Shown one piece after another: positions 1 through 64,000 of a DNA stretch of 64,000 bases (position 1 is the stretch's first letter; each line of letters begins with the position of its first letter). This DNA comes from Rhodoblastus acidophilus (GTDB lineage: Bacteria; Pseudomonadota; Alphaproteobacteria; Rhizobiales; Beijerinckiaceae), in contig NZ_FYDG01000001.1 of the NCBI RefSeq assembly GCF_900187365.1, forward strand, positions 310,001-374,000. The letters are read 5' to 3'. The notes beneath the pieces are model-generated. The model did not search any database. It was given only the letters and a program-made list of their open reading frames with translations, and was not told the origin of the DNA. The translations under genes and the position numbers were made by a program.

Positions 1-1
1 C

Positions 2-148
2 CGACCTGCGCCGGCGGCGTCCGGCCGGACAGGCCTGGGCTTGAAGATCGTCGGCCGCATCGCCGCCGTCCACCGCGCCGCGTTCCAATGGGAGCGCATC
101 GAGGGCGAGGGGGTGACCGCCACCCTCGATTTCACGCCAAAGCCTTGA
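2..148 (+). CDS. Sensor histidine kinase, C-terminal end (partial)
   Basis: Only the last 48 codons are present; the gene begins left of the window. The visible frame reads TGLGLKIV, the G2-box of a GHKL/HATPase ATP-binding domain, followed by a typical closing strand (GVTATLDFTP) and a TGA stop. This supports a two-component sensor kinase, whose ATPase domain would phosphorylate its own or a partner histidine. Nothing of the input domain is visible, so the signal is unknown. The next gene is convergent and starts 24 bases beyond the stop, so this gene is the end of its own transcript. Confidence 0.75.
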   Translation, partial: RPAPAASGRTGLGLKIVGRIAAVHRAAFQWERIEGEGVTATLDFTPKP

Positions 149-172
149 GCGACCGGACCTCCCCGACGCGGC

Positions 173-2671
173 TCAGAACGCGTGCGAATAGCCGACGCGG
201 ACCGCGTTGGAGACATGGCCGCCCTCGGCGAGCTGGGCGGTGTAGCCGACGCTCCACACGCCCACGCCGACCCGGCCCTGCACGCCCAGGCCGAGTTCGC
301 CATAATTGAGCGCCACATGCGGAATCGCCACGCGCGCCGAGGCCATGGCGGCGTTGGCGCTGGCGAGCTTGAAGGTGGCGTAGCGCGTTTCGGCGTCGAA
401 ATCGTGGTTGTAGGTCAGCCGCGCGAACGGCGTGACGCCCATGAAGGCGCCGAACGCCTCGACGCCGGCCATCAGCGTCTGGCTGCGCGCGATGGTCTGC
501 GGCATCAAAACATTGCCGCCGGCGGCGCCTGTTTCGGTATAGCCGTCGATTTTCGCCCATTGCAGCTGATAGCCGGCGACCGGACCAGCCTTCGCCACGC
601 CGAAATCGAAATCATAGCCCGCCTCGACGAACGCCGACTGCAAATCGCCGGAGGTCGAACCGAGCGCCGTCAGGCCATAGGCCGCGGGGCGGTTGATGTT
701 GTCGAAATTGGCGTAGCCGAAGGAATAGCCGGCCTGGGCGTAGAAGCCGTCGGCCATCGCGCGCCCGTACAGGCTGAAATCATAGCCGTCGGCGTCATGG
801 CCGAAGGCGCCGTGGCGGTTGATCTGGCCGGCGCCGAAGGCGCCGCCGAAAACCAGATTGGGCGAGAACGTATAATCGAGGCCGATGGAGCCCTGAAAAC
901 CGTTGCGGGTTCCGGTCTCTCCGGTCGGGCTGGTCAGGTTGTCGCCGTTCACATAGCCGAAGGAGCCGATGATCCAGGGCGTGAACGTGCCCGGAGCGGA
1001 GCCGCCGGCGCGGCGGTTGGCGTTGAGCTGGGCGGCGACGTTGCCGGAATTGATTCCGGCGAGCGACAGCGCCGATTGCTGCACAGCGGCGACCGCGAGC
1101 GGCCCCGTGCCGATCATCCAGGCCAGATATTGCGGATCGACATAGGTCGGCAGGGTCATGCGATAGACCAGCACCTCGGCGTCGCTGTTGACCGATTGCG
1201 CGCAGCTGACGCCGCTCGTGACGCAGGTAGTGGACAGGAAGTCGTTGTCATTGCCGATGAACAGGAAGAAATCCTGCGGCTTGCCTTCCTCCAGCGCCGG
1301 CGCCAGCGCCATACCTTCCCATTTCTCCGTCAGGGTGAGGCGGGTCGGATTCTTGTTGTCGACGTTGACGCCGAACTTGCTCAGCTGCGCCGTGTTCAGA
1401 ATGTTCAGGGCTTCGACCTGCTGCGCTGGCGCGATGGAGGAGACCAGCTTGCCGCCGGGCGAAAGCGGCGTGGCGGTGGTCTCGTACACCGACCCGGCGA
1501 TGTTGGTCGCGCCGGAGACGTCGACGAACAGCACGCTCTTGAACACCGGATTATTGCCGACGGACTGTCCCAGGCCGTTGCCGTCGCGCGACAGCACCAG
1601 GAACTGCGTATCGTTCAGCGCCAGCAGTTCCGACTGCGCAGCGGTGCGGTTGGCGGCGCCCCCGCCGCCGGTCGAATTGTAGATCGGCAGTTGCAACACG
1701 TAATCGGCGATCGGATTGGCCGGCGTCTTGCTCGACGCGATGTCGTAGATCATCAGCCGGGTGTTGGTTCGGGTCTCCTGGCTCGACGACGAGTCCTGCA
1801 TGGCCGCGCTTTGCAGCAGCGTCACCAGCTTTTTCTGGTCGGGCGTGATGGCGAGGCCTTCAAGACCCTGGTTGAGGCGGCGTCCGGTCTTGGCGTCGAC
1901 CAGCGACGTGTAGTTCAGCTGGCCCGAGGCGTCGCGCGGAACCAGCGCCGCCGGCGGCGTGATCACGCCGAGCAGCTTGCCCGTAGCGTCGAAATAATAG
2001 ACGTTGGCGCCATATTCGTCGGAGACGTAGAAATTGCCGTTGTTGAGGAAGCGCAGGCCCTCGGCGTCCAAGCTGATCTTGCCGGCGCCGGCGGTTCCCG
2101 CGGCCGGGCTCGGCAGGGTGATTCCGTTCTGCACGGTGGTCCCGCCGGCGTCGAGGCCGGTGGTGACGTTGCCGTTGAAATCGCGCAGATAGAATCCGCC
2201 GTTCATGGTCAGCTGCAATTGGTGCTGCGAGGCTTCGCTGACCGGGAGATTGGCGTTCGACACATAGGGCGTGAACGCCATCGACAGGATGTTCACGCGC
2301 GCGGCGTAATCGCTGAAGGCGACGCTGCTGACCCCGTTCGGGCCACGGTCGGGCAGGGCGTACATGGCGCCGACATAGCCGGTCGCCGTCTTGCGCCAGC
2401 GGCTCAGATCGAGGGCGAAGCCCGAAAAGGCGCCGAAGGTGTCGCCGGCGAAATCGAAGGTCGAATCGGCGGGGAGCCGCGCCATGCCCTGCAGGCCCTG
2501 GTTGACGACGGTCGTTCCGTTGAGCGTGGCCGAGGTCGAACCCGCGACGCTGATGACGTTCGGCGTCTTGTAGACGAGCGGATCGGCGAGAACGGCGAGC
2601 GGTTGCAGGATTGACGCGGCGACTCCCGAGAACAGCGCCGTCTTGAATGCCCTCGAAAATGTCCACGCCAT
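173..2671 (-). CDS. Phytase-like esterase autotransporter
   Basis: A protein of 832 residues from the preferred ATG at 2671 (MAWTFSRAFK); an upstream ATG at 2701 would add 10 residues before a signal peptide with a hydrophobic core (ALFSGVAASILQPLAVL, cut near LAD). Residues about 45-510 resemble the esterase-like activity of phytase family (PF13449): DRGPNGV, LDAEGLRF and EGMALAP-type segments. The last 250 residues form a beta-barrel: alternating strands, GYDF/GYSFGYA repeats and a terminal aromatic (GYSHAF), as in type V autotransporters. It should reach the outer membrane and show or release a phosphoester hydrolase. It is divergent from a giant secreted nuclease, so both could serve phosphate scavenging (inference). 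Substrate is not determined. Confidence 0.8.
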   Translation of the reverse strand: MAWTFSRAFKTALFSGVAASILQPLAVLADPLVYKTPNVISVAGSTSATLNGTTVVNQGLQGMARLPADSTFDFAGDTFGAFSGFALDLSRWRKTATGYVGAMYALPDRGPNGVSSVAFSDYAARVNILSMAFTPYVSNANLPVSEASQHQLQLTMNGGFYLRDFNGNVTTGLDAGGTTVQNGITLPSPAAGTAGAGKISLDAEGLRFLNNGNFYVSDEYGANVYYFDATGKLLGVITPPAALVPRDASGQLNYTSLVDAKTGRRLNQGLEGLAITPDQKKLVTLLQSAAMQDSSSSQETRTNTRLMIYDIASSKTPANPIADYVLQLPIYNSTGGGGAANRTAAQSELLALNDTQFLVLSRDGNGLGQSVGNNPVFKSVLFVDVSGATNIAGSVYETTATPLSPGGKLVSSIAPAQQVEALNILNTAQLSKFGVNVDNKNPTRLTLTEKWEGMALAPALEEGKPQDFFLFIGNDNDFLSTTCVTSGVSCAQSVNSDAEVLVYRMTLPTYVDPQYLAWMIGTGPLAVAAVQQSALSLAGINSGNVAAQLNANRRAGGSAPGTFTPWIIGSFGYVNGDNLTSPTGETGTRNGFQGSIGLDYTFSPNLVFGGAFGAGQINRHGAFGHDADGYDFSLYGRAMADGFYAQAGYSFGYANFDNINRPAAYGLTALGSTSGDLQSAFVEAGYDFDFGVAKAGPVAGYQLQWAKIDGYTETGAAGGNVLMPQTIARSQTLMAGVEAFGAFMGVTPFARLTYNHDFDAETRYATFKLASANAAMASARVAIPHVALNYGELGLGVQGRVGVGVWSVGYTAQLAEGGHVSNAVRVGYSHAF

Positions 2672-3058
2672 CTGTTTCACCCCGTCGCGATTCCGCCACA
2701 ATTCGGCCTGCGGTCCGCTTTAGGTGGGGTCCACGACAAACATGTGACGCTCGTTATTTGAATTACGAAACGGCATGGGCGTTTGGCGCCGGGCCAGTCT
2801 ATCGGCGCCCGCGTTGCTTGGGGAACTCCAAGCAAACCGATTGAAACGGCTCATCCTGTTCGATCAGCGCCTTGCCCCGCCACATGACGTAGAGCATCAA
2901 TCGCATCGGCGCGTCGCATAACAGTCTTAAAACTGCAACAGCGCCAAATTAGGCAATGCCTCATCGTCGGGTTTTATGGCCTGCCGCACAGTTTTTGTGC
3001 GTTTCAGCATGACGCCTTTGCGCAATGGCTGAAGCGCCTTCTTGAACAAGGCTTTAAG
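2672..3058. other. Divergent intergenic region, phytase-like autotransporter / nuclease
   Basis: About 390 bases that should hold both divergent promoters. I see no convincing small gene. A short inverted repeat GCACA-GTTTT-TGTGC lies near 2990. I looked for a rhizobial-type Pho box (CTGTCAT repeats) and did not find one by eye. Confidence 0.5.
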
Positions 3059-6000
3059 ATGAGCGCCTTCACTGCCGGAAACATCGTGGTTTATCGCGTC
3101 GGAACGGGAACCGGCGCCTTGTCGAGCGCCGCCACGGCGGTGTTCCTCGACGAATATTCGCCGACGGGCGCATGGGTGCAGTCGATCGCGCTGCCGACCG
3201 CCGACAGCGGCGCCAACCAGATGCTGACCGCAAGCGGCTCCGCGACCTCGGAAGGCGAACTCAACCTGTCGGCGGACGGACGTTTTCTGGTTCTCACGGG
3301 TTACGACGCCGCGCCGGGAACCACGGGCGTCGCCAGCACCTCGACGTCAACTGTCGCGCGCGTGGTCGGGCTGGTCGGCGCCAATGGCGACGTCAACACC
3401 TCGACCGCGCTGACCGACGCGGCGAGCGGCAACAACATCCGCTCGGCGGATTCGAGCAATGGCGTGGACATCTGGGTGGCCGGCGCCTCCGGCGGCTTGC
3501 GCTACGCCACCCTGGGCGCGACCAGCTCGATCCAGGTTAGCTCCACCGTCCTCAATCTGCGTGAAGTCGAGATCTTCAACGGCCAGCTCTACGCCACCGA
3601 CGCCTCCGGCTCGCTGACGCGCGTCGGCGCGGTGGGGACGGGCGAGCCGACGACCTCCGGCCAGACCATCGTCGCCTTGCCGGGCCTGCCGACCTCGACG
3701 GGATCGCCCTATGAAATCTTCATGGCCGATCTCTCCGGTTCGGTTCCGGGGATGGACACGCTTTATGTCGCCGACGACGGCGCCGGCGTCTTGAAATATT
3801 CGCTGGTCAACGGCAGCTGGGTCGCCAACGGCAAGGCCGGCGCATCCTCGGACGCCTATCGCGGTCTTACGGGGGAAGTGAACGCCGACGGCTCCGTCAG
3901 CCTGTTCGCCACCGGCGCCGGCGGCTCCGGTTCGACCGGCGGCGGCAAGCTCGACCTGTTGACCGACGCGTCCGGCTACAACGGCGCCTTCGCCGCGACC
4001 GCCAAGACCCTCGCCACCGCCGCCGCCAATGAGGCGTTCCGCGGCGTGGCCTTCGCGCCGGCCGCCGCCGCGCCGGTCGACGCCACGCCGCCGACCCTGG
4101 TCTCGGCCGCGCCCGCCGACGATGCGGCGGGCGTTCCCGCCTCCGGCGATCTCGTGCTGACCTTTTCCGAGGCGGTGAAGGCGGGAAGCGGCGCCATCGC
4201 CATTTATCGCGACAGCGACAACAGCCTGGTCCAGTCGATCGACGTCCATTCCAGCGCCGTCGCCATCTCGGGACAGCAGGTGACGGTCGATCCGCCGAGC
4301 GCTCTTGCGGGCGGGACGGCCTACCACGTCGAGATCGCGGCGGGCGCCTTCGCCGACCTCGCCGGCAACGCCTATGCCGGCATCGCCGACGCGACCAGCT
4401 ACAATTTCACCACGGCGGCCTCGGAAACCCAGACCCTGTCCTTCGCCACGACCTCGATCTCGCAGGCGGAAGGCGATTCCGGCGTCACCAATTTCACCTT
4501 CACCGTGCAGCGCGACGGCGGAACCACCGGCGACGCCTCGTTCACGGTGAAGTTCGCGCAAGGAACCACCGACGCCGCCGATTACGCCGGCGGCGCGCTG
4601 CCATCCACGACGATTTCCGGGACCATCGCCGCCGGCCAGACCAGCGCGACGCTCACCATCCCCGTCGCCGGCGACATCGCGCCGGAAGCCAACGAGAGCT
4701 TCACGCTGACGCTGGCGGGGCCGCCGTCCAACGATGTCGCCGGAATCGCCATCGCGCTCGGCGCGTCGAACCAGACCGCCGCCGGAACGCTCGTCGACGA
4801 CGACAGCTACACCCATATTTACGCCATCCAGGGTTCAGGCGCGACCTCGCCGCTCGCCGGCCAGACCGTGACCACCCGCGGCGTGGTCACCGCCGTGGAC
4901 ACAAATGGCGGCGAGAGCAGCCGGGGCTTCTATATTCAGGATGCGGCCGGCGACGGCGATAGCCGCACGTCCGACGCCATTTTCGTCTATGTGCCGAGCG
5001 GAACCCTGCCGACGGTCGGCCACATGGTCGAGGTCACCGGCAAGGTTTCGGAATATGTGTCGAGTTCCGCCTATCTCGACAGCCCCACCCTCACCGAGAT
5101 GAGCGCGAGCAAGCTGTCGGACCTGGGCGTCGGCCCGACCATCGCGCCGGTCCAGATCGGCGGGGCGGGCGGTCTGCTGCCGCCGACCTCCGACATGGCG
5201 GCGGGCGCGGCTTTCTGGGAAAGCCTTGAAAGCATGGAGGTCACGCTGAAGGCGCCGACCGCCGTCAGCGCGACCGATTCCACCTATTGCGAAACCTATG
5301 TCGCCGTGGCCGGGCCCGACGGAACCACGCCCTACGCCACCGGCATGAACGCCCACGGCGGCCTCACCGTCACGGGCGGCGCGCCGGATTTCGGCCATAC
5401 CGACGTGACCGGCGGCGACTTCAATCCGGAAGCGGTCCAGATCGACGTCGATACCGGCATGTTCGCCGGCTTCGCCAAGCCGGTGGTCGACGCCGGCGCG
5501 CAATTTTCTGACGTCACCGGCATCATGTCCTACGCCTATGGCGTCGAGCAGGTGCTGGCGACCCAAGCCTATTCCGTGACCAAGGCCAGCGCGATCCAGA
5601 AGGAAACCACCGCGCTGACCGGCGACGCCGGCCATATGACGCTCGCCAGCTACAATCTGGAAAACCTCGCGCCCGGCGACGCCGCCCGGATCGCCGCCCA
5701 CGCCAGCGAAATTTTCAACAATCTCGGCGCGCCCGACGTGGTGGCGCTGCAGGAAATCCAGGACAATGACGGGACGACCGTCAGCGCGGTCACCTCCGCC
5801 TCCGCCACGCTGCAGGATCTCGTCGACGATCTCAACAGCCAGGCCGCCGCCGCCGGAAGCTCCGCGCATTACGCCTTCATCGATAATCCCTTCCTCAACA
5901 ACAATGCGCCGGGAACCGCCAATGGCGGCGCGCCCGGCGGCAATATCCGCAACGCCTACATTTACCGCACCGACCGCGTCGCCTTGGTCGAGGGTTCGCT

Positions 6001-9000
6001 GCGGACCATCGGCGCCGACGGCTCGGCTCTGACCGCCGCCGATCCGACCCAGGTCAGCGACCCCAACAACCCGTTCTGCAGCGCCCGTCCCTCGCTCGTC
6101 GCCACCTTCAGCTTCAACGGCCAGACCGTCACGGTGATCGACAATCACTTCTCGTCCAAGGGCGGCGGCGGCGTGCTGGAGGGAACCGATCCGACGCCGC
6201 TCGACGCCTATGAGGACAAGCGCGCCGCCCAGGCCCAGGCCGTCAATACCTATGTGGACAGCCTGCTCGCGGCCAACGCGAACGCAAAAATCGTGGTCGC
6301 CGGCGATCTCAACGAATTCCAGTTCGAGGAGCCGCTGAAGGTGCTCGAAGGGACCGCCACCGTCTCCGGCTACGCCTATGACAGCAGCCCGGCCATCACC
6401 GGAACCTATACGCCGGGCGGAGTCCAGGTGCTCAACGACCTGATCGCGACCCTGCCGGCGCACGAGCAATACGACTATAATTTCGACGGCGACGCCGAGG
6501 ATCTCGACCATATTCTGGTGAGCAATGCGCTGGCGAATGCGGCGCAGTTCGACGTGGTCCATATCAATTCTGAATTTTCAAACCAGACCAGCGATCACGA
6601 CCCGCTGGTGACCGCGCTCGCGCTCGGCGGCTTCACCGTTCCGTCCGGCCAGACCCTGACCAGCGCGCAGACGCTCGGCGACGGCCAGAACGGACAGGTG
6701 CAGGCCAATGGCGCGTTCGCCGTCAGCGCGACGGGCAAGACCAACGTCTCCGGCGTGACGTTTACGGGCGGCGCCTCGACCCTGACCAACGCCGGCGCGA
6801 TGACCGCCATCGCGGCCTCGGGCAATGCGCGCGTCGTCGACAGCGCCGCGACGCTGGCGGCGGGCAGCCGGATCGCCATCGTCAACACGGGGTCCATCGT
6901 CGCCAACACCAATGACGCCATCCGCATCAACGCCGACCTCAATGGCGCGCTGACCATCGACAATTCCGGAACCATCGTGTCCGGCGCGGTGGACGCGTCC
7001 GGGGTCATTTCCGGAACCAAGAGCGGCCAGGCCATCGATCTCGGCGCGCTGACTTCGGGCGCGGCCACGACGACGATCACCAATCGCGCCGGCGGCCTGA
7101 TCGGCGCCGCCGACGCCGACGCGCTCCGGCCCGGCGCCAACGCCGCCATCGACAACGCCGGCAAGATTCTGGGCCAGTCGGGCGCCGGCGACAGCGGCGA
7201 CGACGGCGTCGATTTCCAGGACGCCGGCTATGGAGCCGTCACCAACGAAGCCACCGGCCTCATCGAGGGCGCGCGCCACGGCGTCACCGGCAAGCTCGCG
7301 ATCACCGTGCATAATTCCGGGACAATCTCGGGACAGCTTGGCTCCGGCGTCAACATGGACACCACCGCCGGAACCACCGTGGTCGTCAATTCCGGGACCA
7401 TCGCCGGCCATGCCGCCGGTTCGACCGATGGCGACGCCATCGACGTCGATTATCTGCTCAGTCTCGACAATTCCGGCTTGATCCAGGCGACGGGAACGTC
7501 GAGCGCCGGCCTGTCGGAGGCCGTGACCATCGGCGGAGGAACCATCGTCAACGAAGCCGGCGGCCAGATCGTCAGCGCCCAGCGCGCCATCACCGTCGAC
7601 GACAGCAACGACGGCGACGCCTATGCCGCCACCACCATCGCCAACGCCGGCCTGATCGAAGGCGACAATGGCGAGGCCATCGCCATTGTCGACACGTTCG
7701 CCGACACGCTGATCAATAGCGGAACCATCATCGGCAGCGTCGCGCTTGGCGGCGGCGACGACCGCATCATCCTCAACGGCGGCGGCATTTCCGGAACGAT
7801 CGACGGCGGCGCCGGAACGGACACGATCGACCTGAACGCCGCCACGGGAACGCTGGGCGCGCTCGTCTCGGTCGAAATCCTCAATGTCGCCGGCGCCGAC
7901 TGGACGCTGAACGGCGACGGCGTCGCCGCCGTCAACCTGTCGGACGGCGCCCATGTGCTGCGTCTCGGCGCGGCGACGCTGGCCGACGGCCATTTCGACG
8001 GCGCCATCGACAATTTCGGCGCGGACGACACGCTGGATCTCGAAGGCGTCGGCCGCGCCGCCACGGCGACGCTCGTCGCCGGCAATGTTCTCAAAATTTC
8101 CGGCGGCGCGGGCGATGTCGCCGTCACGCTCGACCCCAACGCCGATTACAGCGAGGCCAAGTTCAGCCTCGCCGACGACGGCGCGGGGGGCGCGCTGGTG
8201 ACGTTTTTCCACGAGCCCACAGTGACCGTGGCGGAATTCCAGGCGCGACGGACGGAGCTGGACCAGAGCGGCCACCCCTTCGACATCGCCGACACCGCGG
8301 CGAATGTCGCGTCCGCACTCGACGCGCTGGCCGGCGACGCGCATATCGCGTCGATCGCGCTGACGGATGCGGGAACGCCGGCGCTCAACGTGACGCTCAA
8401 GCAGGCGGCCGATGACGCCGCCGCGCTCGCCCGGATCGCAACGCCGCACACCCTGACCATCGTCGATGTCAAAACCCATGTCGCCAGCCTGACCGCCGCG
8501 CAGATCGCCGCCTTGGCGGCGGCGGGCGTGTCGCGGATCTCGGTCACGGATCAGGCTGTCGGGCTGAGCCTGGCGCAGAAGGCGGCGCTCGGATCGTCCG
8601 GCGTTGCGCTGATGCAGCCGTATAGCGGCGGCGCCACGCAGATCGTCACATTCAATGGCGACGGCTCGGCCCATGAAATCCAGTGCTTCGGCATCGCCGG
8701 CCAGATGTGGGACGCGACCGACGCGATCTATTCCGGCGGCAAGCCCGTATCGGAAAGCTGGACCAAGGACGACGGCCTCTGGCAAACCAAGACCTGGGAC
8801 CCGACGACCGGTCAGGTCACGGACCTCCAGACCTTCACGCCCGGGACGATCCTTGGCCACGCCTATACGTCCGTCGACACCCAATATGTCAACGGCGTGA
8901 GGACGACGGTCGATTACGCCGTCACCGACGGCCACACGGCGCGCGAGACCTTCACCGGCGACGGCGGCTGGCGGATCCTGGTCGACAACGCGCCGGCGCA

Positions 9001-9922
9001 GGCGAAGACGATGAGCGCCGACCCCGCCAACGTCGGCGGCTACGACATTCTCACCTATGACGCGACGGGCCAATTCGACCACGACGTCATCTTTAATGCG
9101 GCGGGCAAGCCCCTGAGCGAGACCTGGGCGAACGGCCAGACGGAGACGTGGAGCTACGACGCCGGCGGGGCCGTGACCGAGGCGGTCATCGCCGGAATCC
9201 CCGGCCAGAAGTACGACGCGACCGACACGCATTACGCGAACGGCAAGGCCGTTGCGGAAAGCTGGACCAAGGACGGCGATCCCTGGCAGATCAAGACCTG
9301 GGATCCGACGACCGGTCAGGTCACGGACCTCCAGACCTTCACGCCCGGAACGATCCTTGGCCACGCCTACGCCTCCGTCGACAACCAGTATGTCAATGGC
9401 GTGAGGACGACGGCCGATTACGCCACCACCGACGGGCATGCCGCGCACGAGACCTTCGCCAGCGACGGCGGCTGGGCGATCTTCGTCGACAACGTGCTGG
9501 CGCAGGCGAAATCCGCCAACGCCAGCGGTTGGGAAATCCAGAACTTTGGCCTCAAGACTTCGGGCTATGACGAAACCGACGTGTTCTACGGCGCCGATGG
9601 CAAACCGCTGACGGCGGTTTGGCTGTCCCACGGCGCGGCAGTCAAGATCGAGGACTGGAACGCCGACGGAAGCGTGGCCGAGGTCGCCACGGCGACGGCA
9701 CACGGGACGTCCCATCTCGACCTCTACGCCTTCGACATGTCCACGGTGATGGAATGGACGCCGAACAGCGCGGGGGCGGGCGGCGCGCTGACGCTGACCC
9801 AGGGAAATGAGCGCCTGACCGTGGCGGTCGGCGGCGGCGCGGCCGATTACACGATCACGCCGGGCGCCGGCGGCGTCGGCGTCACGCTGGTGTCCGCGAC
9901 GTCCGAGTTCCTGCACAGGTGA
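3059..9922 (+). CDS. Giant multidomain extracellular nuclease (ExeM/NucH-like)
   Basis: 2287 residues without an N-terminal signal peptide. In order: a propeller-like region (1-340); an SbsA-type Ig domain (about 345-455, TPPTLVSAAPADDA, LTFSEAVKAG); a Calx-beta domain (about 460-580, ISQAEGDSGVTNFTF); an OB-like segment (from 584, YTHIYAIQG); an endonuclease/exonuclease/phosphatase domain (about 860-1180) with SYNLENL, VVALQEIQDNDG, AGDLNEF and TSDHDPLV, which carry the expected Asn, Glu, Asp and His catalytic residues; a long NSGTI-rich beta-helix region (about 1180-1700); and two near-identical 168-residue C-terminal units. It probably degrades extracellular DNA. Lack of a signal peptide suggests type I secretion, but no RTX nonapeptides and no neighbouring type I genes are visible. 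Confidence 0.8.
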   Translation: MSAFTAGNIVVYRVGTGTGALSSAATAVFLDEYSPTGAWVQSIALPTADSGANQMLTASGSATSEGELNLSADGRFLVLTGYDAAPGTTGVASTSTSTVARVVGLVGANGDVNTSTALTDAASGNNIRSADSSNGVDIWVAGASGGLRYATLGATSSIQVSSTVLNLREVEIFNGQLYATDASGSLTRVGAVGTGEPTTSGQTIVALPGLPTSTGSPYEIFMADLSGSVPGMDTLYVADDGAGVLKYSLVNGSWVANGKAGASSDAYRGLTGEVNADGSVSLFATGAGGSGSTGGGKLDLLTDASGYNGAFAATAKTLATAAANEAFRGVAFAPAAAAPVDATPPTLVSAAPADDAAGVPASGDLVLTFSEAVKAGSGAIAIYRDSDNSLVQSIDVHSSAVAISGQQVTVDPPSALAGGTAYHVEIAAGAFADLAGNAYAGIADATSYNFTTAASETQTLSFATTSISQAEGDSGVTNFTFTVQRDGGTTGDASFTVKFAQGTTDAADYAGGALPSTTISGTIAAGQTSATLTIPVAGDIAPEANESFTLTLAGPPSNDVAGIAIALGASNQTAAGTLVDDDSYTHIYAIQGSGATSPLAGQTVTTRGVVTAVDTNGGESSRGFYIQDAAGDGDSRTSDAIFVYVPSGTLPTVGHMVEVTGKVSEYVSSSAYLDSPTLTEMSASKLSDLGVGPTIAPVQIGGAGGLLPPTSDMAAGAAFWESLESMEVTLKAPTAVSATDSTYCETYVAVAGPDGTTPYATGMNAHGGLTVTGGAPDFGHTDVTGGDFNPEAVQIDVDTGMFAGFAKPVVDAGAQFSDVTGIMSYAYGVEQVLATQAYSVTKASAIQKETTALTGDAGHMTLASYNLENLAPGDAARIAAHASEIFNNLGAPDVVALQEIQDNDGTTVSAVTSASATLQDLVDDLNSQAAAAGSSAHYAFIDNPFLNNNAPGTANGGAPGGNIRNAYIYRTDRVALVEGSLRTIGADGSALTAADPTQVSDPNNPFCSARPSLVATFSFNGQTVTVIDNHFSSKGGGGVLEGTDPTPLDAYEDKRAAQAQAVNTYVDSLLAANANAKIVVAGDLNEFQFEEPLKVLEGTATVSGYAYDSSPAITGTYTPGGVQVLNDLIATLPAHEQYDYNFDGDAEDLDHILVSNALANAAQFDVVHINSEFSNQTSDHDPLVTALALGGFTVPSGQTLTSAQTLGDGQNGQVQANGAFAVSATGKTNVSGVTFTGGASTLTNAGAMTAIAASGNARVVDSAATLAAGSRIAIVNTGSIVANTNDAIRINADLNGALTIDNSGTIVSGAVDASGVISGTKSGQAIDLGALTSGAATTTITNRAGGLIGAADADALRPGANAAIDNAGKILGQSGAGDSGDDGVDFQDAGYGAVTNEATGLIEGARHGVTGKLAITVHNSGTISGQLGSGVNMDTTAGTTVVVNSGTIAGHAAGSTDGDAIDVDYLLSLDNSGLIQATGTSSAGLSEAVTIGGGTIVNEAGGQIVSAQRAITVDDSNDGDAYAATTIANAGLIEGDNGEAIAIVDTFADTLINSGTIIGSVALGGGDDRIILNGGGISGTIDGGAGTDTIDLNAATGTLGALVSVEILNVAGADWTLNGDGVAAVNLSDGAHVLRLGAATLADGHFDGAIDNFGADDTLDLEGVGRAATATLVAGNVLKISGGAGDVAVTLDPNADYSEAKFSLADDGAGGALVTFFHEPTVTVAEFQARRTELDQSGHPFDIADTAANVASALDALAGDAHIASIALTDAGTPALNVTLKQAADDAAALARIATPHTLTIVDVKTHVASLTAAQIAALAAAGVSRISVTDQAVGLSLAQKAALGSSGVALMQPYSGGATQIVTFNGDGSAHEIQCFGIAGQMWDATDAIYSGGKPVSESWTKDDGLWQTKTWDPTTGQVTDLQTFTPGTILGHAYTSVDTQYVNGVRTTVDYAVTDGHTARETFTGDGGWRILVDNAPAQAKTMSADPANVGGYDILTYDATGQFDHDVIFNAAGKPLSETWANGQTETWSYDAGGAVTEAVIAGIPGQKYDATDTHYANGKAVAESWTKDGDPWQIKTWDPTTGQVTDLQTFTPGTILGHAYASVDNQYVNGVRTTADYATTDGHAAHETFASDGGWAIFVDNVLAQAKSANASGWEIQNFGLKTSGYDETDVFYGADGKPLTAVWLSHGAAVKIEDWNADGSVAEVATATAHGTSHLDLYAFDMSTVMEWTPNSAGAGGALTLTQGNERLTVAVGGGAADYTITPGAGGVGVTLVSATSEFLHR
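8690..9510 (+). repeat. Tandem 504-bp (168-codon) repeat inside the nuclease gene
   Basis: Two copies in register, offset exactly 504 bases (for example the SWTKD codons at about 8756 and 9260). The core blocks about 8690-9006 and 9194-9510 are nearly identical in DNA as well as protein: GQVTDLQTFTPGTILGHAY and QYVNGVRTT occur in both. Low synonymous divergence indicates a recent duplication or gene conversion. Confidence 0.85.
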
Positions 9923-10398
9923 TGCGGCGACGCCGGTCCTCGGCGCGTTGACTTCACGACTGAATCGGTCGGGACTCATGACGCGGAGGATCCTCACGGC
10001 GCGCCGCGCCGGCGTCTCGATGGATTGATGCCGTGATGACAGCGGAGGCGGCGCGCCCAAAACGGGACCTGCGCCGTCCGCGCACGAAATTGTCGAGGTC
10101 GTCGCGGCAGGCCGCCTGACGCGCTTGCGCGGCGGCGCCAAATGTTTCTTTTAAGGCACGAAATTTTCTGCCTAATATATCATCTATATTTCCGAGAATT
10201 AGCGTTAAATCGCGCAAAACGCCCAATCGCGCGCCATTTCGTGATCGCGCCGCCCAAACTCCTGAGAAATAAAGCCAGACAGATCAAGGCCGCGCTCTGG
10301 GTCAACTGATGGCACAGTGATTGCTACGAACTTTTTGTTCCTAGTGTGAAACGTCGGTAAGCAGCCGCTGCGGCGTCCTCCAGGGCTCGGAGACCCAC
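9923..10398. other. Intergenic region before the permease operon
   Basis: 476 bases without a believable gene. The stretch 10141-10210 is clearly AT-rich compared with its surroundings. The sigma-54 promoter described separately lies near the right end. I saw no palindromic NtrC-type upstream site by eye. Confidence 0.5.
10310..10325 (+). promoter_or_regulatory. Sigma-54 (RpoN) promoter
   Basis: TGGCAC-AGTGA-TTGCT matches the -24/-12 consensus TGGCAC-N5-TTGCW at every position, with the GG and GC dinucleotides at the required spacing. Transcription would start near 10336, leaving a leader of about 60 bases before the permease ATG. It implies an enhancer-binding activator and likely nitrogen or stress control. 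Confidence 0.7.
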
Positions 10399-11781
10399 AT
10401 GTCAGAATTGAGGAAAGATAGTCTGTCGTTCGTCGAGACGCTGGGCCAATCGGTCGCCAACGTCTCGCCGACCTTGACGCCTGCGCTCTCCATCGCCGTG
10501 GTCGCCGGGACCGCCGGCACAGGCTCCTGGTTCGTCTACCTTCTGTCCGCGATCTCCATGCTGGTGGTGGGCGTCAATATCGGCAAATTGGCCCGGCAAT
10601 TTCCGGTCGCCGGCTCGTTCTTCATCTATGTCTCGCGCGTGCTCGGCCCGTCCTGGGGCATGCTGTCGGGCTGGTCGATGCTGCTGGCCTATCTGGCCAC
10701 GGCGATGGCGCTGACGGTCGCGACCTCGATCTTCGTCAAGACCATGCTGACCGCCCTCGGCGTGACCGTCGCGCCGCCGGCGCTGCTGCTCTACGTCGTG
10801 GTCTCGGCGCTCGCCTGGTTCCTGTCGTCGCGCGACATCCGCCTGTCCTCGCGCATCGGCCTGACGCTGGAGGCCATTTCGGTGGCCATCATCCTGTTCG
10901 TCTGCATCGCCATTCTGTTCACGCACGGCTTCAGCCTCGACATGAAGCAGGTCAAGATGGTCGGGCTTGACGCCAGCGCCATTCCGCAGGCGGTGGTGTT
11001 CGGCATTTTCGGCTTTGTCGGCTTTGAAAGCGCCGCGACGCTGGCCAAGGAGACGCGCAATCCCGAAGCCACCATCCCCCGCGCCATCAACTGGACGGCG
11101 GTCGCCGCCGGCGCCTTCTTCGTCTTCACCACCTATGTCATCACTATGGGTTTCGACGACGACACCGCAAAACTCGCCGGCAGCTCCGCCCCGCTCGCGG
11201 ACATTTTGAGCGGCGAGAGCCCGCTGCTAACGGCGTTCGTCTATTTCGGCGCGACAATCAGCTCGTTCGCCTGCGCGCTCGCCTCGCTGAACGCGTTCGG
11301 CCGCCTGCTGTACTCGCTCGGCCGCTACCAGTTCGTGCACCAGTCGATGGGCATGGTCCATGCGGAGCACAAGACGCCGCATGTCGCCCTGGGCGTCGGC
11401 GCCGCCCTCAACTTCGTCCTGTGCGCCGTCCTTGTCGCCGCCGGCTCGGAAACCGAAACGTTCGGCTGGTACGGCACCATGGCTTCGTTCGGCTTCATCG
11501 TGGTCTATTTCATGTGCTCGCTGTGCGCGCCGCTCTATTTCCGCCAGATCGGCAAGGAGAAGCGCCGGCACAACATGGTCGGGGAGCTCGGCATGATTCT
11601 GATGGGCGGCGCGTTGGTGGGCAGCGTCTATCCGGCGCCGGCCTATCCGCTGAACCTGCTGCCCTATATCTTCGTCGCCTATCTCGCCGTCGGCGTCGCC
11701 TGGTACTTCATCCTGAAGCTGCGGGCGCCGCAAACCCTGCTCGGCATCGAGCACGACATGGAAGTCGCCGGCGAAGCCTGA
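10399..11781 (+). CDS. APC-family amino acid permease
   Basis: 460 residues with about 12 hydrophobic segments. The N-terminus (SLSFVETLGQSVANVSPT) and the loop KETRNPEATIPRAI match the amino acid-polyamine-organocation family. It should move an amino acid or amine across the inner membrane, by proton symport or exchange. The specific substrate cannot be read from sequence. It is the first gene behind the sigma-54 promoter and lies 50 bases before a kinase gene, so transport may be regulated by the Ser/Thr kinase and phosphatase that follow (inference). Confidence 0.85.
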   Translation: MSELRKDSLSFVETLGQSVANVSPTLTPALSIAVVAGTAGTGSWFVYLLSAISMLVVGVNIGKLARQFPVAGSFFIYVSRVLGPSWGMLSGWSMLLAYLATAMALTVATSIFVKTMLTALGVTVAPPALLLYVVVSALAWFLSSRDIRLSSRIGLTLEAISVAIILFVCIAILFTHGFSLDMKQVKMVGLDASAIPQAVVFGIFGFVGFESAATLAKETRNPEATIPRAINWTAVAAGAFFVFTTYVITMGFDDDTAKLAGSSAPLADILSGESPLLTAFVYFGATISSFACALASLNAFGRLLYSLGRYQFVHQSMGMVHAEHKTPHVALGVGAALNFVLCAVLVAAGSETETFGWYGTMASFGFIVVYFMCSLCAPLYFRQIGKEKRRHNMVGELGMILMGGALVGSVYPAPAYPLNLLPYIFVAYLAVGVAWYFILKLRAPQTLLGIEHDMEVAGEA

Positions 11782-11830
11782 CGCCGCCGGGGCGAGCCCT
11801 CGCCCCGGTTCTCCCATGAAAGGAATCGCC

Positions 11831-13456
11831 ATGAACGACAGCCCGCCCGTCGCCGCCGCCGGATGGACTGTCGAACTCGGCGAGGCTGGCGACGGCGCCG
11901 AATTCCGCGCGGTCTACCGCGGCGAGGATTTCGGCGCCCCGCGCCGCGGCTTGCTCGCCCTGATCGCGCGGGGCGATAGCGTCGGCGGGGCGCCGGAGGA
12001 GGCCGCGCAACTCGCCGCCCGCCTGTTCGCCGAAGGCTATTTCGGCGGCCTCGCCACCCTCTCGCCCACGCGCGCCGCCGCCCGCGCCCTGACCAGCGCC
12101 AACGCGTGGATGCACCGCCAATCGCGCGCCGACGTCCAGCGCCTGGGCATGGCCGCCTCGCTCTGCGCCGTGGCGCTGCCGGCGTCAAAGACATGCGTGG
12201 TGCTGCATCTCGGCGACACCCGCGCCCTGCTGCTGCGCGACGGACAGATTCAGCCCCTCACCGCCGATCACCTGCGCCCGCTGCCCTCCGGCGCTAAAAT
12301 CCTCACCCGCGCCATCGGCCTCGACCGCGAGGCGCAGGCGGATGTCGTCGAATTCGACGCAAGGCCGGGGGATCGCCTGGTCCTGCTCGGCGCCAGCCGC
12401 GCGGAACAGCTTGAAGCCCTGCTGCGCGGCGACTCGCCGCAAATTCTTGCGCAAAACCTCGCCGGATCGGGCGGCGCGGCCTTGGTGCTCGACGTGCGCG
12501 GAGTCGCCGCGCCCGAGATCGAGGACATCGCCCGCGATTTCGCCGATCTGCCGCTCCGGCCGCCGCCGCAGGAAGGCGACACGCTCGACGGTTTCGTCAT
12601 CGGCCGCACGCTCTATCGCGGCCCCTACACTTTGCTGAAGCGCGCCCGCGACGCCGTCGAAAACCGCGATGTCGTGTTAAAGCTGCCGCTGCCGGCCATG
12701 GCGCAGGATGCGGTGTTCCAGGCGGGGTTCCTGCGCGAAGCCTGGATCGGCGCCCGCGCGCGCAGCCGCTTCCTGGTGGATTATCTCGACGTCCCGCGCG
12801 AGCGGCGCTCCTGTCTTTATCTGGTCATGCCGTATTATCACGGCCAGACGCTGGAGGCGCGGCTCAAAGAGACGCCGCCGGCGTCGCTGGCCGAGGGCGC
12901 GGGCGTCGCCGCCAGCCTTTGCGACGCCATCGAGGATCTCGCGCGCAAGCAGGTGGTGCATCGCGACATCAAGCCCGAAAACATTTTCCTGCTCTCCACC
13001 GGCGAGATCAAACTGCTCGACCTCGGGCTGGCGGCGCTGCCGGGGCTCGGCGAAGTCCGCGACGATCTCGGCGGCACCACGCGCTACATGGCCCCCGAAC
13101 TGTTCAAGGGCGCCGCCGCCGGGCCGCGCACGGAAATGTTTTCGCTCGGCGTGACGCTCTATCGCATGTTCAGCGGCGGCGCGTTTCCATTCGGCCGCCG
13201 CGAGGCGTTCCCGCTGGCGCGGGCGCGGCCCGACCTGCCGCAATGGTTAGGCGAGATCATCGCCCGCGCCATCGCCGCCGACCCCGGCGCCCGCTTCGCC
13301 GACGCGGCGCAATTGCGCGACGCGCTGGAGCACGGCCTGGCGCATCAGAACTGGCGCGCGCCGAACCGGCGCCGATTCGACCCCGCGACGCCCTGGCGGA
13401 TCGCGACCGCCGTTCTGGCGCTGCTGTGCGTCGCTTTGCTGGTCTGGAAGCGCTGA
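11831..13456 (+). CDS. Membrane-anchored Ser/Thr kinase with degenerate PP2C domain
   Basis: 541 residues from ATG 11831, which follows AAAGGA; an upstream ATG at 11816 is less likely. Residues 1-240 keep the PP2C fold (HLGDTRALLLRDG) but the metal-binding ADGxGG box reads ARGDSVGG and the closing GGxDN box reads GSGGAAL, so phosphatase activity is unlikely. Residues from about 250 form a protein kinase: VVLKLPL (lysine), HRDIKPENIFLL at about 377, LLDLGLA and TTRYMAPELF. A C-terminal membrane helix follows (ATAVLALLCVALLVW). The stop overlaps the start of the next gene, an intact PP2C, as TGATG. Bifunctional phosphatase/kinase fusions of this kind are known in proteobacteria, often near nitrogen transport genes; the target here is unknown. 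Confidence 0.8.
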   Translation: MNDSPPVAAAGWTVELGEAGDGAEFRAVYRGEDFGAPRRGLLALIARGDSVGGAPEEAAQLAARLFAEGYFGGLATLSPTRAAARALTSANAWMHRQSRADVQRLGMAASLCAVALPASKTCVVLHLGDTRALLLRDGQIQPLTADHLRPLPSGAKILTRAIGLDREAQADVVEFDARPGDRLVLLGASRAEQLEALLRGDSPQILAQNLAGSGGAALVLDVRGVAAPEIEDIARDFADLPLRPPPQEGDTLDGFVIGRTLYRGPYTLLKRARDAVENRDVVLKLPLPAMAQDAVFQAGFLREAWIGARARSRFLVDYLDVPRERRSCLYLVMPYYHGQTLEARLKETPPASLAEGAGVAASLCDAIEDLARKQVVHRDIKPENIFLLSTGEIKLLDLGLAALPGLGEVRDDLGGTTRYMAPELFKGAAAGPRTEMFSLGVTLYRMFSGGAFPFGRREAFPLARARPDLPQWLGEIIARAIAADPGARFADAAQLRDALEHGLAHQNWRAPNRRRFDPATPWRIATAVLALLCVALLVWKR

Positions 13457-14178
13457 TGTCCGCGCCCGACCTCACGCTGGCGCCGCCGCGCCTCGCCTAT
13501 GGCCTGGTGACGTCGCGAGGAAAACGTCCGGACAACCAGGATTTCGCCGCCTGCTGCCGCGATCCGTCGCGACGGCGCGGTTTCGTCGCGGCGGTCGCGG
13601 ATGGCCTTGGCGGCCACAAGGGCGGGCGCGAGGCGGCGGAAACCGTGGTGCGCGCCTTCCTCGACGGCTATTTCGGCGCGGCGCCGCAGCTGTCGCCGCT
13701 CGCCGCCGCGAGCCGCTCCATCGAGGCCGCCAACGACTGGATCGCTGCGATCGGCCGACGCGACCCGCACCTGGCGCATATGGCCACAACGTTCACCGCG
13801 CTGCTGCTGTCCGAAGGCGAGGGGCGCATCCTGCATGTCGGCGACAGCCGCGCCTATCGCCTGTCCGCCGGCCGCCTGGAGCAATTGACGCTCGACCATG
13901 TGGTCGATTTCGGCGAACCCATGCTGCGCCTGCGCCGCGCCATCGGTTTTGACGCGCGCGTGCGCGTGGATCATGTGGCGCTCGACCTGACGCCCGGCGA
14001 CCGGCTGCTGCTGTGCACCGACGGCCTGCATGGCGCGCTGCCGGCGAAAAAAATCGCGGCGCTGCTCGCCGCCGCCGCCTCGCCGCTACAGGCGGCCAAG
14101 GATTTGCGCGACGCCGCGCTGGCGGCCGGCGGCGCCGACAATGTCACGGCGGTGGTGATCGACGTCCGCGCGCCATGA
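13456..14178 (+). CDS. PP2C-type Ser/Thr protein phosphatase
   Basis: 240 residues starting at the ATG that overlaps the preceding stop by one base. All PP2C motifs are present: RPDNQDF, VADGLGGHKGG, HVGDSRAYRL, LCTDGLHG and GGADNVTAVVI, giving the aspartates that hold the metal centre. It should dephosphorylate Ser/Thr residues, probably on the kinase encoded just upstream or on that kinase's targets. Translational coupling fits a kinase/phosphatase pair made in fixed ratio. Confidence 0.9.
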   Translation: MSAPDLTLAPPRLAYGLVTSRGKRPDNQDFAACCRDPSRRRGFVAAVADGLGGHKGGREAAETVVRAFLDGYFGAAPQLSPLAAASRSIEAANDWIAAIGRRDPHLAHMATTFTALLLSEGEGRILHVGDSRAYRLSAGRLEQLTLDHVVDFGEPMLRLRRAIGFDARVRVDHVALDLTPGDRLLLCTDGLHGALPAKKIAALLAAAASPLQAAKDLRDAALAAGGADNVTAVVIDVRAP

Positions 14179-14230
14179 CGCGGGGCGTTGGACGGCCTAT
14201 CATCGGGAGACTCACCGGGGGCGCTTCGCC

Positions 14231-15034
14231 ATGCTGTTTTCCGTCCGTCACCGCACGCTCTACGCCTATTCCGCGCCGGTGCGGCTGGGCGACCATCTGC
14301 TGCGCCTGCGCCCGCGTCAAACCGGCGTGCGCATCGTCCGCGAAAGCCTGCGCATCGAGCCGGCGCCGGCGTCGCAGACCGAGCGCATCGACCGCTACGG
14401 CAACAGGACGACGGAGGTCGCCTTCGCCGGGGAAACCGACCGGCTGCTGATCGAGTCCCGCTTCGAGCTGGAGACGGACCCGGCGCCTCGGCCTTGGCTT
14501 GATGAGCGCGAGATCCGGGCGGAGTTCGGCGGCGGCGCCGGCCCGCGCGTGCGCGCTTACGCCGCCGAACTTTTCGCCCGCACAGGCGGCGACGCCCTGG
14601 CCTTTCTCGACGCGCTCACTGGCGATCTTTTTGCGCGCACCGATCGGAAAATTCGTGACATCGGCTACGCCCAGGATCCCGAGGAGACGCTGGCTCGCGC
14701 GCGAGGGGCCTGCCGCGATCTCACCCTATTATTCATGGCGGCGGCGCGCAGCCAAAACATCCCGGCGCGTTTCGTCAGCGGCTATCAAGCCCACGCGGAA
14801 ACGCCGGACGGCAAGCGGCATCTGCACGCCTGGCCGGAAGTTTTCCTGCCCGGCGCCGGCTGGCGCGGCTACGATCCGACGCACGGATGCGCCGCAGCCT
14901 CCGGCCATGTCGCGCTCTGCGCCGGCGCCGACCAGCTTTCGACCATGCCGGTGGAAGGCGGTTTTTTCGGCGACGGCGCGACCTCGACGCTGCGGTTCGA
15001 CCTCGACATTCGCGTCGGGGATGGCAGGGTATGA
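14231..15034 (+). CDS. Transglutaminase-like cysteine protease family protein
   Basis: 267 residues. The N-terminal part (MLFSVRHRTLYAYSAPV, LRLRPR) is the bacterial transglutaminase-associated N-domain, and the core holds the catalytic triad context: ARGACRDLTLLFMAAAR (Cys), HLHAWPEVFLPGAGW (His) and YDPTHG (Asp). There is no signal peptide, so it is likely cytoplasmic. It lies 52 bases after the PP2C gene and may end the sigma-54 operon. Members of this family are hydrolases or amidases of uncertain substrate. Confidence 0.8.
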   Translation: MLFSVRHRTLYAYSAPVRLGDHLLRLRPRQTGVRIVRESLRIEPAPASQTERIDRYGNRTTEVAFAGETDRLLIESRFELETDPAPRPWLDEREIRAEFGGGAGPRVRAYAAELFARTGGDALAFLDALTGDLFARTDRKIRDIGYAQDPEETLARARGACRDLTLLFMAAARSQNIPARFVSGYQAHAETPDGKRHLHAWPEVFLPGAGWRGYDPTHGCAAASGHVALCAGADQLSTMPVEGGFFGDGATSTLRFDLDIRVGDGRV

Positions 15035-15095
15035 AAGAATGAATCCAAAGCCGCTTCGAATTCGCGCGCCAAAAATACAATGAGCCGTCCGGACC

Positions 15096-16004
15096 ATGAA
15101 ACTGCAACAGATCCGTTACTTCCTCGCGGTGACGGAGGAGCGTAACTTCACCCGCGCCGCCGCGCGCCTCGGCGTCGGCCAGCCGCCGTTGAGCATGCAG
15201 ATCAAGGAGTTGGAGCTGGAGATCGGCGCGCCGCTGTTTCATCGGCTGCGCTCGGGCGCCGAACTCACCGACGCCGGCCGCGCCTTTTTCGCCATCGCCA
15301 AATCCATCCCCACGCGCGCGGAGGAGGCGATCCGCGCGGCGCGCCGGGCCGCGCGCGGCGAGACCGGGCGGCTCGCCCTCGGGGTCACCACCACCACCGC
15401 GATGAACCCGGCCATTCCCTCCGCCGTGCGCACGTTCAAGCGCAAGTTTCCCGATGTCGAATTCCGGTTCGAGGAAGCCAATTCGCTGCGCCTGATCGAC
15501 GATCTGCTCGCCGGCGACCTCGATTTCGCCATCATCCGTCCGAACGGGGCCGAGCCGGCGACACTCGCCGTCCACCACCTCATCGACGAGCCGCTGGCGG
15601 CGGCGCTCCCCACAGCCCTGGCGGGCCGCTTCGGCCCGGGCGAGATCGAACTCGCGGCGCTGCGCGAACACCCGTTCATCATGACGCCGCCCTCGGCGGG
15701 CTTAGGCCTGCGCAACGCCTCGATCCGCGCCTGCATCGCCGCCGGCTTCGACCCGCCGATCGGCCCGGGCGCGCCGCATATCGCCGCCATTCTCTCGCTG
15801 GTGTCGGCCGAACTCGGGATCGCGCTGGTGCCGGACTCGACGCGCCGCATCGGCATTGGCGGCGTCGCCTATCGCCCGCTCAAGCCGCCGGTCCCGACGG
15901 TTGCGATCGCCTTCGCCCATCTCGGCGAAAACCCGGCGCAGCCCGCGCTGAATTTCGCAAAAATCCTGCTGGCGGTCATGGGCGCCGCCAGAACCGCGTC
16001 CTGA
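15096..16004 (+). CDS. LysR-family transcriptional regulator
   Basis: 302 residues. The N-terminal winged helix is typical (MKLQQIRYFLAVTEERNFTR, PPLSMQIKELE, LFHRLRSGAELTDAG) and is followed by a periplasmic-binding-like effector domain. The gene is 99 bases before an MFS exporter on the same strand, and LysR genes next to exporters commonly control them. The inducer cannot be inferred. Confidence 0.88.
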   Translation: MKLQQIRYFLAVTEERNFTRAAARLGVGQPPLSMQIKELELEIGAPLFHRLRSGAELTDAGRAFFAIAKSIPTRAEEAIRAARRAARGETGRLALGVTTTTAMNPAIPSAVRTFKRKFPDVEFRFEEANSLRLIDDLLAGDLDFAIIRPNGAEPATLAVHHLIDEPLAAALPTALAGRFGPGEIELAALREHPFIMTPPSAGLGLRNASIRACIAAGFDPPIGPGAPHIAAILSLVSAELGIALVPDSTRRIGIGGVAYRPLKPPVPTVAIAFAHLGENPAQPALNFAKILLAVMGAARTAS

Positions 16005-16103
16005 CCATCTCAGTCATTCGAAAAACAGATCGAACACGCACAAAACATATATTGGACATATGGCCGCGTGGGGACCAAAACCTCCCTCAAGTGAGCGAGG
16101 ATC

Positions 16104-17381
16104 ATGTCTACAGAACTTGCAGCCGCCCCACCGGCGGATATCGCCGCGTTCGACGCGAATGGCGCCGCGCGCGGCAAGATCGAACGTCCCAACCTTTGGA
16201 TCGAGCAGGGGTCGCGCGAATTCCGCCGCGCCGGAATCGCGCTGTTTCTGGTGGGTTTCGCCAGCTTTTCGCTGATCTATTGCGTGCAGCCGCTGCTGCC
16301 CGCCTTCACCGCCGCCTTTCACGTCGGGCCGGCGCAAAGCTCGCTGGCGCTGTCGCTGACCACGGGCCTGCTGGCGGTGTCGATCGTGCTGGCCGGCGCC
16401 TTTTCGCAAGGGCTGGGCCGGCGCGCCCTGATCATCGGCTCAATGATCTCGGCGGGCCTGCTCAATCTCGTGGCGGCGAACGCGCCCGACTGGCACACGC
16501 TGCTGGCGGCGCGCGCGCTGGAAGGTTTCCTGCTCGGCGGCGTGCCGGCGGTGTCCATGGCCTATCTGGCCGAGGAGATCGCGCCCAGCCATCTCGGCAA
16601 GGCCATGGGCCTCTACATCGCGGGCACCGCTTTCGGCGCCATGATGGGGCGCGTCGGCATGGGCATGATGACCGAATTCGCGTCCTGGCGCGTCGCGATG
16701 GGCGGCCTGGGCGTCTTGTGCCTGCTTTCGGCGTTCGCGGCGCTGGCGCTGCTGCCGCCCTCGCGCAATTTCACGCCGGGCGCGGCCAGCAGCCTGAGTT
16801 TTCACATGCGGGCCTGGAAGGGACATTTGGGCCGCCCTGAACTGCGGCGCATCTTCGCCATCGGCTTCGTGCTGACGAGCATTTTCGTCACCATCTTCAA
16901 CTATGCCACCTTCCGCCTGTCCGGCGCCCCTTACGGGCTCGGCCAGACCCAGGTCAGCCTGATCTTCCTGGCCTTCGCCTTCGGCATCGTGTCGTCATCG
17001 CTGGCGGGCGCGCTGGCGGACCGGTTCGGCCGCCGCCCGCTGCTGATCGCCGGCTTCGGCCTGATGCTCGCCGGCGTCGGCGTGACGCTGGCCGCGTCCC
17101 TGGTCGCGGTGGTGATCGGCATCGCCCTGATGACGACGGGCTTTTTCGTCGGCCATTCCGTGGCGAGCAGCTCGATCGGTCCTCTCGCCGGCAAGACCAA
17201 GGGCCACGCCGCCTCGCTCTACCTGCTGTTCTACTACATCGGGTCGAGCGTCACCGGCTCGCTCGGCGGCTGGTTCTGGCAGCACGGCGGCTGGAGCGCC
17301 GTGGCCGGCCTCGCCGCCGCCCTGGCCGCGGCCGGCCTCGCGCTGAGCGCGTTCGTTGGCGCGGCGGCGCAGCAGGAATAA
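16104..17381 (+). CDS. MFS transporter (YnfM-like drug/metabolite exporter)
   Basis: 425 residues with 12 hydrophobic segments after a 45-residue cytoplasmic N-terminus. The family signatures are the loop 2-3 region (GRRALIIGSMIS) and its repeat in the second half (DRFGRRPLLIAGFG), and the layout (FSLIYCVQPLLPAFTAAFHV) resembles the YnfM/arabinose-efflux subfamily. The start ATG at 16104 follows GAGGA. Probably exported substrate: a small metabolite or inhibitor. Convergent with feoC 63 bases further on; I saw no clear terminator between them. Confidence 0.83.
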   Translation: MSTELAAAPPADIAAFDANGAARGKIERPNLWIEQGSREFRRAGIALFLVGFASFSLIYCVQPLLPAFTAAFHVGPAQSSLALSLTTGLLAVSIVLAGAFSQGLGRRALIIGSMISAGLLNLVAANAPDWHTLLAARALEGFLLGGVPAVSMAYLAEEIAPSHLGKAMGLYIAGTAFGAMMGRVGMGMMTEFASWRVAMGGLGVLCLLSAFAALALLPPSRNFTPGAASSLSFHMRAWKGHLGRPELRRIFAIGFVLTSIFVTIFNYATFRLSGAPYGLGQTQVSLIFLAFAFGIVSSSLAGALADRFGRRPLLIAGFGLMLAGVGVTLAASLVAVVIGIALMTTGFFVGHSVASSSIGPLAGKTKGHAASLYLLFYYIGSSVTGSLGGWFWQHGGWSAVAGLAAALAAAGLALSAFVGAAAQQE

Positions 17382-17443
17382 AGCCAGCGATCGCAAAAAA
17401 GGATTTCGCGCACGTGAATTGGCGCGCCCCGCTCCGGCGAGGC

Positions 17444-17665
17444 TCAGGCCACCCATTCATAGACGTCGTCGGGCCGGCTGGCGCAAGCGCAGCCGGCCTT
17501 GCACGCCTCGCACTGGATCAGCCTGACCCGGCCCTTGCCGACCCAGTGTTGCAACAACTGCCGCGCCGCCTCAGGCGACGAGTCGAAATGCAGCGCGATG
17601 TCAGACAAAGGGGCGCGGCGGCGATCCATCAGATAGGCCTTGGCCTCGGTCAATGTCATGGCCAT
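17444..17665 (-). CDS. feoC: FeoC-like [Fe-S] winged-helix regulator of ferrous iron uptake
   Basis: 73 residues from ATG 17665; a GTG at 17674 that overlaps the feoB stop is an equally possible start. A short winged helix (LTEAKAYLMDRRRAPLSDIA, SPEAARQLLQHW) is followed by a cysteine cluster C-x2-C-x3-C-x-C (CEACKAGCAC), able to bind an iron-sulfur cluster as in FeoC. It is the last gene of feoABC, and FeoC is known to stabilise FeoB or sense oxygen and iron. Confidence 0.8.
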   Translation of the reverse strand: MAMTLTEAKAYLMDRRRAPLSDIALHFDSSPEAARQLLQHWVGKGRVRLIQCEACKAGCACASRPDDVYEWVA

Positions 17666-17670
17666 GACGG

Positions 17671-20001
17671 TCACTCGGCCGGCGCCGCGGCGTGGGCGCG
17701 CAGGCGCAGCCTCCCCGCCACGATCATCAGCCCGATCGCCAGCCCGCCGACGCCGAAGCAGGCCGCGAGCGTGTTCGCCGCCGCCGCGGGATCGCGCGCG
17801 AAAGTGGCGATCTGGTAGAACGCCACTGCCGACGTATAGCCCAGCAGCGTGTTCCACCCCGCCGAAAACGCGGTCCACCTCAGCCCGGCCTCGTGCCGGA
17901 TGGCGCCCAGCGCCGCCACGCAGGGCGTGTAGAGCAGGATGAACAGCATGTAGGCGAAGGCGCCGGCTAGGCCGTCGAAGCGGCTGGCCATGGCGCCGAA
18001 CACGCCGCCTTGAACCTTGAGTTCGGCGGCGGCGGCCTCGGCGTCGCCGGTATAGGACACGTTCAGCCCTAGCGGATCGGCCAGCGCCGACCCGATCTCG
18101 GCGAATTTGGCGGGGATGGTGGCGACGGCGTCCGAAAGCTTGGCGAGGACGCCGCTTTCCTTCGGCGCCTCGGCGCCATCGGATTTCGCCTGGACGGCGG
18201 CGTCGGCGGCGTAGAGGGAATTCAGCGTTCCCACGATCGCCTCCTTGGCGAACACGCCGGTGAACAGGCCGACGGCGGCCGGCCAGTTCTCGTCGGTCAC
18301 GCCCAGCGGACGGAACACGGGGGTGACGGCCTGGCTCGCCACCGCCAGCACGGACTCGCGCGTGTTCTCCTTGCCAAAAGTGCCGTCGGTTCCCAACGCG
18401 TTGAAAAAGCTGAGGATGGCGACGATCGGCACAATGACCTGTCCCGCGCGGAAAATAAATTCGCGCAAGCGGCGCCAGGCCTGCAACAAGACGGTGTGCG
18501 GCGTCGGCAGGTGATAGGGCGGCAATTCCATCACGAAGGGCGAGGTCGCGCCCTGGAGCACGGTGGCCTTGAGCAGCAGGCCGGTCGCCACGGCGAAGCC
18601 GATGCCGAGCAGATAGAGCGCGAACACCACATTCTGGCCGTTGCTGCTGAAAAACGCCGCCGCGAACAGCGCGTAAACCGGAAGCCGCGCGCCGCATGAC
18701 ATGAACGGCGCCATCATCATGGTGAGGATGCGGTCGCGGCGGTTCTCCAGCGTCCGCGTCGCCATGATCGCCGGCACGTTGCAGCCGAAGCCGACGATCA
18801 GCGGCACGAAGCTTTTTCCGGGCAGGCCGATGGCGCGCATGGCGCGGTCCATCACGAAGGCCGCGCGCGCCATATAGCCGGAATCTTCGAGGAAGGACAG
18901 GAACAGGAACAGCGCGCCGATGATGGGGATGAACGTGGCCACCGTCTTGACGCCGCCGCCGATGCCGGTGGCGACCAACACGGTCAGCCATTCCGGCGCG
19001 AGGACCGCCTTGAGCGCCGCGCCGACGCCGTCAACGAACAGCGCCTCCGCCGTCAGGCCGAAGAATTCGACGAAGGCGCCGCCCACCTTGATGGTGAACA
19101 GGAACATCAGATACATGGCGAACAGGAACACGGGCACGCCGAGGAAGCGGTTCAACACCACCTTGTCGATGCGCCGGGTCAGTTTCAGCGAAATCTTGCG
19201 CGGCTGGTGGAAACAGGCGGCGATGACCTCGCCAATGAAGCGATAGCGGCCGTCGGCGATGACAATGTCGGCCTCCTCGCCGCAGGCGTCCTCGATGGCC
19301 TGGCCGTGGCGCGCGATCTCGTCCTTCAGGCCGCGACCGGCCAGGGCTTCGGCGAAACCGTCGCCTTCCAGCAGCTTGAGCGCCACCCAGCCGGGATCGA
19401 CGCCCTTTTCGCGGGCGGCCTCGGCGACTGCGGGCGCAAGGGCGGCGCGCGCGGCTTGCACCGCCGGCGCGTGGGCGACCTCGACCGAGGAAACCGCCGG
19501 CGCGCGGCAGGCGCGCGCGATGGCGGCCTTCAGCTCGGCCAGCCCCTTGCGCCGGCTAGCGACCAGCGCGACCACGGGGCAATCCAGCACGCGCGACAAA
19601 GCCGCCACGTCGATGCGGACGCCGGTCTTTTCGGCGATGTCCACCATATTGACGGCGACGACGACGGGAACCCGCATCTCCAGCAATTGCGCGGTCAGAT
19701 ACAGATTGCGTTCGAGATTCGCGGCGTCGAGAATGTTGACGACGATCTTGGCCTCGCCCGACAGAATGTAGTCGCGCGCGACCCGCTCGTCCTCGGAGCC
19801 TTTCGACAGGCCGCCGATCATGTAGATGCCGGGCAGATCGACCAGATCGAATTTTTCGTCGGCGAACGTGTAACAGCCGACCTTCTTCTCGACGGTGACG
19901 CCGGGCCAGTTGCCGACCTGCTGCGTCGAGCCGGTGAGCGCGTTGAACAAGGTCGTTTTTCCGCAATTGGGATTGCCGGCGACGGCGACGACATGAGTCA
20001 T
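17671..20001 (-). CDS. feoB: Ferrous iron transporter FeoB
   Basis: 776 residues from ATG 20001 (MTHVVAVAG); a TTG at 20007 would overlap the feoA stop. The N-terminal G domain has G1 GNPNCGKTT, the G2 threonine in WPGVTVEKK, G3 DLPG and G4 NMVD, followed by the helical GDI region. The C-terminal half has two Gate segments (SFLEDSGYMARAAF and FGCNVPAIMATRTL) in a polytopic membrane domain of the usual length. It imports Fe2+ across the inner membrane. It lies between feoA and feoC with almost no spacing, a classical feoABC operon, here next to a possible iron-storage organelle cluster. Confidence 0.95.
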   Translation of the reverse strand: MTHVVAVAGNPNCGKTTLFNALTGSTQQVGNWPGVTVEKKVGCYTFADEKFDLVDLPGIYMIGGLSKGSEDERVARDYILSGEAKIVVNILDAANLERNLYLTAQLLEMRVPVVVAVNMVDIAEKTGVRIDVAALSRVLDCPVVALVASRRKGLAELKAAIARACRAPAVSSVEVAHAPAVQAARAALAPAVAEAAREKGVDPGWVALKLLEGDGFAEALAGRGLKDEIARHGQAIEDACGEEADIVIADGRYRFIGEVIAACFHQPRKISLKLTRRIDKVVLNRFLGVPVFLFAMYLMFLFTIKVGGAFVEFFGLTAEALFVDGVGAALKAVLAPEWLTVLVATGIGGGVKTVATFIPIIGALFLFLSFLEDSGYMARAAFVMDRAMRAIGLPGKSFVPLIVGFGCNVPAIMATRTLENRRDRILTMMMAPFMSCGARLPVYALFAAAFFSSNGQNVVFALYLLGIGFAVATGLLLKATVLQGATSPFVMELPPYHLPTPHTVLLQAWRRLREFIFRAGQVIVPIVAILSFFNALGTDGTFGKENTRESVLAVASQAVTPVFRPLGVTDENWPAAVGLFTGVFAKEAIVGTLNSLYAADAAVQAKSDGAEAPKESGVLAKLSDAVATIPAKFAEIGSALADPLGLNVSYTGDAEAAAAELKVQGGVFGAMASRFDGLAGAFAYMLFILLYTPCVAALGAIRHEAGLRWTAFSAGWNTLLGYTSAVAFYQIATFARDPAAAANTLAACFGVGGLAIGLMIVAGRLRLRAHAAAPAE

Positions 20002-20003
20002 GC

Positions 20004-20246
20004 TCAAAGCCTTTCAGCCAGAAGGATGGAGGCCTCGCGACGCCGCAGCGTCAGCGTGAAATTTCGAACCGACAGCTCCAGCGGATCGCCGAGCGGCGCC
20101 ACCCGCGTCACGGAAAACACGGTTCCCGGCGTCAGCCCCATCGCCAGCAGGCGCTGGCGATACTCGCGCTCGCCTTTGACGAAACCGGTGATGCGGGCGG
20201 AATCCCCCGGCTTCATCGTCTGCAGGGAAATCGCACGGTCCGTCAT
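20004..20246 (-). CDS. feoA: FeoA, SH3-like partner of FeoB
   Basis: 80 residues from ATG 20246, which follows GAGGCG; a TTG at 20264 is an alternative. The sequence has the FeoA core (SLQTMKPGDSARITGF, RQRLLAMGLTPGTVF, GDPLELSVRNFTLTLRR). FeoA is a small cytoplasmic protein required for FeoB function. The stop is 2 bases before the feoB ATG. Confidence 0.93.
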   Translation of the reverse strand: MTDRAISLQTMKPGDSARITGFVKGEREYRQRLLAMGLTPGTVFSVTRVAPLGDPLELSVRNFTLTLRRREASILLAERL

Positions 20247-20331
20247 AAGCGCCTCGTTCGGCAATAAGTTCGTTTCGATCAGGCTTCGACTATTCGCGCG
20301 CGGCGGGCGCCGGTCAAGGCGATCGCCCGGT

Positions 20332-20347
20332 TTTAGACTCGTTCAAA
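20332..20347. promoter_or_regulatory. Possible Irr/ICE-like iron box
   Basis: TTTAGA-CTCG-TTCAAA lies between the divergent feoA and DUF2325 genes. It is an imperfect inverted repeat whose half-sites resemble the alphaproteobacterial iron-control element (TTTAGAA...TTCTAAA). The match is partial and the spacing is one base short, so this is only a candidate. Confidence 0.25.
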
Positions 20348-20427
20348 TTAGTTTCGTTTCCCTTGAACGCCGCCGCCGCGCGGCGTGTTGTTGCGTCTAT
20401 CGGCGTCATTCGCTTTGGAGAGGCTTC

Positions 20428-20493
20428 ATGACCGGCAAGCGCCCTGGAAGGCTGGATTGCGGCAAGGACGTCGCGAAAGCGGCGCGGTCATGA
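20428..20493 (+). CDS. 21-codon leader ORF coupled to the DUF2325 gene
   Basis: An ATG at 20428 preceded by a good ribosome site (GGAGAGG, 20417-20423) opens a 21-codon frame rich in Lys and Arg (MTGKRPGRLD...). Its TGA overlaps the ATG of the DUF2325 gene as ATGA. The downstream gene itself has no good ribosome site, so it probably depends on translation of this leader. No known family. Confidence 0.5.
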   Translation: MTGKRPGRLDCGKDVAKAARS

Positions 20494-21773
20494 GGAAGGA
20501 CGCCGCGAGCGCGCCGGCTGCGCTGGCGCTGGCCTCTTCCGCCATGACCCCGATCCTGTCCGAACTGATCCGTCCTCCGGCGGGCAGCCCCGCCGCCGAC
20601 CATCGCGGCGAGGGGCGGCGCCTCGCCATCTGGGAGGTGCGCGGCGCCTCGCTGTGCTCGATCATCGGCACATGCCTTTCCCTTGCCGAATTGCGGCGCA
20701 TCGCGAAAAAATGCGCCGTGGTCGACGACCCCTGGCGCCTGAGCGACTACGACATTCACGGCACGCTGACCGCGCGCATGAGCACGGACAGCGCCGAAGC
20801 GCGCGCGGTGACGAAACATCTCGACGCCAAGTTCGAAGGCGCGATCCGCAAAGCGCGTCCGCTGCAAAGCGCCGAGGATTTCATCGCCTATTGGGAGGCC
20901 GCCGTGGACGCCGGCCTCGCGCCCGGCGCCTATTGGGCGATGGTCACGCATCCCAAACTGCCGCTTGAGGTGGAAGCGCGCGTCTATGGCGAAATCCACA
21001 TGATGTCGCACATGTCCGGCGCCTCCAATCGCGGCGACGCCCGCGCCATCGCCGAAGCGCGACGGGAAAAGGGCGAGTTGGCGCGACGGCTGTCGGCGCG
21101 GATCGGCGAGCGCGACGCCCGCTTGCGCGAAGCCGACGCCGAGCTTGCGCGGCTGCGCGCGCGCCTCGGCGCGCTGGAGACGCTGGAAGACGAATGCGCG
21201 CGGCTGCGGCGCCTCGCCGACGAGAACCTTTTGGCGTCCGAGCTGCGCGCGCATGTCAGCGAACTGGACCTGCTGCGGCAGGAGAACGCGCTGCTGAAAC
21301 GCGAGTCCACCGGCTTCGAGCTGCAATGCGAGCATCTTCGCGCCCGATTGCAGGCCGCCGAAACCCGGGGCGGCGCCGAACCGCCGCCCGATTGGACGGC
21401 GGAGGAAAGCGCGGACGGGAGCGCCGCCGAGGGTGAGGCGAAAACGGCGACACTGTGCGGCCGCTGCCTGCTTTACGTCGGCGGGCGCCCGCAGACCGTG
21501 TGCAAGCTGCGCCAGTTGATCGCCGGCCGCAACGGCCAGCTTTTGCACCATGACGGCGGGCTGGAAAACTCGCCCGCCCGTCTGGGCGAACTGGTCCGCC
21601 AGGCCGATGCGGTGTTCTTTCCGGTCGATTGCGTCAGCCATGGCGCGGCGGAGGCGGTGAAGAAAATCTGCCAGAGCGAGGGCAAGCCGATGCGGCCGTT
21701 GCGCAGCGCCAGCGCCACCACCTTCTTGCGCGCGCTGGAGGCCGATCTGGCCCCGATGACGGAGGCGTCATGA
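20490..21773 (+). CDS. DUF2325-domain protein with central coiled coil
   Basis: 427 residues. The middle (about 200-320) is a charged heptad-rich coiled coil (ARLREADAELARLRARLGAL). The C-terminal 100 residues are a DUF2325 domain: CLLYVGGRPQ, LLHHDGGLENS, ADAVFFPVDCVSHGAAE and a final SASATTFLRALE. The function of DUF2325 is not established. The gene diverges from feoABC, is entered through a leader ORF and runs by an ATGA overlap into a 30-residue membrane peptide. An iron-related or redox role is only a guess from context. Confidence 0.7.
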   Translation: MRKDAASAPAALALASSAMTPILSELIRPPAGSPAADHRGEGRRLAIWEVRGASLCSIIGTCLSLAELRRIAKKCAVVDDPWRLSDYDIHGTLTARMSTDSAEARAVTKHLDAKFEGAIRKARPLQSAEDFIAYWEAAVDAGLAPGAYWAMVTHPKLPLEVEARVYGEIHMMSHMSGASNRGDARAIAEARREKGELARRLSARIGERDARLREADAELARLRARLGALETLEDECARLRRLADENLLASELRAHVSELDLLRQENALLKRESTGFELQCEHLRARLQAAETRGGAEPPPDWTAEESADGSAAEGEAKTATLCGRCLLYVGGRPQTVCKLRQLIAGRNGQLLHHDGGLENSPARLGELVRQADAVFFPVDCVSHGAAEAVKKICQSEGKPMRPLRSASATTFLRALEADLAPMTEAS

Positions 21774-21862
21774 CCAACCCCTCGGCGGCGGCGCGTATGG
21801 AATTTCTCTCGGTCTGCGCCGCGCTGGCCTTCATGGCCGGCGTGCTGATCGCGGTGTGGTGA
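21770..21862 (+). CDS. 30-residue single-span membrane peptide
   Basis: The ATG overlaps the DUF2325 stop (ATGA) and lies directly after GGAGG. The peptide has a short polar N-terminus (MTNPSAAARMEF) and one hydrophobic helix (SVCAALAFMAGVLIAVW). The strong ribosome site and the coupling argue that it is real. Function unknown; a small partner of a membrane complex is plausible. Confidence 0.55.
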   Translation: MTNPSAAARMEFLSVCAALAFMAGVLIAVW

Positions 21863-21875
21863 GCGCGCCTTGTAA

Positions 21876-21896
21876 GCGCCCCGTCAGCCGGGGCGC
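21876..21896. terminator. GC hairpin between convergent genes
   Basis: GCGCCCCG-TCAGC-CGGGGCGC, a perfect 8-bp stem. The stop codon of the P-type ATPase (minus strand) is in the loop, and the 30-residue ORF ends 13 bases to the left. There is no clear U-run on either side, so termination is only likely. Confidence 0.4.
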
Positions 21897-23980
21897 CTGT
21901 CCGCTTTCGGCGCCGAACCGCGGAACGCGTTAAGCAATATGCCGATGGTGGTTCCATTGTGCAGCACGGCGGTGGCCACCGGCGACAATACGCCCAGCGC
22001 CGCCAGGCCGAGAATGGCGGTGTTGAGCCCGACCGTCAGCTTGTAATTGGTCGCGATCCGCGCCATGGCGGAATTGGCCAGCGCGCGGGCGTCGGCGACG
22101 CGGGCGATCGAATCCTCCAGCAGCACCACGTCGGCGGTGAGCCGCGCAATATCCGCGCCCTTCTGCATGGCGACCCCGACATGCGCGCCGGCCAAAGCGG
22201 GCGCGTCATTGACGCCATCGCCGACGAAGGCGATTTTCGCCCCTTTCGCGTTGAGCCCGGCAATGATCCCGGCCTTGTCCTCGGGCGTCAGTTCGGCATG
22301 AAAACCGTCGAGGCCGAGTTGGTCCGCCAGTTCCGCCGCGCGGTCCCGGTGGTCGCCGGTCAGCATCAGCACGCGCTTGACGCCCGCACGCCGCAGCCGC
22401 GCGATGGTGGCGGCGGCGTCGACGCGCAACGAATCTTTGAGCGCGAGAATGCCCAGCAGGCGGCCGCCGAAGCCGATGAACAGCAGCGTCTTGCCTTCGA
22501 GATAGAGCCGCTCCACCACATCGGCATGCGCTGATACGTCAATGCCTTCGTGGTCCTCGACGAAATGGCGCGAGCCCACGACGATGCGCTGGCCCTTGAC
22601 CTCGCTGGCCACGCCATGGGCGACGATGAACTGGACTTCGGTGTGATCGAAGTGCCTGTGCTGGTCGGTCGCCCGCGCGGCCTTGACCACCGCCAGCGCC
22701 AGCGGATGAAAATAATGCTCCTCGACCGAGGCGGCGAGGCAGATCAGATCTTCCGCACTGTAAGTCGAATCGAAGGCGATGGAGTCCGTGATCTCCAGAT
22801 GGCCCGTCGTCAGCGTCCCCGTCTTGTCGAAAATGAACGTGTCGGCGTGAGCGAGCCGCTCCAGAGCGGTCGCGCCCTTGACCAGAATCCCGGCTTGGCC
22901 CGCGTTGAACATGGCGGATTTGAACGCCACCGGCGTCGCCAGTTTTAGCGCGCAAGAATAATCGGCCTGGAGCACCGAGGCCGCCGCGCGCCAGTCGCCG
23001 GTCAGCACGGCGGAGACGCCGGCGAGTTTCAGCACCGTCGGCACCAGCCGGTCGGCGAGACGGGCGGCGTCGAGCTGCGCCTCGCTCTTGGCGGTCAGCG
23101 ATTGCTCGACATAATCGGCGATGCGCGCCGCGGCGGTGTGCCGTCCGACCTGCTCGGCGTAAATGGCGAGGCGGCCGTCCTCCATGGTCGTGCCGGATAG
23201 AACCTTGGCGCCGCGCGTTTTGATCGCCGACACGCTTTCGCCGGTCATGGCGGCTTCGTTGACCACGCCCTCGCCGGACATCACCGTGCCGTCGACGGGA
23301 ATGACCGCGCCGGCGCCCACCACGACGGTGTCGCCCACGGCGACCTCGCCTGCCGGGATTTGCACTTCCTCGCCATCGCGCAGAACCCAGATGAGATCGC
23401 TGCTCGGGCGCAACAAATGTTTCAACAGATCGTCGGAGCGCCGCGCAATCGACTGCTCCATATATTCGCCAAGCGCCAGCATGAACGTGGTGGCGTTGGC
23501 GGCGAGGAAATCCGAGCGCGCCAGCGAAATGGCGACCGCCATGGACTCGAGCACATGGCTGGTGACGCCGTTTTCGCGATAGTCGTCCACGCCCGCGCGC
23601 AGCATCGGCAACGCCGCCGCCAGACTGAGCGGCAGCCGCGCCGGCATGGGCGCGACGCTGGCGCCGACCAGCACGGCGAGCGCGGCGGCCACCGCCCCGG
23701 CGCCTTCGTCGTCGCGCGGCCGGGCCTTGACCGCATCCCAGCCCAGATCGCCCAGCGCCGTGACAATGGCCATGAGGGTGGTGCGCTGGGCGTCGAAGTC
23801 GATGACCAGCGAAGCCGCCCGGGCGTTGACCCTGGCTGACGTCACGCCGTCGATCAGCCGCGCCATGCCTTCGAGCACGGCGGCGTCAGGCGCGTGCGCG
23901 TTGCGGCGATAGCGCAGACGGACGCGCCCGGGCAACCGGTGCGCCACTTCCAACGTGCGCAGCCAGGGCGCCGCCGTCAT
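21884..23980 (-). CDS. fezB: P1B-6-type metal ATPase, probable ferrosome pump FezB
   Basis: 698 residues. The N-terminus (14-85) is an HMA_2-like ferredoxin fold without CxxC but with the motif RLPGRVRL. P-type motifs are complete: AAMTGESVS, DKTGT with the phosphorylated D385, and GDGVNDAPAL. The membrane metal motif is YSCALKLATP (S342-C343-A344) instead of CPC, the signature I recall for subgroup P1B-6. Ferrosome clusters (fez) described in Desulfovibrio, Rhodopseudomonas, Shewanella and Clostridioides are built around a P1B-6 ATPase that loads iron into membrane vesicles. The start overlaps the preceding stop as ATGA. It is the last gene of a six-gene leftward operon next to feoABC. The assignment rests on motif and context; iron as substrate is inference. 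Confidence 0.7.
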   Translation of the reverse strand: MTAAPWLRTLEVAHRLPGRVRLRYRRNAHAPDAAVLEGMARLIDGVTSARVNARAASLVIDFDAQRTTLMAIVTALGDLGWDAVKARPRDDEGAGAVAAALAVLVGASVAPMPARLPLSLAAALPMLRAGVDDYRENGVTSHVLESMAVAISLARSDFLAANATTFMLALGEYMEQSIARRSDDLLKHLLRPSSDLIWVLRDGEEVQIPAGEVAVGDTVVVGAGAVIPVDGTVMSGEGVVNEAAMTGESVSAIKTRGAKVLSGTTMEDGRLAIYAEQVGRHTAAARIADYVEQSLTAKSEAQLDAARLADRLVPTVLKLAGVSAVLTGDWRAAASVLQADYSCALKLATPVAFKSAMFNAGQAGILVKGATALERLAHADTFIFDKTGTLTTGHLEITDSIAFDSTYSAEDLICLAASVEEHYFHPLALAVVKAARATDQHRHFDHTEVQFIVAHGVASEVKGQRIVVGSRHFVEDHEGIDVSAHADVVERLYLEGKTLLFIGFGGRLLGILALKDSLRVDAAATIARLRRAGVKRVLMLTGDHRDRAAELADQLGLDGFHAELTPEDKAGIIAGLNAKGAKIAFVGDGVNDAPALAGAHVGVAMQKGADIARLTADVVLLEDSIARVADARALANSAMARIATNYKLTVGLNTAILGLAALGVLSPVATAVLHNGTTIGILLNAFRGSAPKADRRPG

Positions 23981-24315
23981 GCCGCGCCGCTCTCTTCCGC
24001 CTCGACCTCCGCCGCGAGATCGGCCATCTGCTCCTTCATTTCGGCGAAACCGCCCATCACGCTGGAATAGGCCTGGATCGCGCCCTTGAACAGTTTGCCG
24101 CGGATGTCCTCGTCGGACAAAACGTAGGCCGCGACGCCGCCGAGCGCGAGGCCGAGCAGGAACTGTTCGTTGCGGCCTTTGGGCAGCAGGTTGTTGAGGG
24201 ATGCGAACACGCCCTGGTTCGCCGGCGGCGCCATATTGGCCTGCCCCGCGAGCAGGCGCTCCAGATGGCGGCGCTTGAGACCTTTTCCCTTGTTCTTCTT
24301 TTTCTTCTTAGCCAA
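23977..24315 (-). CDS. Small Lys-rich membrane-associated protein of the fez-like operon
   Basis: 112 residues from a TTG at 24315 set by a strong ribosome site (GAAGGAGG six bases before). The N-terminus is a dense lysine block (MAKKKKKNKGKG), followed by one hydrophobic segment (FLLGLALGGVAAYVLS) and an acidic, helical C-terminus (FAEMKEQMADLAAEVEAEE). The start overlaps the preceding gene's end and the stop overlaps the ATPase start. No family recognised; basic-helix-acidic layout suits a vesicle membrane scaffold (inference). Confidence 0.65.
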   Translation of the reverse strand: MAKKKKKNKGKGLKRRHLERLLAGQANMAPPANQGVFASLNNLLPKGRNEQFLLGLALGGVAAYVLSDEDIRGKLFKGAIQAYSSVMGGFAEMKEQMADLAAEVEAEESGAA

Positions 24316-24634
24316 TTTCGGCCTCCTTCGGTTCATCATGCGTTTCTGTTGCGAGCAGGGTTTCGACAACCATGACGCCGGCGACCCCCGAAGCGACGGC
24401 CAGCACGGCGCTGAAAAAATCCTGCCGGCGCAGGCTGTCGGCGGTGGCGACGCCAGCGGCCAGGGCGAAGCCGCCCTGCAAGGCCAATTGCGCGACCTTG
24501 CGATTGGGCGGCGCGCCGGCGGCGCGATTCTGGATCGCGGCCAACAAGCCCGTAGCGACCAACCCTCGCGTAAAATTGTTGGCGAGTTCCACCGGCGCGA
24601 GCGGCGGCGCCGCTTTCGTCTTACGCTTCTTCAT
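24308..24634 (-). CDS. Small two-helix membrane protein of the fez-like operon
   Basis: 108 residues from ATG 24634, which lies inside the end of the preceding gene. A basic N-terminus (MKKRKTKAAPP) is followed by two hydrophobic helices (about 50-66, LALQGGFALAAGVATA, and 73-97, FFSAVLAVASGVAGVMVVETLL) and an acidic tail. No named domain recognised. Overlap on both sides indicates coupled translation within the operon. Confidence 0.65.
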   Translation of the reverse strand: MKKRKTKAAPPLAPVELANNFTRGLVATGLLAAIQNRAAGAPPNRKVAQLALQGGFALAAGVATADSLRRQDFFSAVLAVASGVAGVMVVETLLATETHDEPKEAEIG

Positions 24635-24938
24635 GCTTCGCGCTTTCATGGGCGGCGGGATCGGCGTCGGGTTCATCGTTCGCCGGCGCGGCGTCCGTCT
24701 GGTCCACGGACGTCTCCGTTTGTCCCGCGAGTTTGGCGCGCAGGTTGGCGGAAGATTTTTCAACGGCGCTCAGGCCGGACACCGTGACATCCCGCAATTC
24801 CTCGCCGGCCTTGTCGAATCCGCTCCGCGCTTTATGCGCGAGGGCCGTCAGTTTGGCGGGAGTCTTGGATTTTTTCAGCATTCGCACCCCGAGGGCGCCG
24901 GCCGCGACGCCGGCCACGAAAGTCAGAACGGGCAGCAT
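24621..24938 (-). CDS. Small N-anchored helical protein of the fez-like operon
   Basis: 105 residues with a good ribosome site (AAAGGAG, 7 bases before ATG). One N-terminal membrane helix (LPVLTFVAGVAAGALGV) is followed by an amphipathic helical region (LTALAHKARSGFDKAGEEL) and a disordered acidic tail rich in Asp, Ala and Glu. No family recognised. Similar single-anchor helical proteins accompany ferrosome ATPases, but I cannot name an orthologue. Confidence 0.65.
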   Translation of the reverse strand: MLPVLTFVAGVAAGALGVRMLKKSKTPAKLTALAHKARSGFDKAGEELRDVTVSGLSAVEKSSANLRAKLAGQTETSVDQTDAAPANDEPDADPAAHESAKHEEA

Positions 24939-24959
24939 GACGAACTCCTTTCAAAAAAT

Positions 24960-25277
24960 TCACGCGTGCGCAGCGCCGAGCAGCAGGCGCTCCAGCCGTT
25001 GGCTCTCGGGCGTGATTTCGCCCGAAAGAAAACCGATCCAGGCCGAGGGCGGGATCTCCCGCGCGTCGTATTCAATGGTGCAGGACCGAGCCAGGACGTT
25101 GAGACCGATCGACCTTATGCCCTCGACGGCGCCCAGCGCCTTGCCGAAACGCTTAGCCTCGCCGAGCAGTTCGGCGGGAAGCGATCCGCTCATTTTCAGG
25201 CGAATGCGGCCGGGAATGTGGTGCGCGATGTTGAGCTGGCGGACGAAACCGAGCAGCGGGGAGGCGGCGGCGGACAT
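24960..25277 (-). CDS. HMA_2-like protein with PGRIRL motif
   Basis: 105 residues from ATG 25277. It has the ferredoxin-like heavy-metal-associated fold without cysteines (GAVEGIRSIGLNVLARSCTIEYD) and the motif HIPGRIRL near residue 20, shared with the ATPase N-terminus and with the next protein upstream. Such stand-alone HMA_2 proteins co-occur with P1B-6 ATPases. It may bind metal or mediate assembly by a non-cysteine mechanism. Confidence 0.7.
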   Translation of the reverse strand: MSAAASPLLGFVRQLNIAHHIPGRIRLKMSGSLPAELLGEAKRFGKALGAVEGIRSIGLNVLARSCTIEYDAREIPPSAWIGFLSGEITPESQRLERLLLGAAHA

Positions 25278-25285
25278 AGGCGCCC

Positions 25286-25750
25286 CTAGCGAAACGCGCG
25301 CCGCCAATGGATGGCGACGTGAACCAGCATGAGGAAGACGGACAACGCCCCCGCCTGAGCATGGAGCTTCCGGCTCGAGCGCAGCGCGGCGATCGAAAAC
25401 GCCATGGCCGCAATGGCGCCGATTTTGGCGACGCGATTGATCTCCCACTTCGCGCGCGCGTTCAAAACGGGCGCGTTCGAGCGCCGCTCCGGCGCCGCGT
25501 TCGGTTGGGCTGGCGAAGGCGCGGCCTCACCAAAAAGCGCGGCGATCTCGGCACGGATGCGCGCATTCAAGCCGGCGTCGGCGGGATCGAACCGCAGCAG
25601 CAGCGATCCCGCCGACGGATTGCTCTCAACTTCGGCGAATTCGCGCAAACGATCATGAAAGCGCGCATGCGCGTCGCGATTGCGCAGCATGGGATGGCGC
25701 AGCCGAATCCGGCCGGGCAGGTCGGACGCAAAAAGACTTGTCTGTTTCAA
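25286..25750 (-). CDS. HMA_2-like domain plus two membrane helices, first gene of the fez-like operon
   Basis: 154 residues from a TTG at 25750; the frame is open to a TTG at 25834, but the promoter-like elements between the two favour the shorter form. The N-terminal domain carries DLPGRIRL and a ferredoxin-like pattern (SAGSLLLRFDPADAG). The C-terminus has two hydrophobic helices (VAKIGAIAAMAFSIAAL and LSVFLMLVHVAIHW). It is 8 bases before the next HMA_2 gene. Probable metal-organelle membrane protein; exact start uncertain. Confidence 0.62.
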   Translation of the reverse strand: MKQTSLFASDLPGRIRLRHPMLRNRDAHARFHDRLREFAEVESNPSAGSLLLRFDPADAGLNARIRAEIAALFGEAAPSPAQPNAAPERRSNAPVLNARAKWEINRVAKIGAIAAMAFSIAALRSSRKLHAQAGALSVFLMLVHVAIHWRRAFR

Positions 25751-26386
25751 TGAAGCGTACCCCGAAGCGCGGCGTGGCAATGGCGTCCAATATTCAAATA
25801 TAGAATACTTCCAGGGCTTCGAAGCTTGATCCAAGTCAATTGCAGCGACCTAACCTTACGTACGGTTTTATTTTTTAAGGCGCTTATTCCCCGAGCGCCG
25901 CCGGTGCGAAACATCTGACTAAAATCCCATTCCCGCCACGGCGATGATCTTTGCGACGCGCACGATCATGCGCCATGCGCAAGCTGGACCCAAGCGGATC
26001 GACGCTCTTTAGACGGATTCAAAATGTGCGGGGACTTTAAACGGGACCGCGCGGGCCTGATCCAGGATGATCACAATTCAGGAGATCCGCCGGACATGGC
26101 GGCTGAAACGGACGCGCCTCGACAAAAGGGGACGACGGCGGGTCGGAAACGCAACAGGGTGCGGACCTCGGCCTTGCATCTGTTTCGGCGAACCGCCGCC
26201 ACTGATCGGCGACGCCCCCCTGGTTGACGGTGACGTAACGCTACGAAGATAGCAAAGCTCCACCTTGGTATTTATTCAAACGCACTATCGTGACTTGGTC
26301 GCATATCCACAACGCCATGGCTCAATCGCAACCTTTTACCTATGAAATGAACATTGAAATAACATTCAGCGAGAAGGAGTGTTGAC
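25751..26386. other. Divergent intergenic region, fez-like operon / MerR gene
   Basis: 636 bases. The left end carries the FNR-like box and -10-like sequences for the fez-like operon. At 25852-25867 there is a near-perfect 16-bp palindrome (AACCTTACGTACGGTT, 7 of 8 pairs), and CGTAACG occurs at 26234. Short open frames at 26024-26252 have no ribosome site and unremarkable composition, so I see no gene. Confidence 0.5.
25826..25839 (-). promoter_or_regulatory. FNR/FixK-like box before the fez-like operon
   Basis: TTGACTTGGATCAA read leftward (TTGAT-N4-ATCAA consensus, 9 of 10 positions). A -10-like TATATT (25802-25797, leftward) would start transcription near 25790, putting the box centre about 42 bases upstream, the class II activator position. 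It leaves a leader of about 40 bases to the TTG at 25750. It predicts low-oxygen induction. Confidence 0.5.
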
Positions 26387-26803
26387 TTGACTCTACAATA
26401 TCCCTCGGGATCGAGCATCCGAGAAGTCGCGCAATACTTCGATCTTACGCTACGCACTTTGCGATTTTACGAACAAGTCGGCCTCATCACCCCGGCTCGA
26501 TTCATGGGCGCCCGCTATTACGGCCCCGAGGAGTTCAAGCGCCTTCGCGCAATCATCGAGGCCAAGCGGCTGGGCTTCACGCTTCAGGAAATCAGAAACT
26601 TCCTCAGTCGCGGGAAGGGACTTCCGGGCGGAGACGATTTTAATATTAAACTCGATCTCGATCTGGAAACGATGAAGGCTCAACTGGAAATGCTCGAGCG
26701 CAGGCGTGAGGAAATCCAGTCCGCCATCGCCGATCTGCGCCTCGCCTACAGCAAACGCCACACGATGGACGCGACAGCGGAATGGCGGCCTATGTCAACG
26801 TGA
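26387..26803 (+). CDS. MerR-type transcriptional regulator 1
   Basis: 138 residues from a TTG at 26387 placed seven bases after AAGGAG. The MerR winged helix is clear (SIREVAQYFDLTLRTLRFYE, QVGLITPARFMGARYYG, IEAKRLGFTLQEIRNFL) and is followed by a dimerisation helix. There are no C-terminal metal cysteines and no effector domain. A second gene at 29984 encodes a close relative. Convergent with an XRE gene. Likely local regulator of the sorting-signal proteins and EPS genes (inference). Confidence 0.85.
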   Translation: MTLQYPSGSSIREVAQYFDLTLRTLRFYEQVGLITPARFMGARYYGPEEFKRLRAIIEAKRLGFTLQEIRNFLSRGKGLPGGDDFNIKLDLDLETMKAQLEMLERRREEIQSAIADLRLAYSKRHTMDATAEWRPMST

Positions 26804-26834
26804 CCGCCGACGATTTTTCCTTCTGTCGCCAAAC

Positions 26835-27251
26835 TCACGCATCAGAGCAAGCGCCAAAGCCGTGTTTCGCCTCGTCCTGCGCGACGCGTTGCAGAAACCG
26901 CAGCATGAAGCGTCGTTTTTGACCGTCTGAAACCGACAAAAACATGTTTCCAATCTCGATCAACTCGCTGGGGCTCGCGGCCCGCGTAACGCGGACGCGC
27001 TGCTTTGGCTTGGGCGCGCTCCGAAGCGGCAAATCAAAAAAATAGCCTGGCATGACCGACAATCGCTTGGAAACTTTCAGCAACTGCTCGGGCGGCACGG
27101 GCGTCAACCCCTCTTCGTACAGGCGAACCGCCGCAGGCGATACGCCGGCGTATTCGGCAAGCTCCTGGACCGTGATGGCGAGCCGCTCGCGGCGCGTCCT
27201 GATCCGCGCGCCGATTGCGGCGTCCCGCGCCGTCGTTCGCCATGAACACAT
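26835..27251 (-). CDS. XRE-type regulator 1
   Basis: 138 residues; ATG 27251 follows GGAGG. A Cro/C1-type helix-turn-helix spans about 12-70 (ARIRTRRERLAITVQELAEY, VSPAAVRLYEEGLTPVP), then a C-terminal helical part ends in a motif shared with XRE 2 (KRRFMLRFLQRVAQDE). The promoter region shares a 17-bp element with that of XRE 2, suggesting duplicated, cross-regulated genes. Confidence 0.85.
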   Translation of the reverse strand: MCSWRTTARDAAIGARIRTRRERLAITVQELAEYAGVSPAAVRLYEEGLTPVPPEQLLKVSKRLSVMPGYFFDLPLRSAPKPKQRVRVTRAASPSELIEIGNMFLSVSDGQKRRFMLRFLQRVAQDEAKHGFGACSDA

Positions 27252-27782
27252 CCTGCACCTCCGTGATCGCAGCGATGAGGATGCGCCTTACCCGACGGCA
27301 CACGCAATGCGTGCGTCACTACGCGCCTTGCGTGTCGTAACGTTCCACTTCGCGCGATGGAGGTCTCGCGTCATGAGCGAAGCTCTGTTACGCACAACTT
27401 ATTGCCGTTGCATTGCATTCTCGATCAGCCTTCCGCCCGCGCATGCTTGAGCCTCACGTAACGTCGCGCATCGCCCGTCACGGATGGCGCCGATCTGATG
27501 GGCGAGAGCTCTCATCTGTCCTGCGGATCAGTCCACAGTCCTTCGCGGCGTCGCAATCGCCAGCACAGAGGAAGCCTGGACGGCTGGCGGCCCTCTTCGA
27601 GACGGGCGCGAATTTCAGGCGCGGGCGCGCAACGCCTTGCGCCAACGGCCAAGTCACCGCGCGATGGGGGGTTACAGGTTACCTCGCCGTACCGCGCTCC
27701 GTCGCCGCCATATAGTCTCCCCACGCGGTAAGGTGTGCTCGGGTCCGCCGTCGCGCAATCCTGAACTCACAACTCTTGAAGC
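27252..27782. other. Divergent regulatory region, XRE 1 / first sorting-signal gene
   Basis: 531 bases without a believable gene. It holds the 13-bp inverted repeat CACGCA-A-TGCGTG (27301-27313), CGTAACG at 27336 and 27457, CGTCACG at 27476, and a direct repeat GGTTAC-A-GGTTAC at 27670-27682. Confidence 0.55.
27303..27319. promoter_or_regulatory. XRE-promoter element, copy 1
   Basis: CGCAATGCG-T-GCGTCAC, about 52 bases upstream of the XRE 1 start. The same 17 bases with one change occur at 31359-31375 upstream of XRE 2. Part of it is a perfect inverted repeat, so it is a likely autoregulatory operator. Confidence 0.5.
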
Positions 27783-28376
27783 ATGGTGATCTCAATGAAT
27801 ATCGGATTTAAGATCGCGACAGTCGCATTAAGCGTCGCGTTATCGACTGTTTCCGTCAAGGCGGACGTCGTCTCGGACATCGCGGGGACGTTGGGCTTGG
27901 TCGGCAAGGTCACAGCCGTCACCGGTGGGAAGAACTCGTTCTACAGCACCCAGGACACAGCGCAGTCTTTCGTCGCCGCGCTGACGGGCATCTGGAATTC
28001 TTCTTACAGTGGTTACAAAACCAGCTTCGATGCAATCGTCGCCGCAGTCGACACCTATGGCCAGACCAACAACGACACCAAGCACGGCGGCGTCTACACC
28101 AAAATCAGCGGCAGCGGCAGTAGCCTCGAACTGTTCTCAAGCAGCAACGATGCTTCCTGGAACATCAGCCTGTTGTTCAACACTTCCGCGAAGTCTCTCG
28201 CCTATGACGGCGGAACTGTGAACACCACGACGCTCACGGTCGACAAAGTCAGTGGAAGCCTGTCCGCTCCCGGCCCGATCGCCGGCGCTGGCCTTCCCGC
28301 GTTGATGGCGCTGCTGGGCGGAGCTTTTGTCCTTCGTCGCCGCAAGGTGGTTTCAGAATCCCCTGCGCTCGGCTGA
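27783..28376 (+). CDS. Secreted protein with PGP-CTERM sorting signal 1
   Basis: 197 residues; ATG 27795 is an alternative start four codons on. A signal peptide (MNIGFKIATVALSVALSTVSVKA) leads a Ser/Gly/Thr-rich mature part without a named domain. The C-terminus is a tripartite sorting signal: APGPIAGAGLP, a hydrophobic helix (ALMALLGGAFVL) and RRRK. This is the PEP-CTERM-like layout recognised by exosortases. First of three such genes in a row. Confidence 0.75.
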   Translation: MVISMNIGFKIATVALSVALSTVSVKADVVSDIAGTLGLVGKVTAVTGGKNSFYSTQDTAQSFVAALTGIWNSSYSGYKTSFDAIVAAVDTYGQTNNDTKHGGVYTKISGSGSSLELFSSSNDASWNISLLFNTSAKSLAYDGGTVNTTTLTVDKVSGSLSAPGPIAGAGLPALMALLGGAFVLRRRKVVSESPALG

Positions 28377-28466
28377 CGCCCTGAGGCGTCGCGCATATTG
28401 CGCGCTTCGCTCTCGGGCGGCGCGATTGCACAACAGAATCGCAATCTGACCCTATCGGTGGCTCAA

Positions 28467-28925
28467 ATGAACAAAACTTTCTCGTCCCTCTCTCTGGCGG
28501 CAGGCCTCGTGCTCGGCATGACAGTCGGCTCCGGCGCCGCGACTGTCGCGGACCGGCTCGGAATCTACCAAGACTCGATCTCGCCGAGCAATGCGCAGAC
28601 TTTTTACAGCTCGCTCGGCTATGACAAGTTCGTCCAGGCGTTTAATTTCGCGGTGTCCGACCCGACCGTCGGCCTGGACGGCATCAAGAGTTCGCTGGAT
28701 AATTTCGGCAAGTCTTGGGAAAGCCCGGCCCCGTTCTCCATCGCCAATAAAGTGACGATCTTGGGCAATGGCGCTTGGTTTCAGGTCGTGGATTTTTCGA
28801 ACACGGCCCACCCCGGCATTAGCCAGATCAACAGCGTTCCCGGTCCGATCGTCGGCGCGGGACTACCCGCCTTGTTCGGCCTTGTCGGCGCCGCTTGGGC
28901 CATCCGCCGCCGGAAAATGGTCTAA
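28467..28925 (+). CDS. Secreted protein with PGP-CTERM sorting signal 2
   Basis: 152 residues from ATG 28467 (MNKTFSSLSLAAGLVLG). After the signal peptide the mature part is short and has no named domain (YSSLGYDKFVQAFNFAV). The C-terminus reads VPGPIVGAGLP-ALFGLVGAAWAI-RRRK, almost the same sorting signal as the preceding protein. A probable exosortase substrate. A strong terminator follows 38 bases after the stop. Confidence 0.75.
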   Translation: MNKTFSSLSLAAGLVLGMTVGSGAATVADRLGIYQDSISPSNAQTFYSSLGYDKFVQAFNFAVSDPTVGLDGIKSSLDNFGKSWESPAPFSIANKVTILGNGAWFQVVDFSNTAHPGISQINSVPGPIVGAGLPALFGLVGAAWAIRRRKMV

Positions 28926-28962
28926 CAGGACTGCGGCGAGGCGCCTCGTGCTCCGCCAAGCT

Positions 28963-29000
28963 CGCCAGATCGCTGCAGGCGGCGATCTGGCGTTCGTTTT
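28963..29000 (+). terminator. Rho-independent terminator
   Basis: CGCCAGATCGC (28963-28973), an 8-base loop and GCGATCTGGCG (28982-28992) form a perfect 11-bp stem, followed by TTCGTTTT. It should separate sorting-signal genes 2 and 3. Confidence 0.75.
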
Positions 29001-29119
29001 CCATTTGGCGGTCCGCGACCGATCGGGATCGGACTCTACACTATCCGCAATTCGACACAGTGACGACAAGACGGATGATCAGAGTTCGCTTCAGGAATTG
29101 CAGTTTGAGTGAGGATATC

Positions 29120-29794
29120 GTGCGTCGCTTCTCCGTTTTTGCCGTTCTACTCCTTTGCTGTGGCGGAACCGCGCTCGCGCAGACTGCGCCGGACAATCGC
29201 CTTTCCACCCTCAACCGCGCCGTCGGCTCCATATTGGACAGCCTTAACAACAAGTCCGGCGACGCCTTGAAGGGCGCGGTGCTGCAAGAGCTCAACGGCG
29301 CCATTGCGACGGACCCGAACAGCGCAGAGACCATTGTGAAGGCGGTCAAGGCGGGCGCTGGCCCAAACTTGCCGGTCTTTCAGGGGGTGTTGGTGGGCCT
29401 TTGCATTCAGGGAGCCCTCTCTTGTAGGCTGCCTGCCCTTGCGCCGGAGATCCCGACAGGCGCCGTCAGCTCGGGTGGCGGCGGCGGATCGGGCGGGGGC
29501 GGCGGGGGTGGCGTAGGCGGCAGCCCGCAGACGAATTTCGGCCAAAACCACCAAAGCTATGTAATGAGCGCACTGGCGCAGAACAGCGACGCGCAGCGTT
29601 TCAGCTTCGTCGCCCCATCGCCCAGCTACGGCTCATCCTACGCCACCCGCACCGTGGTGATAGACACGCCCGGGCCGCAATTGGGCGCAGGCGGAGCGCC
29701 AGCGCTGCTGGCTGTTCTTTGGTGGATCGGGAGGAAGCTGTCCCGGCGGCAGGGCGAGCGCGGACCTGAAACAATCCGGCGCCGCCGCGCCTGA
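29120..29794 (+). CDS. Secreted Gly-rich protein with PGP-CTERM-like signal 3
   Basis: 224 residues from a GTG at 29120 preceded by GAGG; upstream in-frame starts would bury the signal peptide (VRRFSVFAVLLLCCGGTALAQ). The mature part has a helical N-half (SILDSLNNKSGDALKGAVLQ) and a glycine tract near residues 120-140. The C-terminus reads TPGPQLGAGGAPALLAVLWW-IGRKLSRR, a looser version of the sorting signal in the two preceding proteins. A probable exosortase substrate; no enzymatic domain is visible. Confidence 0.65.
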   Translation: MRRFSVFAVLLLCCGGTALAQTAPDNRLSTLNRAVGSILDSLNNKSGDALKGAVLQELNGAIATDPNSAETIVKAVKAGAGPNLPVFQGVLVGLCIQGALSCRLPALAPEIPTGAVSSGGGGGSGGGGGGGVGGSPQTNFGQNHQSYVMSALAQNSDAQRFSFVAPSPSYGSSYATRTVVIDTPGPQLGAGGAPALLAVLWWIGRKLSRRQGERGPETIRRRRA

Positions 29795-29983
29795 ACGCCC
29801 GTTTCGCACGCAAGTCACCTGCCTCGCGGGCTTAAGCGCGACCGTGACCGTGACGTCACCCTCGCGCAGGAGCCGGAAGGGCCGCAAGCTGTTATTTTTC
29901 TAAATTGAGGCGTGCGTTTCGCAAGCTGGGTCGAGGCGCTTTCTCTAAATTCTATTGATCATTTGCAGATTGGACGTTGGCAG

Positions 29984-30478
29984 ATGACCATCAAAACCGA
30001 TGAAAAAACCGGGTCGACTTTTGGGCTGCGCATCGGCGAAGCTTCGCAGCAATTTGGGGTTACCGCGCGCACGCTGCGTTTTTATGAACAAATAGGGCTA
30101 CTGACGCCGCGCTGGTTCATGGGGTCGCGCTTTTACAACGACCAGCAGGTGAAGCGCCTGCAAACCATCCTTGAAGCGAAACGCCTCGGCTTCACGCTCC
30201 AGGAAATCGCCAGCTTTCTGCAAAACCATCATTACGGCGAACAGGACGTTGCGACCAAGCTGGACCTGCAGACTATTGAATCCCAGCTAACTTTTCTGGA
30301 GCAGAAACGTCAGGAACTTGACCAGGCCATTCTGACGTTGCGTCTCGCCATCAAATGTCGCGTGGACGAACCGCAATACAAGCCGCGATTGCGCGAGAAC
30401 GCCTTTGTCGACGGAATGAAGGACAACGCCGAACCGGCCGCGTCTCGCCTCAATCGAAAGCGACGAACGATATGCTGA
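29984..30478 (+). CDS. MerR-type transcriptional regulator 2
   Basis: 164 residues from ATG 29984. The HTH and wing (GVTARTLRFYEQIGLLTPRW, FMGSRFYNDQQVKRLQ, LEAKRLGFTLQEIASFL) are nearly the same as MerR 1, with a longer basic C-terminal tail. CGTGACG at 29849 lies in its upstream region. It is followed by a 65-residue ORF overlapping its stop. Likely a duplicate of MerR 1. Confidence 0.85.
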   Translation: MTIKTDEKTGSTFGLRIGEASQQFGVTARTLRFYEQIGLLTPRWFMGSRFYNDQQVKRLQTILEAKRLGFTLQEIASFLQNHHYGEQDVATKLDLQTIESQLTFLEQKRQELDQAILTLRLAIKCRVDEPQYKPRLRENAFVDGMKDNAEPAASRLNRKRRTIC

Positions 30479-30669
30479 CCGACGCGGTCTTGTTCGAAAT
30501 CTTGGAATTGGCGTGGATTGAAGCCGCTTACGCACTGCTCGAGCTGAAGATTCTCGATGACGCGCGCGTGCAGGCAGCGCTCGAGCACCTCCTCGCCGTC
30601 ATCAAAAATATCGACGAGGCGCGTCATCTCAGAAACGCGCGCCGCGCCGAAACCGAGGTGCGGCATTGA
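30472..30669 (+). CDS. 65-residue helical protein coupled to MerR 2
   Basis: The ATG at 30472 overlaps the MerR 2 stop (ATGCTGA). The product is helical and amphipathic (LFEILELAWIEAAYALLELK, VQAALEHLLAVIKNIDEARH) with a basic end, and has no named family. The overlap and sensible composition support a real gene, perhaps a partner of the MerR protein. Confidence 0.5.
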   Translation: MLTDAVLFEILELAWIEAAYALLELKILDDARVQAALEHLLAVIKNIDEARHLRNARRAETEVRH

Positions 30670-30822
30670 TCGAGGCTGCGCCGATCTATGCGCGCATGAA
30701 TCGTTTTAACCTCAGGCGGCTCCGCCGTTCCTGAGGTTTTGGCTCAGAACTGTCTTTTGAGCGCGCAAACCCCGCGGCGACCATCCGGGGATGCGCCGCG
30801 CCATCCGCTTTAAGCGGGACCG

Positions 30823-31239
30823 TTACAGCGACCGACTCGGGAAACCGGACGCATTGCGCTCGGCGGCGACAAAACCGCGCATCAGATTGAGCACAAGCCG
30901 GCGTTTGCCAGGATCGGCGATCGCCCGCAAAGCGGTCTGAATCTGAATCGCTTCATCGCTTTCTTCCGCCTGCGCGCAGGTGCGCTCCCGCTTTTCTCCG
31001 TCGGACGCCGGAAGCACGAAAAACTCAGTCAGCGGCACGTGCAGCCGCTTTGCGATCTCCAGCAAATGCTGGGCGGGAACGCGCACGTCGCCATTCTCAT
31101 ACCGCTCGATCGTCGCCGCAGACGCGCCGGCGGCCTCGCCCAGGTCGCCGCACGTTAATCCTAATACAGTCCGATTCGATTTGATCCGCGCTCCAACGAT
31201 CTCATTGATCTGTCGCGCGGCATGTTGCGGTACATTCAT
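30823..31239 (-). CDS. XRE-type regulator 2
   Basis: 138 residues, the same length as XRE 1. The Cro/C1-type HTH (ARIKSNRTVLGLTCGDLGEA, ASAATIERYENGDVRVPAQH) is followed by a helical C-terminus (KRRLVLNLMRGFVAAE). It pairs with MerR 2 as XRE 1 pairs with MerR 1, in the same convergent order, which points to duplication of a regulator pair. Confidence 0.85.
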   Translation of the reverse strand: MNVPQHAARQINEIVGARIKSNRTVLGLTCGDLGEAAGASAATIERYENGDVRVPAQHLLEIAKRLHVPLTEFFVLPASDGEKRERTCAQAEESDEAIQIQTALRAIADPGKRRLVLNLMRGFVAAERNASGFPSRSL

Positions 31240-31358
31240 TGCAGGAACTCCAGGAATCTAAAATTGGCCTCCGGAACCCGGAACGCTCCGCCTGACAGCG
31301 CCAAGCAGGGCGAAAGTCGTATTCCTTTGAGCAATCATGCGTTCCAAGAGCGGCCTCG

Positions 31359-31375
31359 CGCAATGCGAGCGTCAC
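31359..31375. promoter_or_regulatory. XRE-promoter element, copy 2
   Basis: CGCAATGCG-A-GCGTCAC, 120 bases upstream of XRE 2, identical in 16 of 17 bases to the element upstream of XRE 1. A CGTCACG palindrome follows at 31391, inside GTTGCGTCACGT (31387-31398), a 12-mer repeated exactly at 43828-43839. Confidence 0.5.
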
Positions 31376-31431
31376 CACACGTATCAGTTGCGTCACGTAT
31401 CGCTGTAGAGCCGTTACATCTTGTGCGCCGG

Positions 31432-33150
31432 TTACGGCCGCGTAGACGCGACCGAGCCGACGCAACTCGCTCCCGCCGCCCTGACGGCGTCAAGGAGTTT
31501 GGTCATAATCGCCGGCTCCATGCCATTTCGCTTCAATGCGCCGGGAACATCGCGCGCGAAGGTTGGGAAACGCTCGATCAGCAAACGATCATATTTGGCG
31601 ACCGATTCCTGATCGCCTCGCATATGCGAGACGATGATCTTGGCCAAGAGGCCGATCGGATGGAATTCTATGCGCGGCGAATCCGAATAGGAAGCCGCCG
31701 CATCTGTGTCGCCAAGGGAGAAGGCGCCAACGAACAAAAACACCGCCACCACGCTTGGCGGCCTGGGAGCCAGGACAACCGCCCGCTTGAGCAAGCCCAT
31801 ACCTTCCACTGTCGCGCCCGCAGCAACGCGGCGCATGCCGATTCGAGCCAGGACTTCAGGTGAGTTCGCATTGATGCGCAGCACTTTCCGAGCCGCTTCC
31901 TCCGCCTCGCTGTCGCGTCCTTCCAGGCGAAGTATTGTGAAAAGATTGACATAGCTAGAAATCGATTGTGACGATAAATCCAATGCAGCTTGTGTATAAT
32001 CTTTCGCTTGACGAAGCAGCGGACCGTCAGAGTCCGTCTCTTCTCCTGAATAAAAATGCAAAAGCATAAGCCGCGCAAGATCGTTGTAAGCGTAGGACGC
32101 AATCGACGGCTCATGCGTCGCGTCGATCAGACATCGCTTGAGCCGTGGATAATCGTCTTGGCGCGGTTGCCGGATAAAGTCGTGACTTTGGAGCAAACAT
32201 CGAAGCGAATCCGGGATCTTCCGCGTCATCAAATCCTGATTGACGATCCCGTACCGGTCGGCGATCAAGGCGGCGGCCTTTCCGGCCGCTTCGATGGGAC
32301 CGTCCTCGCCATTCTCCGAAAAGTTCTCTCTCTCAGTGACGATCACCCGGCCATCGCTACCAAGCACGCTGAGGGACAGCAACACCCGCGTTCCCGTATA
32401 TTCCAACGGCGTCAAGACCACGCGATAAGCCAAGGGGTCGTCAGACTTGGCCTCCTCCGTGACTTGAACCGTGTCGTAAAGCCCAAGAAACGTCCTGAGA
32501 TTTGAGGCAAAAGCAAGATCGGGAGAATCGGCGGTCTTCAAAGTGGCCAAGCTGGCCGAATCCAACGTCACCCGAGGCATCGCGTTGCGCGTGGACGGCG
32601 CGCGGGGAAGTTCGACGGCCCCAAACGTCACGGCAAGGGCGGCCAGACACGCCGCCAGCGCCAAGCCGACGACGGCCCACAGCTTGCGGAATCGCGGCCA
32701 GCTTTCCTGCCCAGCGCGCTCTTCCGGCGGGGACGCCACGGGCGCCGGTTCGGGTGCCGTCTCTGATGTTATTTCGGCACGCTCGGAAGCAAGCGCTGCG
32801 GAAGCGGGGTCCTGATCGACAAAGATTGGCGTGTAGGATCCAACGGGAATGACGACTCGGAGGGGATCGGCGGCGCCCGCGTCAGCATAATATCGGTCGA
32901 GCGCTTCGCGCACGCGCCTGGCCTGAACGCGAATGTTGGACCGGGACGAACTGTCGAAACTTGGATCCTCACGATAGGCGTCGACCGCGATGGAATATTC
33001 TTTGATAAGATGCCCTTTTCCCGCGGCTTCCGCCTCCACGATATAACGCAAAAACGCGCGCCGCCGAGGAGAGGAATTGAATTCCTTCGAGGCCAGAATT
33101 CGATTAAGGGCCCGCAATTTATCTTCTTTTGATACGGTGACGTCAATCAT
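31432..33150 (-). CDS. Membrane winged-helix/TPR regulator
   Basis: 572 residues. The N-terminus (RALNRILASKEFNSSPRRRA, LIKEYSIAVDAYREDPSFD, RVQARRVREALDRYY) is the winged-helix-like region found in a family of adenylate-cyclase-like/TPR proteins. One membrane helix follows near residue 180 (LWAVVGLALAACLAALAVTF), then about 370 residues including TPR-like helices (RLEGRDSEAEEAARKVLRIN). It probably senses a periplasmic signal and acts on DNA or partners at the membrane, as in CadC/ToxR-type proteins. The target is unknown; context suggests EPS or sorting-signal genes. Confidence 0.65.
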   Translation of the reverse strand: MIDVTVSKEDKLRALNRILASKEFNSSPRRRAFLRYIVEAEAAGKGHLIKEYSIAVDAYREDPSFDSSSRSNIRVQARRVREALDRYYADAGAADPLRVVIPVGSYTPIFVDQDPASAALASERAEITSETAPEPAPVASPPEERAGQESWPRFRKLWAVVGLALAACLAALAVTFGAVELPRAPSTRNAMPRVTLDSASLATLKTADSPDLAFASNLRTFLGLYDTVQVTEEAKSDDPLAYRVVLTPLEYTGTRVLLSLSVLGSDGRVIVTERENFSENGEDGPIEAAGKAAALIADRYGIVNQDLMTRKIPDSLRCLLQSHDFIRQPRQDDYPRLKRCLIDATHEPSIASYAYNDLARLMLLHFYSGEETDSDGPLLRQAKDYTQAALDLSSQSISSYVNLFTILRLEGRDSEAEEAARKVLRINANSPEVLARIGMRRVAAGATVEGMGLLKRAVVLAPRPPSVVAVFLFVGAFSLGDTDAAASYSDSPRIEFHPIGLLAKIIVSHMRGDQESVAKYDRLLIERFPTFARDVPGALKRNGMEPAIMTKLLDAVRAAGASCVGSVASTRP

Positions 33151-33286
33151 TTGATATTATCCGGCAAGTCCGACCCGAAGGTGGGCTTACCCAAACGTAA
33201 GCGTGAGCGCGAACGTAGCCCTTTATTTAATTTTTGCAACATTCTCGACTCTTTTAATTTTTCGATGGACGACCTTCGCCCTGAAT

Positions 33287-33979
33287 TCATTTATTTTCCG
33301 GTTTATCATAGCCTATGCCCGCGAACTCTCGCAAAAAGGGAACGACTTGACCGCTCGGACCATTTCGCGCCCCCGAGCCCCGGAAACCTACCGGCAATGG
33401 CGATAACCCAAAGAAGGCGCTCAACAGCCGCCGATTGTCGTCGATGGACTGAACCGCCCGCGAGAGCGGCTTTGTCTGCGGAACGGTTTCGGACTGGTGC
33501 AGGAAACGTGACGAGCAAAGTCGCAGGCAGGCGACCTCGGACCGTCCGAACCATGACCGCATCACGATCGGCGCGATTCCGCATAGCAGTCGCGGATTGC
33601 CGTCGCCATTGGACAAAGGCAGGAGAATCACTTCCAAAGAAGCGGCGCTCTGCCCAGCCGGAGCCGCCGTCAAACCGGCGACCGCAGGCAACATGCCGTC
33701 GATCACCGCCCGAATGACCGCGCGCATTTCCTGCTTATCCTCGCGCGCGAACAAATCGATAAAGGAACTGGCGCGCCGTTCGCGGCCAAAAAGAATGTTG
33801 AGCCGCAAGCATGAAACTCGAAGCGGGAAGGTCTCAGCCTCATCCCCTTCGAGGACCATGACGTCCGACAGCATGTGACTGAGAGCAGCAGGGTTGATGT
33901 CGCCCCTGTCGGGCGCAACACGCGATCCTCGCAAGGCGTTCCAGTAGGCGAAAAGTTCTCTCGTTCCACATTGCCGCAT
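33287..33979 (-). CDS. PAS_5-domain protein
   Basis: 230 residues. The first 150 match the PAS_5 (formerly DUF1457) family of alphaproteobacteria: ELFAYWNALRGSR, PDRGDINPAAL, LSDVMVLEGDEAETFPLRVS. The C-terminal 80 residues are unlike a known domain. PAS_5 proteins are thought to be sensory or regulatory. It has a long motif-rich upstream region. Confidence 0.75.
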   Translation of the reverse strand: MRQCGTRELFAYWNALRGSRVAPDRGDINPAALSHMLSDVMVLEGDEAETFPLRVSCLRLNILFGRERRASSFIDLFAREDKQEMRAVIRAVIDGMLPAVAGLTAAPAGQSAASLEVILLPLSNGDGNPRLLCGIAPIVMRSWFGRSEVACLRLCSSRFLHQSETVPQTKPLSRAVQSIDDNRRLLSAFFGLSPLPVGFRGSGARNGPSGQVVPFLREFAGIGYDKPENK

Positions 33980-34555
33980 GGTTCAAAACTTTCCTCGGAC
34001 GCGCCAACGTTTCGGCGTGAAACAGGGACGAACCGCGTTATCTCCGTGGCGATGAAACGTTAACCAAGCGAATGTGTGCGGTTCTGTAATTCTTTTTATG
34101 CACGCGACGGTAGCGGTGAAGCTGCGTTGCGCGCAACGTTACGTAACTTCGCGATAACACTGGGAGACGTGACGTTGCTGCACGCGATTCGTTCGCGCGA
34201 GGCTGCGTGAGGGCTCTTGAAGGCAATCTGGTGGCGGTATTTTGCGTCATCAACTGGCGCATGCCGGGCTGAACGCACATCAGGGATTCGTCATAGGCCC
34301 GGTCATAACGGCGATTTCCTGCGCTCGGCGGATCGGGTTGCAAAACGGCGACCGGCGCCATTATCTAGGATTGGGGAGCCGGTCGGCGGTGCGCAATTTC
34401 GACTCTTCCGCTTTGCAGCCCGACTTCACGATTTTGTGGGACAGCTCGATTTGACCCCGAGGAGTCGTCCCGCGATTCCTCCGCGTGAAAAAATCTGAAC
34501 CTGTGTGTGGCGACCGAATCGATCGGAGGTCAGTTCGTCTTCATGACGGCCAATT
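33980..34555. other. Regulatory region upstream of the PAS_5 gene
   Basis: 576 bases without a convincing gene. It contains the palindrome GTTGCGCGCAAC (34126-34137) running into AACGTTACGTAAC (34135-34147), which includes CGTTACG. The same 11-mer AACGTTACGTA recurs upstream of the NusG-like gene at 42559. The rest looks featureless. Confidence 0.5.
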
Positions 34556-35035
34556 TCAAGGCAGGCATACGGATCTGAGATCAGGCGTGACGACTTTGGC
34601 GACGGAGCCGTTTTCGCCGTTCAAGAGGGTCGAAAGCTCGATCTGTTGGCCGTTCGGGTCAGTCAACAGGAACGATCCCGCCGGCAGGGTCTGGAGTACG
34701 CCCTGGGCGATGAAGAACACCGTGGGATATTTGCCAACGCAAGTGACGACGGCGTCTTGTCCCAACTTAAAATACAAGCGTGAACCACTTTGCGGCAGGG
34801 GCAGCTTCGGAGTGGGGCGGTCATCCTTTGACGGCAGCGGCGCGTTACCGGCGACCACGCCGATCAAAAGCCCGCAGAAGGCTCCAGCAACAGCTTCTCC
34901 CCATCGAAAGGGGGCCTTTGGCTCCTTTCGTGAAGGCTTCCGCCAGCCGTTGTGCCGACGCAGAGGCTCGTCCGATAAGCGGTGAGAATCGTTGGACCGA
35001 TTTTCCTCCGGCTTTTGAACATAGACATCACTCAT
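34556..35035 (-). CDS. Unknown single-span membrane protein
   Basis: 159 residues from ATG 35035 (MSDVYVQKPEE), preceded by GGAG; an upstream frame to 35128 has no better support. A basic, polar N-terminus leads to one membrane helix near residue 55 (AVAGAFCGLLIGVVAGNA), then a periplasmic part with two cysteines (VVTCVGKYPTVFF, RSVCLP). No family recognised. It is at the far end of the EPS operon direction but separated from wzc by over 600 bases. Confidence 0.5.
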   Translation of the reverse strand: MSDVYVQKPEENRSNDSHRLSDEPLRRHNGWRKPSRKEPKAPFRWGEAVAGAFCGLLIGVVAGNAPLPSKDDRPTPKLPLPQSGSRLYFKLGQDAVVTCVGKYPTVFFIAQGVLQTLPAGSFLLTDPNGQQIELSTLLNGENGSVAKVVTPDLRSVCLP

Positions 35036-35758
35036 TCCACACTCCAACGTTAACTCGACGCGGCGCCCCAGTGCGTTGCCGCGTCGAATTGTTGCCCCCC
35101 GGTTATGCGGTGGGATTACCTGCGCCATGGCGTAGGAAAAGGCGCTTCGAGATCGATTGGTCCGACGATCGCGCGACCGATAGAGCGCCGCAGCGGATGT
35201 TCGGGGAGATCATCATCAAAAGCCGCGTTCTTGTGTTTGCATGGAAAAACTGAAGGAGAGTCGATCTAAGTGTCCGCCCTAAAATAATTTAAATCGCTTG
35301 AGTTATTTGCGATTCAAATGCTGCGCCCCGTCTCTGGAGGCGCCGCCGATGTCGCCCATCGTGAAGCTCACGAAATACGCCCGCAGGGAACCGTCGCTAC
35401 GCCAATTGTTGATTTTCACTGAGGCCCGACCCGCGACGCGGAATATTTCCGCCAAGAACTGATCATGGTGCCCCCCAGTCCGCTTCAGCGGTGGGCCTCG
35501 GAGTGATCGAGATGGACTTATTGCGTATGATCCGGCGCAGGGTCCTGCGGGACAAGCGTTTAGATCAAACGGCTGGGCGCTGCAGCATTTTTCCCCGCAG
35601 ATCATCCCGCCCGGAATACGGCTCCGATGCCGGCGGCCACGAACAGAGGCTTAAAACCCGCGAACGACCAGAAACTTTTAAACCAAAGCCCTTTGACTGA
35701 TTCCAGAAGGCGTCCACCTCCAACGAGGGCGCTGCGCGAACCGGGCGCGGCCAAGTTG
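35036..35758. other. Intergenic region between unknown membrane gene and wzc-like gene
   Basis: About 720 bases without a gene I would defend. An open frame at 35303-35605 (minus) has no ribosome site and no recognisable product. An 11-bp inverted repeat (ATTTAAATCGC at 35287-35297 and GCGATTCAAAT at 35309-35319, 10 of 11 pairs) is in the AT-rich part. Confidence 0.45.
35287..35319. repeat. Imperfect inverted repeat
   Basis: ATTTAAATCGC and GCGATTCAAAT flank an 11-base spacer, with one mismatch. It may be a hairpin or an operator for the gene to the left. No known box matched. Confidence 0.4.
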
Positions 35759-38146
35759 TCAATTCGCCGCCTTTCCGCGCCATTGCAAAATCTCTCTCAT
35801 CCGATCGCGCCAGGATCGAATCCGCGGCGTTTCGGACGCCGCTGCGAGCGGAGTATGGTAATAACGGTAATTATAGCTGCTCGCATATCCATACATGGAA
35901 TGCGCTTCAAACAGTTCGAGTTTGTCGAGCTCAACTTTAGAAAGAGTCACGCCCACGACGCGGGCGGCCACTGCGGGATCGGTCGCAAGCGCGTCCGCGA
36001 CCGCGCCGCGCGGCGTGGCGCCCCATTCGATCACGAGATGGAAAGCATCGAGGAAAGTCGCGGCGGCGCTGGCGTCCTTGACCGGGCCTAGCGGAGCAAG
36101 ATCGAAGATAATGTAACTATACTTTTGCTGCAACTCTTGGACGAGACGCGCCATCGCCGGCGACGACAGAAGATCGCCGGTGGCGGGGACGCGGCCTCTG
36201 GCGCAGGCGGGGAAAAAGGCCAGCCCCGAAGACTCCTCATGAACGATCGCATCTTCGGCGGCGTAGTCCGAACCGTTCAGCGTCTCGAGCAGGCCGATGC
36301 GAGCCGTTGGCGTGAGCGACCGCGTCAGTTGCGGATTGCGCAAATCGCAATCCATCAGAAGAACGGACTCACCCTGGCGGGCGATCAAACTCGCCAGATT
36401 TTTCGCGATGGTCGATTTGCCTTCGTTTGGAAAAACGGAGATTACGCCCAACTTCAAGGGTCGCTTCATGCCGAAGTGATAATCGACAGCCAGCCTGATC
36501 GACCGAAGCGATTCCGAGAATTGCGATGTGGCGTCTTCGATCGTGATGTCCAAGGCCTTGAGGGTCGACTTGAACGTCCCGGTTCTCTCTGTGTCGAGGG
36601 CGGCGCGCTGTAAAAATGCGTCTTCCGTGAGCCTCGGCAGGTAACAGGTGAAGTCGAGACCAAGCTCATCGCGTATTTGGGAGGAAACACGAAAACCTCG
36701 CTCACGGAACTCGCGGACCATGGCCCAGCAACCGCCGCCTATCCCGCCCAGGAACACTGAGACGAGCAGAATCAACAGCGTCTTCGGGCTGGACGATCTG
36801 GTCGGGAGCTCCGCATCGGCGATGACGCGCGCATTCGAAATCGGAATGGACTGCTGCTGGATGAGGTCCTGTGCTTTCTGAAGATAGATCGTGTAAATAT
36901 TCTTGTAGGTCAGGGTCTCGTTTTCCAGCGTTTTCAGCTTGCCCATGGCGACGGAATCGACATCGCTGGCGGTTCGCGTCTGCTCGATAGCCTGTTCAAG
37001 GCTGGCGACGCGGCCGGAGGCGATTTGAACCTCACTCTGGTAGCTCTCCAACAAGCGCGAAACTTCTTGGAACATCACCTTCGCATATTCGTTCATTTCC
37101 TTCCGGGCGCGGACGGCGCTCTCGTGTTGAGGGCCGAGGCGCGCGGAAATATCGGAGTTCATCTTGAACGCGTCGAGATATTTCGCGCGCAAACTTGAAA
37201 TGATGGGACTGCTAAGCGCATCCAGGCTCGAGCCGTCATAAGCCTGGGATTCGACGATCTGCTTCAGGCGATCATATTTGGATTTCACCACATTAAGGTC
37301 ATTGCGCGCTTGCGAAAGCTGCGCGTTGATGTCCGTCAGCGCCTGTTCGTTGATCAGGCGGCCGGAAGCTTCGGTCAGCCTGTTGCGGACGCGAAAATCC
37401 TGCGCGATTCGTTCGGCGGCGTCCGCTTTTCGCTTCACCTCCTGAATACGGTCCTCAAGCCATGCCGACGCGCGTCGCGACGTCTCGAACCGGGACTCCA
37501 GTTGATCTTCGAGATAGGCCGCCGCGTAGGCGGCGGCGATTGTGCGCGCCAAGCCCGGATCATAACTCGTATAGGCGATCGTCAACACGTAGGTGCGCGC
37601 ATTGCGGGTGACCTTGAGGTCGTCCTGCAATTGCTCGACGACCACATTGCGCTGCAGATCCGGCGGCATAGCGTCGTACTCCAGCGCCGGATTCGCGCCG
37701 AGCAGCGTCGCGAACTTTCCGACGCCGCGCCTGACGCCGCCGAATATGGCGCCGATGACGCTGGTCGGCGGCTGGAGGAAGCTTTGATTGTGCGTCAGGT
37801 CGAGATGCTGGATGACGCGTTCCGCCATACGGTCCGATTGCAGCAACAGCACCTGGCTGTCGACGGCGCCGGTTTCGAATATGAGCGTTTCTTCCATGGG
37901 GGTTGTGGCGCTCAGGCCGGCGAGTTTTGAATCGATGAGAACGGCTGCTGTCGATGTGTATCTTGTCACGGCTTGGGCAAGGTAGACGACGGCAAGGCCA
38001 GTGCTGATCAGGACGGCGTAAACGATGCGCCGCTTCTGGCGCTTCAGGATTCCGAAGACTTTCGCCGCCTCTTCGCTGGGGGAGGTCGCCGGCAATTGCG
38101 AGACGGATCGCTCACCATCAAACATAGATTGCGTAGGCTCGTTCAT
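35759..38146 (-). CDS. Wzc-type polysaccharide co-polymerase and tyrosine autokinase
   Basis: 795 residues. An N-terminal Wzz-like domain is bounded by membrane helices (IVYAVLISTGLAVVYLA and TLLILLVSVFLGGIGGGCWA) with a long coiled periplasmic part between. The C-terminal cytoplasmic kinase starts near residue 560: Walker A PNEGKST, Walker A' VLLMDCDLRNP and Walker B-like YIIFDLAPL. A tyrosine cluster lies near the C-terminus (MYGYASSYNYRYY), the usual autophosphorylation site. It controls chain length and export of the EPS with the Wza-like protein. It is last in the order antiterminator, exporter, unknown, kinase. Confidence 0.9.
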   Translation of the reverse strand: MNEPTQSMFDGERSVSQLPATSPSEEAAKVFGILKRQKRRIVYAVLISTGLAVVYLAQAVTRYTSTAAVLIDSKLAGLSATTPMEETLIFETGAVDSQVLLLQSDRMAERVIQHLDLTHNQSFLQPPTSVIGAIFGGVRRGVGKFATLLGANPALEYDAMPPDLQRNVVVEQLQDDLKVTRNARTYVLTIAYTSYDPGLARTIAAAYAAAYLEDQLESRFETSRRASAWLEDRIQEVKRKADAAERIAQDFRVRNRLTEASGRLINEQALTDINAQLSQARNDLNVVKSKYDRLKQIVESQAYDGSSLDALSSPIISSLRAKYLDAFKMNSDISARLGPQHESAVRARKEMNEYAKVMFQEVSRLLESYQSEVQIASGRVASLEQAIEQTRTASDVDSVAMGKLKTLENETLTYKNIYTIYLQKAQDLIQQQSIPISNARVIADAELPTRSSSPKTLLILLVSVFLGGIGGGCWAMVREFRERGFRVSSQIRDELGLDFTCYLPRLTEDAFLQRAALDTERTGTFKSTLKALDITIEDATSQFSESLRSIRLAVDYHFGMKRPLKLGVISVFPNEGKSTIAKNLASLIARQGESVLLMDCDLRNPQLTRSLTPTARIGLLETLNGSDYAAEDAIVHEESSGLAFFPACARGRVPATGDLLSSPAMARLVQELQQKYSYIIFDLAPLGPVKDASAAATFLDAFHLVIEWGATPRGAVADALATDPAVAARVVGVTLSKVELDKLELFEAHSMYGYASSYNYRYYHTPLAAASETPRIRSWRDRMREILQWRGKAAN

Positions 38147-38191
38147 GAGAAAAGCTTCATTTTGAGAAAAGATGATGGCGCTGAACTTTTT

Positions 38192-38219
38192 GCGCGGGCC
38201 CTGACGGAAGGGCCCGCGC
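38192..38219 (-). repeat. Intercistronic GC hairpin 1
   Basis: GCGCGGGCCC, an 8-base loop and GGGCCCGCGC form a perfect 10-bp stem between the unknown secreted gene and wzc. There is no U-run in the leftward direction, so it is more likely an mRNA-stability or processing element than a terminator. Confidence 0.55.
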
Positions 38220-38225
38220 GAGACC

Positions 38226-40220
38226 TCATGGCGTTCGCACCAACGTCGCGTTGATTTTCAGGAGCGCCGGAATTGTCGCGGGCGCCTCGCGCACCGCCTT
38301 GTCGAGAGCAGCAACCGGAACCGGCGATTGTGTGAGCGAGGTCAGCTCAATGCCGCGGGGATCGTTGATGAAGCCGACCAGGGCGAAGACCAGATTGTTG
38401 CGAGTCGACGCGTCCGGTATAGCTCCCAGGATCATCGGCATATTCGTCGTCAGCGCCTTTCGGATCTGATCGGCCGGCTGTTTGTTCGCGCGGGAAATCG
38501 CGTCGATGCTGTGACCAACCAAGCCGGAGTCGCGGAACCTGAATTTGAGGCTCTTGACCGCAGCCGCGAAAGCCGCCGCGCGGAGCGACCCCATGCCGTC
38601 GAAAGCCGTCGACGGCAGGCCGACCATTGTGCCTGACATGTCGATTTGGCCAAGTTTCTCAACCCCCAGACCGAAATGTTCCACGCTGGCCTGTTCGTTG
38701 AGTTCGTCGAGCGTCATGCTGACGTCGGCCTCGACGGAGAGCGAGGTCACGCCGGACGCTATCAGGCTTTCCCGGATGGCGGGATCGGGCGTCATGGCGA
38801 CGGGCAATTTCAGGCCGGACACAGTCGCCTGCAGATGCGTCGGTACGACGCCACGATAGTTTGGCGCGTCCCATTTGAAGGCGCCAAGCTCCACAAGAGC
38901 GCCGGGCTGAACGAATTTGACATTCTCGATCTCCGCGCCGCCGACTATCGGGACCTTGGGCTGCGGGTCCCCCGCAGCCGGTCCGCTGACGACCAGCCGC
39001 AAGTCCGTGATGTTGACTCGACCGACGCTGAGACCGGCGCCCCCGCCGACGTTCTCGATCTCGTTCAGAGAAATTGAGCCGGCCCGGAGAGGATCAAGAT
39101 CGACAAGTTCGATGCGTGCGATGCCGAAGCGTCGCGGGACAGGGCTTTGGCCGTCCGTGCCCGAAAGTTTGACCGCCGTGACATGGTCCAGTTTGACGGC
39201 GTCCGCAAAGGCTTCGGCCAGTTTGCGCGCCTGGTCCGGATGCTCTCCGAGATAGGTCGGCGTCGCCATGGCGAGATCGAAAGAGCGCAGCGCATCCGGG
39301 TCGATCCGCCGCACGCGCAGGCCGGAAAATTGTATCTGTGCAACATCGGTACGCGCGGCGTTCTCGACTTGCTGGAAGTTGTCAATCGTCGTGTCCTGCG
39401 CGAGAGTCTTCCACTCGCGCGAATTGTTGGCCTGAAGATTCGAAGTCGGAACTCCAGGGTTCCAGATTTCCAGGAGTCTTGCGACCGCCAACCCGTCGAT
39501 CGTGATGGAATCCGCGCCGAAGCGTTTCTCTCCGCCGCCCTGGAGACGCTTGGGTTGGAACAGGGCGACACGGCCGATCTGGCCGTTTCTGGCTTCGGAG
39601 AGTGCGATTTGCTCGATTGCGACCGCCACCCCGTCATGCAACGGACTTTCCCACTTCACCCCATTTGCGGATATCTGCTTGAATTCAATTTCGGCAATCT
39701 GCTTCAGCACATCCAACGACGCGTAGGCGCGGGAGCCCGACGCGTTCGTGTGAGATCTCGGCGCCGAAAATTTATCGAGCGCAACATTCGTGAGAGACAC
39801 CGCGCCGGCGTCGCTGGCGACCGTGACGCGCTCGCTTTTGGCGTGGTCGAGTTCAAATTTCGCGCCGGCCAATCTGAAGCCGGAAAGCTCAAGCTTTTTG
39901 AAAGCGACCACGACGCCGGCGCCAGCTTTGTCGCCGGGAAAGGCGATCTTGAGATTGCTCAGGCGAATGTCGTCGGGGCCGCTTCCGGGTTCGGTCGCGC
40001 CGATCTCGACAGTTCCCCCTATGGAGCTGACATCGGCCACAATGGCGTCAATAGCGCTGTTCCGCGTTTGCGCCGCGATCATTGCTGGCGTCATCAAAAC
40101 GCAGACAACGACCGAAGCAATCAACGGAAGGCGACCGCGTTGTTTTAGCCTCTCAAAGCAATTGATGTTCAGGAACCTATAATGCACGGGCGCGCTCCAG
40201 GTGCTCTCGCCTGATTTCAT
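38226..40220 (-). CDS. Unknown secreted protein in the EPS export operon
   Basis: 664 residues with an N-terminal hydrophobic segment near 32-50 (LPLIASVVVCVLMTPAMIA-AQ) that looks like a signal peptide after a longer cytoplasmic lead. The rest is made of repeated beta-strand units with the pattern GxVEIG, IRLSNLKIAF, LELSGFRLAG, LSVGRVNITDLRLVVSG, suggesting an elongated beta structure similar in style to AsmA-like or lipid-transfer proteins, but I cannot assign a family. It is between the wza-like and wzc-like genes, with GC hairpins on both sides, so a role in EPS passage across the periplasm is plausible. Confidence 0.55.
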   Translation of the reverse strand: MKSGESTWSAPVHYRFLNINCFERLKQRGRLPLIASVVVCVLMTPAMIAAQTRNSAIDAIVADVSSIGGTVEIGATEPGSGPDDIRLSNLKIAFPGDKAGAGVVVAFKKLELSGFRLAGAKFELDHAKSERVTVASDAGAVSLTNVALDKFSAPRSHTNASGSRAYASLDVLKQIAEIEFKQISANGVKWESPLHDGVAVAIEQIALSEARNGQIGRVALFQPKRLQGGGEKRFGADSITIDGLAVARLLEIWNPGVPTSNLQANNSREWKTLAQDTTIDNFQQVENAARTDVAQIQFSGLRVRRIDPDALRSFDLAMATPTYLGEHPDQARKLAEAFADAVKLDHVTAVKLSGTDGQSPVPRRFGIARIELVDLDPLRAGSISLNEIENVGGGAGLSVGRVNITDLRLVVSGPAAGDPQPKVPIVGGAEIENVKFVQPGALVELGAFKWDAPNYRGVVPTHLQATVSGLKLPVAMTPDPAIRESLIASGVTSLSVEADVSMTLDELNEQASVEHFGLGVEKLGQIDMSGTMVGLPSTAFDGMGSLRAAAFAAAVKSLKFRFRDSGLVGHSIDAISRANKQPADQIRKALTTNMPMILGAIPDASTRNNLVFALVGFINDPRGIELTSLTQSPVPVAALDKAVREAPATIPALLKINATLVRTP

Positions 40221-40242
40221 CTCTGAACTTTATGTGATGCGG

Positions 40243-40266
40243 GTCGGGCGCCGCGCGGCGCCCGAC
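40243..40266 (-). repeat. Intercistronic GC hairpin 2
   Basis: GTCGGGCGCC-GCGC-GGCGCCCGAC, a perfect 10-bp stem with a 4-base loop, 6 bases after the wza-like stop in the direction of transcription. No U-run follows. Same position and style as hairpin 1. Confidence 0.55.
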
Positions 40267-40272
40267 GCAAGC

Positions 40273-41580
40273 TCAAGGCGTGGTGGGCGTGATTGGAACC
40301 GCCTTCAAGCCGAGCGCGGCGCCTGAAGCGCGCGAAGTCGCCAGGTTATAGGGAACCGTCGCAGCCGTCGTTGACGTGTTGTTGATCAAATCCAAGAACT
40401 TATAGAGTTCATATGCGCCGGAGTTCGACACATATATGACGTCCTTGTTTGAGAGCTTGAAATCGAGCGCCGCGAAATAATTAGAGGAATCCCGGAAATT
40501 CGCTCTGAATATAACCGGTATCGTGTCCTGGTCCGGCGGAAACTTATCGAGGTTCACATTTGCATCAAGCAGAAGATCTCTCGGCGAGTTCCGGTACAGG
40601 AAGACGTCGCGCGGATCGGCGCGCGCGTCGTCAAGGCCGCTCGCCTTGGCGACCGCCTCGACAAGCGTCAAGCGCGGCTGGCCGAAATCGATCAAGCCGG
40701 ACGTTCTAACCGCGCCAAAAGCCGAGAAGCGGTGAGGGTCGCGATAGGCGTAAATCGTATCGCCCGGACGGATGAAAATATTCTCTTTCGGGTTCGCCAA
40801 GATCGTGTCGAAATAAACAGTCGCTTTTCGGTTGCCGCGTTGAACCGTTATGTAAATCTCATAACCAGGCGCGTTGATGCCGTTCGCCTTGGCGATCATG
40901 TCAAGAACGCGCTCGCCCTTGGGGCCGACCTCGATCTTGGACGGCGTGTTGACGGCGCCAACCACAGAAGCCTGGCTCGACGAGCGGCTCACGATCGAAA
41001 CGACCACTTGCGGCTCAATAGCGCGGTTCGAAAGCGCCTGAGTAATCGCGTTTTCCAGATCGGGGATCGTCTTGCCGACGGCTGGGATCCGACCCGCATA
41101 GGGAATTGTCAAAGTGCCGCGCCGATCGACGACTTCTGGGGGAATAGTGACATAATTGCCAGGACGGACGCCGGCTTCGGCAGGAATGAACAAACCGCCG
41201 GCCTGCGCTTCGAATACTGTGACTTGAACAACGTCGCCAACGCCGACCCGAATCTCGGGCGGAGGCCCTTTATCACGACCAAAAGTGGCGAAGAGTGAGG
41301 AAACCGGCGGCGTTCCGAAGATCTTGACCGCCTGTTCGGTGATATCGAGCAGAACATAGTCGAACACGGGCCCCGCGCCGGCGGCGACGCTGGCGGCGGC
41401 GGCGCCCTCAATCGACTCGACCGAAGGACCATCACGCGAAAGAATGCTGCAGCCTCCGAGAAGAGAAAACTGAGCCAACCCCAGACCCAGCGTCATAAAG
41501 GACCGCCGGCTTGGCTTATCGATTTCCAAGCGCAGACCTGGGCTGTCAACAGTTCTCAAATCTTTTTTGGCGAATCGCAT
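40273..41580 (-). CDS. Wza-type polysaccharide export lipoprotein
   Basis: 435 residues. A basic N-terminus and hydrophobic core lead to a lipobox (SLLGGC-SIL, Cys near 45). The poly-export domain (EIRVGVGDVVQVTVFEAQ, TLTIPYAGRIPAVGKTIPDL) and SLBB-type repeats follow (SSQASVVGAVNTPSKIEV, FIRPGDTIYAYRDP). It should form the outer-membrane channel for the EPS made by this cluster. It is downstream of a NusG-like antiterminator gene. Confidence 0.9.
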   Translation of the reverse strand: MRFAKKDLRTVDSPGLRLEIDKPSRRSFMTLGLGLAQFSLLGGCSILSRDGPSVESIEGAAAASVAAGAGPVFDYVLLDITEQAVKIFGTPPVSSLFATFGRDKGPPPEIRVGVGDVVQVTVFEAQAGGLFIPAEAGVRPGNYVTIPPEVVDRRGTLTIPYAGRIPAVGKTIPDLENAITQALSNRAIEPQVVVSIVSRSSSQASVVGAVNTPSKIEVGPKGERVLDMIAKANGINAPGYEIYITVQRGNRKATVYFDTILANPKENIFIRPGDTIYAYRDPHRFSAFGAVRTSGLIDFGQPRLTLVEAVAKASGLDDARADPRDVFLYRNSPRDLLLDANVNLDKFPPDQDTIPVIFRANFRDSSNYFAALDFKLSNKDVIYVSNSGAYELYKFLDLINNTSTTAATVPYNLATSRASGAALGLKAVPITPTTP

Positions 41581-41844
41581 TTTCTTCTACTCTCACACTA
41601 TCCTGTCCGTAGTCAGCCAAAACTCCATCACTCTGAAGACGGAGTTCATGGCGAACAAATATTCTTTTGCGGAATTCAACCGAGCAAATGTAGTGATATT
41701 CCACGCTACCGCAGTTCGGGTGAAGCTGCGTCCACACGCTCTTTTCGATTGGATGCGCCCACGCAACTTTGCCGCGGAGGAAACTTGATTGGGGCGACGG
41801 TTGACTCCCCTGCAATTCACGGCCGACCCAACGGCCGCCGCCGT

Positions 41845-42393
41845 TCATGCAGCCTGGACATCCTTGTGATCGAGCGTGGTTGGAACGTCGCCGCCGAGAA
41901 GGCTGAGCAGGACCCGAACACGCCCTCTCGCGTCGAGGCGGATGATTGTGCCAACCATATCGGCGAAAGGACCTGCGGCGACGCGAACGGTTTGACCAAG
42001 CTCAAACCCTTGATCGAATCGGCAGATTCCCTCTTCATCGACAAAGTTGATCAAGGATTCGACCACGCCCTGCGGCACGGGAGAAGGTGAAGTCCTCCCC
42101 ATGACGACACGCGATACGCCAATCGTGCCGTTGATCGATCTCCACCGATCTCTTTGCAGGTCGAGGGCGACGAAAAGGTACCCCGGAAATAGCGCCGATT
42201 TTCCAACGCGCGTCTTGCGGGCGTGACGCACAGCGGTCGAGATCGCCGGCAAGAAAACCCGGAAGCTTTGCTGTCGAAGATGAAACTTCGCCCTTTCCTC
42301 TCTCTTGGAGAGCGTCTGGACAGCATACCATCTTTCGCTTGCCCCGAGAGCCAACGCTTCTGGACGCAGCGCGGCGCCGGTTAGCGGCTCCAT
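41845..42393 (-). CDS. NusG-like specialised antiterminator
   Basis: 182 residues from ATG 42393. The N-terminal NGN domain (ERWYAVQTLSKREERAKFHL, GKSALFPGYLFVALDL, VSRVVMGRTSPSPVP) and the C-terminal KOW motif (VRVAAGPFADMVGTIIRLD) are clear. It is not the housekeeping NusG, which sits beside secE and ribosomal genes. Position before the wza-wzc genes fits an RfaH/LoaP-type factor that carries RNA polymerase through the long EPS operon. Upstream are CGTTACG and GTAACG repeats. Confidence 0.85.
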   Translation of the reverse strand: MEPLTGAALRPEALALGASERWYAVQTLSKREERAKFHLRQQSFRVFLPAISTAVRHARKTRVGKSALFPGYLFVALDLQRDRWRSINGTIGVSRVVMGRTSPSPVPQGVVESLINFVDEEGICRFDQGFELGQTVRVAAGPFADMVGTIIRLDARGRVRVLLSLLGGDVPTTLDHKDVQAA

Positions 42394-42933
42394 GATCGGG
42401 CCTCGCTCAGCTTTGCCGGGCGCGCTGACGTAGATGAACCCACAGCGACTGCGGGCGAACTTCCAGAAAGGCTCAATGCAAAACGCTCCGTCGTCACCGC
42501 AGGTCAACAGTGCTTGCGGCTACTGTCCGCCATCTAGTTCGGCCCAGGCGGAGCGCTCAACGTTACGTACGGGAATTTCTGTCCAGCTTATGTGACACAG
42601 CCAAGCTATCCCGCAAGGTCAACAGGCCGCCATGGTGCAAAACCGGTATTTTTGAGCGATTGCGCGAACTTGGGAAAGCTCGCGTGCTTCCTCGCAATAT
42701 GTAACGTATGGTAACGCTTCGCTGAGGAAAATAAGCTTGACGGCTGCCGGAACGCTCGATTTAGCGGCGCCCCCGCCTCGCGGGGAAGAAGAGGACAAAT
42801 CTTGCCTCTACGCTTCCGCATATCTACGCACCCGAGCAGCCGACCCGAAGACCTCGCGCCCGGATCGAAACGCCATTCTCAATCAATGAGTTAGGCTCCG
42901 CAAGCCCATTGCCGGAGCCAAATCTGAAGCGGG
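42394..42933. other. Regulatory region upstream of the NusG-like gene
   Basis: 540 bases without a gene. It contains CAACGTTACGTACGG (42558-42572) and a direct repeat GTAACG-TATG-GTAACG (42701-42716). A hairpin GGCTCCG/CGGAGCC (42894-42919, 12-base loop) just after the phosphatase stop may end that transcript. Confidence 0.5.
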
Positions 42934-43725
42934 TCAATCCGCGGGCATGCGGAATGGTGGTTTTGCATGACCGGTCGACAGAAACCGTCGTGAATCCGCT
43001 TCAAGCACGAGAGCGGTCAGCACACCTGACGCGTGGGCGCACGTGTCGATGTTGATGCGGTTCAACTTTACGTCAGGCTTCAAAATCGGAGAATGTCCAT
43101 GCACGACAATTCTGCCGAATGATCCGCTGAACTGAAGGAAATCATCTCGGATCGTTAGAAGATCGTTGGGAGCCTGCCGTTCGAGCGGGACACCCGGCCG
43201 CACGCCGGCATGGCAGAAAAAATACTCTCCCAAGACGAAGCTGAACAAGGTCGTGCTCAAGAAATCCAGGTGTTTTGCAGGAATACGCTCCATGAGCTCC
43301 GACCGTGCGGCCTCGCACGCTTCGCCGCGGGCCGCTTTCCGAATGTCCAGGCCATAGGAATGCAGCGTCTCGAGCCCCCCGCACTTCCGCCACCATTGCA
43401 ATAACGAAGCGTCTGAGAGGAAGTCCAAGAGATATTGCTCGTGATTTCCCCGCAGCGCGACAAAATCGGTGCAAAACTGCCGGGAACTGAGCTTTTCGAG
43501 CACGCCGGCGGACTGGAAGCCGCGATCGACATAGTCTCCAAGGAAAATTGTCAGCACCGAAGAGGGCGCCGTTCGGAGATCCTGTTCGATAGCCTTTTCA
43601 ATTTCATACAACAGATCAAGTCGTCCGTGGACATCCCCGACGACGTAAAGTCGACTTCCTATGGGAACCCCGGAAACGGAAGCGGCCGCGTCCTTCCCGT
43701 TCGGCGCGAAAACCCAAAAGTTCAT
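42934..43725 (-). CDS. PPP-family metallophosphatase
   Basis: 263 residues. All metal-binding signatures of the PPP superfamily are present: GDVHGRLDLL, GDYVDRG and RGNHEQYL, then a late VVHGHSP histidine. Bacterial members dephosphorylate Ser/Thr or Tyr proteins, or cleave dinucleoside tetraphosphates. Next to an EPS tyrosine kinase and with no Wzb-type low-molecular-weight phosphatase visible, it could serve as the opposing phosphatase (inference). Confidence 0.8.
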   Translation of the reverse strand: MNFWVFAPNGKDAAASVSGVPIGSRLYVVGDVHGRLDLLYEIEKAIEQDLRTAPSSVLTIFLGDYVDRGFQSAGVLEKLSSRQFCTDFVALRGNHEQYLLDFLSDASLLQWWRKCGGLETLHSYGLDIRKAARGEACEAARSELMERIPAKHLDFLSTTLFSFVLGEYFFCHAGVRPGVPLERQAPNDLLTIRDDFLQFSGSFGRIVVHGHSPILKPDVKLNRINIDTCAHASGVLTALVLEADSRRFLSTGHAKPPFRMPAD

Positions 43726-44168
43726 GAACCCTATCCGAGTCGCGTCAGGACCCGCCCATTACGGCCGGAACGCCCGAAACAATGGCAGAATTTGGCTCCA
43801 CATTCCCTTGAATCACCGTGACGTCACGTTGCGTCACGTCGCCGTTCCCTTTCATCCGACCCCGAACCGCAGCGTTCGGCTCCTCGGACGACTGGCGTCG
43901 CTTCGCGCGCCGGCAGGCCGTCTCCTCGGGGGGGCCTTTACGGCACCGTGTCGCTACGCCCCGTAACGTTGCGGGAGCCGCCATTTTGGACCCCAATGAG
44001 ATTAAAATGAAAATCAGTTTGGAAGAACGTCGCCTGACTTCGAAGACTGAACGGGAGAGGATCACGCCGCCGCGCGAAAGTTTTGGCGCGGTGCTGGGCT
44101 CATAGAGAACGACGGGATCGGCCCCCTTGATGAACTTCGCGCCCAAGCGGTGGGACTAGGAGCATCCA
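43726..44168. other. Divergent regulatory region, phosphatase / glycosylphosphotransferase
   Basis: 443 bases with no gene. The cluster at 43817-43838 contains three CGTNACG palindromes (43817, 43822 overlapping, 43832). CGTAACG also occurs at 43962. This is the densest occurrence of the motif in the window. Confidence 0.6.
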
Positions 44169-45584
44169 ATGTCCAGCATTTTTGAAACATCTTTATATCC
44201 GCCGTCCCGTCATATCACGATTGATTACCTCAGCTTGCCAATGGTGGCCCGCATCGTGGATTTCGCCACGATCGTTGCAATATGCTGTGCGCTGCCAACG
44301 ATTGATCATTTGGTGGCGCCGGACGTCGGCGCCCGGGTTTTTTCGGCGCCAATGTTCGGAGCCGCCGTCGCCTTCGTCTTCATCGCGCTGAACCAATTGC
44401 GCGACGACTACCGGCTGGATGTCCTGACGAACTTTCCCGTTAGCGCGCAGGGCATCTTTGTCATCTGGGCCATCACTTGGGCTTTCTTCGGTTTTACGGC
44501 CATTGCTCTGAACGCCGCGCCGGAATTATCGCGGCCTTCGACGGCCGCCGTGGTCGGTTTGTCTCCCTTCTTGCTCGCGGGGTCGCGCTCTCTTGTCGGC
44601 CGATGGTTCTCGAATGCGGTCAGCCACGGGCACATCATCCAGGACCGCGTCGCCGTGCTGCAGGTCGGCGCCGGCGTCGAAATGAGCAAGGACGTTCCGT
44701 CCGAATGCGTGATCCTCCACTCACAAGTTGTTTCTCTAACGGACAAGGAGGCGCTGGATCGGGACCTCAAGGCCTTCCTGCGTGAGACGGTGCGCGCCAA
44801 AGCAAGGAAGATTCTCGTGCAACTGCCGGCTGCGCATCTTCCGCTGATCGACGATTTGTCGGAATATTTGCGGCGCCTCCCCATCCCCTCGCTGGTCGTT
44901 ACAGACGAATGGCTGACGCGGGCGTTTCAACGTCCCATGGCGTTGCACGGCGAGTTGACGGCATTTGAGCTGCAAGCGCCGCCGCTGACATTGATCCAGC
45001 TTATCCAGAAGCGTGCGCTCGACCTGGTCGCTTCGAGCGCCGGCCTCCTCATCCTTTCGCCGGTGCTCCTGCTGGTGGCGATTGCGGTGAAGTTGGACTC
45101 GCCCGGGCCGGTATTGTTCCGGCAGCATCGCAAGGGCTTTAGCGGCAAGGAATTCCAGATTTTCAAATTCCGGTCGATGCGCGTGATGGAGGACGGCGAC
45201 AAGGTGCCGCAGGCCAAGCGAAACGACGCTCGCGTCACACGCGTCGGCCGTTTCATCCGGGCCACGAGCCTTGATGAGTTGCCGCAACTCTTCAATGTCC
45301 TACGTGGCGAGATGTCCCTGATCGGCCCGCGCCCCCATGCGATCGCCCACGACAACCATTTCGACACGGTCATCGGGGATTATTCGCTGCGCCGCCACAT
45401 CAAGCCCGGACTGACGGGTTGGGCCCAGATCCATGGGCATCGCGGTGAAACGCCGACCACCGCTCACATGTCCGCGCGGGTGGAATACGACCTCTGGTAC
45501 ATCGCCAACTGGTCGATCTGGCTGGATTTCTGGATCATCATCCGAACCGTGAAGGAACTGTTCGCCAACCGCAATGTCTATTGA
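44169..45584 (+). CDS. Initiating polyprenyl-phosphate glycosylphosphotransferase
   Basis: 471 residues with ribosome site TAGGAG. Four N-terminal membrane helices and a nucleotide-binding-like part lead to a further helix (LDLVASSAGLLILSPVLLLV) and the bacterial sugar transferase domain: DSPGPVLFRQHRKG, FKFRSMRVM, TSLDELPQLFNVLRGEMSL, IGPRPHA, KPGLTGWAQIHG. It transfers a hexose-1-phosphate (probably glucose or galactose) to undecaprenyl phosphate, the first step of EPS repeat-unit assembly (WcaJ/PssY type). Confidence 0.92.
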   Translation: MSSIFETSLYPPSRHITIDYLSLPMVARIVDFATIVAICCALPTIDHLVAPDVGARVFSAPMFGAAVAFVFIALNQLRDDYRLDVLTNFPVSAQGIFVIWAITWAFFGFTAIALNAAPELSRPSTAAVVGLSPFLLAGSRSLVGRWFSNAVSHGHIIQDRVAVLQVGAGVEMSKDVPSECVILHSQVVSLTDKEALDRDLKAFLRETVRAKARKILVQLPAAHLPLIDDLSEYLRRLPIPSLVVTDEWLTRAFQRPMALHGELTAFELQAPPLTLIQLIQKRALDLVASSAGLLILSPVLLLVAIAVKLDSPGPVLFRQHRKGFSGKEFQIFKFRSMRVMEDGDKVPQAKRNDARVTRVGRFIRATSLDELPQLFNVLRGEMSLIGPRPHAIAHDNHFDTVIGDYSLRRHIKPGLTGWAQIHGHRGETPTTAHMSARVEYDLWYIANWSIWLDFWIIIRTVKELFANRNVY

Positions 45585-45639
45585 CGAATTGTCCCGACGG
45601 GACGAACCCGCGCGCGGTCTTTCGATTGAGAGCATCGCG

Positions 45640-46620
45640 CTAGTTGCGGATGATCAGGCACTGGCCGCCGGCCGATTTCAGGCGCCCGCACAACATTGTC
45701 GCGCTTTGACGGGAAACCTCGGACACCCTGACCTGATACCAGTAGGCCGGCGCGCGGCCGCCGAGGCGCCTCGTCACCACTTCCGGCGCATGCGATCCCA
45801 GGATTTTCGGAAATTGTCGTCTCATCTCGGCAAACTGAAGGAGAGCGGTTGATTTTGAACGATCTCCGATCAATTGCAGCGCCCAGGACCCCGCTGGCCG
45901 TTTCGGACTCGCGACGTCGTCTGGTTTCTCTGGCATGGCGGCCGCCTTTGCGCCCGGCGCGGCGTTCAAGGCCACGAGTCCGCCTCCCGGCGGGCAGTCG
46001 GCCTTGCGCGTTTCCGGACCGCCTTCCGCATCCCGCATGCCAATCCAATCGTTGGCCTCACGCCCGGTGATGTTGCGCACATAGTCCCTGGTTTCCTGAG
46101 GCAACGCGCGCGCGCCGGCCAGCCAATCCTGAACCCGGGCGGGCCCGGCGTTGTACGCGGCGGCGGCCAGGCCGAGGTTGCCGAACTTCTGGCGCAGTTC
46201 CCCCAGCCAGCGCCCTGAATGCTGGATGGACAGCGACAAGTCGAAGGGATCGTCCAGCCCGCGCCACTGCGCCGTTCCCGGCATGAACTGCGCAATGCCC
46301 ATAGCGCCGGCCGAACTCACGGCGCGGGGGTTGAAGCGGCTCTCTTGCCACAGCAGTCGCACAAGAAATTTTTCCGGAAGTCCGAAGTTCTTGGCTGCGG
46401 TGGCGATCTCGCCGCAGGCATTCTTCAGGAGTTCGGCGCGGCGCACGGAAACCGATCTCGCCGGCCCTTCGGGCTGTTTAGCCGGCCCGGCGGGGAGCTG
46501 CGTAGCCGCAGGCTTCACCTTTTCTTGGTCGCCAGTGATCGGGGTCGCCTGAGCGACGCCAGTAAAGACGATCGCGAGGCCGACACAAAGCGGACTTACG
46601 CATTTATTCGCGCGGAACAT
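45640..46620 (-). CDS. Lytic transglycosylase with SPOR-like tail
   Basis: 326 residues. A signal peptide (CVGLAIVFTGVAQA) leads to an SLT-type lysozyme domain at about 65-190: LVRLLWQESRFNPRAVS (catalytic Glu), GAMGIAQFMPGTAQW, AAAAYNAGPARVQDW. The C-terminal 75 residues (SWALQLIGDRSKSTALLQF, WYQVRVSEVSRQSA) resemble a SPOR domain that binds denuded peptidoglycan. It probably opens the wall for envelope complexes; convergent with the glycosylphosphotransferase gene. Confidence 0.85.
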   Translation of the reverse strand: MFRANKCVSPLCVGLAIVFTGVAQATPITGDQEKVKPAATQLPAGPAKQPEGPARSVSVRRAELLKNACGEIATAAKNFGLPEKFLVRLLWQESRFNPRAVSSAGAMGIAQFMPGTAQWRGLDDPFDLSLSIQHSGRWLGELRQKFGNLGLAAAAYNAGPARVQDWLAGARALPQETRDYVRNITGREANDWIGMRDAEGGPETRKADCPPGGGLVALNAAPGAKAAAMPEKPDDVASPKRPAGSWALQLIGDRSKSTALLQFAEMRRQFPKILGSHAPEVVTRRLGGRAPAYWYQVRVSEVSRQSATMLCGRLKSAGGQCLIIRN

Positions 46621-46666
46621 GTATGAAACCTGTTAGATCGATAAAAAACACTAGCTTCAAATGCCA

Positions 46667-46682
46667 AATAAAACGTTTTATT
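46667..46682. promoter_or_regulatory. 16-bp perfect palindrome upstream of the transglycosylase
   Basis: AATAAAACGTTTTATT is a perfect palindrome 46 bases upstream of the transglycosylase start. Suits an operator or a promoter element; no known regulator box matched. Confidence 0.4.
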
Positions 46683-46978
46683 GCGTTGTACGACCGAAGC
46701 CTCATCAACTTTCCTCCGCTGTCTCTGTTACAGCGATGGTCGAACAATGGTTCTGATCGCGGAGCTTTGGCGCCTTATGGCCACGCGCTGCTGATCGACG
46801 CGCTCCTCGCCGTACGTATTGCTCGATGCGCGATCCGCAAAGCAGACACGCAGACCCTAGCTTACTATTTTGAGCTTGAATATCTTCCGACGGATGCCAC
46901 TAAGCCCTTCGCCACGAAAATACCGTAACGGCGCGGGGTGACGAAGGGTACTTGCCACCGAGGGCTGAAACTACAATA

Positions 46979-47003
46979 AAAGGGTCGAAGTGATCGACCC
47001 TTT
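46979..47003. terminator. Intrinsic terminator-like hairpin
   Basis: AAAGGGTCGA-AGTGA-TCGACCCTTT, a perfect 10-bp stem with A-rich and T-rich flanks. On the minus strand it continues TTTTATT, the better terminator direction. No gene clearly ends into it, so it may be a relic from the nearby IS630 event. Confidence 0.5.
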
Positions 47004-47166
47004 CACACGCAAGAAGGACGCGAGTTGCAGAACGTGAATGCTGCTTCGTATCGGATTGCGTGTGGATGATCAGTCCAGATTCGCGCATTGATTGTGCTGG
47101 CGGGAGCCGCCAATCGACGCTAGAAGGATACAGCCTTAGGCGCAAAGATGGCAGGCAAAGCAATAC

Positions 47167-47475
47167 GTGAAATCCGCAACAGTGGTCCCCAGTTGGAAGA
47201 AACTCATGCTTGAGGCTACGGATAGGGAATTGGCTGATTACGCCGAGGGAGAGATCGTCGGCTCCGATCTGGGTCTTCGCGCTGTCGTAAAGGCGGTTGT
47301 TGAAGCTATGGCGCGGCAAGCGGCGGACAAGGACCTGTTTCGAACGACGCTAAGGGACCTGGCGTTCACGAAGCTTCGCTTGGATGGAGACCGTGAACAG
47401 AACGAAATGTTCATCGCCGGACGTAAATATGCCGCGATTGACGCCATCGATGAACTTCTGTCGCTCAGAAGTTAG
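47167..47475 (+). CDS. Hypothetical 102-residue protein
   Basis: From a GTG at 47167; ATG 47206, preceded by GGAAG, is an alternative. The product is helical and charged (LEATDRELADYAEGEIVGSD, LRDLAFTKLRLDGDREQNEM), with no domain I recognise and no signal peptide. It ends 20 bases before an IS630 remnant, so it may be cargo or a neighbour disturbed by the insertion. Confidence 0.45.
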   Translation: MKSATVVPSWKKLMLEATDRELADYAEGEIVGSDLGLRAVVKAVVEAMARQAADKDLFRTTLRDLAFTKLRLDGDREQNEMFIAGRKYAAIDAIDELLSLRS

Positions 47476-47494
47476 GCCTGTTGCGGTCCCGCGA

Positions 47495-47884
47495 TCACCA
47501 AGGCGATCCGCCGACTTGACGCCCACATGAAATGACGACGGTCTGCAGCGGTAGGGCGGCCCATAAATTCGTCACGGTGCGCGCCGCCATCGATCTCAGG
47601 ATGGCTTTCAGCTTCGCAAAGGCCATTTCGATTGAGTTGAAATCAGGGCTGTAGAGCGGAAGATAAGCCACGCGCACGCCGACGGTTTCGATACTTTTCC
47701 GATTGAGAGAGGAAAGCTTTTCGTACGACCAAGGCGCGAAGACGACCAAGAACGATCGCGTCTTCTCCTGACGCACAGCCCCGCCGCTCATCGGCGCTGA
47801 AGCTGCGGGCCTCAAAACCTCCGCCTGCTGATGCGCATTCTTCCCGACGCCGAAATGCCGAAGGAGCCTTGCGCTGAAAAGCAC
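47495..47884 (-). pseudogene. IS630-family transposase remnant
   Basis: The frame contains the C-terminal DDE part of an IS630 transposase: VRVAYLPLYSPDFNSIEMAF with the final catalytic Glu, then KLKAILRSMAARTVTNLWAA. After that the reading shifts: the expected tail (RRHFMWASSRRIALV) is in another frame. The N-terminal HTH and the first Asp motifs are absent. No intact terminal inverted repeats were seen. A decayed insertion. Confidence 0.75.
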
Positions 47885-48022
47885 GCGCTTATTTTCTGCT
47901 GTCAGTCCGGCGATATGATCCTCGTCGCCGATAGCTGCGGTGCGAGCGCCGAAATCATCTGGCGCATCGCTGCCGAGGCGGATTGATCAGAAAGCGATCT
48001 TCGGCAATGGGCAGATAAAAAA

Positions 48023-48883
48023 TTATGGTTTCTTCCCGATATAGAGGAGGCTGAGAGCTCGCAGGTCCGTGTCGCTTTGCCATTTATAACTCGGATGAAC
48101 CCTGAAATCGCCGACTATCTGCTCTGCGCTTTTCTCAAGAGTTACAAAACCAACATCTTCAATTATTTCCACAATCTGACTCGCTGATAGGCGATTAATA
48201 TACTGCACATCATTCTCAAGAATGTTGCGCCATACGGATTGCGAATAACCAAGGTAACGCTTATCTATACTTCTATCAGCCCAATACGATGTATGATCGC
48301 ACAAGCTGACTCGCGCCATGAAACGTCCGCCGGGACGGAGTATATCATACCACTTTTTCGCGATGCGCGAAAACGCATCAGCGGGAATATGTTCAAGAAC
48401 ATCGAATGAATATATCACATCAAATTCGCCATCCCGATATGGCGGAACGCCTTCTTCGTTAACACAATAATCAACACCAAATTCAGAATATATATCGTCA
48501 ATATTATCCTTGCTTATGGCTCGAACTATTTTTTTTGAAATTTCAGAATCCCTGCCTTCATTCGAAAAATATTCCGAAATATTATAATTTAATGATTCCT
48601 TAAATTTGGAACAAGTGTGTCGAATGTCTTTGACGTCAAAACAAACAAATTTACAGTCCTGGCGAGCTAATGAAGGAATTATGCCGTATGTGCTGGTCCA
48701 GCCAGTTCCAAGTTCGAGAATTTTCATTGGCGTATTAGGTAGGCTTGACAATAGCCAATCTACGTGAGTTTTCTGGAATGGCCGACGTTTGCTCTTAAGT
48801 CGTGCAAGAAAATGGTATGCGGCACGTGTTTGTGGTGATAACGACGCGGCCTTAAGGGCAAGGGATGCGGTTAGGTAATTCAA
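48023..48883 (-). CDS. SAM-dependent methyltransferase
   Basis: 286 residues from a TTG at 48883 preceded by AGAGGAG. The class I fold has motif I KILELGTGWTSTYG and FDVIYSFDVLEHIPADAF, LRPGGRFMARVSLCDH. The AT-rich coding with many ATA and AAT codons is unlike the neighbours, a sign of transfer. It probably methylates a sugar of the EPS. It ends the leftward EPS cluster. Confidence 0.82.
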   Translation of the reverse strand: MNYLTASLALKAASLSPQTRAAYHFLARLKSKRRPFQKTHVDWLLSSLPNTPMKILELGTGWTSTYGIIPSLARQDCKFVCFDVKDIRHTCSKFKESLNYNISEYFSNEGRDSEISKKIVRAISKDNIDDIYSEFGVDYCVNEEGVPPYRDGEFDVIYSFDVLEHIPADAFSRIAKKWYDILRPGGRFMARVSLCDHTSYWADRSIDKRYLGYSQSVWRNILENDVQYINRLSASQIVEIIEDVGFVTLEKSAEQIVGDFRVHPSYKWQSDTDLRALSLLYIGKKP

Positions 48884-49106
48884 TTCGTTTCACTCCTCTA
48901 GGTTCAACGGCATGGCGAACGTCGATCATGAAAAATGCGCCTGTGATGGGTATATAATCTCGATGAGGACATAATTATAATTATATAATATGATTTGCAG
49001 TTCTGCATAGATAATAAAATATTTATTTTTCAGAGTGCGGACTTTAAATATACCCCAGCTTTGGGCTGAAGTGCATGTCGCAAATTTGCTATAGGAGGCG
49101 CGCGCA

Positions 49107-50123
49107 CTACGGCCCTTTTCGACCGGACAGGGCCGCCACCAGGGCCCGCCCCACTGATTTTGCAGCGCTGGCATCGTAGCGTATGAAATAGACGGGTATC
49201 CGAAACAAAATACGGACGACCGCGATGGCGGCGAAAAATACGCCCAACTTTCGCGTATAAAGGACGAGATTGCGGTTCATATAGAATAAGCTCTTCTCAC
49301 TTGATCGTTTCAACATGCTCGTGCCAATACTACCGCCTTCTTTGTGGTAAACGACCGCATCGAGCGCCACCGTCTGTCTTCCGGCGCCGGCGCGGGCCAG
49401 CCGCAGCGCCCAATCGAGTTCTTCGAAATACAAAAAGTACGCTTCTTCCATGGGGCCGATGGCGTCGTAAGTAGCGACCGGCAGGAACATCGATGCGCCC
49501 ATGACGTAGCTGATTGACCGCTCGATCTCCGAGAGGGTTGGGAGCGTCGTCGGGCTGGCCCCGAGCCCGATGGCCTCGGCAGAAATCGTCCATGGATTGA
49601 AACGTGCGCCGACACCCTGAACCATGTCGGGACTGTGGTGAAACATCAATCGAGCTCCGACGATGGCCACGCGCGGTTCGGCGACACTGGCCGCGAGGAG
49701 GCGGTCGGCGCACTCCGGTTCGACAGCTGTGTCGTTGTTGAGCAGCCAAAAGTGCGCGACACGCGGATCCCGTCGGGCCATCTCCATGCCGATGTTGTTT
49801 GCCCCGGCGAACCCGTGATTGGCGCCCGTTTCCACGATCACGATCGAACCAGCCGCAACGTCGGCGATCCCTTCGTGCTGCCGCCTGCGGATCATCCTTG
49901 CCGGGCGGACCCGCGCAATCGGCAGCCGGTCCCACGGCGGTCCGTCCGGTCGCGGCGGGTCTACCTCGGCTCCCCAAGCGAGAAGATTGTCGACAGAGTC
50001 GTCCTCGGACCCGTTATCGATCACCAGCGCCACGAAGTCGCCAGCGTTTTGGCGCAGCAGCGACTCCAAGCATTCGATGGTGTCGCGATAACCGTTCCAG
50101 TTCACGAGTATGATCGCGATCAC
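49107..50123 (-). CDS. GT2 family glycosyltransferase
   Basis: 338 residues from a GTG at 50123 that overlaps the stop of the preceding gene as GTGA. GT-A fold: AIILVNWNGYRDTIECLESL, LVIDNGSEDDS, FAGANNIGMEMA, the DxD-like LLNNDTAVEPE and YFEELDWALRLARAG. It resembles rhamnosyltransferase-type GT2 enzymes, which fits the dTDP-rhamnose genes at the other end. Cytoplasmic face; acceptor unknown. Confidence 0.88.
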   Translation of the reverse strand: MIAIILVNWNGYRDTIECLESLLRQNAGDFVALVIDNGSEDDSVDNLLAWGAEVDPPRPDGPPWDRLPIARVRPARMIRRRQHEGIADVAAGSIVIVETGANHGFAGANNIGMEMARRDPRVAHFWLLNNDTAVEPECADRLLAASVAEPRVAIVGARLMFHHSPDMVQGVGARFNPWTISAEAIGLGASPTTLPTLSEIERSISYVMGASMFLPVATYDAIGPMEEAYFLYFEELDWALRLARAGAGRQTVALDAVVYHKEGGSIGTSMLKRSSEKSLFYMNRNLVLYTRKLGVFFAAIAVVRILFRIPVYFIRYDASAAKSVGRALVAALSGRKGP

Positions 50124-51325
50124 CGCGTCCGGCCCTCCCGCAACAGACGACGCAAAGTGCCCATGAAATTACGCGCCTGATCGATCCATGAATGCCGCAG
50201 CGCAAGTGTCTTGAAACCGAAACCGGCAAAGCGGGGAACGAGGCGACCGCATAGCAAGAGAGCAGCGCGCCGCGCCGGAACATTGCGCTTGCGATTGGCC
50301 TGATAAGGCTGCATGGCTTCGATTTCGGCGACAGGTAGAGGGGAAACCGAGAGATACCCTCCTTCAATCAGCTTTTTCAGCAGCTTGTCGCCTGCATCGG
50401 TTCGCGTCACAATCAAAGAACGTCCTTCCCGTTCCTCGAAATCGGGATAACCGTCGCGGCCGTACCAGGCATCGGCGCAGGCGATGTCCGCGAATTCACC
50501 GGTGCCGTCCGGGCAGATCTTGCACCGAAACTGAAGACGGCGGTTAAGGATCGCGCCCCACGACGAATTATAGTCCATCGTACCGGTCGTTCCGTCATGT
50601 CTCATGACGCGCGCAACGCCTGGCCAACCTTCGCCTCGGTAACGAAAACTCTTCACGTCCTCTATGCGGGTGTCGAGCGCCCGAATGAGAGCTTCGGTCC
50701 CGTGTCTGCTCGGAACGCCGGCGCAGAAGAAGGACAGGCGATAAGGGATCTGGCGATCGATCCGCGGATCAATCACGGCGAGTTTATGAAGGGCGGCGAC
50801 ATCGCATGGCTTGCCGACGAAAGCGAACACTTCGCCGGTCGCGAGCGCGTCTCCGAGATTGGCGAGTGGGCACGATGGGCCATAGCGAGAGCCTGCCGCT
50901 TCCAGAATTTCCGCGCGCGTGCGACTGGCGCCAGTGACGTTTCCAATCGGATCGTCCAGATCGGCCCTGGTCTGCCAAACGAAGGCGACCATGCCGCTTT
51001 CGATCAACCCGAGCGATATCGCCGACAGGACGCCTCCGGACGACCCGGTGAACCGCAGTTCCGAATCGAGCGCAAACCCAGTCGCCGTTCGAACGATCGG
51101 CCCCCACAAGGGATCGTAGCAGCCGCCCGAACTCTCGTGGCTGAGCGCGACGCCGGGGCATACAGCCTCAGCTCGGCCGGTCGATAAACCGCTCGCGGGA
51201 CGTAGAAAGCCGTCGTCGGACATAGCCATCGCGGCGGTTCCGCCCGCATCCAGAACACACGCGCCACATCCCACGCACAAGTTGGCTGCGAGGACATCCG
51301 CTATCGATATTGTCTCCGAACGCAT
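50120..51325 (-). CDS. FrhB/FdhB-like iron-sulfur flavoprotein of EPS cluster
   Basis: 401 residues. The N-terminus has a ferredoxin-like cysteine pattern (LCVGCGACVLDAGG, AVCPG), followed by the coenzyme F420 hydrogenase/dehydrogenase beta subunit domains (FTGSSGGVLSAISLGL, FVGKPCDVAALHKLA, CKICPDGTGEFADIACADAW). Such proteins often sit beside polysaccharide pyruvyl transferases, as here with 3 bases between. Its redox role in sugar modification is not established. Confidence 0.82.
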   Translation of the reverse strand: MRSETISIADVLAANLCVGCGACVLDAGGTAAMAMSDDGFLRPASGLSTGRAEAVCPGVALSHESSGGCYDPLWGPIVRTATGFALDSELRFTGSSGGVLSAISLGLIESGMVAFVWQTRADLDDPIGNVTGASRTRAEILEAAGSRYGPSCPLANLGDALATGEVFAFVGKPCDVAALHKLAVIDPRIDRQIPYRLSFFCAGVPSRHGTEALIRALDTRIEDVKSFRYRGEGWPGVARVMRHDGTTGTMDYNSSWGAILNRRLQFRCKICPDGTGEFADIACADAWYGRDGYPDFEEREGRSLIVTRTDAGDKLLKKLIEGGYLSVSPLPVAEIEAMQPYQANRKRNVPARRAALLLCGRLVPRFAGFGFKTLALRHSWIDQARNFMGTLRRLLREGRTR

Positions 51326-51328
51326 TGC

Positions 51329-52525
51329 TCAGCTCCGTCTTCTCATCACAGAAGCGAGATGCGCTGCGATACTATCTTCATAATGTTGCAACCGTTCGTC
51401 TATGAGCGATCGACTGGCTTCGATCGCGGCCGCGAGTTCGTCGCGTCGTTCGAACCAGCGGGTGATTTTGGCGAATGCTTCGGCCGTGGCCGTCACCTTG
51501 CCATCAATGAAGTAGGGATAATCCAGCGTTTTGAACAAGCCGTTGAACTTTCGACTGTAGGCGATCGGCGCGACGGGGACGCCCGCGGAATAAGCGCCGA
51601 TGCAGGCATGCATTCGGCCCGCCACGACGAAGTCGAGACCAGACATCCAGCTCTTGGCGTGAACCGACGAGGCGAAGACTGGCGCTACTTCGACGCCGGG
51701 AAGGCGAGCGGCGAGGTCGGCGATCGCTGGCGCATCGTCGTCACGTCCCCCGCCGCCGGCGACGTGAGCGAAGAGATGGACCTCGACCCCCTCGAGTGAC
51801 AGAAAGTAGGTCGCCAGTCGTTCGGTCAATGCCGCATAGTCGAGGCTCATGCCGAGTTCGTTGCCGCCGGTATAGCCTCCGTGGTAGAGCAAGCCGGAAA
51901 CGTTGATGCCGATCCGAATCCGATCGTTGGCTTTGGCGCGCCTGGTGAACGGCAGCCTGAAGGCCACGTCGATGAATTCGTCCCGAGGGCCAGTCGCGCC
52001 GAGGCTCGCGACAAACTCAGTCGAAAGGCGGTCGCGGGTGTAGACCGCCGCCGCTCGGTCGAGCACACGTGCGGCGATCCAACGCCTCAGCCGGTTGTCG
52101 AAGGGACCAATGGTCTGAGGCGCGAGAATCAGGGGATGGCCGAAGAAGAGCGATGCGACCTTGCTCCCGGTCAGGGTGATAAACCGGCGCAGTCCATAGA
52201 TATCGGTGAAACTGTCGCCTTCGCCGATGTCGATCGCCAGATCGCAACTCCGAAGAACAGATAGGAACCGCGATTGGCCTTGAAGGATCTGCTTGAGGCT
52301 CGGTTCCGGACCGATCTCCACCGTTGAAGGCAAATCATCGACATACGGCTTCTGGCCGAAGTCGATGGTGACGAGCCGGACGTCGCATCCCACGCGTGCA
52401 GCGGCGGCCTCGACGATGGAGGCATTGGCGCGCGAAAGCGCGTCAACGCCAAGATTGGCGTGGCCGAAGGCGTGCCAGACAAGGGCGACCCGGATTTCGC
52501 CGGCGCGATTGCCGCCATTCCTCAT
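51329..52525 (-). CDS. Polysaccharide pyruvyl transferase family protein
   Basis: 398 residues from ATG 52525, which follows AGAGGAAA; an upstream frame to 52708 is less supported. Features of the PS_pyruv_trans family: ALVWHAFGHANLGVDALSR, the ILAPQTIGPFDNRLRR motif, AAAVYTRDRLS, FVVAGRMHACIGAYSAGVPV. It should add a ketal-linked pyruvate from PEP to an EPS sugar, giving negative charge. Confidence 0.83.
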   Translation of the reverse strand: MRNGGNRAGEIRVALVWHAFGHANLGVDALSRANASIVEAAAARVGCDVRLVTIDFGQKPYVDDLPSTVEIGPEPSLKQILQGQSRFLSVLRSCDLAIDIGEGDSFTDIYGLRRFITLTGSKVASLFFGHPLILAPQTIGPFDNRLRRWIAARVLDRAAAVYTRDRLSTEFVASLGATGPRDEFIDVAFRLPFTRRAKANDRIRIGINVSGLLYHGGYTGGNELGMSLDYAALTERLATYFLSLEGVEVHLFAHVAGGGGRDDDAPAIADLAARLPGVEVAPVFASSVHAKSWMSGLDFVVAGRMHACIGAYSAGVPVAPIAYSRKFNGLFKTLDYPYFIDGKVTATAEAFAKITRWFERRDELAAAIEASRSLIDERLQHYEDSIAAHLASVMRRRS

Positions 52526-52738
52526 TGTGGATTTCCTCTTTTTAAATCTGTTTCGGCGAAATCCGGGAGCGACCTGTCGTCGCGCGCAGTCCCGAGCGCG
52601 CGCCTTGGCAATGGAAGCTGCCGCAGCGCCCTGATCGCTGGTCCCCGGCATCGTTACGAAATTGCGTGGAGGACAGCGCTCGAAGGACGAAGATGCGTCC
52701 GAGAACACGTCTCGGCGAGAGTTGTCGTCATTTGAGGG

Positions 52739-54034
52739 TCAATGCGCGCCGATGTAATGAAATTGGAGAGCTACGATGGCGAAGCTCAGTCCCAGGCTGA
52801 CCGCCGTCTGCATGCGCGCACCCGAGATACGCGCCGACTGGATCGCATAAATAAGCAAGGGGATCAGGCTCGACCCGGCCAACACCCACGATGCCGGCAT
52901 GATGCCGAGTTTCGGCAGCAGTATCAAATCGACGAGAACGATCGTCGCGATCGCTAACGCCTGGGCCACGATCCGGAACCGCATTTCACCATACGCCGCC
53001 AACTGGATGCCAAACGCGGCTGCGGCGAAGCGGGTGAATACGAAGGTGGCGAAGCCCGGCCACAACATGAGCAACGGCTGATATTTCGGACCGAGCAGGT
53101 AAGTGGTCCACAACGGCCCAACGAGCAGAAAGCCGAGAAACCCGAACAGCGCCAGTCCAGCGAATTCGAAATTGAGACGGCTCGCCAGGCGGCGAACCTC
53201 ATCCGAATTATTGTGGCGGTGAGCGTGAGCCAAGCGCGGCAGATAGACGGTCGAAAGGATGACCGCCACCGGCGAAATACTCTGCACCAGCCGTGCGCCG
53301 GCCTGATAGATGCCGACCGACGTCGCATCGAGCAGCATCGTGACCATCACGATATCGATCTGGTTAGACAGATTGGTAAGAGCGCCGTCGACGGCGTAAG
53401 GAAGGGCGCCTCGCGCCATGCGCAAGAAACCCGGCGCATCGAGCGGCCAGGGCTCATCGGCGCACAGCCACCGCCGCAGGGCGCGAGCGACGCCGAGGGC
53501 GTAAACAATCCGTCCTGCCAGCAGCGCCCAAGCGGTAGCCACGGCGTCGCAGGTTCCAATCGCCGCCACCGATACAATCACGAGGACAATCGCACTGGTC
53601 CAAAGCACGGTCCTCCGTTCGATATCGAACCGGCCGAGGGCCCGCGACGCGACGAAGGCGAGATCGGCGTATGCGGCTACGGTCATCGCGAGGAAGACGA
53701 CGATTTGTAATTCCGCGATCTTGCCGTCTATGGAGTTCCAGAAGAGCAGCGCGCCGCCGATGAGCGCACCTGCGCAAGTCGTTGCGGTCTTGACCAGCAG
53801 AGCACGCCGAATAACCTCGACGGTGCGTTGAGGCTCCATTCCCGCCAGACGTAATGCGTAGGTGGCGAGCCCGAAATCTGAGAGCAGATTGAGCAGCCCC
53901 GAGTAAGCCATGGCGCCCGCAAGAACGCCGAACTGCTGGGCGCCAAGATAGCGGGCCATCACGATGAACATGATCAAGCCCAAGCCCAGCCGAGCCAGGG
54001 TCGAAATCGCCATGGCGATTTTGTCGGAACGCAT
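52739..54034 (-). CDS. Wzx-type oligosaccharide flippase
   Basis: 431 residues with about 12 to 14 hydrophobic helices and the MATE/MOP-like N-terminus (DKIAMAISTLARLGLGLIMF, YLGAQQFGVLAGAMAYSGLL). It should flip the undecaprenyl-linked repeat unit to the periplasm. It lies between the pyruvyl transferase and the exosortase block. Confidence 0.87.
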   Translation of the reverse strand: MRSDKIAMAISTLARLGLGLIMFIVMARYLGAQQFGVLAGAMAYSGLLNLLSDFGLATYALRLAGMEPQRTVEVIRRALLVKTATTCAGALIGGALLFWNSIDGKIAELQIVVFLAMTVAAYADLAFVASRALGRFDIERRTVLWTSAIVLVIVSVAAIGTCDAVATAWALLAGRIVYALGVARALRRWLCADEPWPLDAPGFLRMARGALPYAVDGALTNLSNQIDIVMVTMLLDATSVGIYQAGARLVQSISPVAVILSTVYLPRLAHAHRHNNSDEVRRLASRLNFEFAGLALFGFLGFLLVGPLWTTYLLGPKYQPLLMLWPGFATFVFTRFAAAAFGIQLAAYGEMRFRIVAQALAIATIVLVDLILLPKLGIMPASWVLAGSSLIPLLIYAIQSARISGARMQTAVSLGLSFAIVALQFHYIGAH

Positions 54035-54040
54035 TTTCTA

Positions 54041-54532
54041 TTACAGCCTGTCGAGCCGCAAATTGGAGTCTAACTCCAGCGACTCCACCTGGCTCGGATC
54101 GCAATATGGCGACCGGATGACGTGATAGATCGGGTGAAGCTGCGGGCTGCCGCCAAATGCGAATTTCAGCCGTTCCAGATAGCGATTGACCAATCCTTCG
54201 GCGCTGGGAAGACTCCCGTACAGTTTACCAAGATACCAAAATGAAATCACCCCAAGTTGCCCGTAGGTCGCCCTGAACGCCGAATCGCCGCCGCCTTCAG
54301 TTTGAGACGGCCCAATCGACAGCATGCAGCCATCCTTATAGGCCGTCACCGTTAGAGGGTCGGTCTGGGCGAGAATGACGAAGTTCTGGTCCGTCAACGC
54401 ACCGCGTATCCCCTGGATAATCCGATGATTATATTTCGATTGACTCATCGGTTTCTCGACTTTTCCCTTTAACCCCAACGACGCGACCGCGAGCGTGAAG
54501 ACGATCAGCAGTCCCTTTGTTGCGACCTTCAC
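54041..54532 (-). CDS. Exosortase-coupled periplasmic protein
   Basis: 163 residues from a GTG that overlaps the exosortase stop as GTGA. One N-terminal hydrophobic segment (GLLIVFTLAVASLGL) is followed by a soluble domain with two cysteines (KDGCML and SPYCDPS). It is in the place where many clusters have an EpsI-type exosortase partner, but I cannot match it to EpsI. Tight coupling implies joint function with the exosortase. Confidence 0.5.
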   Translation of the reverse strand: MKVATKGLLIVFTLAVASLGLKGKVEKPMSQSKYNHRIIQGIRGALTDQNFVILAQTDPLTVTAYKDGCMLSIGPSQTEGGGDSAFRATYGQLGVISFWYLGKLYGSLPSAEGLVNRYLERLKFAFGGSPQLHPIYHVIRSPYCDPSQVESLELDSNLRLDRL

Positions 54533-55359
54533 CGACGCGCTCCCTTCAACGAGATCGTTGCGATCGCAGCCGTCATGATCAGGCTGGCGATGTTGGCGCC
54601 GATTGTTCCGTGAGCGATGTCGTAGAGATCCGGCCTCAACGCGATTACGCCGATGCGGACCGTGTTGACCGTCACGACCGCAAGGCAGGAAAGCGCAACA
54701 AAAAATATCGAGCGAACAACACCCCGGGCGCCGTAGTAGCTGCGCGCGACAATCCAGCCAACGAACGCCAGCGACATGTTGCTGAACGACGAGCAGGCCT
54801 CAAGCACCTGAAGCGTGGTCGATCCGTCCGCCGCGTTTATCAAGTTTCCCGTGAACGGCCGGCCGGTCACGGTCGCCACCAACAAGGTGTCGATCCGCAA
54901 GATCGTTTCCATAAAGAAGCGAAAGATCAGCCGCGACCACACCGACGAGAAACATAACGCCAGCACGACCGAGAACGTGGCGCGAATGGATGGATTGCCG
55001 GGGCGGGTCACGAGAAAATAAAGACTGAAACCGGTGAGACCGACCCAACTCAGGGCTGAGACCGGAAGTCCGATGAAGCCCAGCATCACACCGATGGCCA
55101 CGTAGTCCAGCCGGCGGGTTGGGCCAAAATCGGCCTTTCGGACCAGATCAAGCGCGAGCCACATCGCCACCCAAATCACGATGGAGATGTTGAAAGTCGC
55201 CAGCAAGCCCTCCCCGAGTCCATTCTCATTGACGTATTCGGAAACACGGAGAAACAGGCCATTCACAAAGGCCAGCGCCAACACTCCGAAGACGAGATGT
55301 CGCAATTCGAAGCCGCCTCCGACCTGGGCCATCGGTTGATTCGTCGCTGCAACAGTCAT
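54529..55359 (-). CDS. Exosortase
   Basis: 276 residues with about 8 membrane helices. The catalytic signatures are in order: LEACSSFSNMSLAF (Cys of the ACSG-like box, here ACSS), VNTVRIGVIAL (Arg) and YDIAHGTIGANIASL (His). These are the three invariant residues of the exosortase/archaeosortase family. It should cut C-terminal sorting signals and join proteins to a surface glycan or anchor. It is inside an EPS gene cluster, as is usual, and three candidate substrates with PGPxxGAG signals are at 27.8-29.8 kb. Confidence 0.85.
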   Translation of the reverse strand: MTVAATNQPMAQVGGGFELRHLVFGVLALAFVNGLFLRVSEYVNENGLGEGLLATFNISIVIWVAMWLALDLVRKADFGPTRRLDYVAIGVMLGFIGLPVSALSWVGLTGFSLYFLVTRPGNPSIRATFSVVLALCFSSVWSRLIFRFFMETILRIDTLLVATVTGRPFTGNLINAADGSTTLQVLEACSSFSNMSLAFVGWIVARSYYGARGVVRSIFFVALSCLAVVTVNTVRIGVIALRPDLYDIAHGTIGANIASLIMTAAIATISLKGARR

Positions 55360-55468
55360 GGTGAGCCTGCCCTGACGTTGGTCATTTCAGTCCTTTGGTC
55401 CAAAGTCCCACCGTCCCAACCGCGAGAACCGCCAGTCGAGCCCTCGAGATTGATCGACGGATGCGCGC

Positions 55469-56662
55469 CTAGGCTGCGTCGGTGCTGACAGTGCGCGGCA
55501 AACCAGAGCCTAAGGCGTCGATCGCATCGGCGACGCGTTGTTCGAACGTCGCGCGCCGATCGTTCGCCCATTTCTGGCCGACCTCGTATCTCGAGGGGGC
55601 GTCGGCCCGGACCAGATGGACAATCGCCGCTGCGAAGCCTTGAGGATCATCCGCCGCGACGACATGATCCGGAATGTTCGTCATGCCTCGAAGGCCAAGG
55701 TGGGTCGCGACGATTGGCACGCCTGAGGAGATCCCCTCGATGGTCTTCAGTTGCACGCCGCCGCCGGAAACGGTCGGTATCAGCAGAACGCGGCAGCTGC
55801 GCAAAAATGACGCCGCATCTTCCACAAAACCTTCGTAACGCAGGTTCCCGAAAGCATGTGGCACGGTTTCGGCCCCCTTGCCGGCGACGTGGACCGTAAT
55901 GTCGGCGGGGATGTCCGGCATCACAGCATCTACCAGCCAGCGCAATCCGTTGCGGTTGACCTCCCAGAGCCACGCTCCGAGAATGCCCACGTCGCGGCTC
56001 TTCACTGGCGCGCCGAATACCGGAGGAAGCGCTCGACCTGGCAGATCAAAGTTGCGGATATCTGCTTCGGGGGCCAGCCGTGCGAAGCCTGCCTGATCGC
56101 TCTCGCTGAGCGTCCACACTTGCGCGGCTCCCCGGGCCAATCTCCCTTCCACCCCCGTCAACAGACGTGAATCGCGGGCGTAGAGACTGCGCTTCACCAA
56201 GTTGCCGGCGCCGGTGAAGCCGGCCATGTCGCCATAGAGCTTCGACTCGAGATTGTGCGGTATGAACAGTGTTTTCTTGGGCAGGAAATCGAGATCGGCC
56301 ACCCAGGCCATGTGCGTCTGGTTGATCGCCAAGAGGTCATAGGCCTTGCGCGCCACGCATCGACGCAGCGTCTCGATCATCTGACGGGACACGAACTTGC
56401 TGTTGATGAAAGGGCGCCCGGAGACGAAGGAGCGCAGGAGCCAACCGCCAATCTCGGTTTTGCCGGCCGTCTCTATCTCGATATTCCAATGCCCCGCCGA
56501 TATCGAATGGGGATTATTGGGACTAGCGCCATCGCGCGAATAGGCGACCACGTCCACGTCCGAACCCGCCTTCCGCATTGCCGAAACGTAATTGTCGGTG
56601 GCGGTATCGGCGCCGTTCGCGCGTTTTTCAGGAAAGGACATGGTCACGAAGAGGATTTTCAT
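55469..56662 (-). CDS. GT4 family glycosyltransferase
   Basis: 397 residues from ATG 56662 (MKILFVTMSFPEKRANGADT). GT-B fold with the GT4 C-terminal lobe: VGILGAWLWEVNRNGLRWLV and PTVSGGGVQLKTIEGISSGV (EX7E-like region), IVATHLGLRGM. It uses a nucleotide-sugar to extend the repeat unit on the cytoplasmic side. Donor unknown. Confidence 0.88.
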   Translation of the reverse strand: MKILFVTMSFPEKRANGADTATDNYVSAMRKAGSDVDVVAYSRDGASPNNPHSISAGHWNIEIETAGKTEIGGWLLRSFVSGRPFINSKFVSRQMIETLRRCVARKAYDLLAINQTHMAWVADLDFLPKKTLFIPHNLESKLYGDMAGFTGAGNLVKRSLYARDSRLLTGVEGRLARGAAQVWTLSESDQAGFARLAPEADIRNFDLPGRALPPVFGAPVKSRDVGILGAWLWEVNRNGLRWLVDAVMPDIPADITVHVAGKGAETVPHAFGNLRYEGFVEDAASFLRSCRVLLIPTVSGGGVQLKTIEGISSGVPIVATHLGLRGMTNIPDHVVAADDPQGFAAAIVHLVRADAPSRYEVGQKWANDRRATFEQRVADAIDALGSGLPRTVSTDAA

Positions 56663-56778
56663 TTGAACGGCTCTGTCATAATTCAAACTGCGCTAGACTG
56701 GTTCGTTGCTGCCCGGCAATCGCCCATTGGAGGGCAGGTCGATAGTCGCCGAAAAGTTGTCTGATGATGGCGCGGAGT

Positions 56779-57873
56779 TCAGCCCCTCGTCGGGTCGACT
56801 CTAATGCTGACCGCGCGGATGACTTCGGATACCTTTCGCTCCAACTTCTTTGGCGCATCCCATTTCATGCTTAGACGCATAACTCGCTTCTCAAGGGCGT
56901 GCCAGCTTATCCAGCCGAAGGCGCAGGCAACAATAAAAGTTGCTGTTCCTGCAATTAATGGATTTATCAACGGATAATACCATAATATCGTCTTTTCCAC
57001 AGGCCACGCATACAGATACAATCCATACGATATGTCATCACGATTATTGATCTGAGATATCGCCCGCGAACCACCGAACGACGCTATCGAAAATATAATG
57101 TATGACCCAAATATCGCAAACGCAGGCTCCGCCATATATTGGCTGAACATAAATAATGTTAATCCAAATCCAGATATAATCAAATATGATTTTTTAAAAA
57201 CTATTATGTCACGCTTTGTATAAAATAGAACACCAATCAAGAATATGCCAGCAAATCGAAAGTTTAGTGCGTGTTCATTCATATATTGGTTTTTATATGC
57301 GATCATGCACAATATCGCACTTATTAAGATAAATATTGGACGATTGATTATTTTTGTTATTCCTAGAATAATTACCAATATATAACATCTGAATTCATAA
57401 CTGATAGTCCACATTGCGCCATTCAAAACGGGATGCGCCGTGCCTACAAAAACATTAGGTACCGACGGCGGGCGAAGCATCATCGCTTCTTTTACGTTGA
57501 TGATTAATGACGAGAAGATATCCGCAATAGATGCCCCGCCCAATGGGGCGATAATTGCTAGACAAAAAACACAACACATCAAAAACGCCGGATATATTCT
57601 TGCTATTCTTCTTACAAGATAATTAATTATTCCATTATTGCTGATGTAACTTCCAGCTATTAGGTAGCCGCTCACGACAAAAAACCCATCGACTGCCACC
57701 GTTCCGAACGAGAGTGTGCCGAAAATACGTGTGAGTAACTCTCGGCTTCGATCCCCGTCTATTAATTCCGGTGTATGGGCTACAATTACAAGAGATGCAA
57801 GAACGAGTCTTATAAAGCCGAACGCGTTGTTATGATTTTCGAAGCGAGTGACCTCTTTAACTGGGTTGCTCAT
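56779..57873 (-). CDS. Acyltransferase 3 family protein (OafA-like)
   Basis: 364 residues from ATG 57873. About 10 hydrophobic helices and the family motif FGFIRLVLASLVIVAHTPEL (Arg and His near the N-terminus) with FFVVSGYLIAGSYI. It should O-acetylate or otherwise acylate EPS sugars in the membrane. Middle parts are AT-rich with many ATA/ATT codons, as in the next gene, suggesting transfer. Confidence 0.85.
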   Translation of the reverse strand: MSNPVKEVTRFENHNNAFGFIRLVLASLVIVAHTPELIDGDRSRELLTRIFGTLSFGTVAVDGFFVVSGYLIAGSYISNNGIINYLVRRIARIYPAFLMCCVFCLAIIAPLGGASIADIFSSLIINVKEAMMLRPPSVPNVFVGTAHPVLNGAMWTISYEFRCYILVIILGITKIINRPIFILISAILCMIAYKNQYMNEHALNFRFAGIFLIGVLFYTKRDIIVFKKSYLIISGFGLTLFMFSQYMAEPAFAIFGSYIIFSIASFGGSRAISQINNRDDISYGLYLYAWPVEKTILWYYPLINPLIAGTATFIVACAFGWISWHALEKRVMRLSMKWDAPKKLERKVSEVIRAVSIRVDPTRG

Positions 57874-57998
57874 GTGGGCAGACCTATAAAGTGGGACAGT
57901 GCAAACACCCAACTCGACCGAAATAAGCTTTGCATATGTGTTGACCTGAAATAATCTGACTTCCGAAACACGTCGCCCTCCATCAGAATGGAACGACC

Positions 57999-59288
57999 TT
58001 AAGATGCAGAGACAAATGGCTTTTTGTTGACCCTAGAATTGAGGCTCGACCCGACGTTGACCGGAACTGCGGAATGACGGGCCGCTCTTCTTCTGCTCAA
58101 ATGTTCTAAATATAGAAAAATGAAAAAAGCTAAAAATACGCGACCTGATGCCATGAAGATAGTTGGCGCGATGATGCCATATAACCCATTCATGATTCCG
58201 ACCGAAAACAGTACGCTTTTCAGCGGTTCGCTTACATTGAAATGGTGCCACCAAAAGAAGCACAAATATGTGCATGCGAAAAAAATAACGAGACCAGGAA
58301 GTCCTAATGCAATCCATATACCTAACGCGCCTAAATCATTTGGAAAAAATAGTGCTCCGCTGTTTATATACATCTGATACTCTAACGTCGTGCTAGATCC
58401 AAGACCCGCGCCGGTGAGCGGATGTTCGCCCAATATGCGAATGGCCGCAGTGTACTCATTGGCTCTAGCCCACGCACTATCATCATGAGACAATTCAATA
58501 AATGGATTGAATCGGTAGTCTATAATACCTATGCAGGCTACCAAAAAAACGGCGATGAAGACGAGAGCCGATGCAACTGAAGCTGTCTTTCGAATAAAGC
58601 TACTCGGGATAAACAATATCAAAGTGGCGACGAAAAGCCCCTGTGCAACCCGTGAATGGGAAAGAGCGAGTGCGGCAATTCCTAAAGTTGCGGAAATTAT
58701 GTGGAATAATGAGACTTTTTGTCGTAACTGACTAATCGCATAATATACTACAAATACCGCGAATGATGTTGCCAAAACAACTCGCGTTTCTCTGGCTGAG
58801 TCTGCCCCCATGACCCCGGACACATCTGCCAATTCTTTTGTCGGAATAGCGGTGATAGCAAAAGTCGAAAATATATATATTATAACATACGAAGCAGAAG
58901 CGATGTATATTGATTTTAAAATGATTTGGGGATAAACCCTTAAGGCACAAAAAACGATGAACTGAAGGCATAGAGCGATGTCTAAACCACCTATTATATT
59001 AAAACCAACATCCGCTTGCGCTGAATAGGCGATTTTTTGTGCAATTATTGTTATTGCGAATATGGAGAATACAAAAAGTGGCCGATATTCGCTTCTGCGC
59101 GCCAAAATAATAGCCGATATTATTATCGATAATATAATTAACGCCATGCAAATATAGGTTGTTTCGCTGAAAATAATGTCAAAAATGCGCGCCGCAGCCC
59201 CAATGTTTGCCGCGGCAAGAGCGTAAATATACAACATCTTGACGCGACTGACCTCATTTTTGCAATTTGCGTTTGTATAAATTTTCAT
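57999..59288 (-). CDS. Wzy-type O-antigen/EPS polymerase
   Basis: 429 residues, about 11 hydrophobic helices. The large periplasmic loop carries the Wzy/ligase pattern (AAIRILGEHPLTGAGLGSST). AT-rich composition. The start overlaps the preceding glycosidase stop by 4 bases, so the two are translated together. It would polymerise repeat units in the periplasm. It could also be a ligase; the EPS context favours polymerase. Confidence 0.78.
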   Translation of the reverse strand: MKIYTNANCKNEVSRVKMLYIYALAAANIGAAARIFDIIFSETTYICMALIILSIIISAIILARRSEYRPLFVFSIFAITIIAQKIAYSAQADVGFNIIGGLDIALCLQFIVFCALRVYPQIILKSIYIASASYVIIYIFSTFAITAIPTKELADVSGVMGADSARETRVVLATSFAVFVVYYAISQLRQKVSLFHIISATLGIAALALSHSRVAQGLFVATLILFIPSSFIRKTASVASALVFIAVFLVACIGIIDYRFNPFIELSHDDSAWARANEYTAAIRILGEHPLTGAGLGSSTTLEYQMYINSGALFFPNDLGALGIWIALGLPGLVIFFACTYLCFFWWHHFNVSEPLKSVLFSVGIMNGLYGIIAPTIFMASGRVFLAFFIFLYLEHLSRRRAARHSAVPVNVGSSLNSRVNKKPFVSAS

Positions 59289-60415
59289 AGAGCGTCAATG
59301 TTCCTGACTGCGTTGAGAAACATATGCCAGCGGGCTTGATTGCGTGAATGCGGGCCGAAATTCCAATCCGGATCGGTGCTGTTGGCGACGTGAACCGCCC
59401 ATAGAAGGGCCAGTTGCACGTGGGATCTAGCGACCTGCTGCAACACACTCAGGAAAAGTTCGTCCGAGTTAGACTGGGGAACTTGATACTTGGTGCTCAC
59501 GCCGAACTCGCCGACAATTACGGGTTTGCGTCTCAGTTTAGCTTTCGACCGCAACATACTCAGATAGATCATGAGCCCGGTATAATTTCGGTTGTGCCAC
59601 CCGAGCCCTTCATAAGGATGGATCGTGAGCGTATCGGTCGCGTCGTCGTAAAACCTCTCCTCTACCGAAGAATTCCAATCGCGTCGGTCTGAAAGCTTGA
59701 AGCGCCATCCAACCCAACCGGATGCCGTGGCGCGTGGAGGTGAGTTCCGATAGGCGGGTTCCGAGTCGATGACGCGGACGTTTTCTAAAAAAGTCTTTGT
59801 GAGCTTGTGGCAGATTTCCAGAGGAAGGCTATCGTCGTCCGTCCAAGCTGCCGGCGTGCCCATATCCGGCGCTGTGGAAAACTTTGGACTGGGAATGCCG
59901 AGAAAGCCGTCCATTTCATTCCCGTACTCCCAATAACCGATGGCGCTGCTCCCCTTGTAACGCGACACGATGGTCGTGGTGATGTCGGCCACGAGTTCGT
60001 AAGACCGGCTCTGCGGGTCCGCCAGCGCCGGCAGATTCTCCCCAAAAAGAGGCGGGATCTGAGTCGCTGAAAAGAAGAGAGACGGAATGAGCGCCATTTT
60101 GAGGGATTCGGCGCTACGAACAAGGGAGTCAAAAGCTCCAAGAAAGCTCTCGCGATTTTCCAGGTAAGCGGTTCGCAGCGTCAGCGGACGATTCCCGAAC
60201 GGTGCGAAGCGCACGAACCGAATGCCGTTGTCAGCCAGAACTCGTAGTAGGTGATCGCGTTGCAGCGTTGGCGTCAGAACCAACGGCGCACGCGGCGAAA
60301 CCGAGCCGGGGCCATTAAGCCAACGGATCAGCAACTCGGGCGTGTTTACGCCAAATTCACGGATCGCTTGACCGCCCACCTTGAGCAGGCCGTCTTCAAC
60401 GTAGGCGACGGGCAT
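59285..60415 (-). CDS. Clan GH-A glycosidase (GH5-like)
   Basis: 376 residues, no signal peptide. A (beta/alpha)8 pattern with GIRFVRFAPFGNRPLTLRT, YWEYGNEMDGF (acid/base Glu in NE) and VIVGEFGVSTKY (nucleophile Glu in EFG). It probably hydrolyses or trims a beta-linked glycan; many EPS clusters have such an enzyme to cut or release the polymer. The lack of a signal peptide is odd for that job, and it could act in the cytoplasm. Confidence 0.75.
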   Translation of the reverse strand: MPVAYVEDGLLKVGGQAIREFGVNTPELLIRWLNGPGSVSPRAPLVLTPTLQRDHLLRVLADNGIRFVRFAPFGNRPLTLRTAYLENRESFLGAFDSLVRSAESLKMALIPSLFFSATQIPPLFGENLPALADPQSRSYELVADITTTIVSRYKGSSAIGYWEYGNEMDGFLGIPSPKFSTAPDMGTPAAWTDDDSLPLEICHKLTKTFLENVRVIDSEPAYRNSPPRATASGWVGWRFKLSDRRDWNSSVEERFYDDATDTLTIHPYEGLGWHNRNYTGLMIYLSMLRSKAKLRRKPVIVGEFGVSTKYQVPQSNSDELFLSVLQQVARSHVQLALLWAVHVANSTDPDWNFGPHSRNQARWHMFLNAVRNIDAL

Positions 60416-60465
60416 TTAGGCTACGAACTCCCTTTGGAGAGCAAATGGCGCCCTACAAACTGGAG

Positions 60466-61530
60466 TCACAGCGCGGTCTCCCTCTCGGCGATCAGACCGA
60501 GCCGCTTGCCGGCGTAGACCTTTTCGCGCAACGGGCGCCACCACCATTCGTTATCGAGATACCACGCCACCGTCTTCTCGATGCCGGTGTCGAAATTTTC
60601 CTGCGCGCGCCAGCCCAGTTCGGTTTCGAGCTTGGTGGCGTCGATAGCGTAGCGGGCGTCGTGGCCGGGGCGGTCGGCGACGAAAGTGATGAGCTTTTCG
60701 CGCTTGTTCGCCGTGGGGGCCTCGCGGTCGAGAATCGCGCAGATGCGGCGGACGATGTCGATGTTGCGGCGCTCGTTGCGGCCGCCGACATTGTATTTCT
60801 CCCCTACCCTGCCCCGCGTGAGAATCGTCAGCAGCGCGCGGGCGTGGTCCTCGACATAGAGCCAATCGCGGATATTGCAGCCGTCGCCGTAAACCGGCAG
60901 CGGCTTGCCGTGCAGCGCGTTGAGGATGATCAGCGGGATCAGTTTTTCCGGGAAATGGTACGGCCCGTAATTGTTGGAGCAGTTGGAGATCACCACCGGC
61001 AGGCCATAGGTGCGGCCCCACGCGGTCGCCAGATGATCGGACGCCGCTTTCGACGCCGAATAGGGCGAGGACGGGTCGTAGGGCGTGGTCTCCTGGAACA
61101 GGCCGTCGGCTCCGAGCGAGCCATAGACTTCATCGGTCGAGACGTGGAGATAGCGGAAGTTTTCGCGCTTGCCGGGCGGCAGCGCGGACCAGTAGGCGCG
61201 CGCGGCTTCGAGCAGCGTAAAACTGCCGACGACATTGGTGGCGATGAAATCGCCGGCGCCGGTGATCGAGCGGTCGACATGGCTTTCGGCGGCGAGGTGC
61301 ATCACGCCGTCGGGCTGGAAATTGGCGAAGGCGGCGTCCATCGCGGCGCGGTCGCAAATGTCGGCTTTCAGGAAATCGTAATGCGCGTTTTTCTCGATCT
61401 CGCGCAGCGAGTCTTGGTTGCCGGCATAGGTCAGCTTGTCGACGTTGAGCACCGAGACGCGTTCGCCGACCAGATAGCGGCAGACCGCCGAACCGATGAA
61501 CCCCGCGCCGCCCGTCACCAGAATCCGCAT
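60466..61530 (-). CDS. rfbB: dTDP-glucose 4,6-dehydratase
   Basis: 354 residues from ATG 61530, which follows GAGGAGG. Rossmann motif [19 protein letters not shown], active-site [21 protein letters not shown] (YxxxK) and the substrate loop [17 protein letters not shown]. Second step of dTDP-L-rhamnose synthesis. In a tight leftward run rfbC-rfbA-rfbB. Confidence 0.95.
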
Positions 61531-61540
61531 GGTTTCCTCC

Positions 61541-62413
61541 TCAGATCCGGCCGTCGGCGATGCGCAGCAGGAAGCGGCCATAGGCGGTCTTGGCGAACAG
61601 ATTTCCACGCGCGATCAATTGGTCGCGGTCGATGAAGCCGTTGAGATAGGCGATCTCCTCCAGGCAGGCGACCTGGATGCCCTGGCGCTTCTGGATGACC
61701 TGGACGAATTCGGCGGCCTCCAGCAGGCTGTCGTGCGTCCCGGTGTCGAACCAGGCGTAGCCGCGGGACAGGCGCTCGACCTGCAGCGCGCCACGTTCGA
61801 GATAGATGCGGTTGATGTCGGTGATCTCAAGCTCGCCGCGCGGCGAGGGTTTGAGGTTCGCCGCGATGTCGATCACGGAATTGTCGTAGAAATACAGGCC
61901 GGTGACCGCCCAGGGCGAGTCCGGCTGCTGCGGCTTTTCCACGATGGCGACCGGACGTCCCTCGGCGTCGAGCGTCACCACGCCGTAACGCTCGGGGTCC
62001 TCGACATGATAGCCGAACACGGTGGCGCCGGCGCCGCGTTCGCGGGCGCGCTGCAGCGCCGCGCGCAGGCCGGCGCCGAAGAAAATGTTATCGCCGAGCA
62101 CCAGACAGACCGGATCGGTCCCGACGAAATCGGCGCCGATGACGAAGGCCTGCGCCAGCCCCTCGGGCCGGGGCTGCACCTTGTAGGAAATCTGCAGGCC
62201 GAACTGTTCGCCCGTGCCGAACAGCCGCTGGTAATTTTCGATATATTCCGGCGACGAGATGATCAGAATCTCGCGTATGCCCGCCAGCATCAGCACCGAG
62301 ATCGGATAATAGATCATCGGCTTGTCGTAAATCGGCAGCAATTGCTTGTTGATCGCCAGAGTCGCCGGGTGCAGGCGCGTGCCCGAGCCGCCCGCCAGGA
62401 CAATGCCTTTCAT
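61541..62413 (-). CDS. rfbA: Glucose-1-phosphate thymidylyltransferase
   Basis: 290 residues, the usual length. Nucleotidyltransferase signature [46 protein letters not shown] and [20 protein letters not shown]. It makes dTDP-glucose, the first step of the dTDP-sugar pathway. Ten bases before rfbB. Confidence 0.95.
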
Positions 62414-62440
62414 TCGATGCCTCCCCGCAACAGACTGGAT

Positions 62441-62995
62441 TCAGGCGAAACAGGCCGGCAGGTCGCGCAAGGATGGATGGTTTCTGTCCTTGGGCGATAG
62501 CAGGTACTCGCCAGCCGGCTTGGGCCAGACGATGCCGAGGGCGGGATCGTCGAAGGCGAGGCCGCGGTCGCAGTCCGGCGCATAATATTCAGTGACCTTG
62601 TAAACCACTTCGGTGTCTGGTTCGAGCGTGCAGAAGCCATGGGCGAAGCCCACGGGAATCCAGAACTGGCTCCAGTTCTGCGCGCTCAACATCACCGAGA
62701 CATGTTGGCCGAATGTGGGCGAGGAGCGGCGCAAATCGACCGCGACGTCGAAGATCGCGCCGCGCACCACCCGCACCAGCTTGCCCTGCGCCATCGGGTC
62801 GATCTGGAAATGCAGGCCGCGCAAAGTGCCGACAGGCCCGGACAGCGATTGATTGTCCTGAACGAAGCGCTGCGCCCCGATCAGCGGCGCGAACGCGCGC
62901 TCGTTATAGGTTTCAGAAAAAAAGCCGCGCGCGTCGCCGAATTTTTTCGGGGTCAGCAAAACAGGGCCGGCAATCTCAAAGGTCTGGTGTTCCAT
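62441..62995 (-). CDS. rfbC: dTDP-4-dehydrorhamnose 3,5-epimerase
   Basis: 184 residues from ATG 62995. Cupin fold with FGDARGFFSETYNERAF, QDNQSLSGPVGTLRGLHFQ (catalytic His), VFDVAVDLRRSSPTFGQ-type strand and FWIPVGFAHGFCTLEPDTEV, YAPDCDRGLAFDDP. Third step of the pathway. No rfbD reductase is seen in the window. Confidence 0.94.
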   Translation of the reverse strand: MEHQTFEIAGPVLLTPKKFGDARGFFSETYNERAFAPLIGAQRFVQDNQSLSGPVGTLRGLHFQIDPMAQGKLVRVVRGAIFDVAVDLRRSSPTFGQHVSVMLSAQNWSQFWIPVGFAHGFCTLEPDTEVVYKVTEYYAPDCDRGLAFDDPALGIVWPKPAGEYLLSPKDRNHPSLRDLPACFA

Positions 62996-63139
62996 CGCAG
63001 GCTCCACCGCTTCACCGGGTCGTCGCGCAAATTTACGCGGGTCAATGCCTAATTTAGTAGAGGCGCGGCTTGAGCGAGTCAATTGCAGTCCTCGCCCGCG
63101 AATTCGCTGAAAATACGCCGTTTTGGGCCTGCCGTTACG

Positions 63140-63721
63140 TCATCGGCCGTCCGCATGCGCGGGACGCCGCGTTCTCGCCCCGAGATAGGCGACGATCATG
63201 TCGTCGCCTTCCACGGCGACCTGCGGGAACAGGGCCAGCGATTCCGCCACGGCGGCGGCGGCGCGCTCGTCGCTGACCATCTGGCGGACGACGCGCAGGC
63301 GCGCGGCCTCGCCTTCGCCCGTCGGCGCGGCGGCGACGATTCGCGCCGTCCACAGCACATAGGCGCCGGGGAACTCGCGCCAGCGCGTGAAATCCGGCTC
63401 GATGGCGGCGAAGCTTTCGACGTCCTCGCGCACGACGAGCTTGTGGAAATCGGCCAGCGCGGCCATCGTCTCCAACAGGTCCGGCCCGCTGCGGCTGGCG
63501 GAGGCCACGTCGAGCGCGCGGGCGCGCGCCGGAGCGCCGTTGACGATGTCGCCCGGCTCGGCTTCCGCCGGCTTGGGCTTGAACTTGCGCCGGAACGACT
63601 GGTGGAAATAGGACGGGTCGATCTTGAGATGATCGACGAGCTCCTGCGGCGCGAAATCTGGCTTCGCCGTCTCGGTCAGGCGACGGGGAAACCTGAAACT
63701 GGCGAGCGTGGTCGTCTCCAT
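63140..63721 (-). CDS. Unknown protein between rfbC and a glycosyltransferase
   Basis: 193 residues from ATG 63721. No signal peptide or membrane helix. A basic segment (YFHQSFRRKFKPKP) and a C-terminal part with RVVRQMVSDERAAAAVAESL. The middle reads like an enzyme or adaptor (FHKLVVREDVESFAAIEPDF), but I cannot assign a family. Separated from rfbC by 145 bases that include AT-rich promoter-like sequence. Confidence 0.5.
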   Translation of the reverse strand: METTTLASFRFPRRLTETAKPDFAPQELVDHLKIDPSYFHQSFRRKFKPKPAEAEPGDIVNGAPARARALDVASASRSGPDLLETMAALADFHKLVVREDVESFAAIEPDFTRWREFPGAYVLWTARIVAAAPTGEGEAARLRVVRQMVSDERAAAAVAESLALFPQVAVEGDDMIVAYLGARTRRPAHADGR

Positions 63722-63792
63722 GACGGGCCTTTCCTGTTCTGGCCGGATTGTCGGTCTTGCGCCCAAACGAGCAAGACCGGCGCCGGAAAGCT

Positions 63793-64000
63793 TCAACCTT
63801 CGACGAGGCTCGCCTGGCGCGCCTCCACGATCTTTTTCGCGCGCCCCCGCACGTTCTCCCCGGGCCGCAGCCGGCGCGCGCGGTCGAACACGTCGGCGTA
63901 AAGCTGACGATAGCGCGACGCCATGGCGTGGGTGGAATATTGCCGTCCCGGCCCCTGCTGCCAACGCGCGACTTCGGCGATTTTGCCGGCCAATGCGCCG
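63793..64000 (-). CDS. Glycosyltransferase, C-terminal end (partial)
   Basis: The frame stays open to the right edge; only the last 68 codons are seen. It ends with a helical tail (WQQGPGRQYSTHAMASRYRQ, LYADVFDRARRL) like the C-terminus of GT4 glycosyltransferases. The rest of the gene is outside the window, so the assignment is modest. Confidence 0.45.
   Translation of the reverse strand, partial: GALAGKIAEVARWQQGPGRQYSTHAMASRYRQLYADVFDRARRLRPGENVRGRAKKIVEARQASLVEG

Follow-up and report, generated by a model that had tools for sequence, protein, structure and literature searches.

Can Rhodoblastus acidophilus, a member of a genus of purple phototrophic bacteria, build ferrosomes? The question is raised by six closely packed open reading frames on the minus strand (21884-25750) of the window, by which we mean the whole 64,000-nucleotide stretch of R. 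acidophilus DNA that was analysed. The first-pass annotation, made from the letters alone, had read them as a candidate ferrosome (fez) operon. We consider it likely that the six genes constitute a proteobacterial ferrosome cluster of the kind present in Rhodopseudomonas. Homology in gene set and order and in the ATPase clade supports that reading, as does what is reported of R. palustris CGA009, while iron as the substrate, the direction of pumping and the formation of vesicles are predictions.

Operon layout and iron-related surroundings

Gaps of 8 and 21 nt, followed by overlaps of 14, 8 and 4 nt, separate or join genes 1 to 6 and indicate that they form a single leftward operon, as had been proposed. 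All six reading frames are intact. Two of the genes begin with TTG: the start of gene 1 was placed at 25750, to which a start in R. acidophilus DSM 142 corresponds, and that of gene 5 at 24315, preceded by AAGGAGG.

The feoABC genes noticed at first pass were confirmed on the same strand, with feoA (20004..20264; Pfam FeoA, 69.5 bits), feoB (17671..20007; FeoB_N, 218.7 bits, and above the NCBIfam FeoB cut-off) and feoC (17444..17665; 72.5 bits against a cut-off of 21) all exceeding their Pfam cut-offs. They adjoin the six-gene operon yet are separate from it, as a plus-strand DUF2325 gene (20385-21773) intervenes. The same genome also holds ferritin-family genes, so iron could be stored elsewhere in the cell.

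The ATPase and the question of metal export

Gene 6 (21884..23980, minus strand) encodes a P1B-type ATPase of 698 amino acids whose E1-E2_ATPase and HAD hydrolase domains score far above the Pfam cut-offs. It shares these core domains with CopA and ZntA but differs from them in lacking both CPC and CxxC and in its C-terminal motif. Its fourth transmembrane segment (TM4) reads ASVLQADYSCALKLATPVAF, with Y-S-C-A, as part of DYSCALK, in place of the C-P-C-A of Cu and Zn pumps, which bears out the S-C-A membrane motif described earlier; this is the signature of P1B-6, the name given to ATPases of the FezB type. The N-terminus is HMA_2-like, although at 25.7 bits it falls below the 30-bit Pfam cut-off. 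On Pfam, NCBIfam, tree and motif alignment we regard gene 6 as a candidate FezB-type P1B ATPase distinct from Cu and Zn pumps.

The alternative that survives best, although we judge it unlikely, is that the ATPase exports excess Fe2+ (or Co2+ or Ni2+) across the cytoplasmic membrane with the help of accessory proteins and without any vesicle. Metal export is what P1B ATPases do, the Rhizobium P1B-5 pump Nia is reported to handle both Ni and Fe (PMC4932525), and a vesicular and a cytoplasmic-membrane location look the same in a protein sequence. What argues against efflux is the company of five conserved partner genes, together with the report (PMC12016538) that ferrosomes are formed by a Rhodopseudomonas strain whose fez set numbers six genes.

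Far less probable still is an operon for Zn/Cd or Cu export, an idea that draws on the best PDB matches of the ATPase (Cu and Zn/Cd pumps) and on its passing the NCBIfam heavy-metal ATPase model and the Cd-type model TIGR01512 (351.3 against a cut-off of 313.5); the Cu model gave 315.2, below its cut-off of 397. We rejected it because TM4 and the C-terminal motif do not fit and the tree places the ATPase elsewhere. Cu+ exporters (P1B-1) combine CPC in TM4 with a C-terminal MxxSS, and Zn2+/Cd2+/Pb2+ exporters (P1B-2) combine it with a C-terminal Asp motif, whereas gene 6, aligned with the Cu/Zn pumps of its own genome, has Y-S-C and HNGTT. Grouping with Cu or Zn exporters, which the first-pass annotation had named as telling against its reading, did not occur: in a tree of 45 rows hand-picked from examined and other loci, ATPases with DYSC or DYAC in TM4 form a clade split (100/100) from the genome's own CPC pumps, which served as the Cu/Zn comparison.

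Conservation of the cluster and its small proteins

At least 581 homologous stretches were confirmed and the best 80 taken forward. We examined 43 loci, namely this one, the 36 top-ranked among those 80 (L030-L065) plus six others (L118, L119, L120, L122, L125 and L022); L121 was left out, as it comes from the same genome as L038. Gene-1 hits were counted only outside the ATPase reading frame, because the gene-1 profile had absorbed ATPase N-termini. All six genes occur in order at 33 of these 43 loci. The remaining ten comprise four cut by contig ends (L034, L053, L065, L125), three that lack a separate gene 1 (L057, L060, L064), one that lacks genes 1 and 2 (L059) and two that carry an ATPase of a second clade (L022, L122). 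The genomic context is linked to iron beyond the adjoining feoABC, with feoB at 10/43 loci, a hit to the Irr query at 10/43 and at least one of the two at 18/43, and the presence of feoABC beside fez in more than one arrangement points to Fe2+ uptake feeding the organelle. Across 149 genomes the occurrence of gene 5 tracks that of the ATPase, and gene 4 and full-length gene 1 are likewise found where the ATPase is found. Within Rhodoblastus the cluster is present in 4 of 11 genomes, gene 4 being in the same four as the ATPase, so the genus, having members with and without the cluster, offers a natural comparison. This patchy spread and the two TTG starts might suggest that this copy was gained recently or is decaying and goes unused in this strain, but intact frames, preserved gene order and 87-90% ATPase identity with the three other Rhodoblastus copies make that highly improbable.

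Three proteins (genes 1, 2 and 6) carry PGR(I/V)RL, as had been observed, and the motif is conserved beyond chance, since it is kept in 33/33 gene-1 homologues, as (P/S)GR(I/V/L/M)R, and its PGR is invariant in all 22 aligned gene-2 proteins. The first-pass annotation saw two small HMA_2-like proteins without metal cysteines. Gene 2 (24960..25277, minus strand; 105 amino acids), a soluble HMA_2 protein with HxxPGR, is the only product of the operon above the HMA_2 cut-off (32.5 against 30 bits), while gene 1 reaches just 23.4 bits; gene 2 does lack CxxC, but one cysteine is invariant in 22/22 aligned proteins.

Of the three further proteins described as membrane-associated, two agree with that description by alignment and hydropathy. 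Gene 3 (24621..24938, minus strand; 105 amino acids, alignment of 18) begins with a glycine-patterned membrane segment, followed by an amphipathic stretch and an acidic tail, and matched no family in the Pfam scan; gene 4 (24308..24634, minus strand; 108 amino acids, alignment of 19) is a small membrane protein. A simple hydropathy scan placed membrane segments in genes 1, 3, 4 and 6 but found none above threshold in gene 5 (23977..24315, minus strand; 112 amino acids, alignment of 26), which has a Lys-rich N-terminus, then a hydrophobic and a long amphipathic helix. DUF5132 is weakly matched by 23 of 26 gene-5 proteins, and the structure model is poor (mean pLDDT 64.6). As gene 5 directly precedes the ATPase gene, it is a possible counterpart of FezA, by position only. 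The idea of novelty for the small proteins did not hold up and we dropped it, because homologues of all five occur, with gene order kept, in Rhodopseudomonas and at other loci, and are found in many other proteobacteria.

Gene 1 (25286..25750, minus strand; 154 amino acids) combines an HMA_2-like domain with two helices, and His130 and His144, 14 residues apart on one helix, are invariant in 33/33 homologues. Among 26 gene-1 proteins scanned, HMA_2 was matched at E<=0.1 in all 26 and DUF4405 in 15, all weakly, and the unrelated family CT_C_D gave E-values similar to those of DUF4405 in seven; for the protein of this locus DUF4405 scored 18.6 bits, below the cut-off of 26.7. The structure model (mean pLDDT 83.6) has a ferredoxin-like domain and two long helices, and a fold search with it returned no significant match (best E 0.1). 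The domain arrangement, the two histidines and the weak DUF4405 match make gene 1 look like FezC, the reported ferrosome haem protein.

Upstream of gene 1 lies an exact match, TTGACTTGGATCAA (25826..25839, minus strand), to an FNR/FixK-like box pattern. It is identical in R. acidophilus DSM 142, and exact boxes occur in 4 of 33 upstream stretches, 0.008 being expected per stretch; the boxes of this locus and L032 are common by descent. A presumed ICE-like (Irr box) site (26008..26024, minus strand) has two mismatches to the consensus, and sites with at most four mismatches occur at all four Rhodoblastus loci and at 6/33 loci overall, against a background of 2% of stretches. Both sites are only suggestive of control by iron and oxygen. 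With counts of 4/33 and 6/33, a promoter element common to all fez operons found no support.

A possible mechanism and relation to known ferrosome systems

If the cluster does build ferrosomes, Feo would import Fe2+ into the cytoplasm and the FezB-type ATPase, sitting in the vesicle membrane, would pump the metal on into the lumen. Genes 3, 4 and 5, which encode small membrane proteins, may shape, anchor or recruit the vesicle, and the soluble HMA-fold protein of gene 2 could act as a partner to the ATPase. A FezC-like dimer of gene 1 would hold two b haems and carry electrons across the vesicle membrane, which might help iron to be stored as Fe3+ or released as Fe2+. We also offer a bolder and rather doubtful proposal, namely that proteobacterial ferrosomes are loaded through a membrane redox circuit in which gene 1 is a dimeric two-haem half-cytochrome whose HMA-fold domain docks on the HMA-like N-terminus of the ATPase, coupling Fe2+ pumping to oxidation or reduction in the lumen, the Rhodoblastus operon being switched by Irr-type (haem/iron) and FNR/FixK-type (oxygen) sites. 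The gene-family alignments provide residues for testing, in particular Cys343 and Lys346 of the ATPase and His130 and His144 of gene 1.

FezC, described in Desulfurispirillum indicum and also named in Desulfovibrio magneticus, is a small DUF4405-like haem b membrane protein with conserved histidines whose haem sites are formed by homodimers, according to the available text of PMC11334425. Gene 1 resembles it in its two invariant histidines and weak DUF4405 match and differs in that the match is under the Pfam cut-off and haem binding is predicted; in this comparison by description, the HMA_2-like domain of gene 1 is not mentioned for FezC in that text. In Clostridioides difficile, the P-type transporter FezB and the membrane protein FezA are required for ferrosomes and are repressed by Fur (PMC12574912), whereas the present locus has six genes, and the likeness is again one of description.

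The closest counterparts are in Rhodopseudomonas, where four genomes carry these six genes in matching order, with ATPases 74-75% identical to that of Rhodoblastus. A cluster of this close type was found in only 4 of the 16 Rhodopseudomonas genomes searched; in one of three single-contig genomes it lies at 1.56 of 5.04 Mb, a position unlike that in the other two. Three of these clusters are adjoined by an irr-type gene, in place of which the Rhodoblastus cluster has feoABC. R. palustris CGA009 is reported to use six fez genes for making its ferrosomes (PMC12016538), and these genes, rpa2333-2338, are annotated as metal transport and are reported to drop alongside iron genes when light is low (PMC6879726); our literature search met RPA2333-2338 in two papers and found no mention of RPA2339. 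The likeness to the CGA009 cluster, in its six genes and metal-transport annotation, was drawn from description. Rhodoblastus acidophilus shares its six-gene cluster with Rhodopseudomonas, and since one strain of that genus is reported to form ferrosomes, R. acidophilus can probably build them too. The system is a known one, of which the Rhodoblastus cluster is a good further example that extends the ferrosome prediction to this genus.

A probable fez operon and a FezC candidate

The segment at 21884-25750 of the window, part of a 4.71 Mb Rhodoblastus genome, which the first-pass annotation read as a candidate operon for ferrosomes (iron-storing membrane bodies encoded by fez genes), holds six open reading frames, all leftward, and the distances between genes 1 to 6 (+8, +21, -14, -8 and -4 nt) suggest that they form one translationally coupled operon. 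Profiles built from 43 loci, i.e. the window and 42 relatives, detected the complete set of six, with the gene order unchanged, in 33 of the 43.

The structural model of gene 1 (25286..25750, minus strand) comprises a ferredoxin-like domain and two long helices (residues 98-125 and 127-153; mean pLDDT 83.6, pTM 0.53), and Foldseek returned no significant match for it. At E<=0.1, HMA_2 was matched by all 26 scanned gene 1 proteins and DUF4405 by 15 of the 26. Taken alone, the DUF4405 match is weak, because an unrelated family, CT_C_D, is matched by 7/26 with similar strength. A stronger clue is provided by His130 and His144, which lie 14 residues apart on one helix and are invariant in 33/33 homologues and again in a set of 26 (26/26); this spacing would suit two haems placed across the membrane. 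According to an excerpt of PMC11334425, FezC is a haem b protein of DUF4405-like type, its sites being formed in the homodimer. Given the invariant histidine pattern and these reported properties, we consider gene 1 to be a FezC candidate.

In alignments, gene 2 (24960..25277, minus strand) is an HMA_2 protein in which HxxPGR and a single cysteine are invariant (22/22), and gene 4 a small membrane protein. Gene 3 combines a membrane segment with a glycine pattern and a variable tail, Lys/Pro/Ala-rich in several relatives but short and acidic in the window protein. Gene 5 (23977..24315, minus strand), for which the structure model was poor, aligns as a Lys-rich N-terminus followed by a helical remainder; it immediately precedes the ATPase gene and, by position only, may be the counterpart of FezA, the ferrosome membrane protein.

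The P-type ATPase and its relatives

Domain-model searches identified gene 6 (21884..23980, minus strand) as a P1B-type ATPase. Its TM4 sequence is QADYSCALKLATP, whereas aligned pumps of the same genome carry ACPCALGLATP, ACPCAMGLATP, GCPCALVISTP or TCPCALALAVP; compared with these, the first Cys and the Pro are replaced by Tyr-Ser, the second Cys is kept and a Lys follows. We take this pattern to be that of subgroup P1B-6. A review table seen in excerpt pairs P1B-6 with Fe(II) (PMC7558416). In the alignment with the genome's own pumps, LHNGTT lies close to the C-terminus of gene 6, and neither the MxxSS motif nor the Asp motif, assigned to Cu and Zn, respectively, in an excerpt of PMC4932525, is present.

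In a tree of 45 rows, with no Mn exporter among them, the DYSC/DYAC ATPases formed a single clade (35 rows, support 100/100), within which the six-gene type together with Campylobacterota accounts for 24 rows (100/99) and a second type, chiefly from other Rhizobiales, for 11 (99/96). The window ATPase grouped with three Rhodoblastus sequences (100/100), with Rhodopseudomonas next (100/99). Outside the clade fell three DYGTG ATPases, three CPC ATPases of Campylobacterota-type fez loci and four CPC pumps of the window's own genome, three of them on long branches that leave their exact placement unsure.

Two variants were observed among the relatives. Some Campylobacterota-type fez loci (L067 4760-6973, L102 2171-4378, L106 22-2226) encode, shortly before the gene-2-like protein, an additional P-type ATPase whose TM4 contains CPC. 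In the second ATPase clade, a gene-5-like protein with a Gly/Gln/Asn/Pro-rich N-terminal extension precedes the ATPase (L014 942-1400, L018 798-1421, from other Rhizobiales); this may be a version of the system with a condensate-like or scaffold character.

Counting the window's own genome, the ATPase was matched in 8/149 genomes of the family, 14/297 of the order (E<=1e-100) and 2/385 of the class (E<=1e-130). By TM4, the eight family genomes divide into three Rhodoblastus, three DYSCT and two DYGTG. Among the same 149, the gene 5 profile matched seven: the three Rhodoblastus and three DYSCT genomes, always beside the ATPase, and, weakly (E 1.9e-4), one genome with no ATPase match; the two DYGTG genomes gave no match. 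At genus level the ATPase, gene 4 and full-length gene 1 occur in the same 4 of 11 genomes, and a fifth has only a weak partial match to gene 1. Among the best 80 of 581 loci, the nearest ATPase relatives, also by the tree, are from Rhodoblastus acidophilus and R. sphagnicola, and named loci in GTDB genomes include Rhodoblastus, Rhodopseudomonas sp. BR0M22, Magnetospirillum, Azospirillum, Aromatoleum and many Campylobacterota. Twelve plasmid records in PLSDB match, 8/12 being from Azospirillum.

Iron-related neighbourhood and putative control sites

FeoB was found in 10/43 loci, an Irr-query match in 10/43 and either in 18/43 (a union made by hand, within fetched stretches of which many are short, and with related species non-independent); the two Irr-query regulators checked, in L118 and L030, both exceed the IrrA cut-off. 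In six loci (L037, L048, L056, L061, L062, L063) feoABC runs straight into gene 1, whereas three loci (the window, L030 and L032) have it on the other side, past a DUF2325 gene. In the window this coiled-coil gene (20385-21773, plus strand) separates fez from feoABC; with R. acidophilus DSM 142 and R. sphagnicola, DUF2325 lies beside feoAB in 3/43 loci. In R. acidophilus MO the place directly past the fez ATPase, which DUF2325 and feo occupy in other Rhodoblastus, is taken by a CopA-like ATPase gene (L031 11533-13998, minus strand).

Two sites lie upstream of gene 1: TTGACTTGGATCAA at 25826-25839, which R. acidophilus DSM 142 has in identical form, and an ICE-like site at 26008-26024. Most other loci have neither, and as putative control sites for the operon the two are suggestive only. 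The window's own genome also contains three ferritin-family matches (C38:144018-144425, C29:955176-955595 and C53:70278-70679, by contig), one with an in-frame TAG; ferrosomes would therefore coexist with ferritin-type storage.

Elsewhere in the window, three adjacent putative exported proteins (27783-29794, plus strand) share a sorting-signal-like C-terminal tail resembling PGP-I/Q-x-GAG-x-PAL...RRxK and matched no Pfam or NCBIfam family above cut-off. A pair of MerR-type and XRE-type regulators flanks the trio on each side (26387-26803/26835-27251 and 29912-30478/30823-31239).

Comparison with Rhodopseudomonas

The ATPase was matched in 5/16 Rhodopseudomonas genomes, four matches being 74-75% identical and one 42%. 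On three contigs of whole-chromosome size it lies at 2.55 Mb (contig of 5.27 Mb), 2.49 Mb (5.32 Mb) and 1.56 Mb (5.04 Mb). Gene number 2333 on a chromosome with roughly 4800 genes would fit the 2.55 and 2.49 Mb positions, but not 1.56 Mb; since the zero point of a chromosome record is free, map position is weak evidence either way for equivalence with RPA2333-2338. Excerpts of two papers report that ferrosomes of R. palustris CGA009 are made from six fez genes (PMC12016538) and that rpa2333-2338 are lowered at low light alongside iron genes (PMC6879726). Rhodoblastus and ferrosomes were not found together among the literature matches listed. The ferrosome (fez) system itself is already known, and the window cluster is probably a further instance of it, the details of which are testable.
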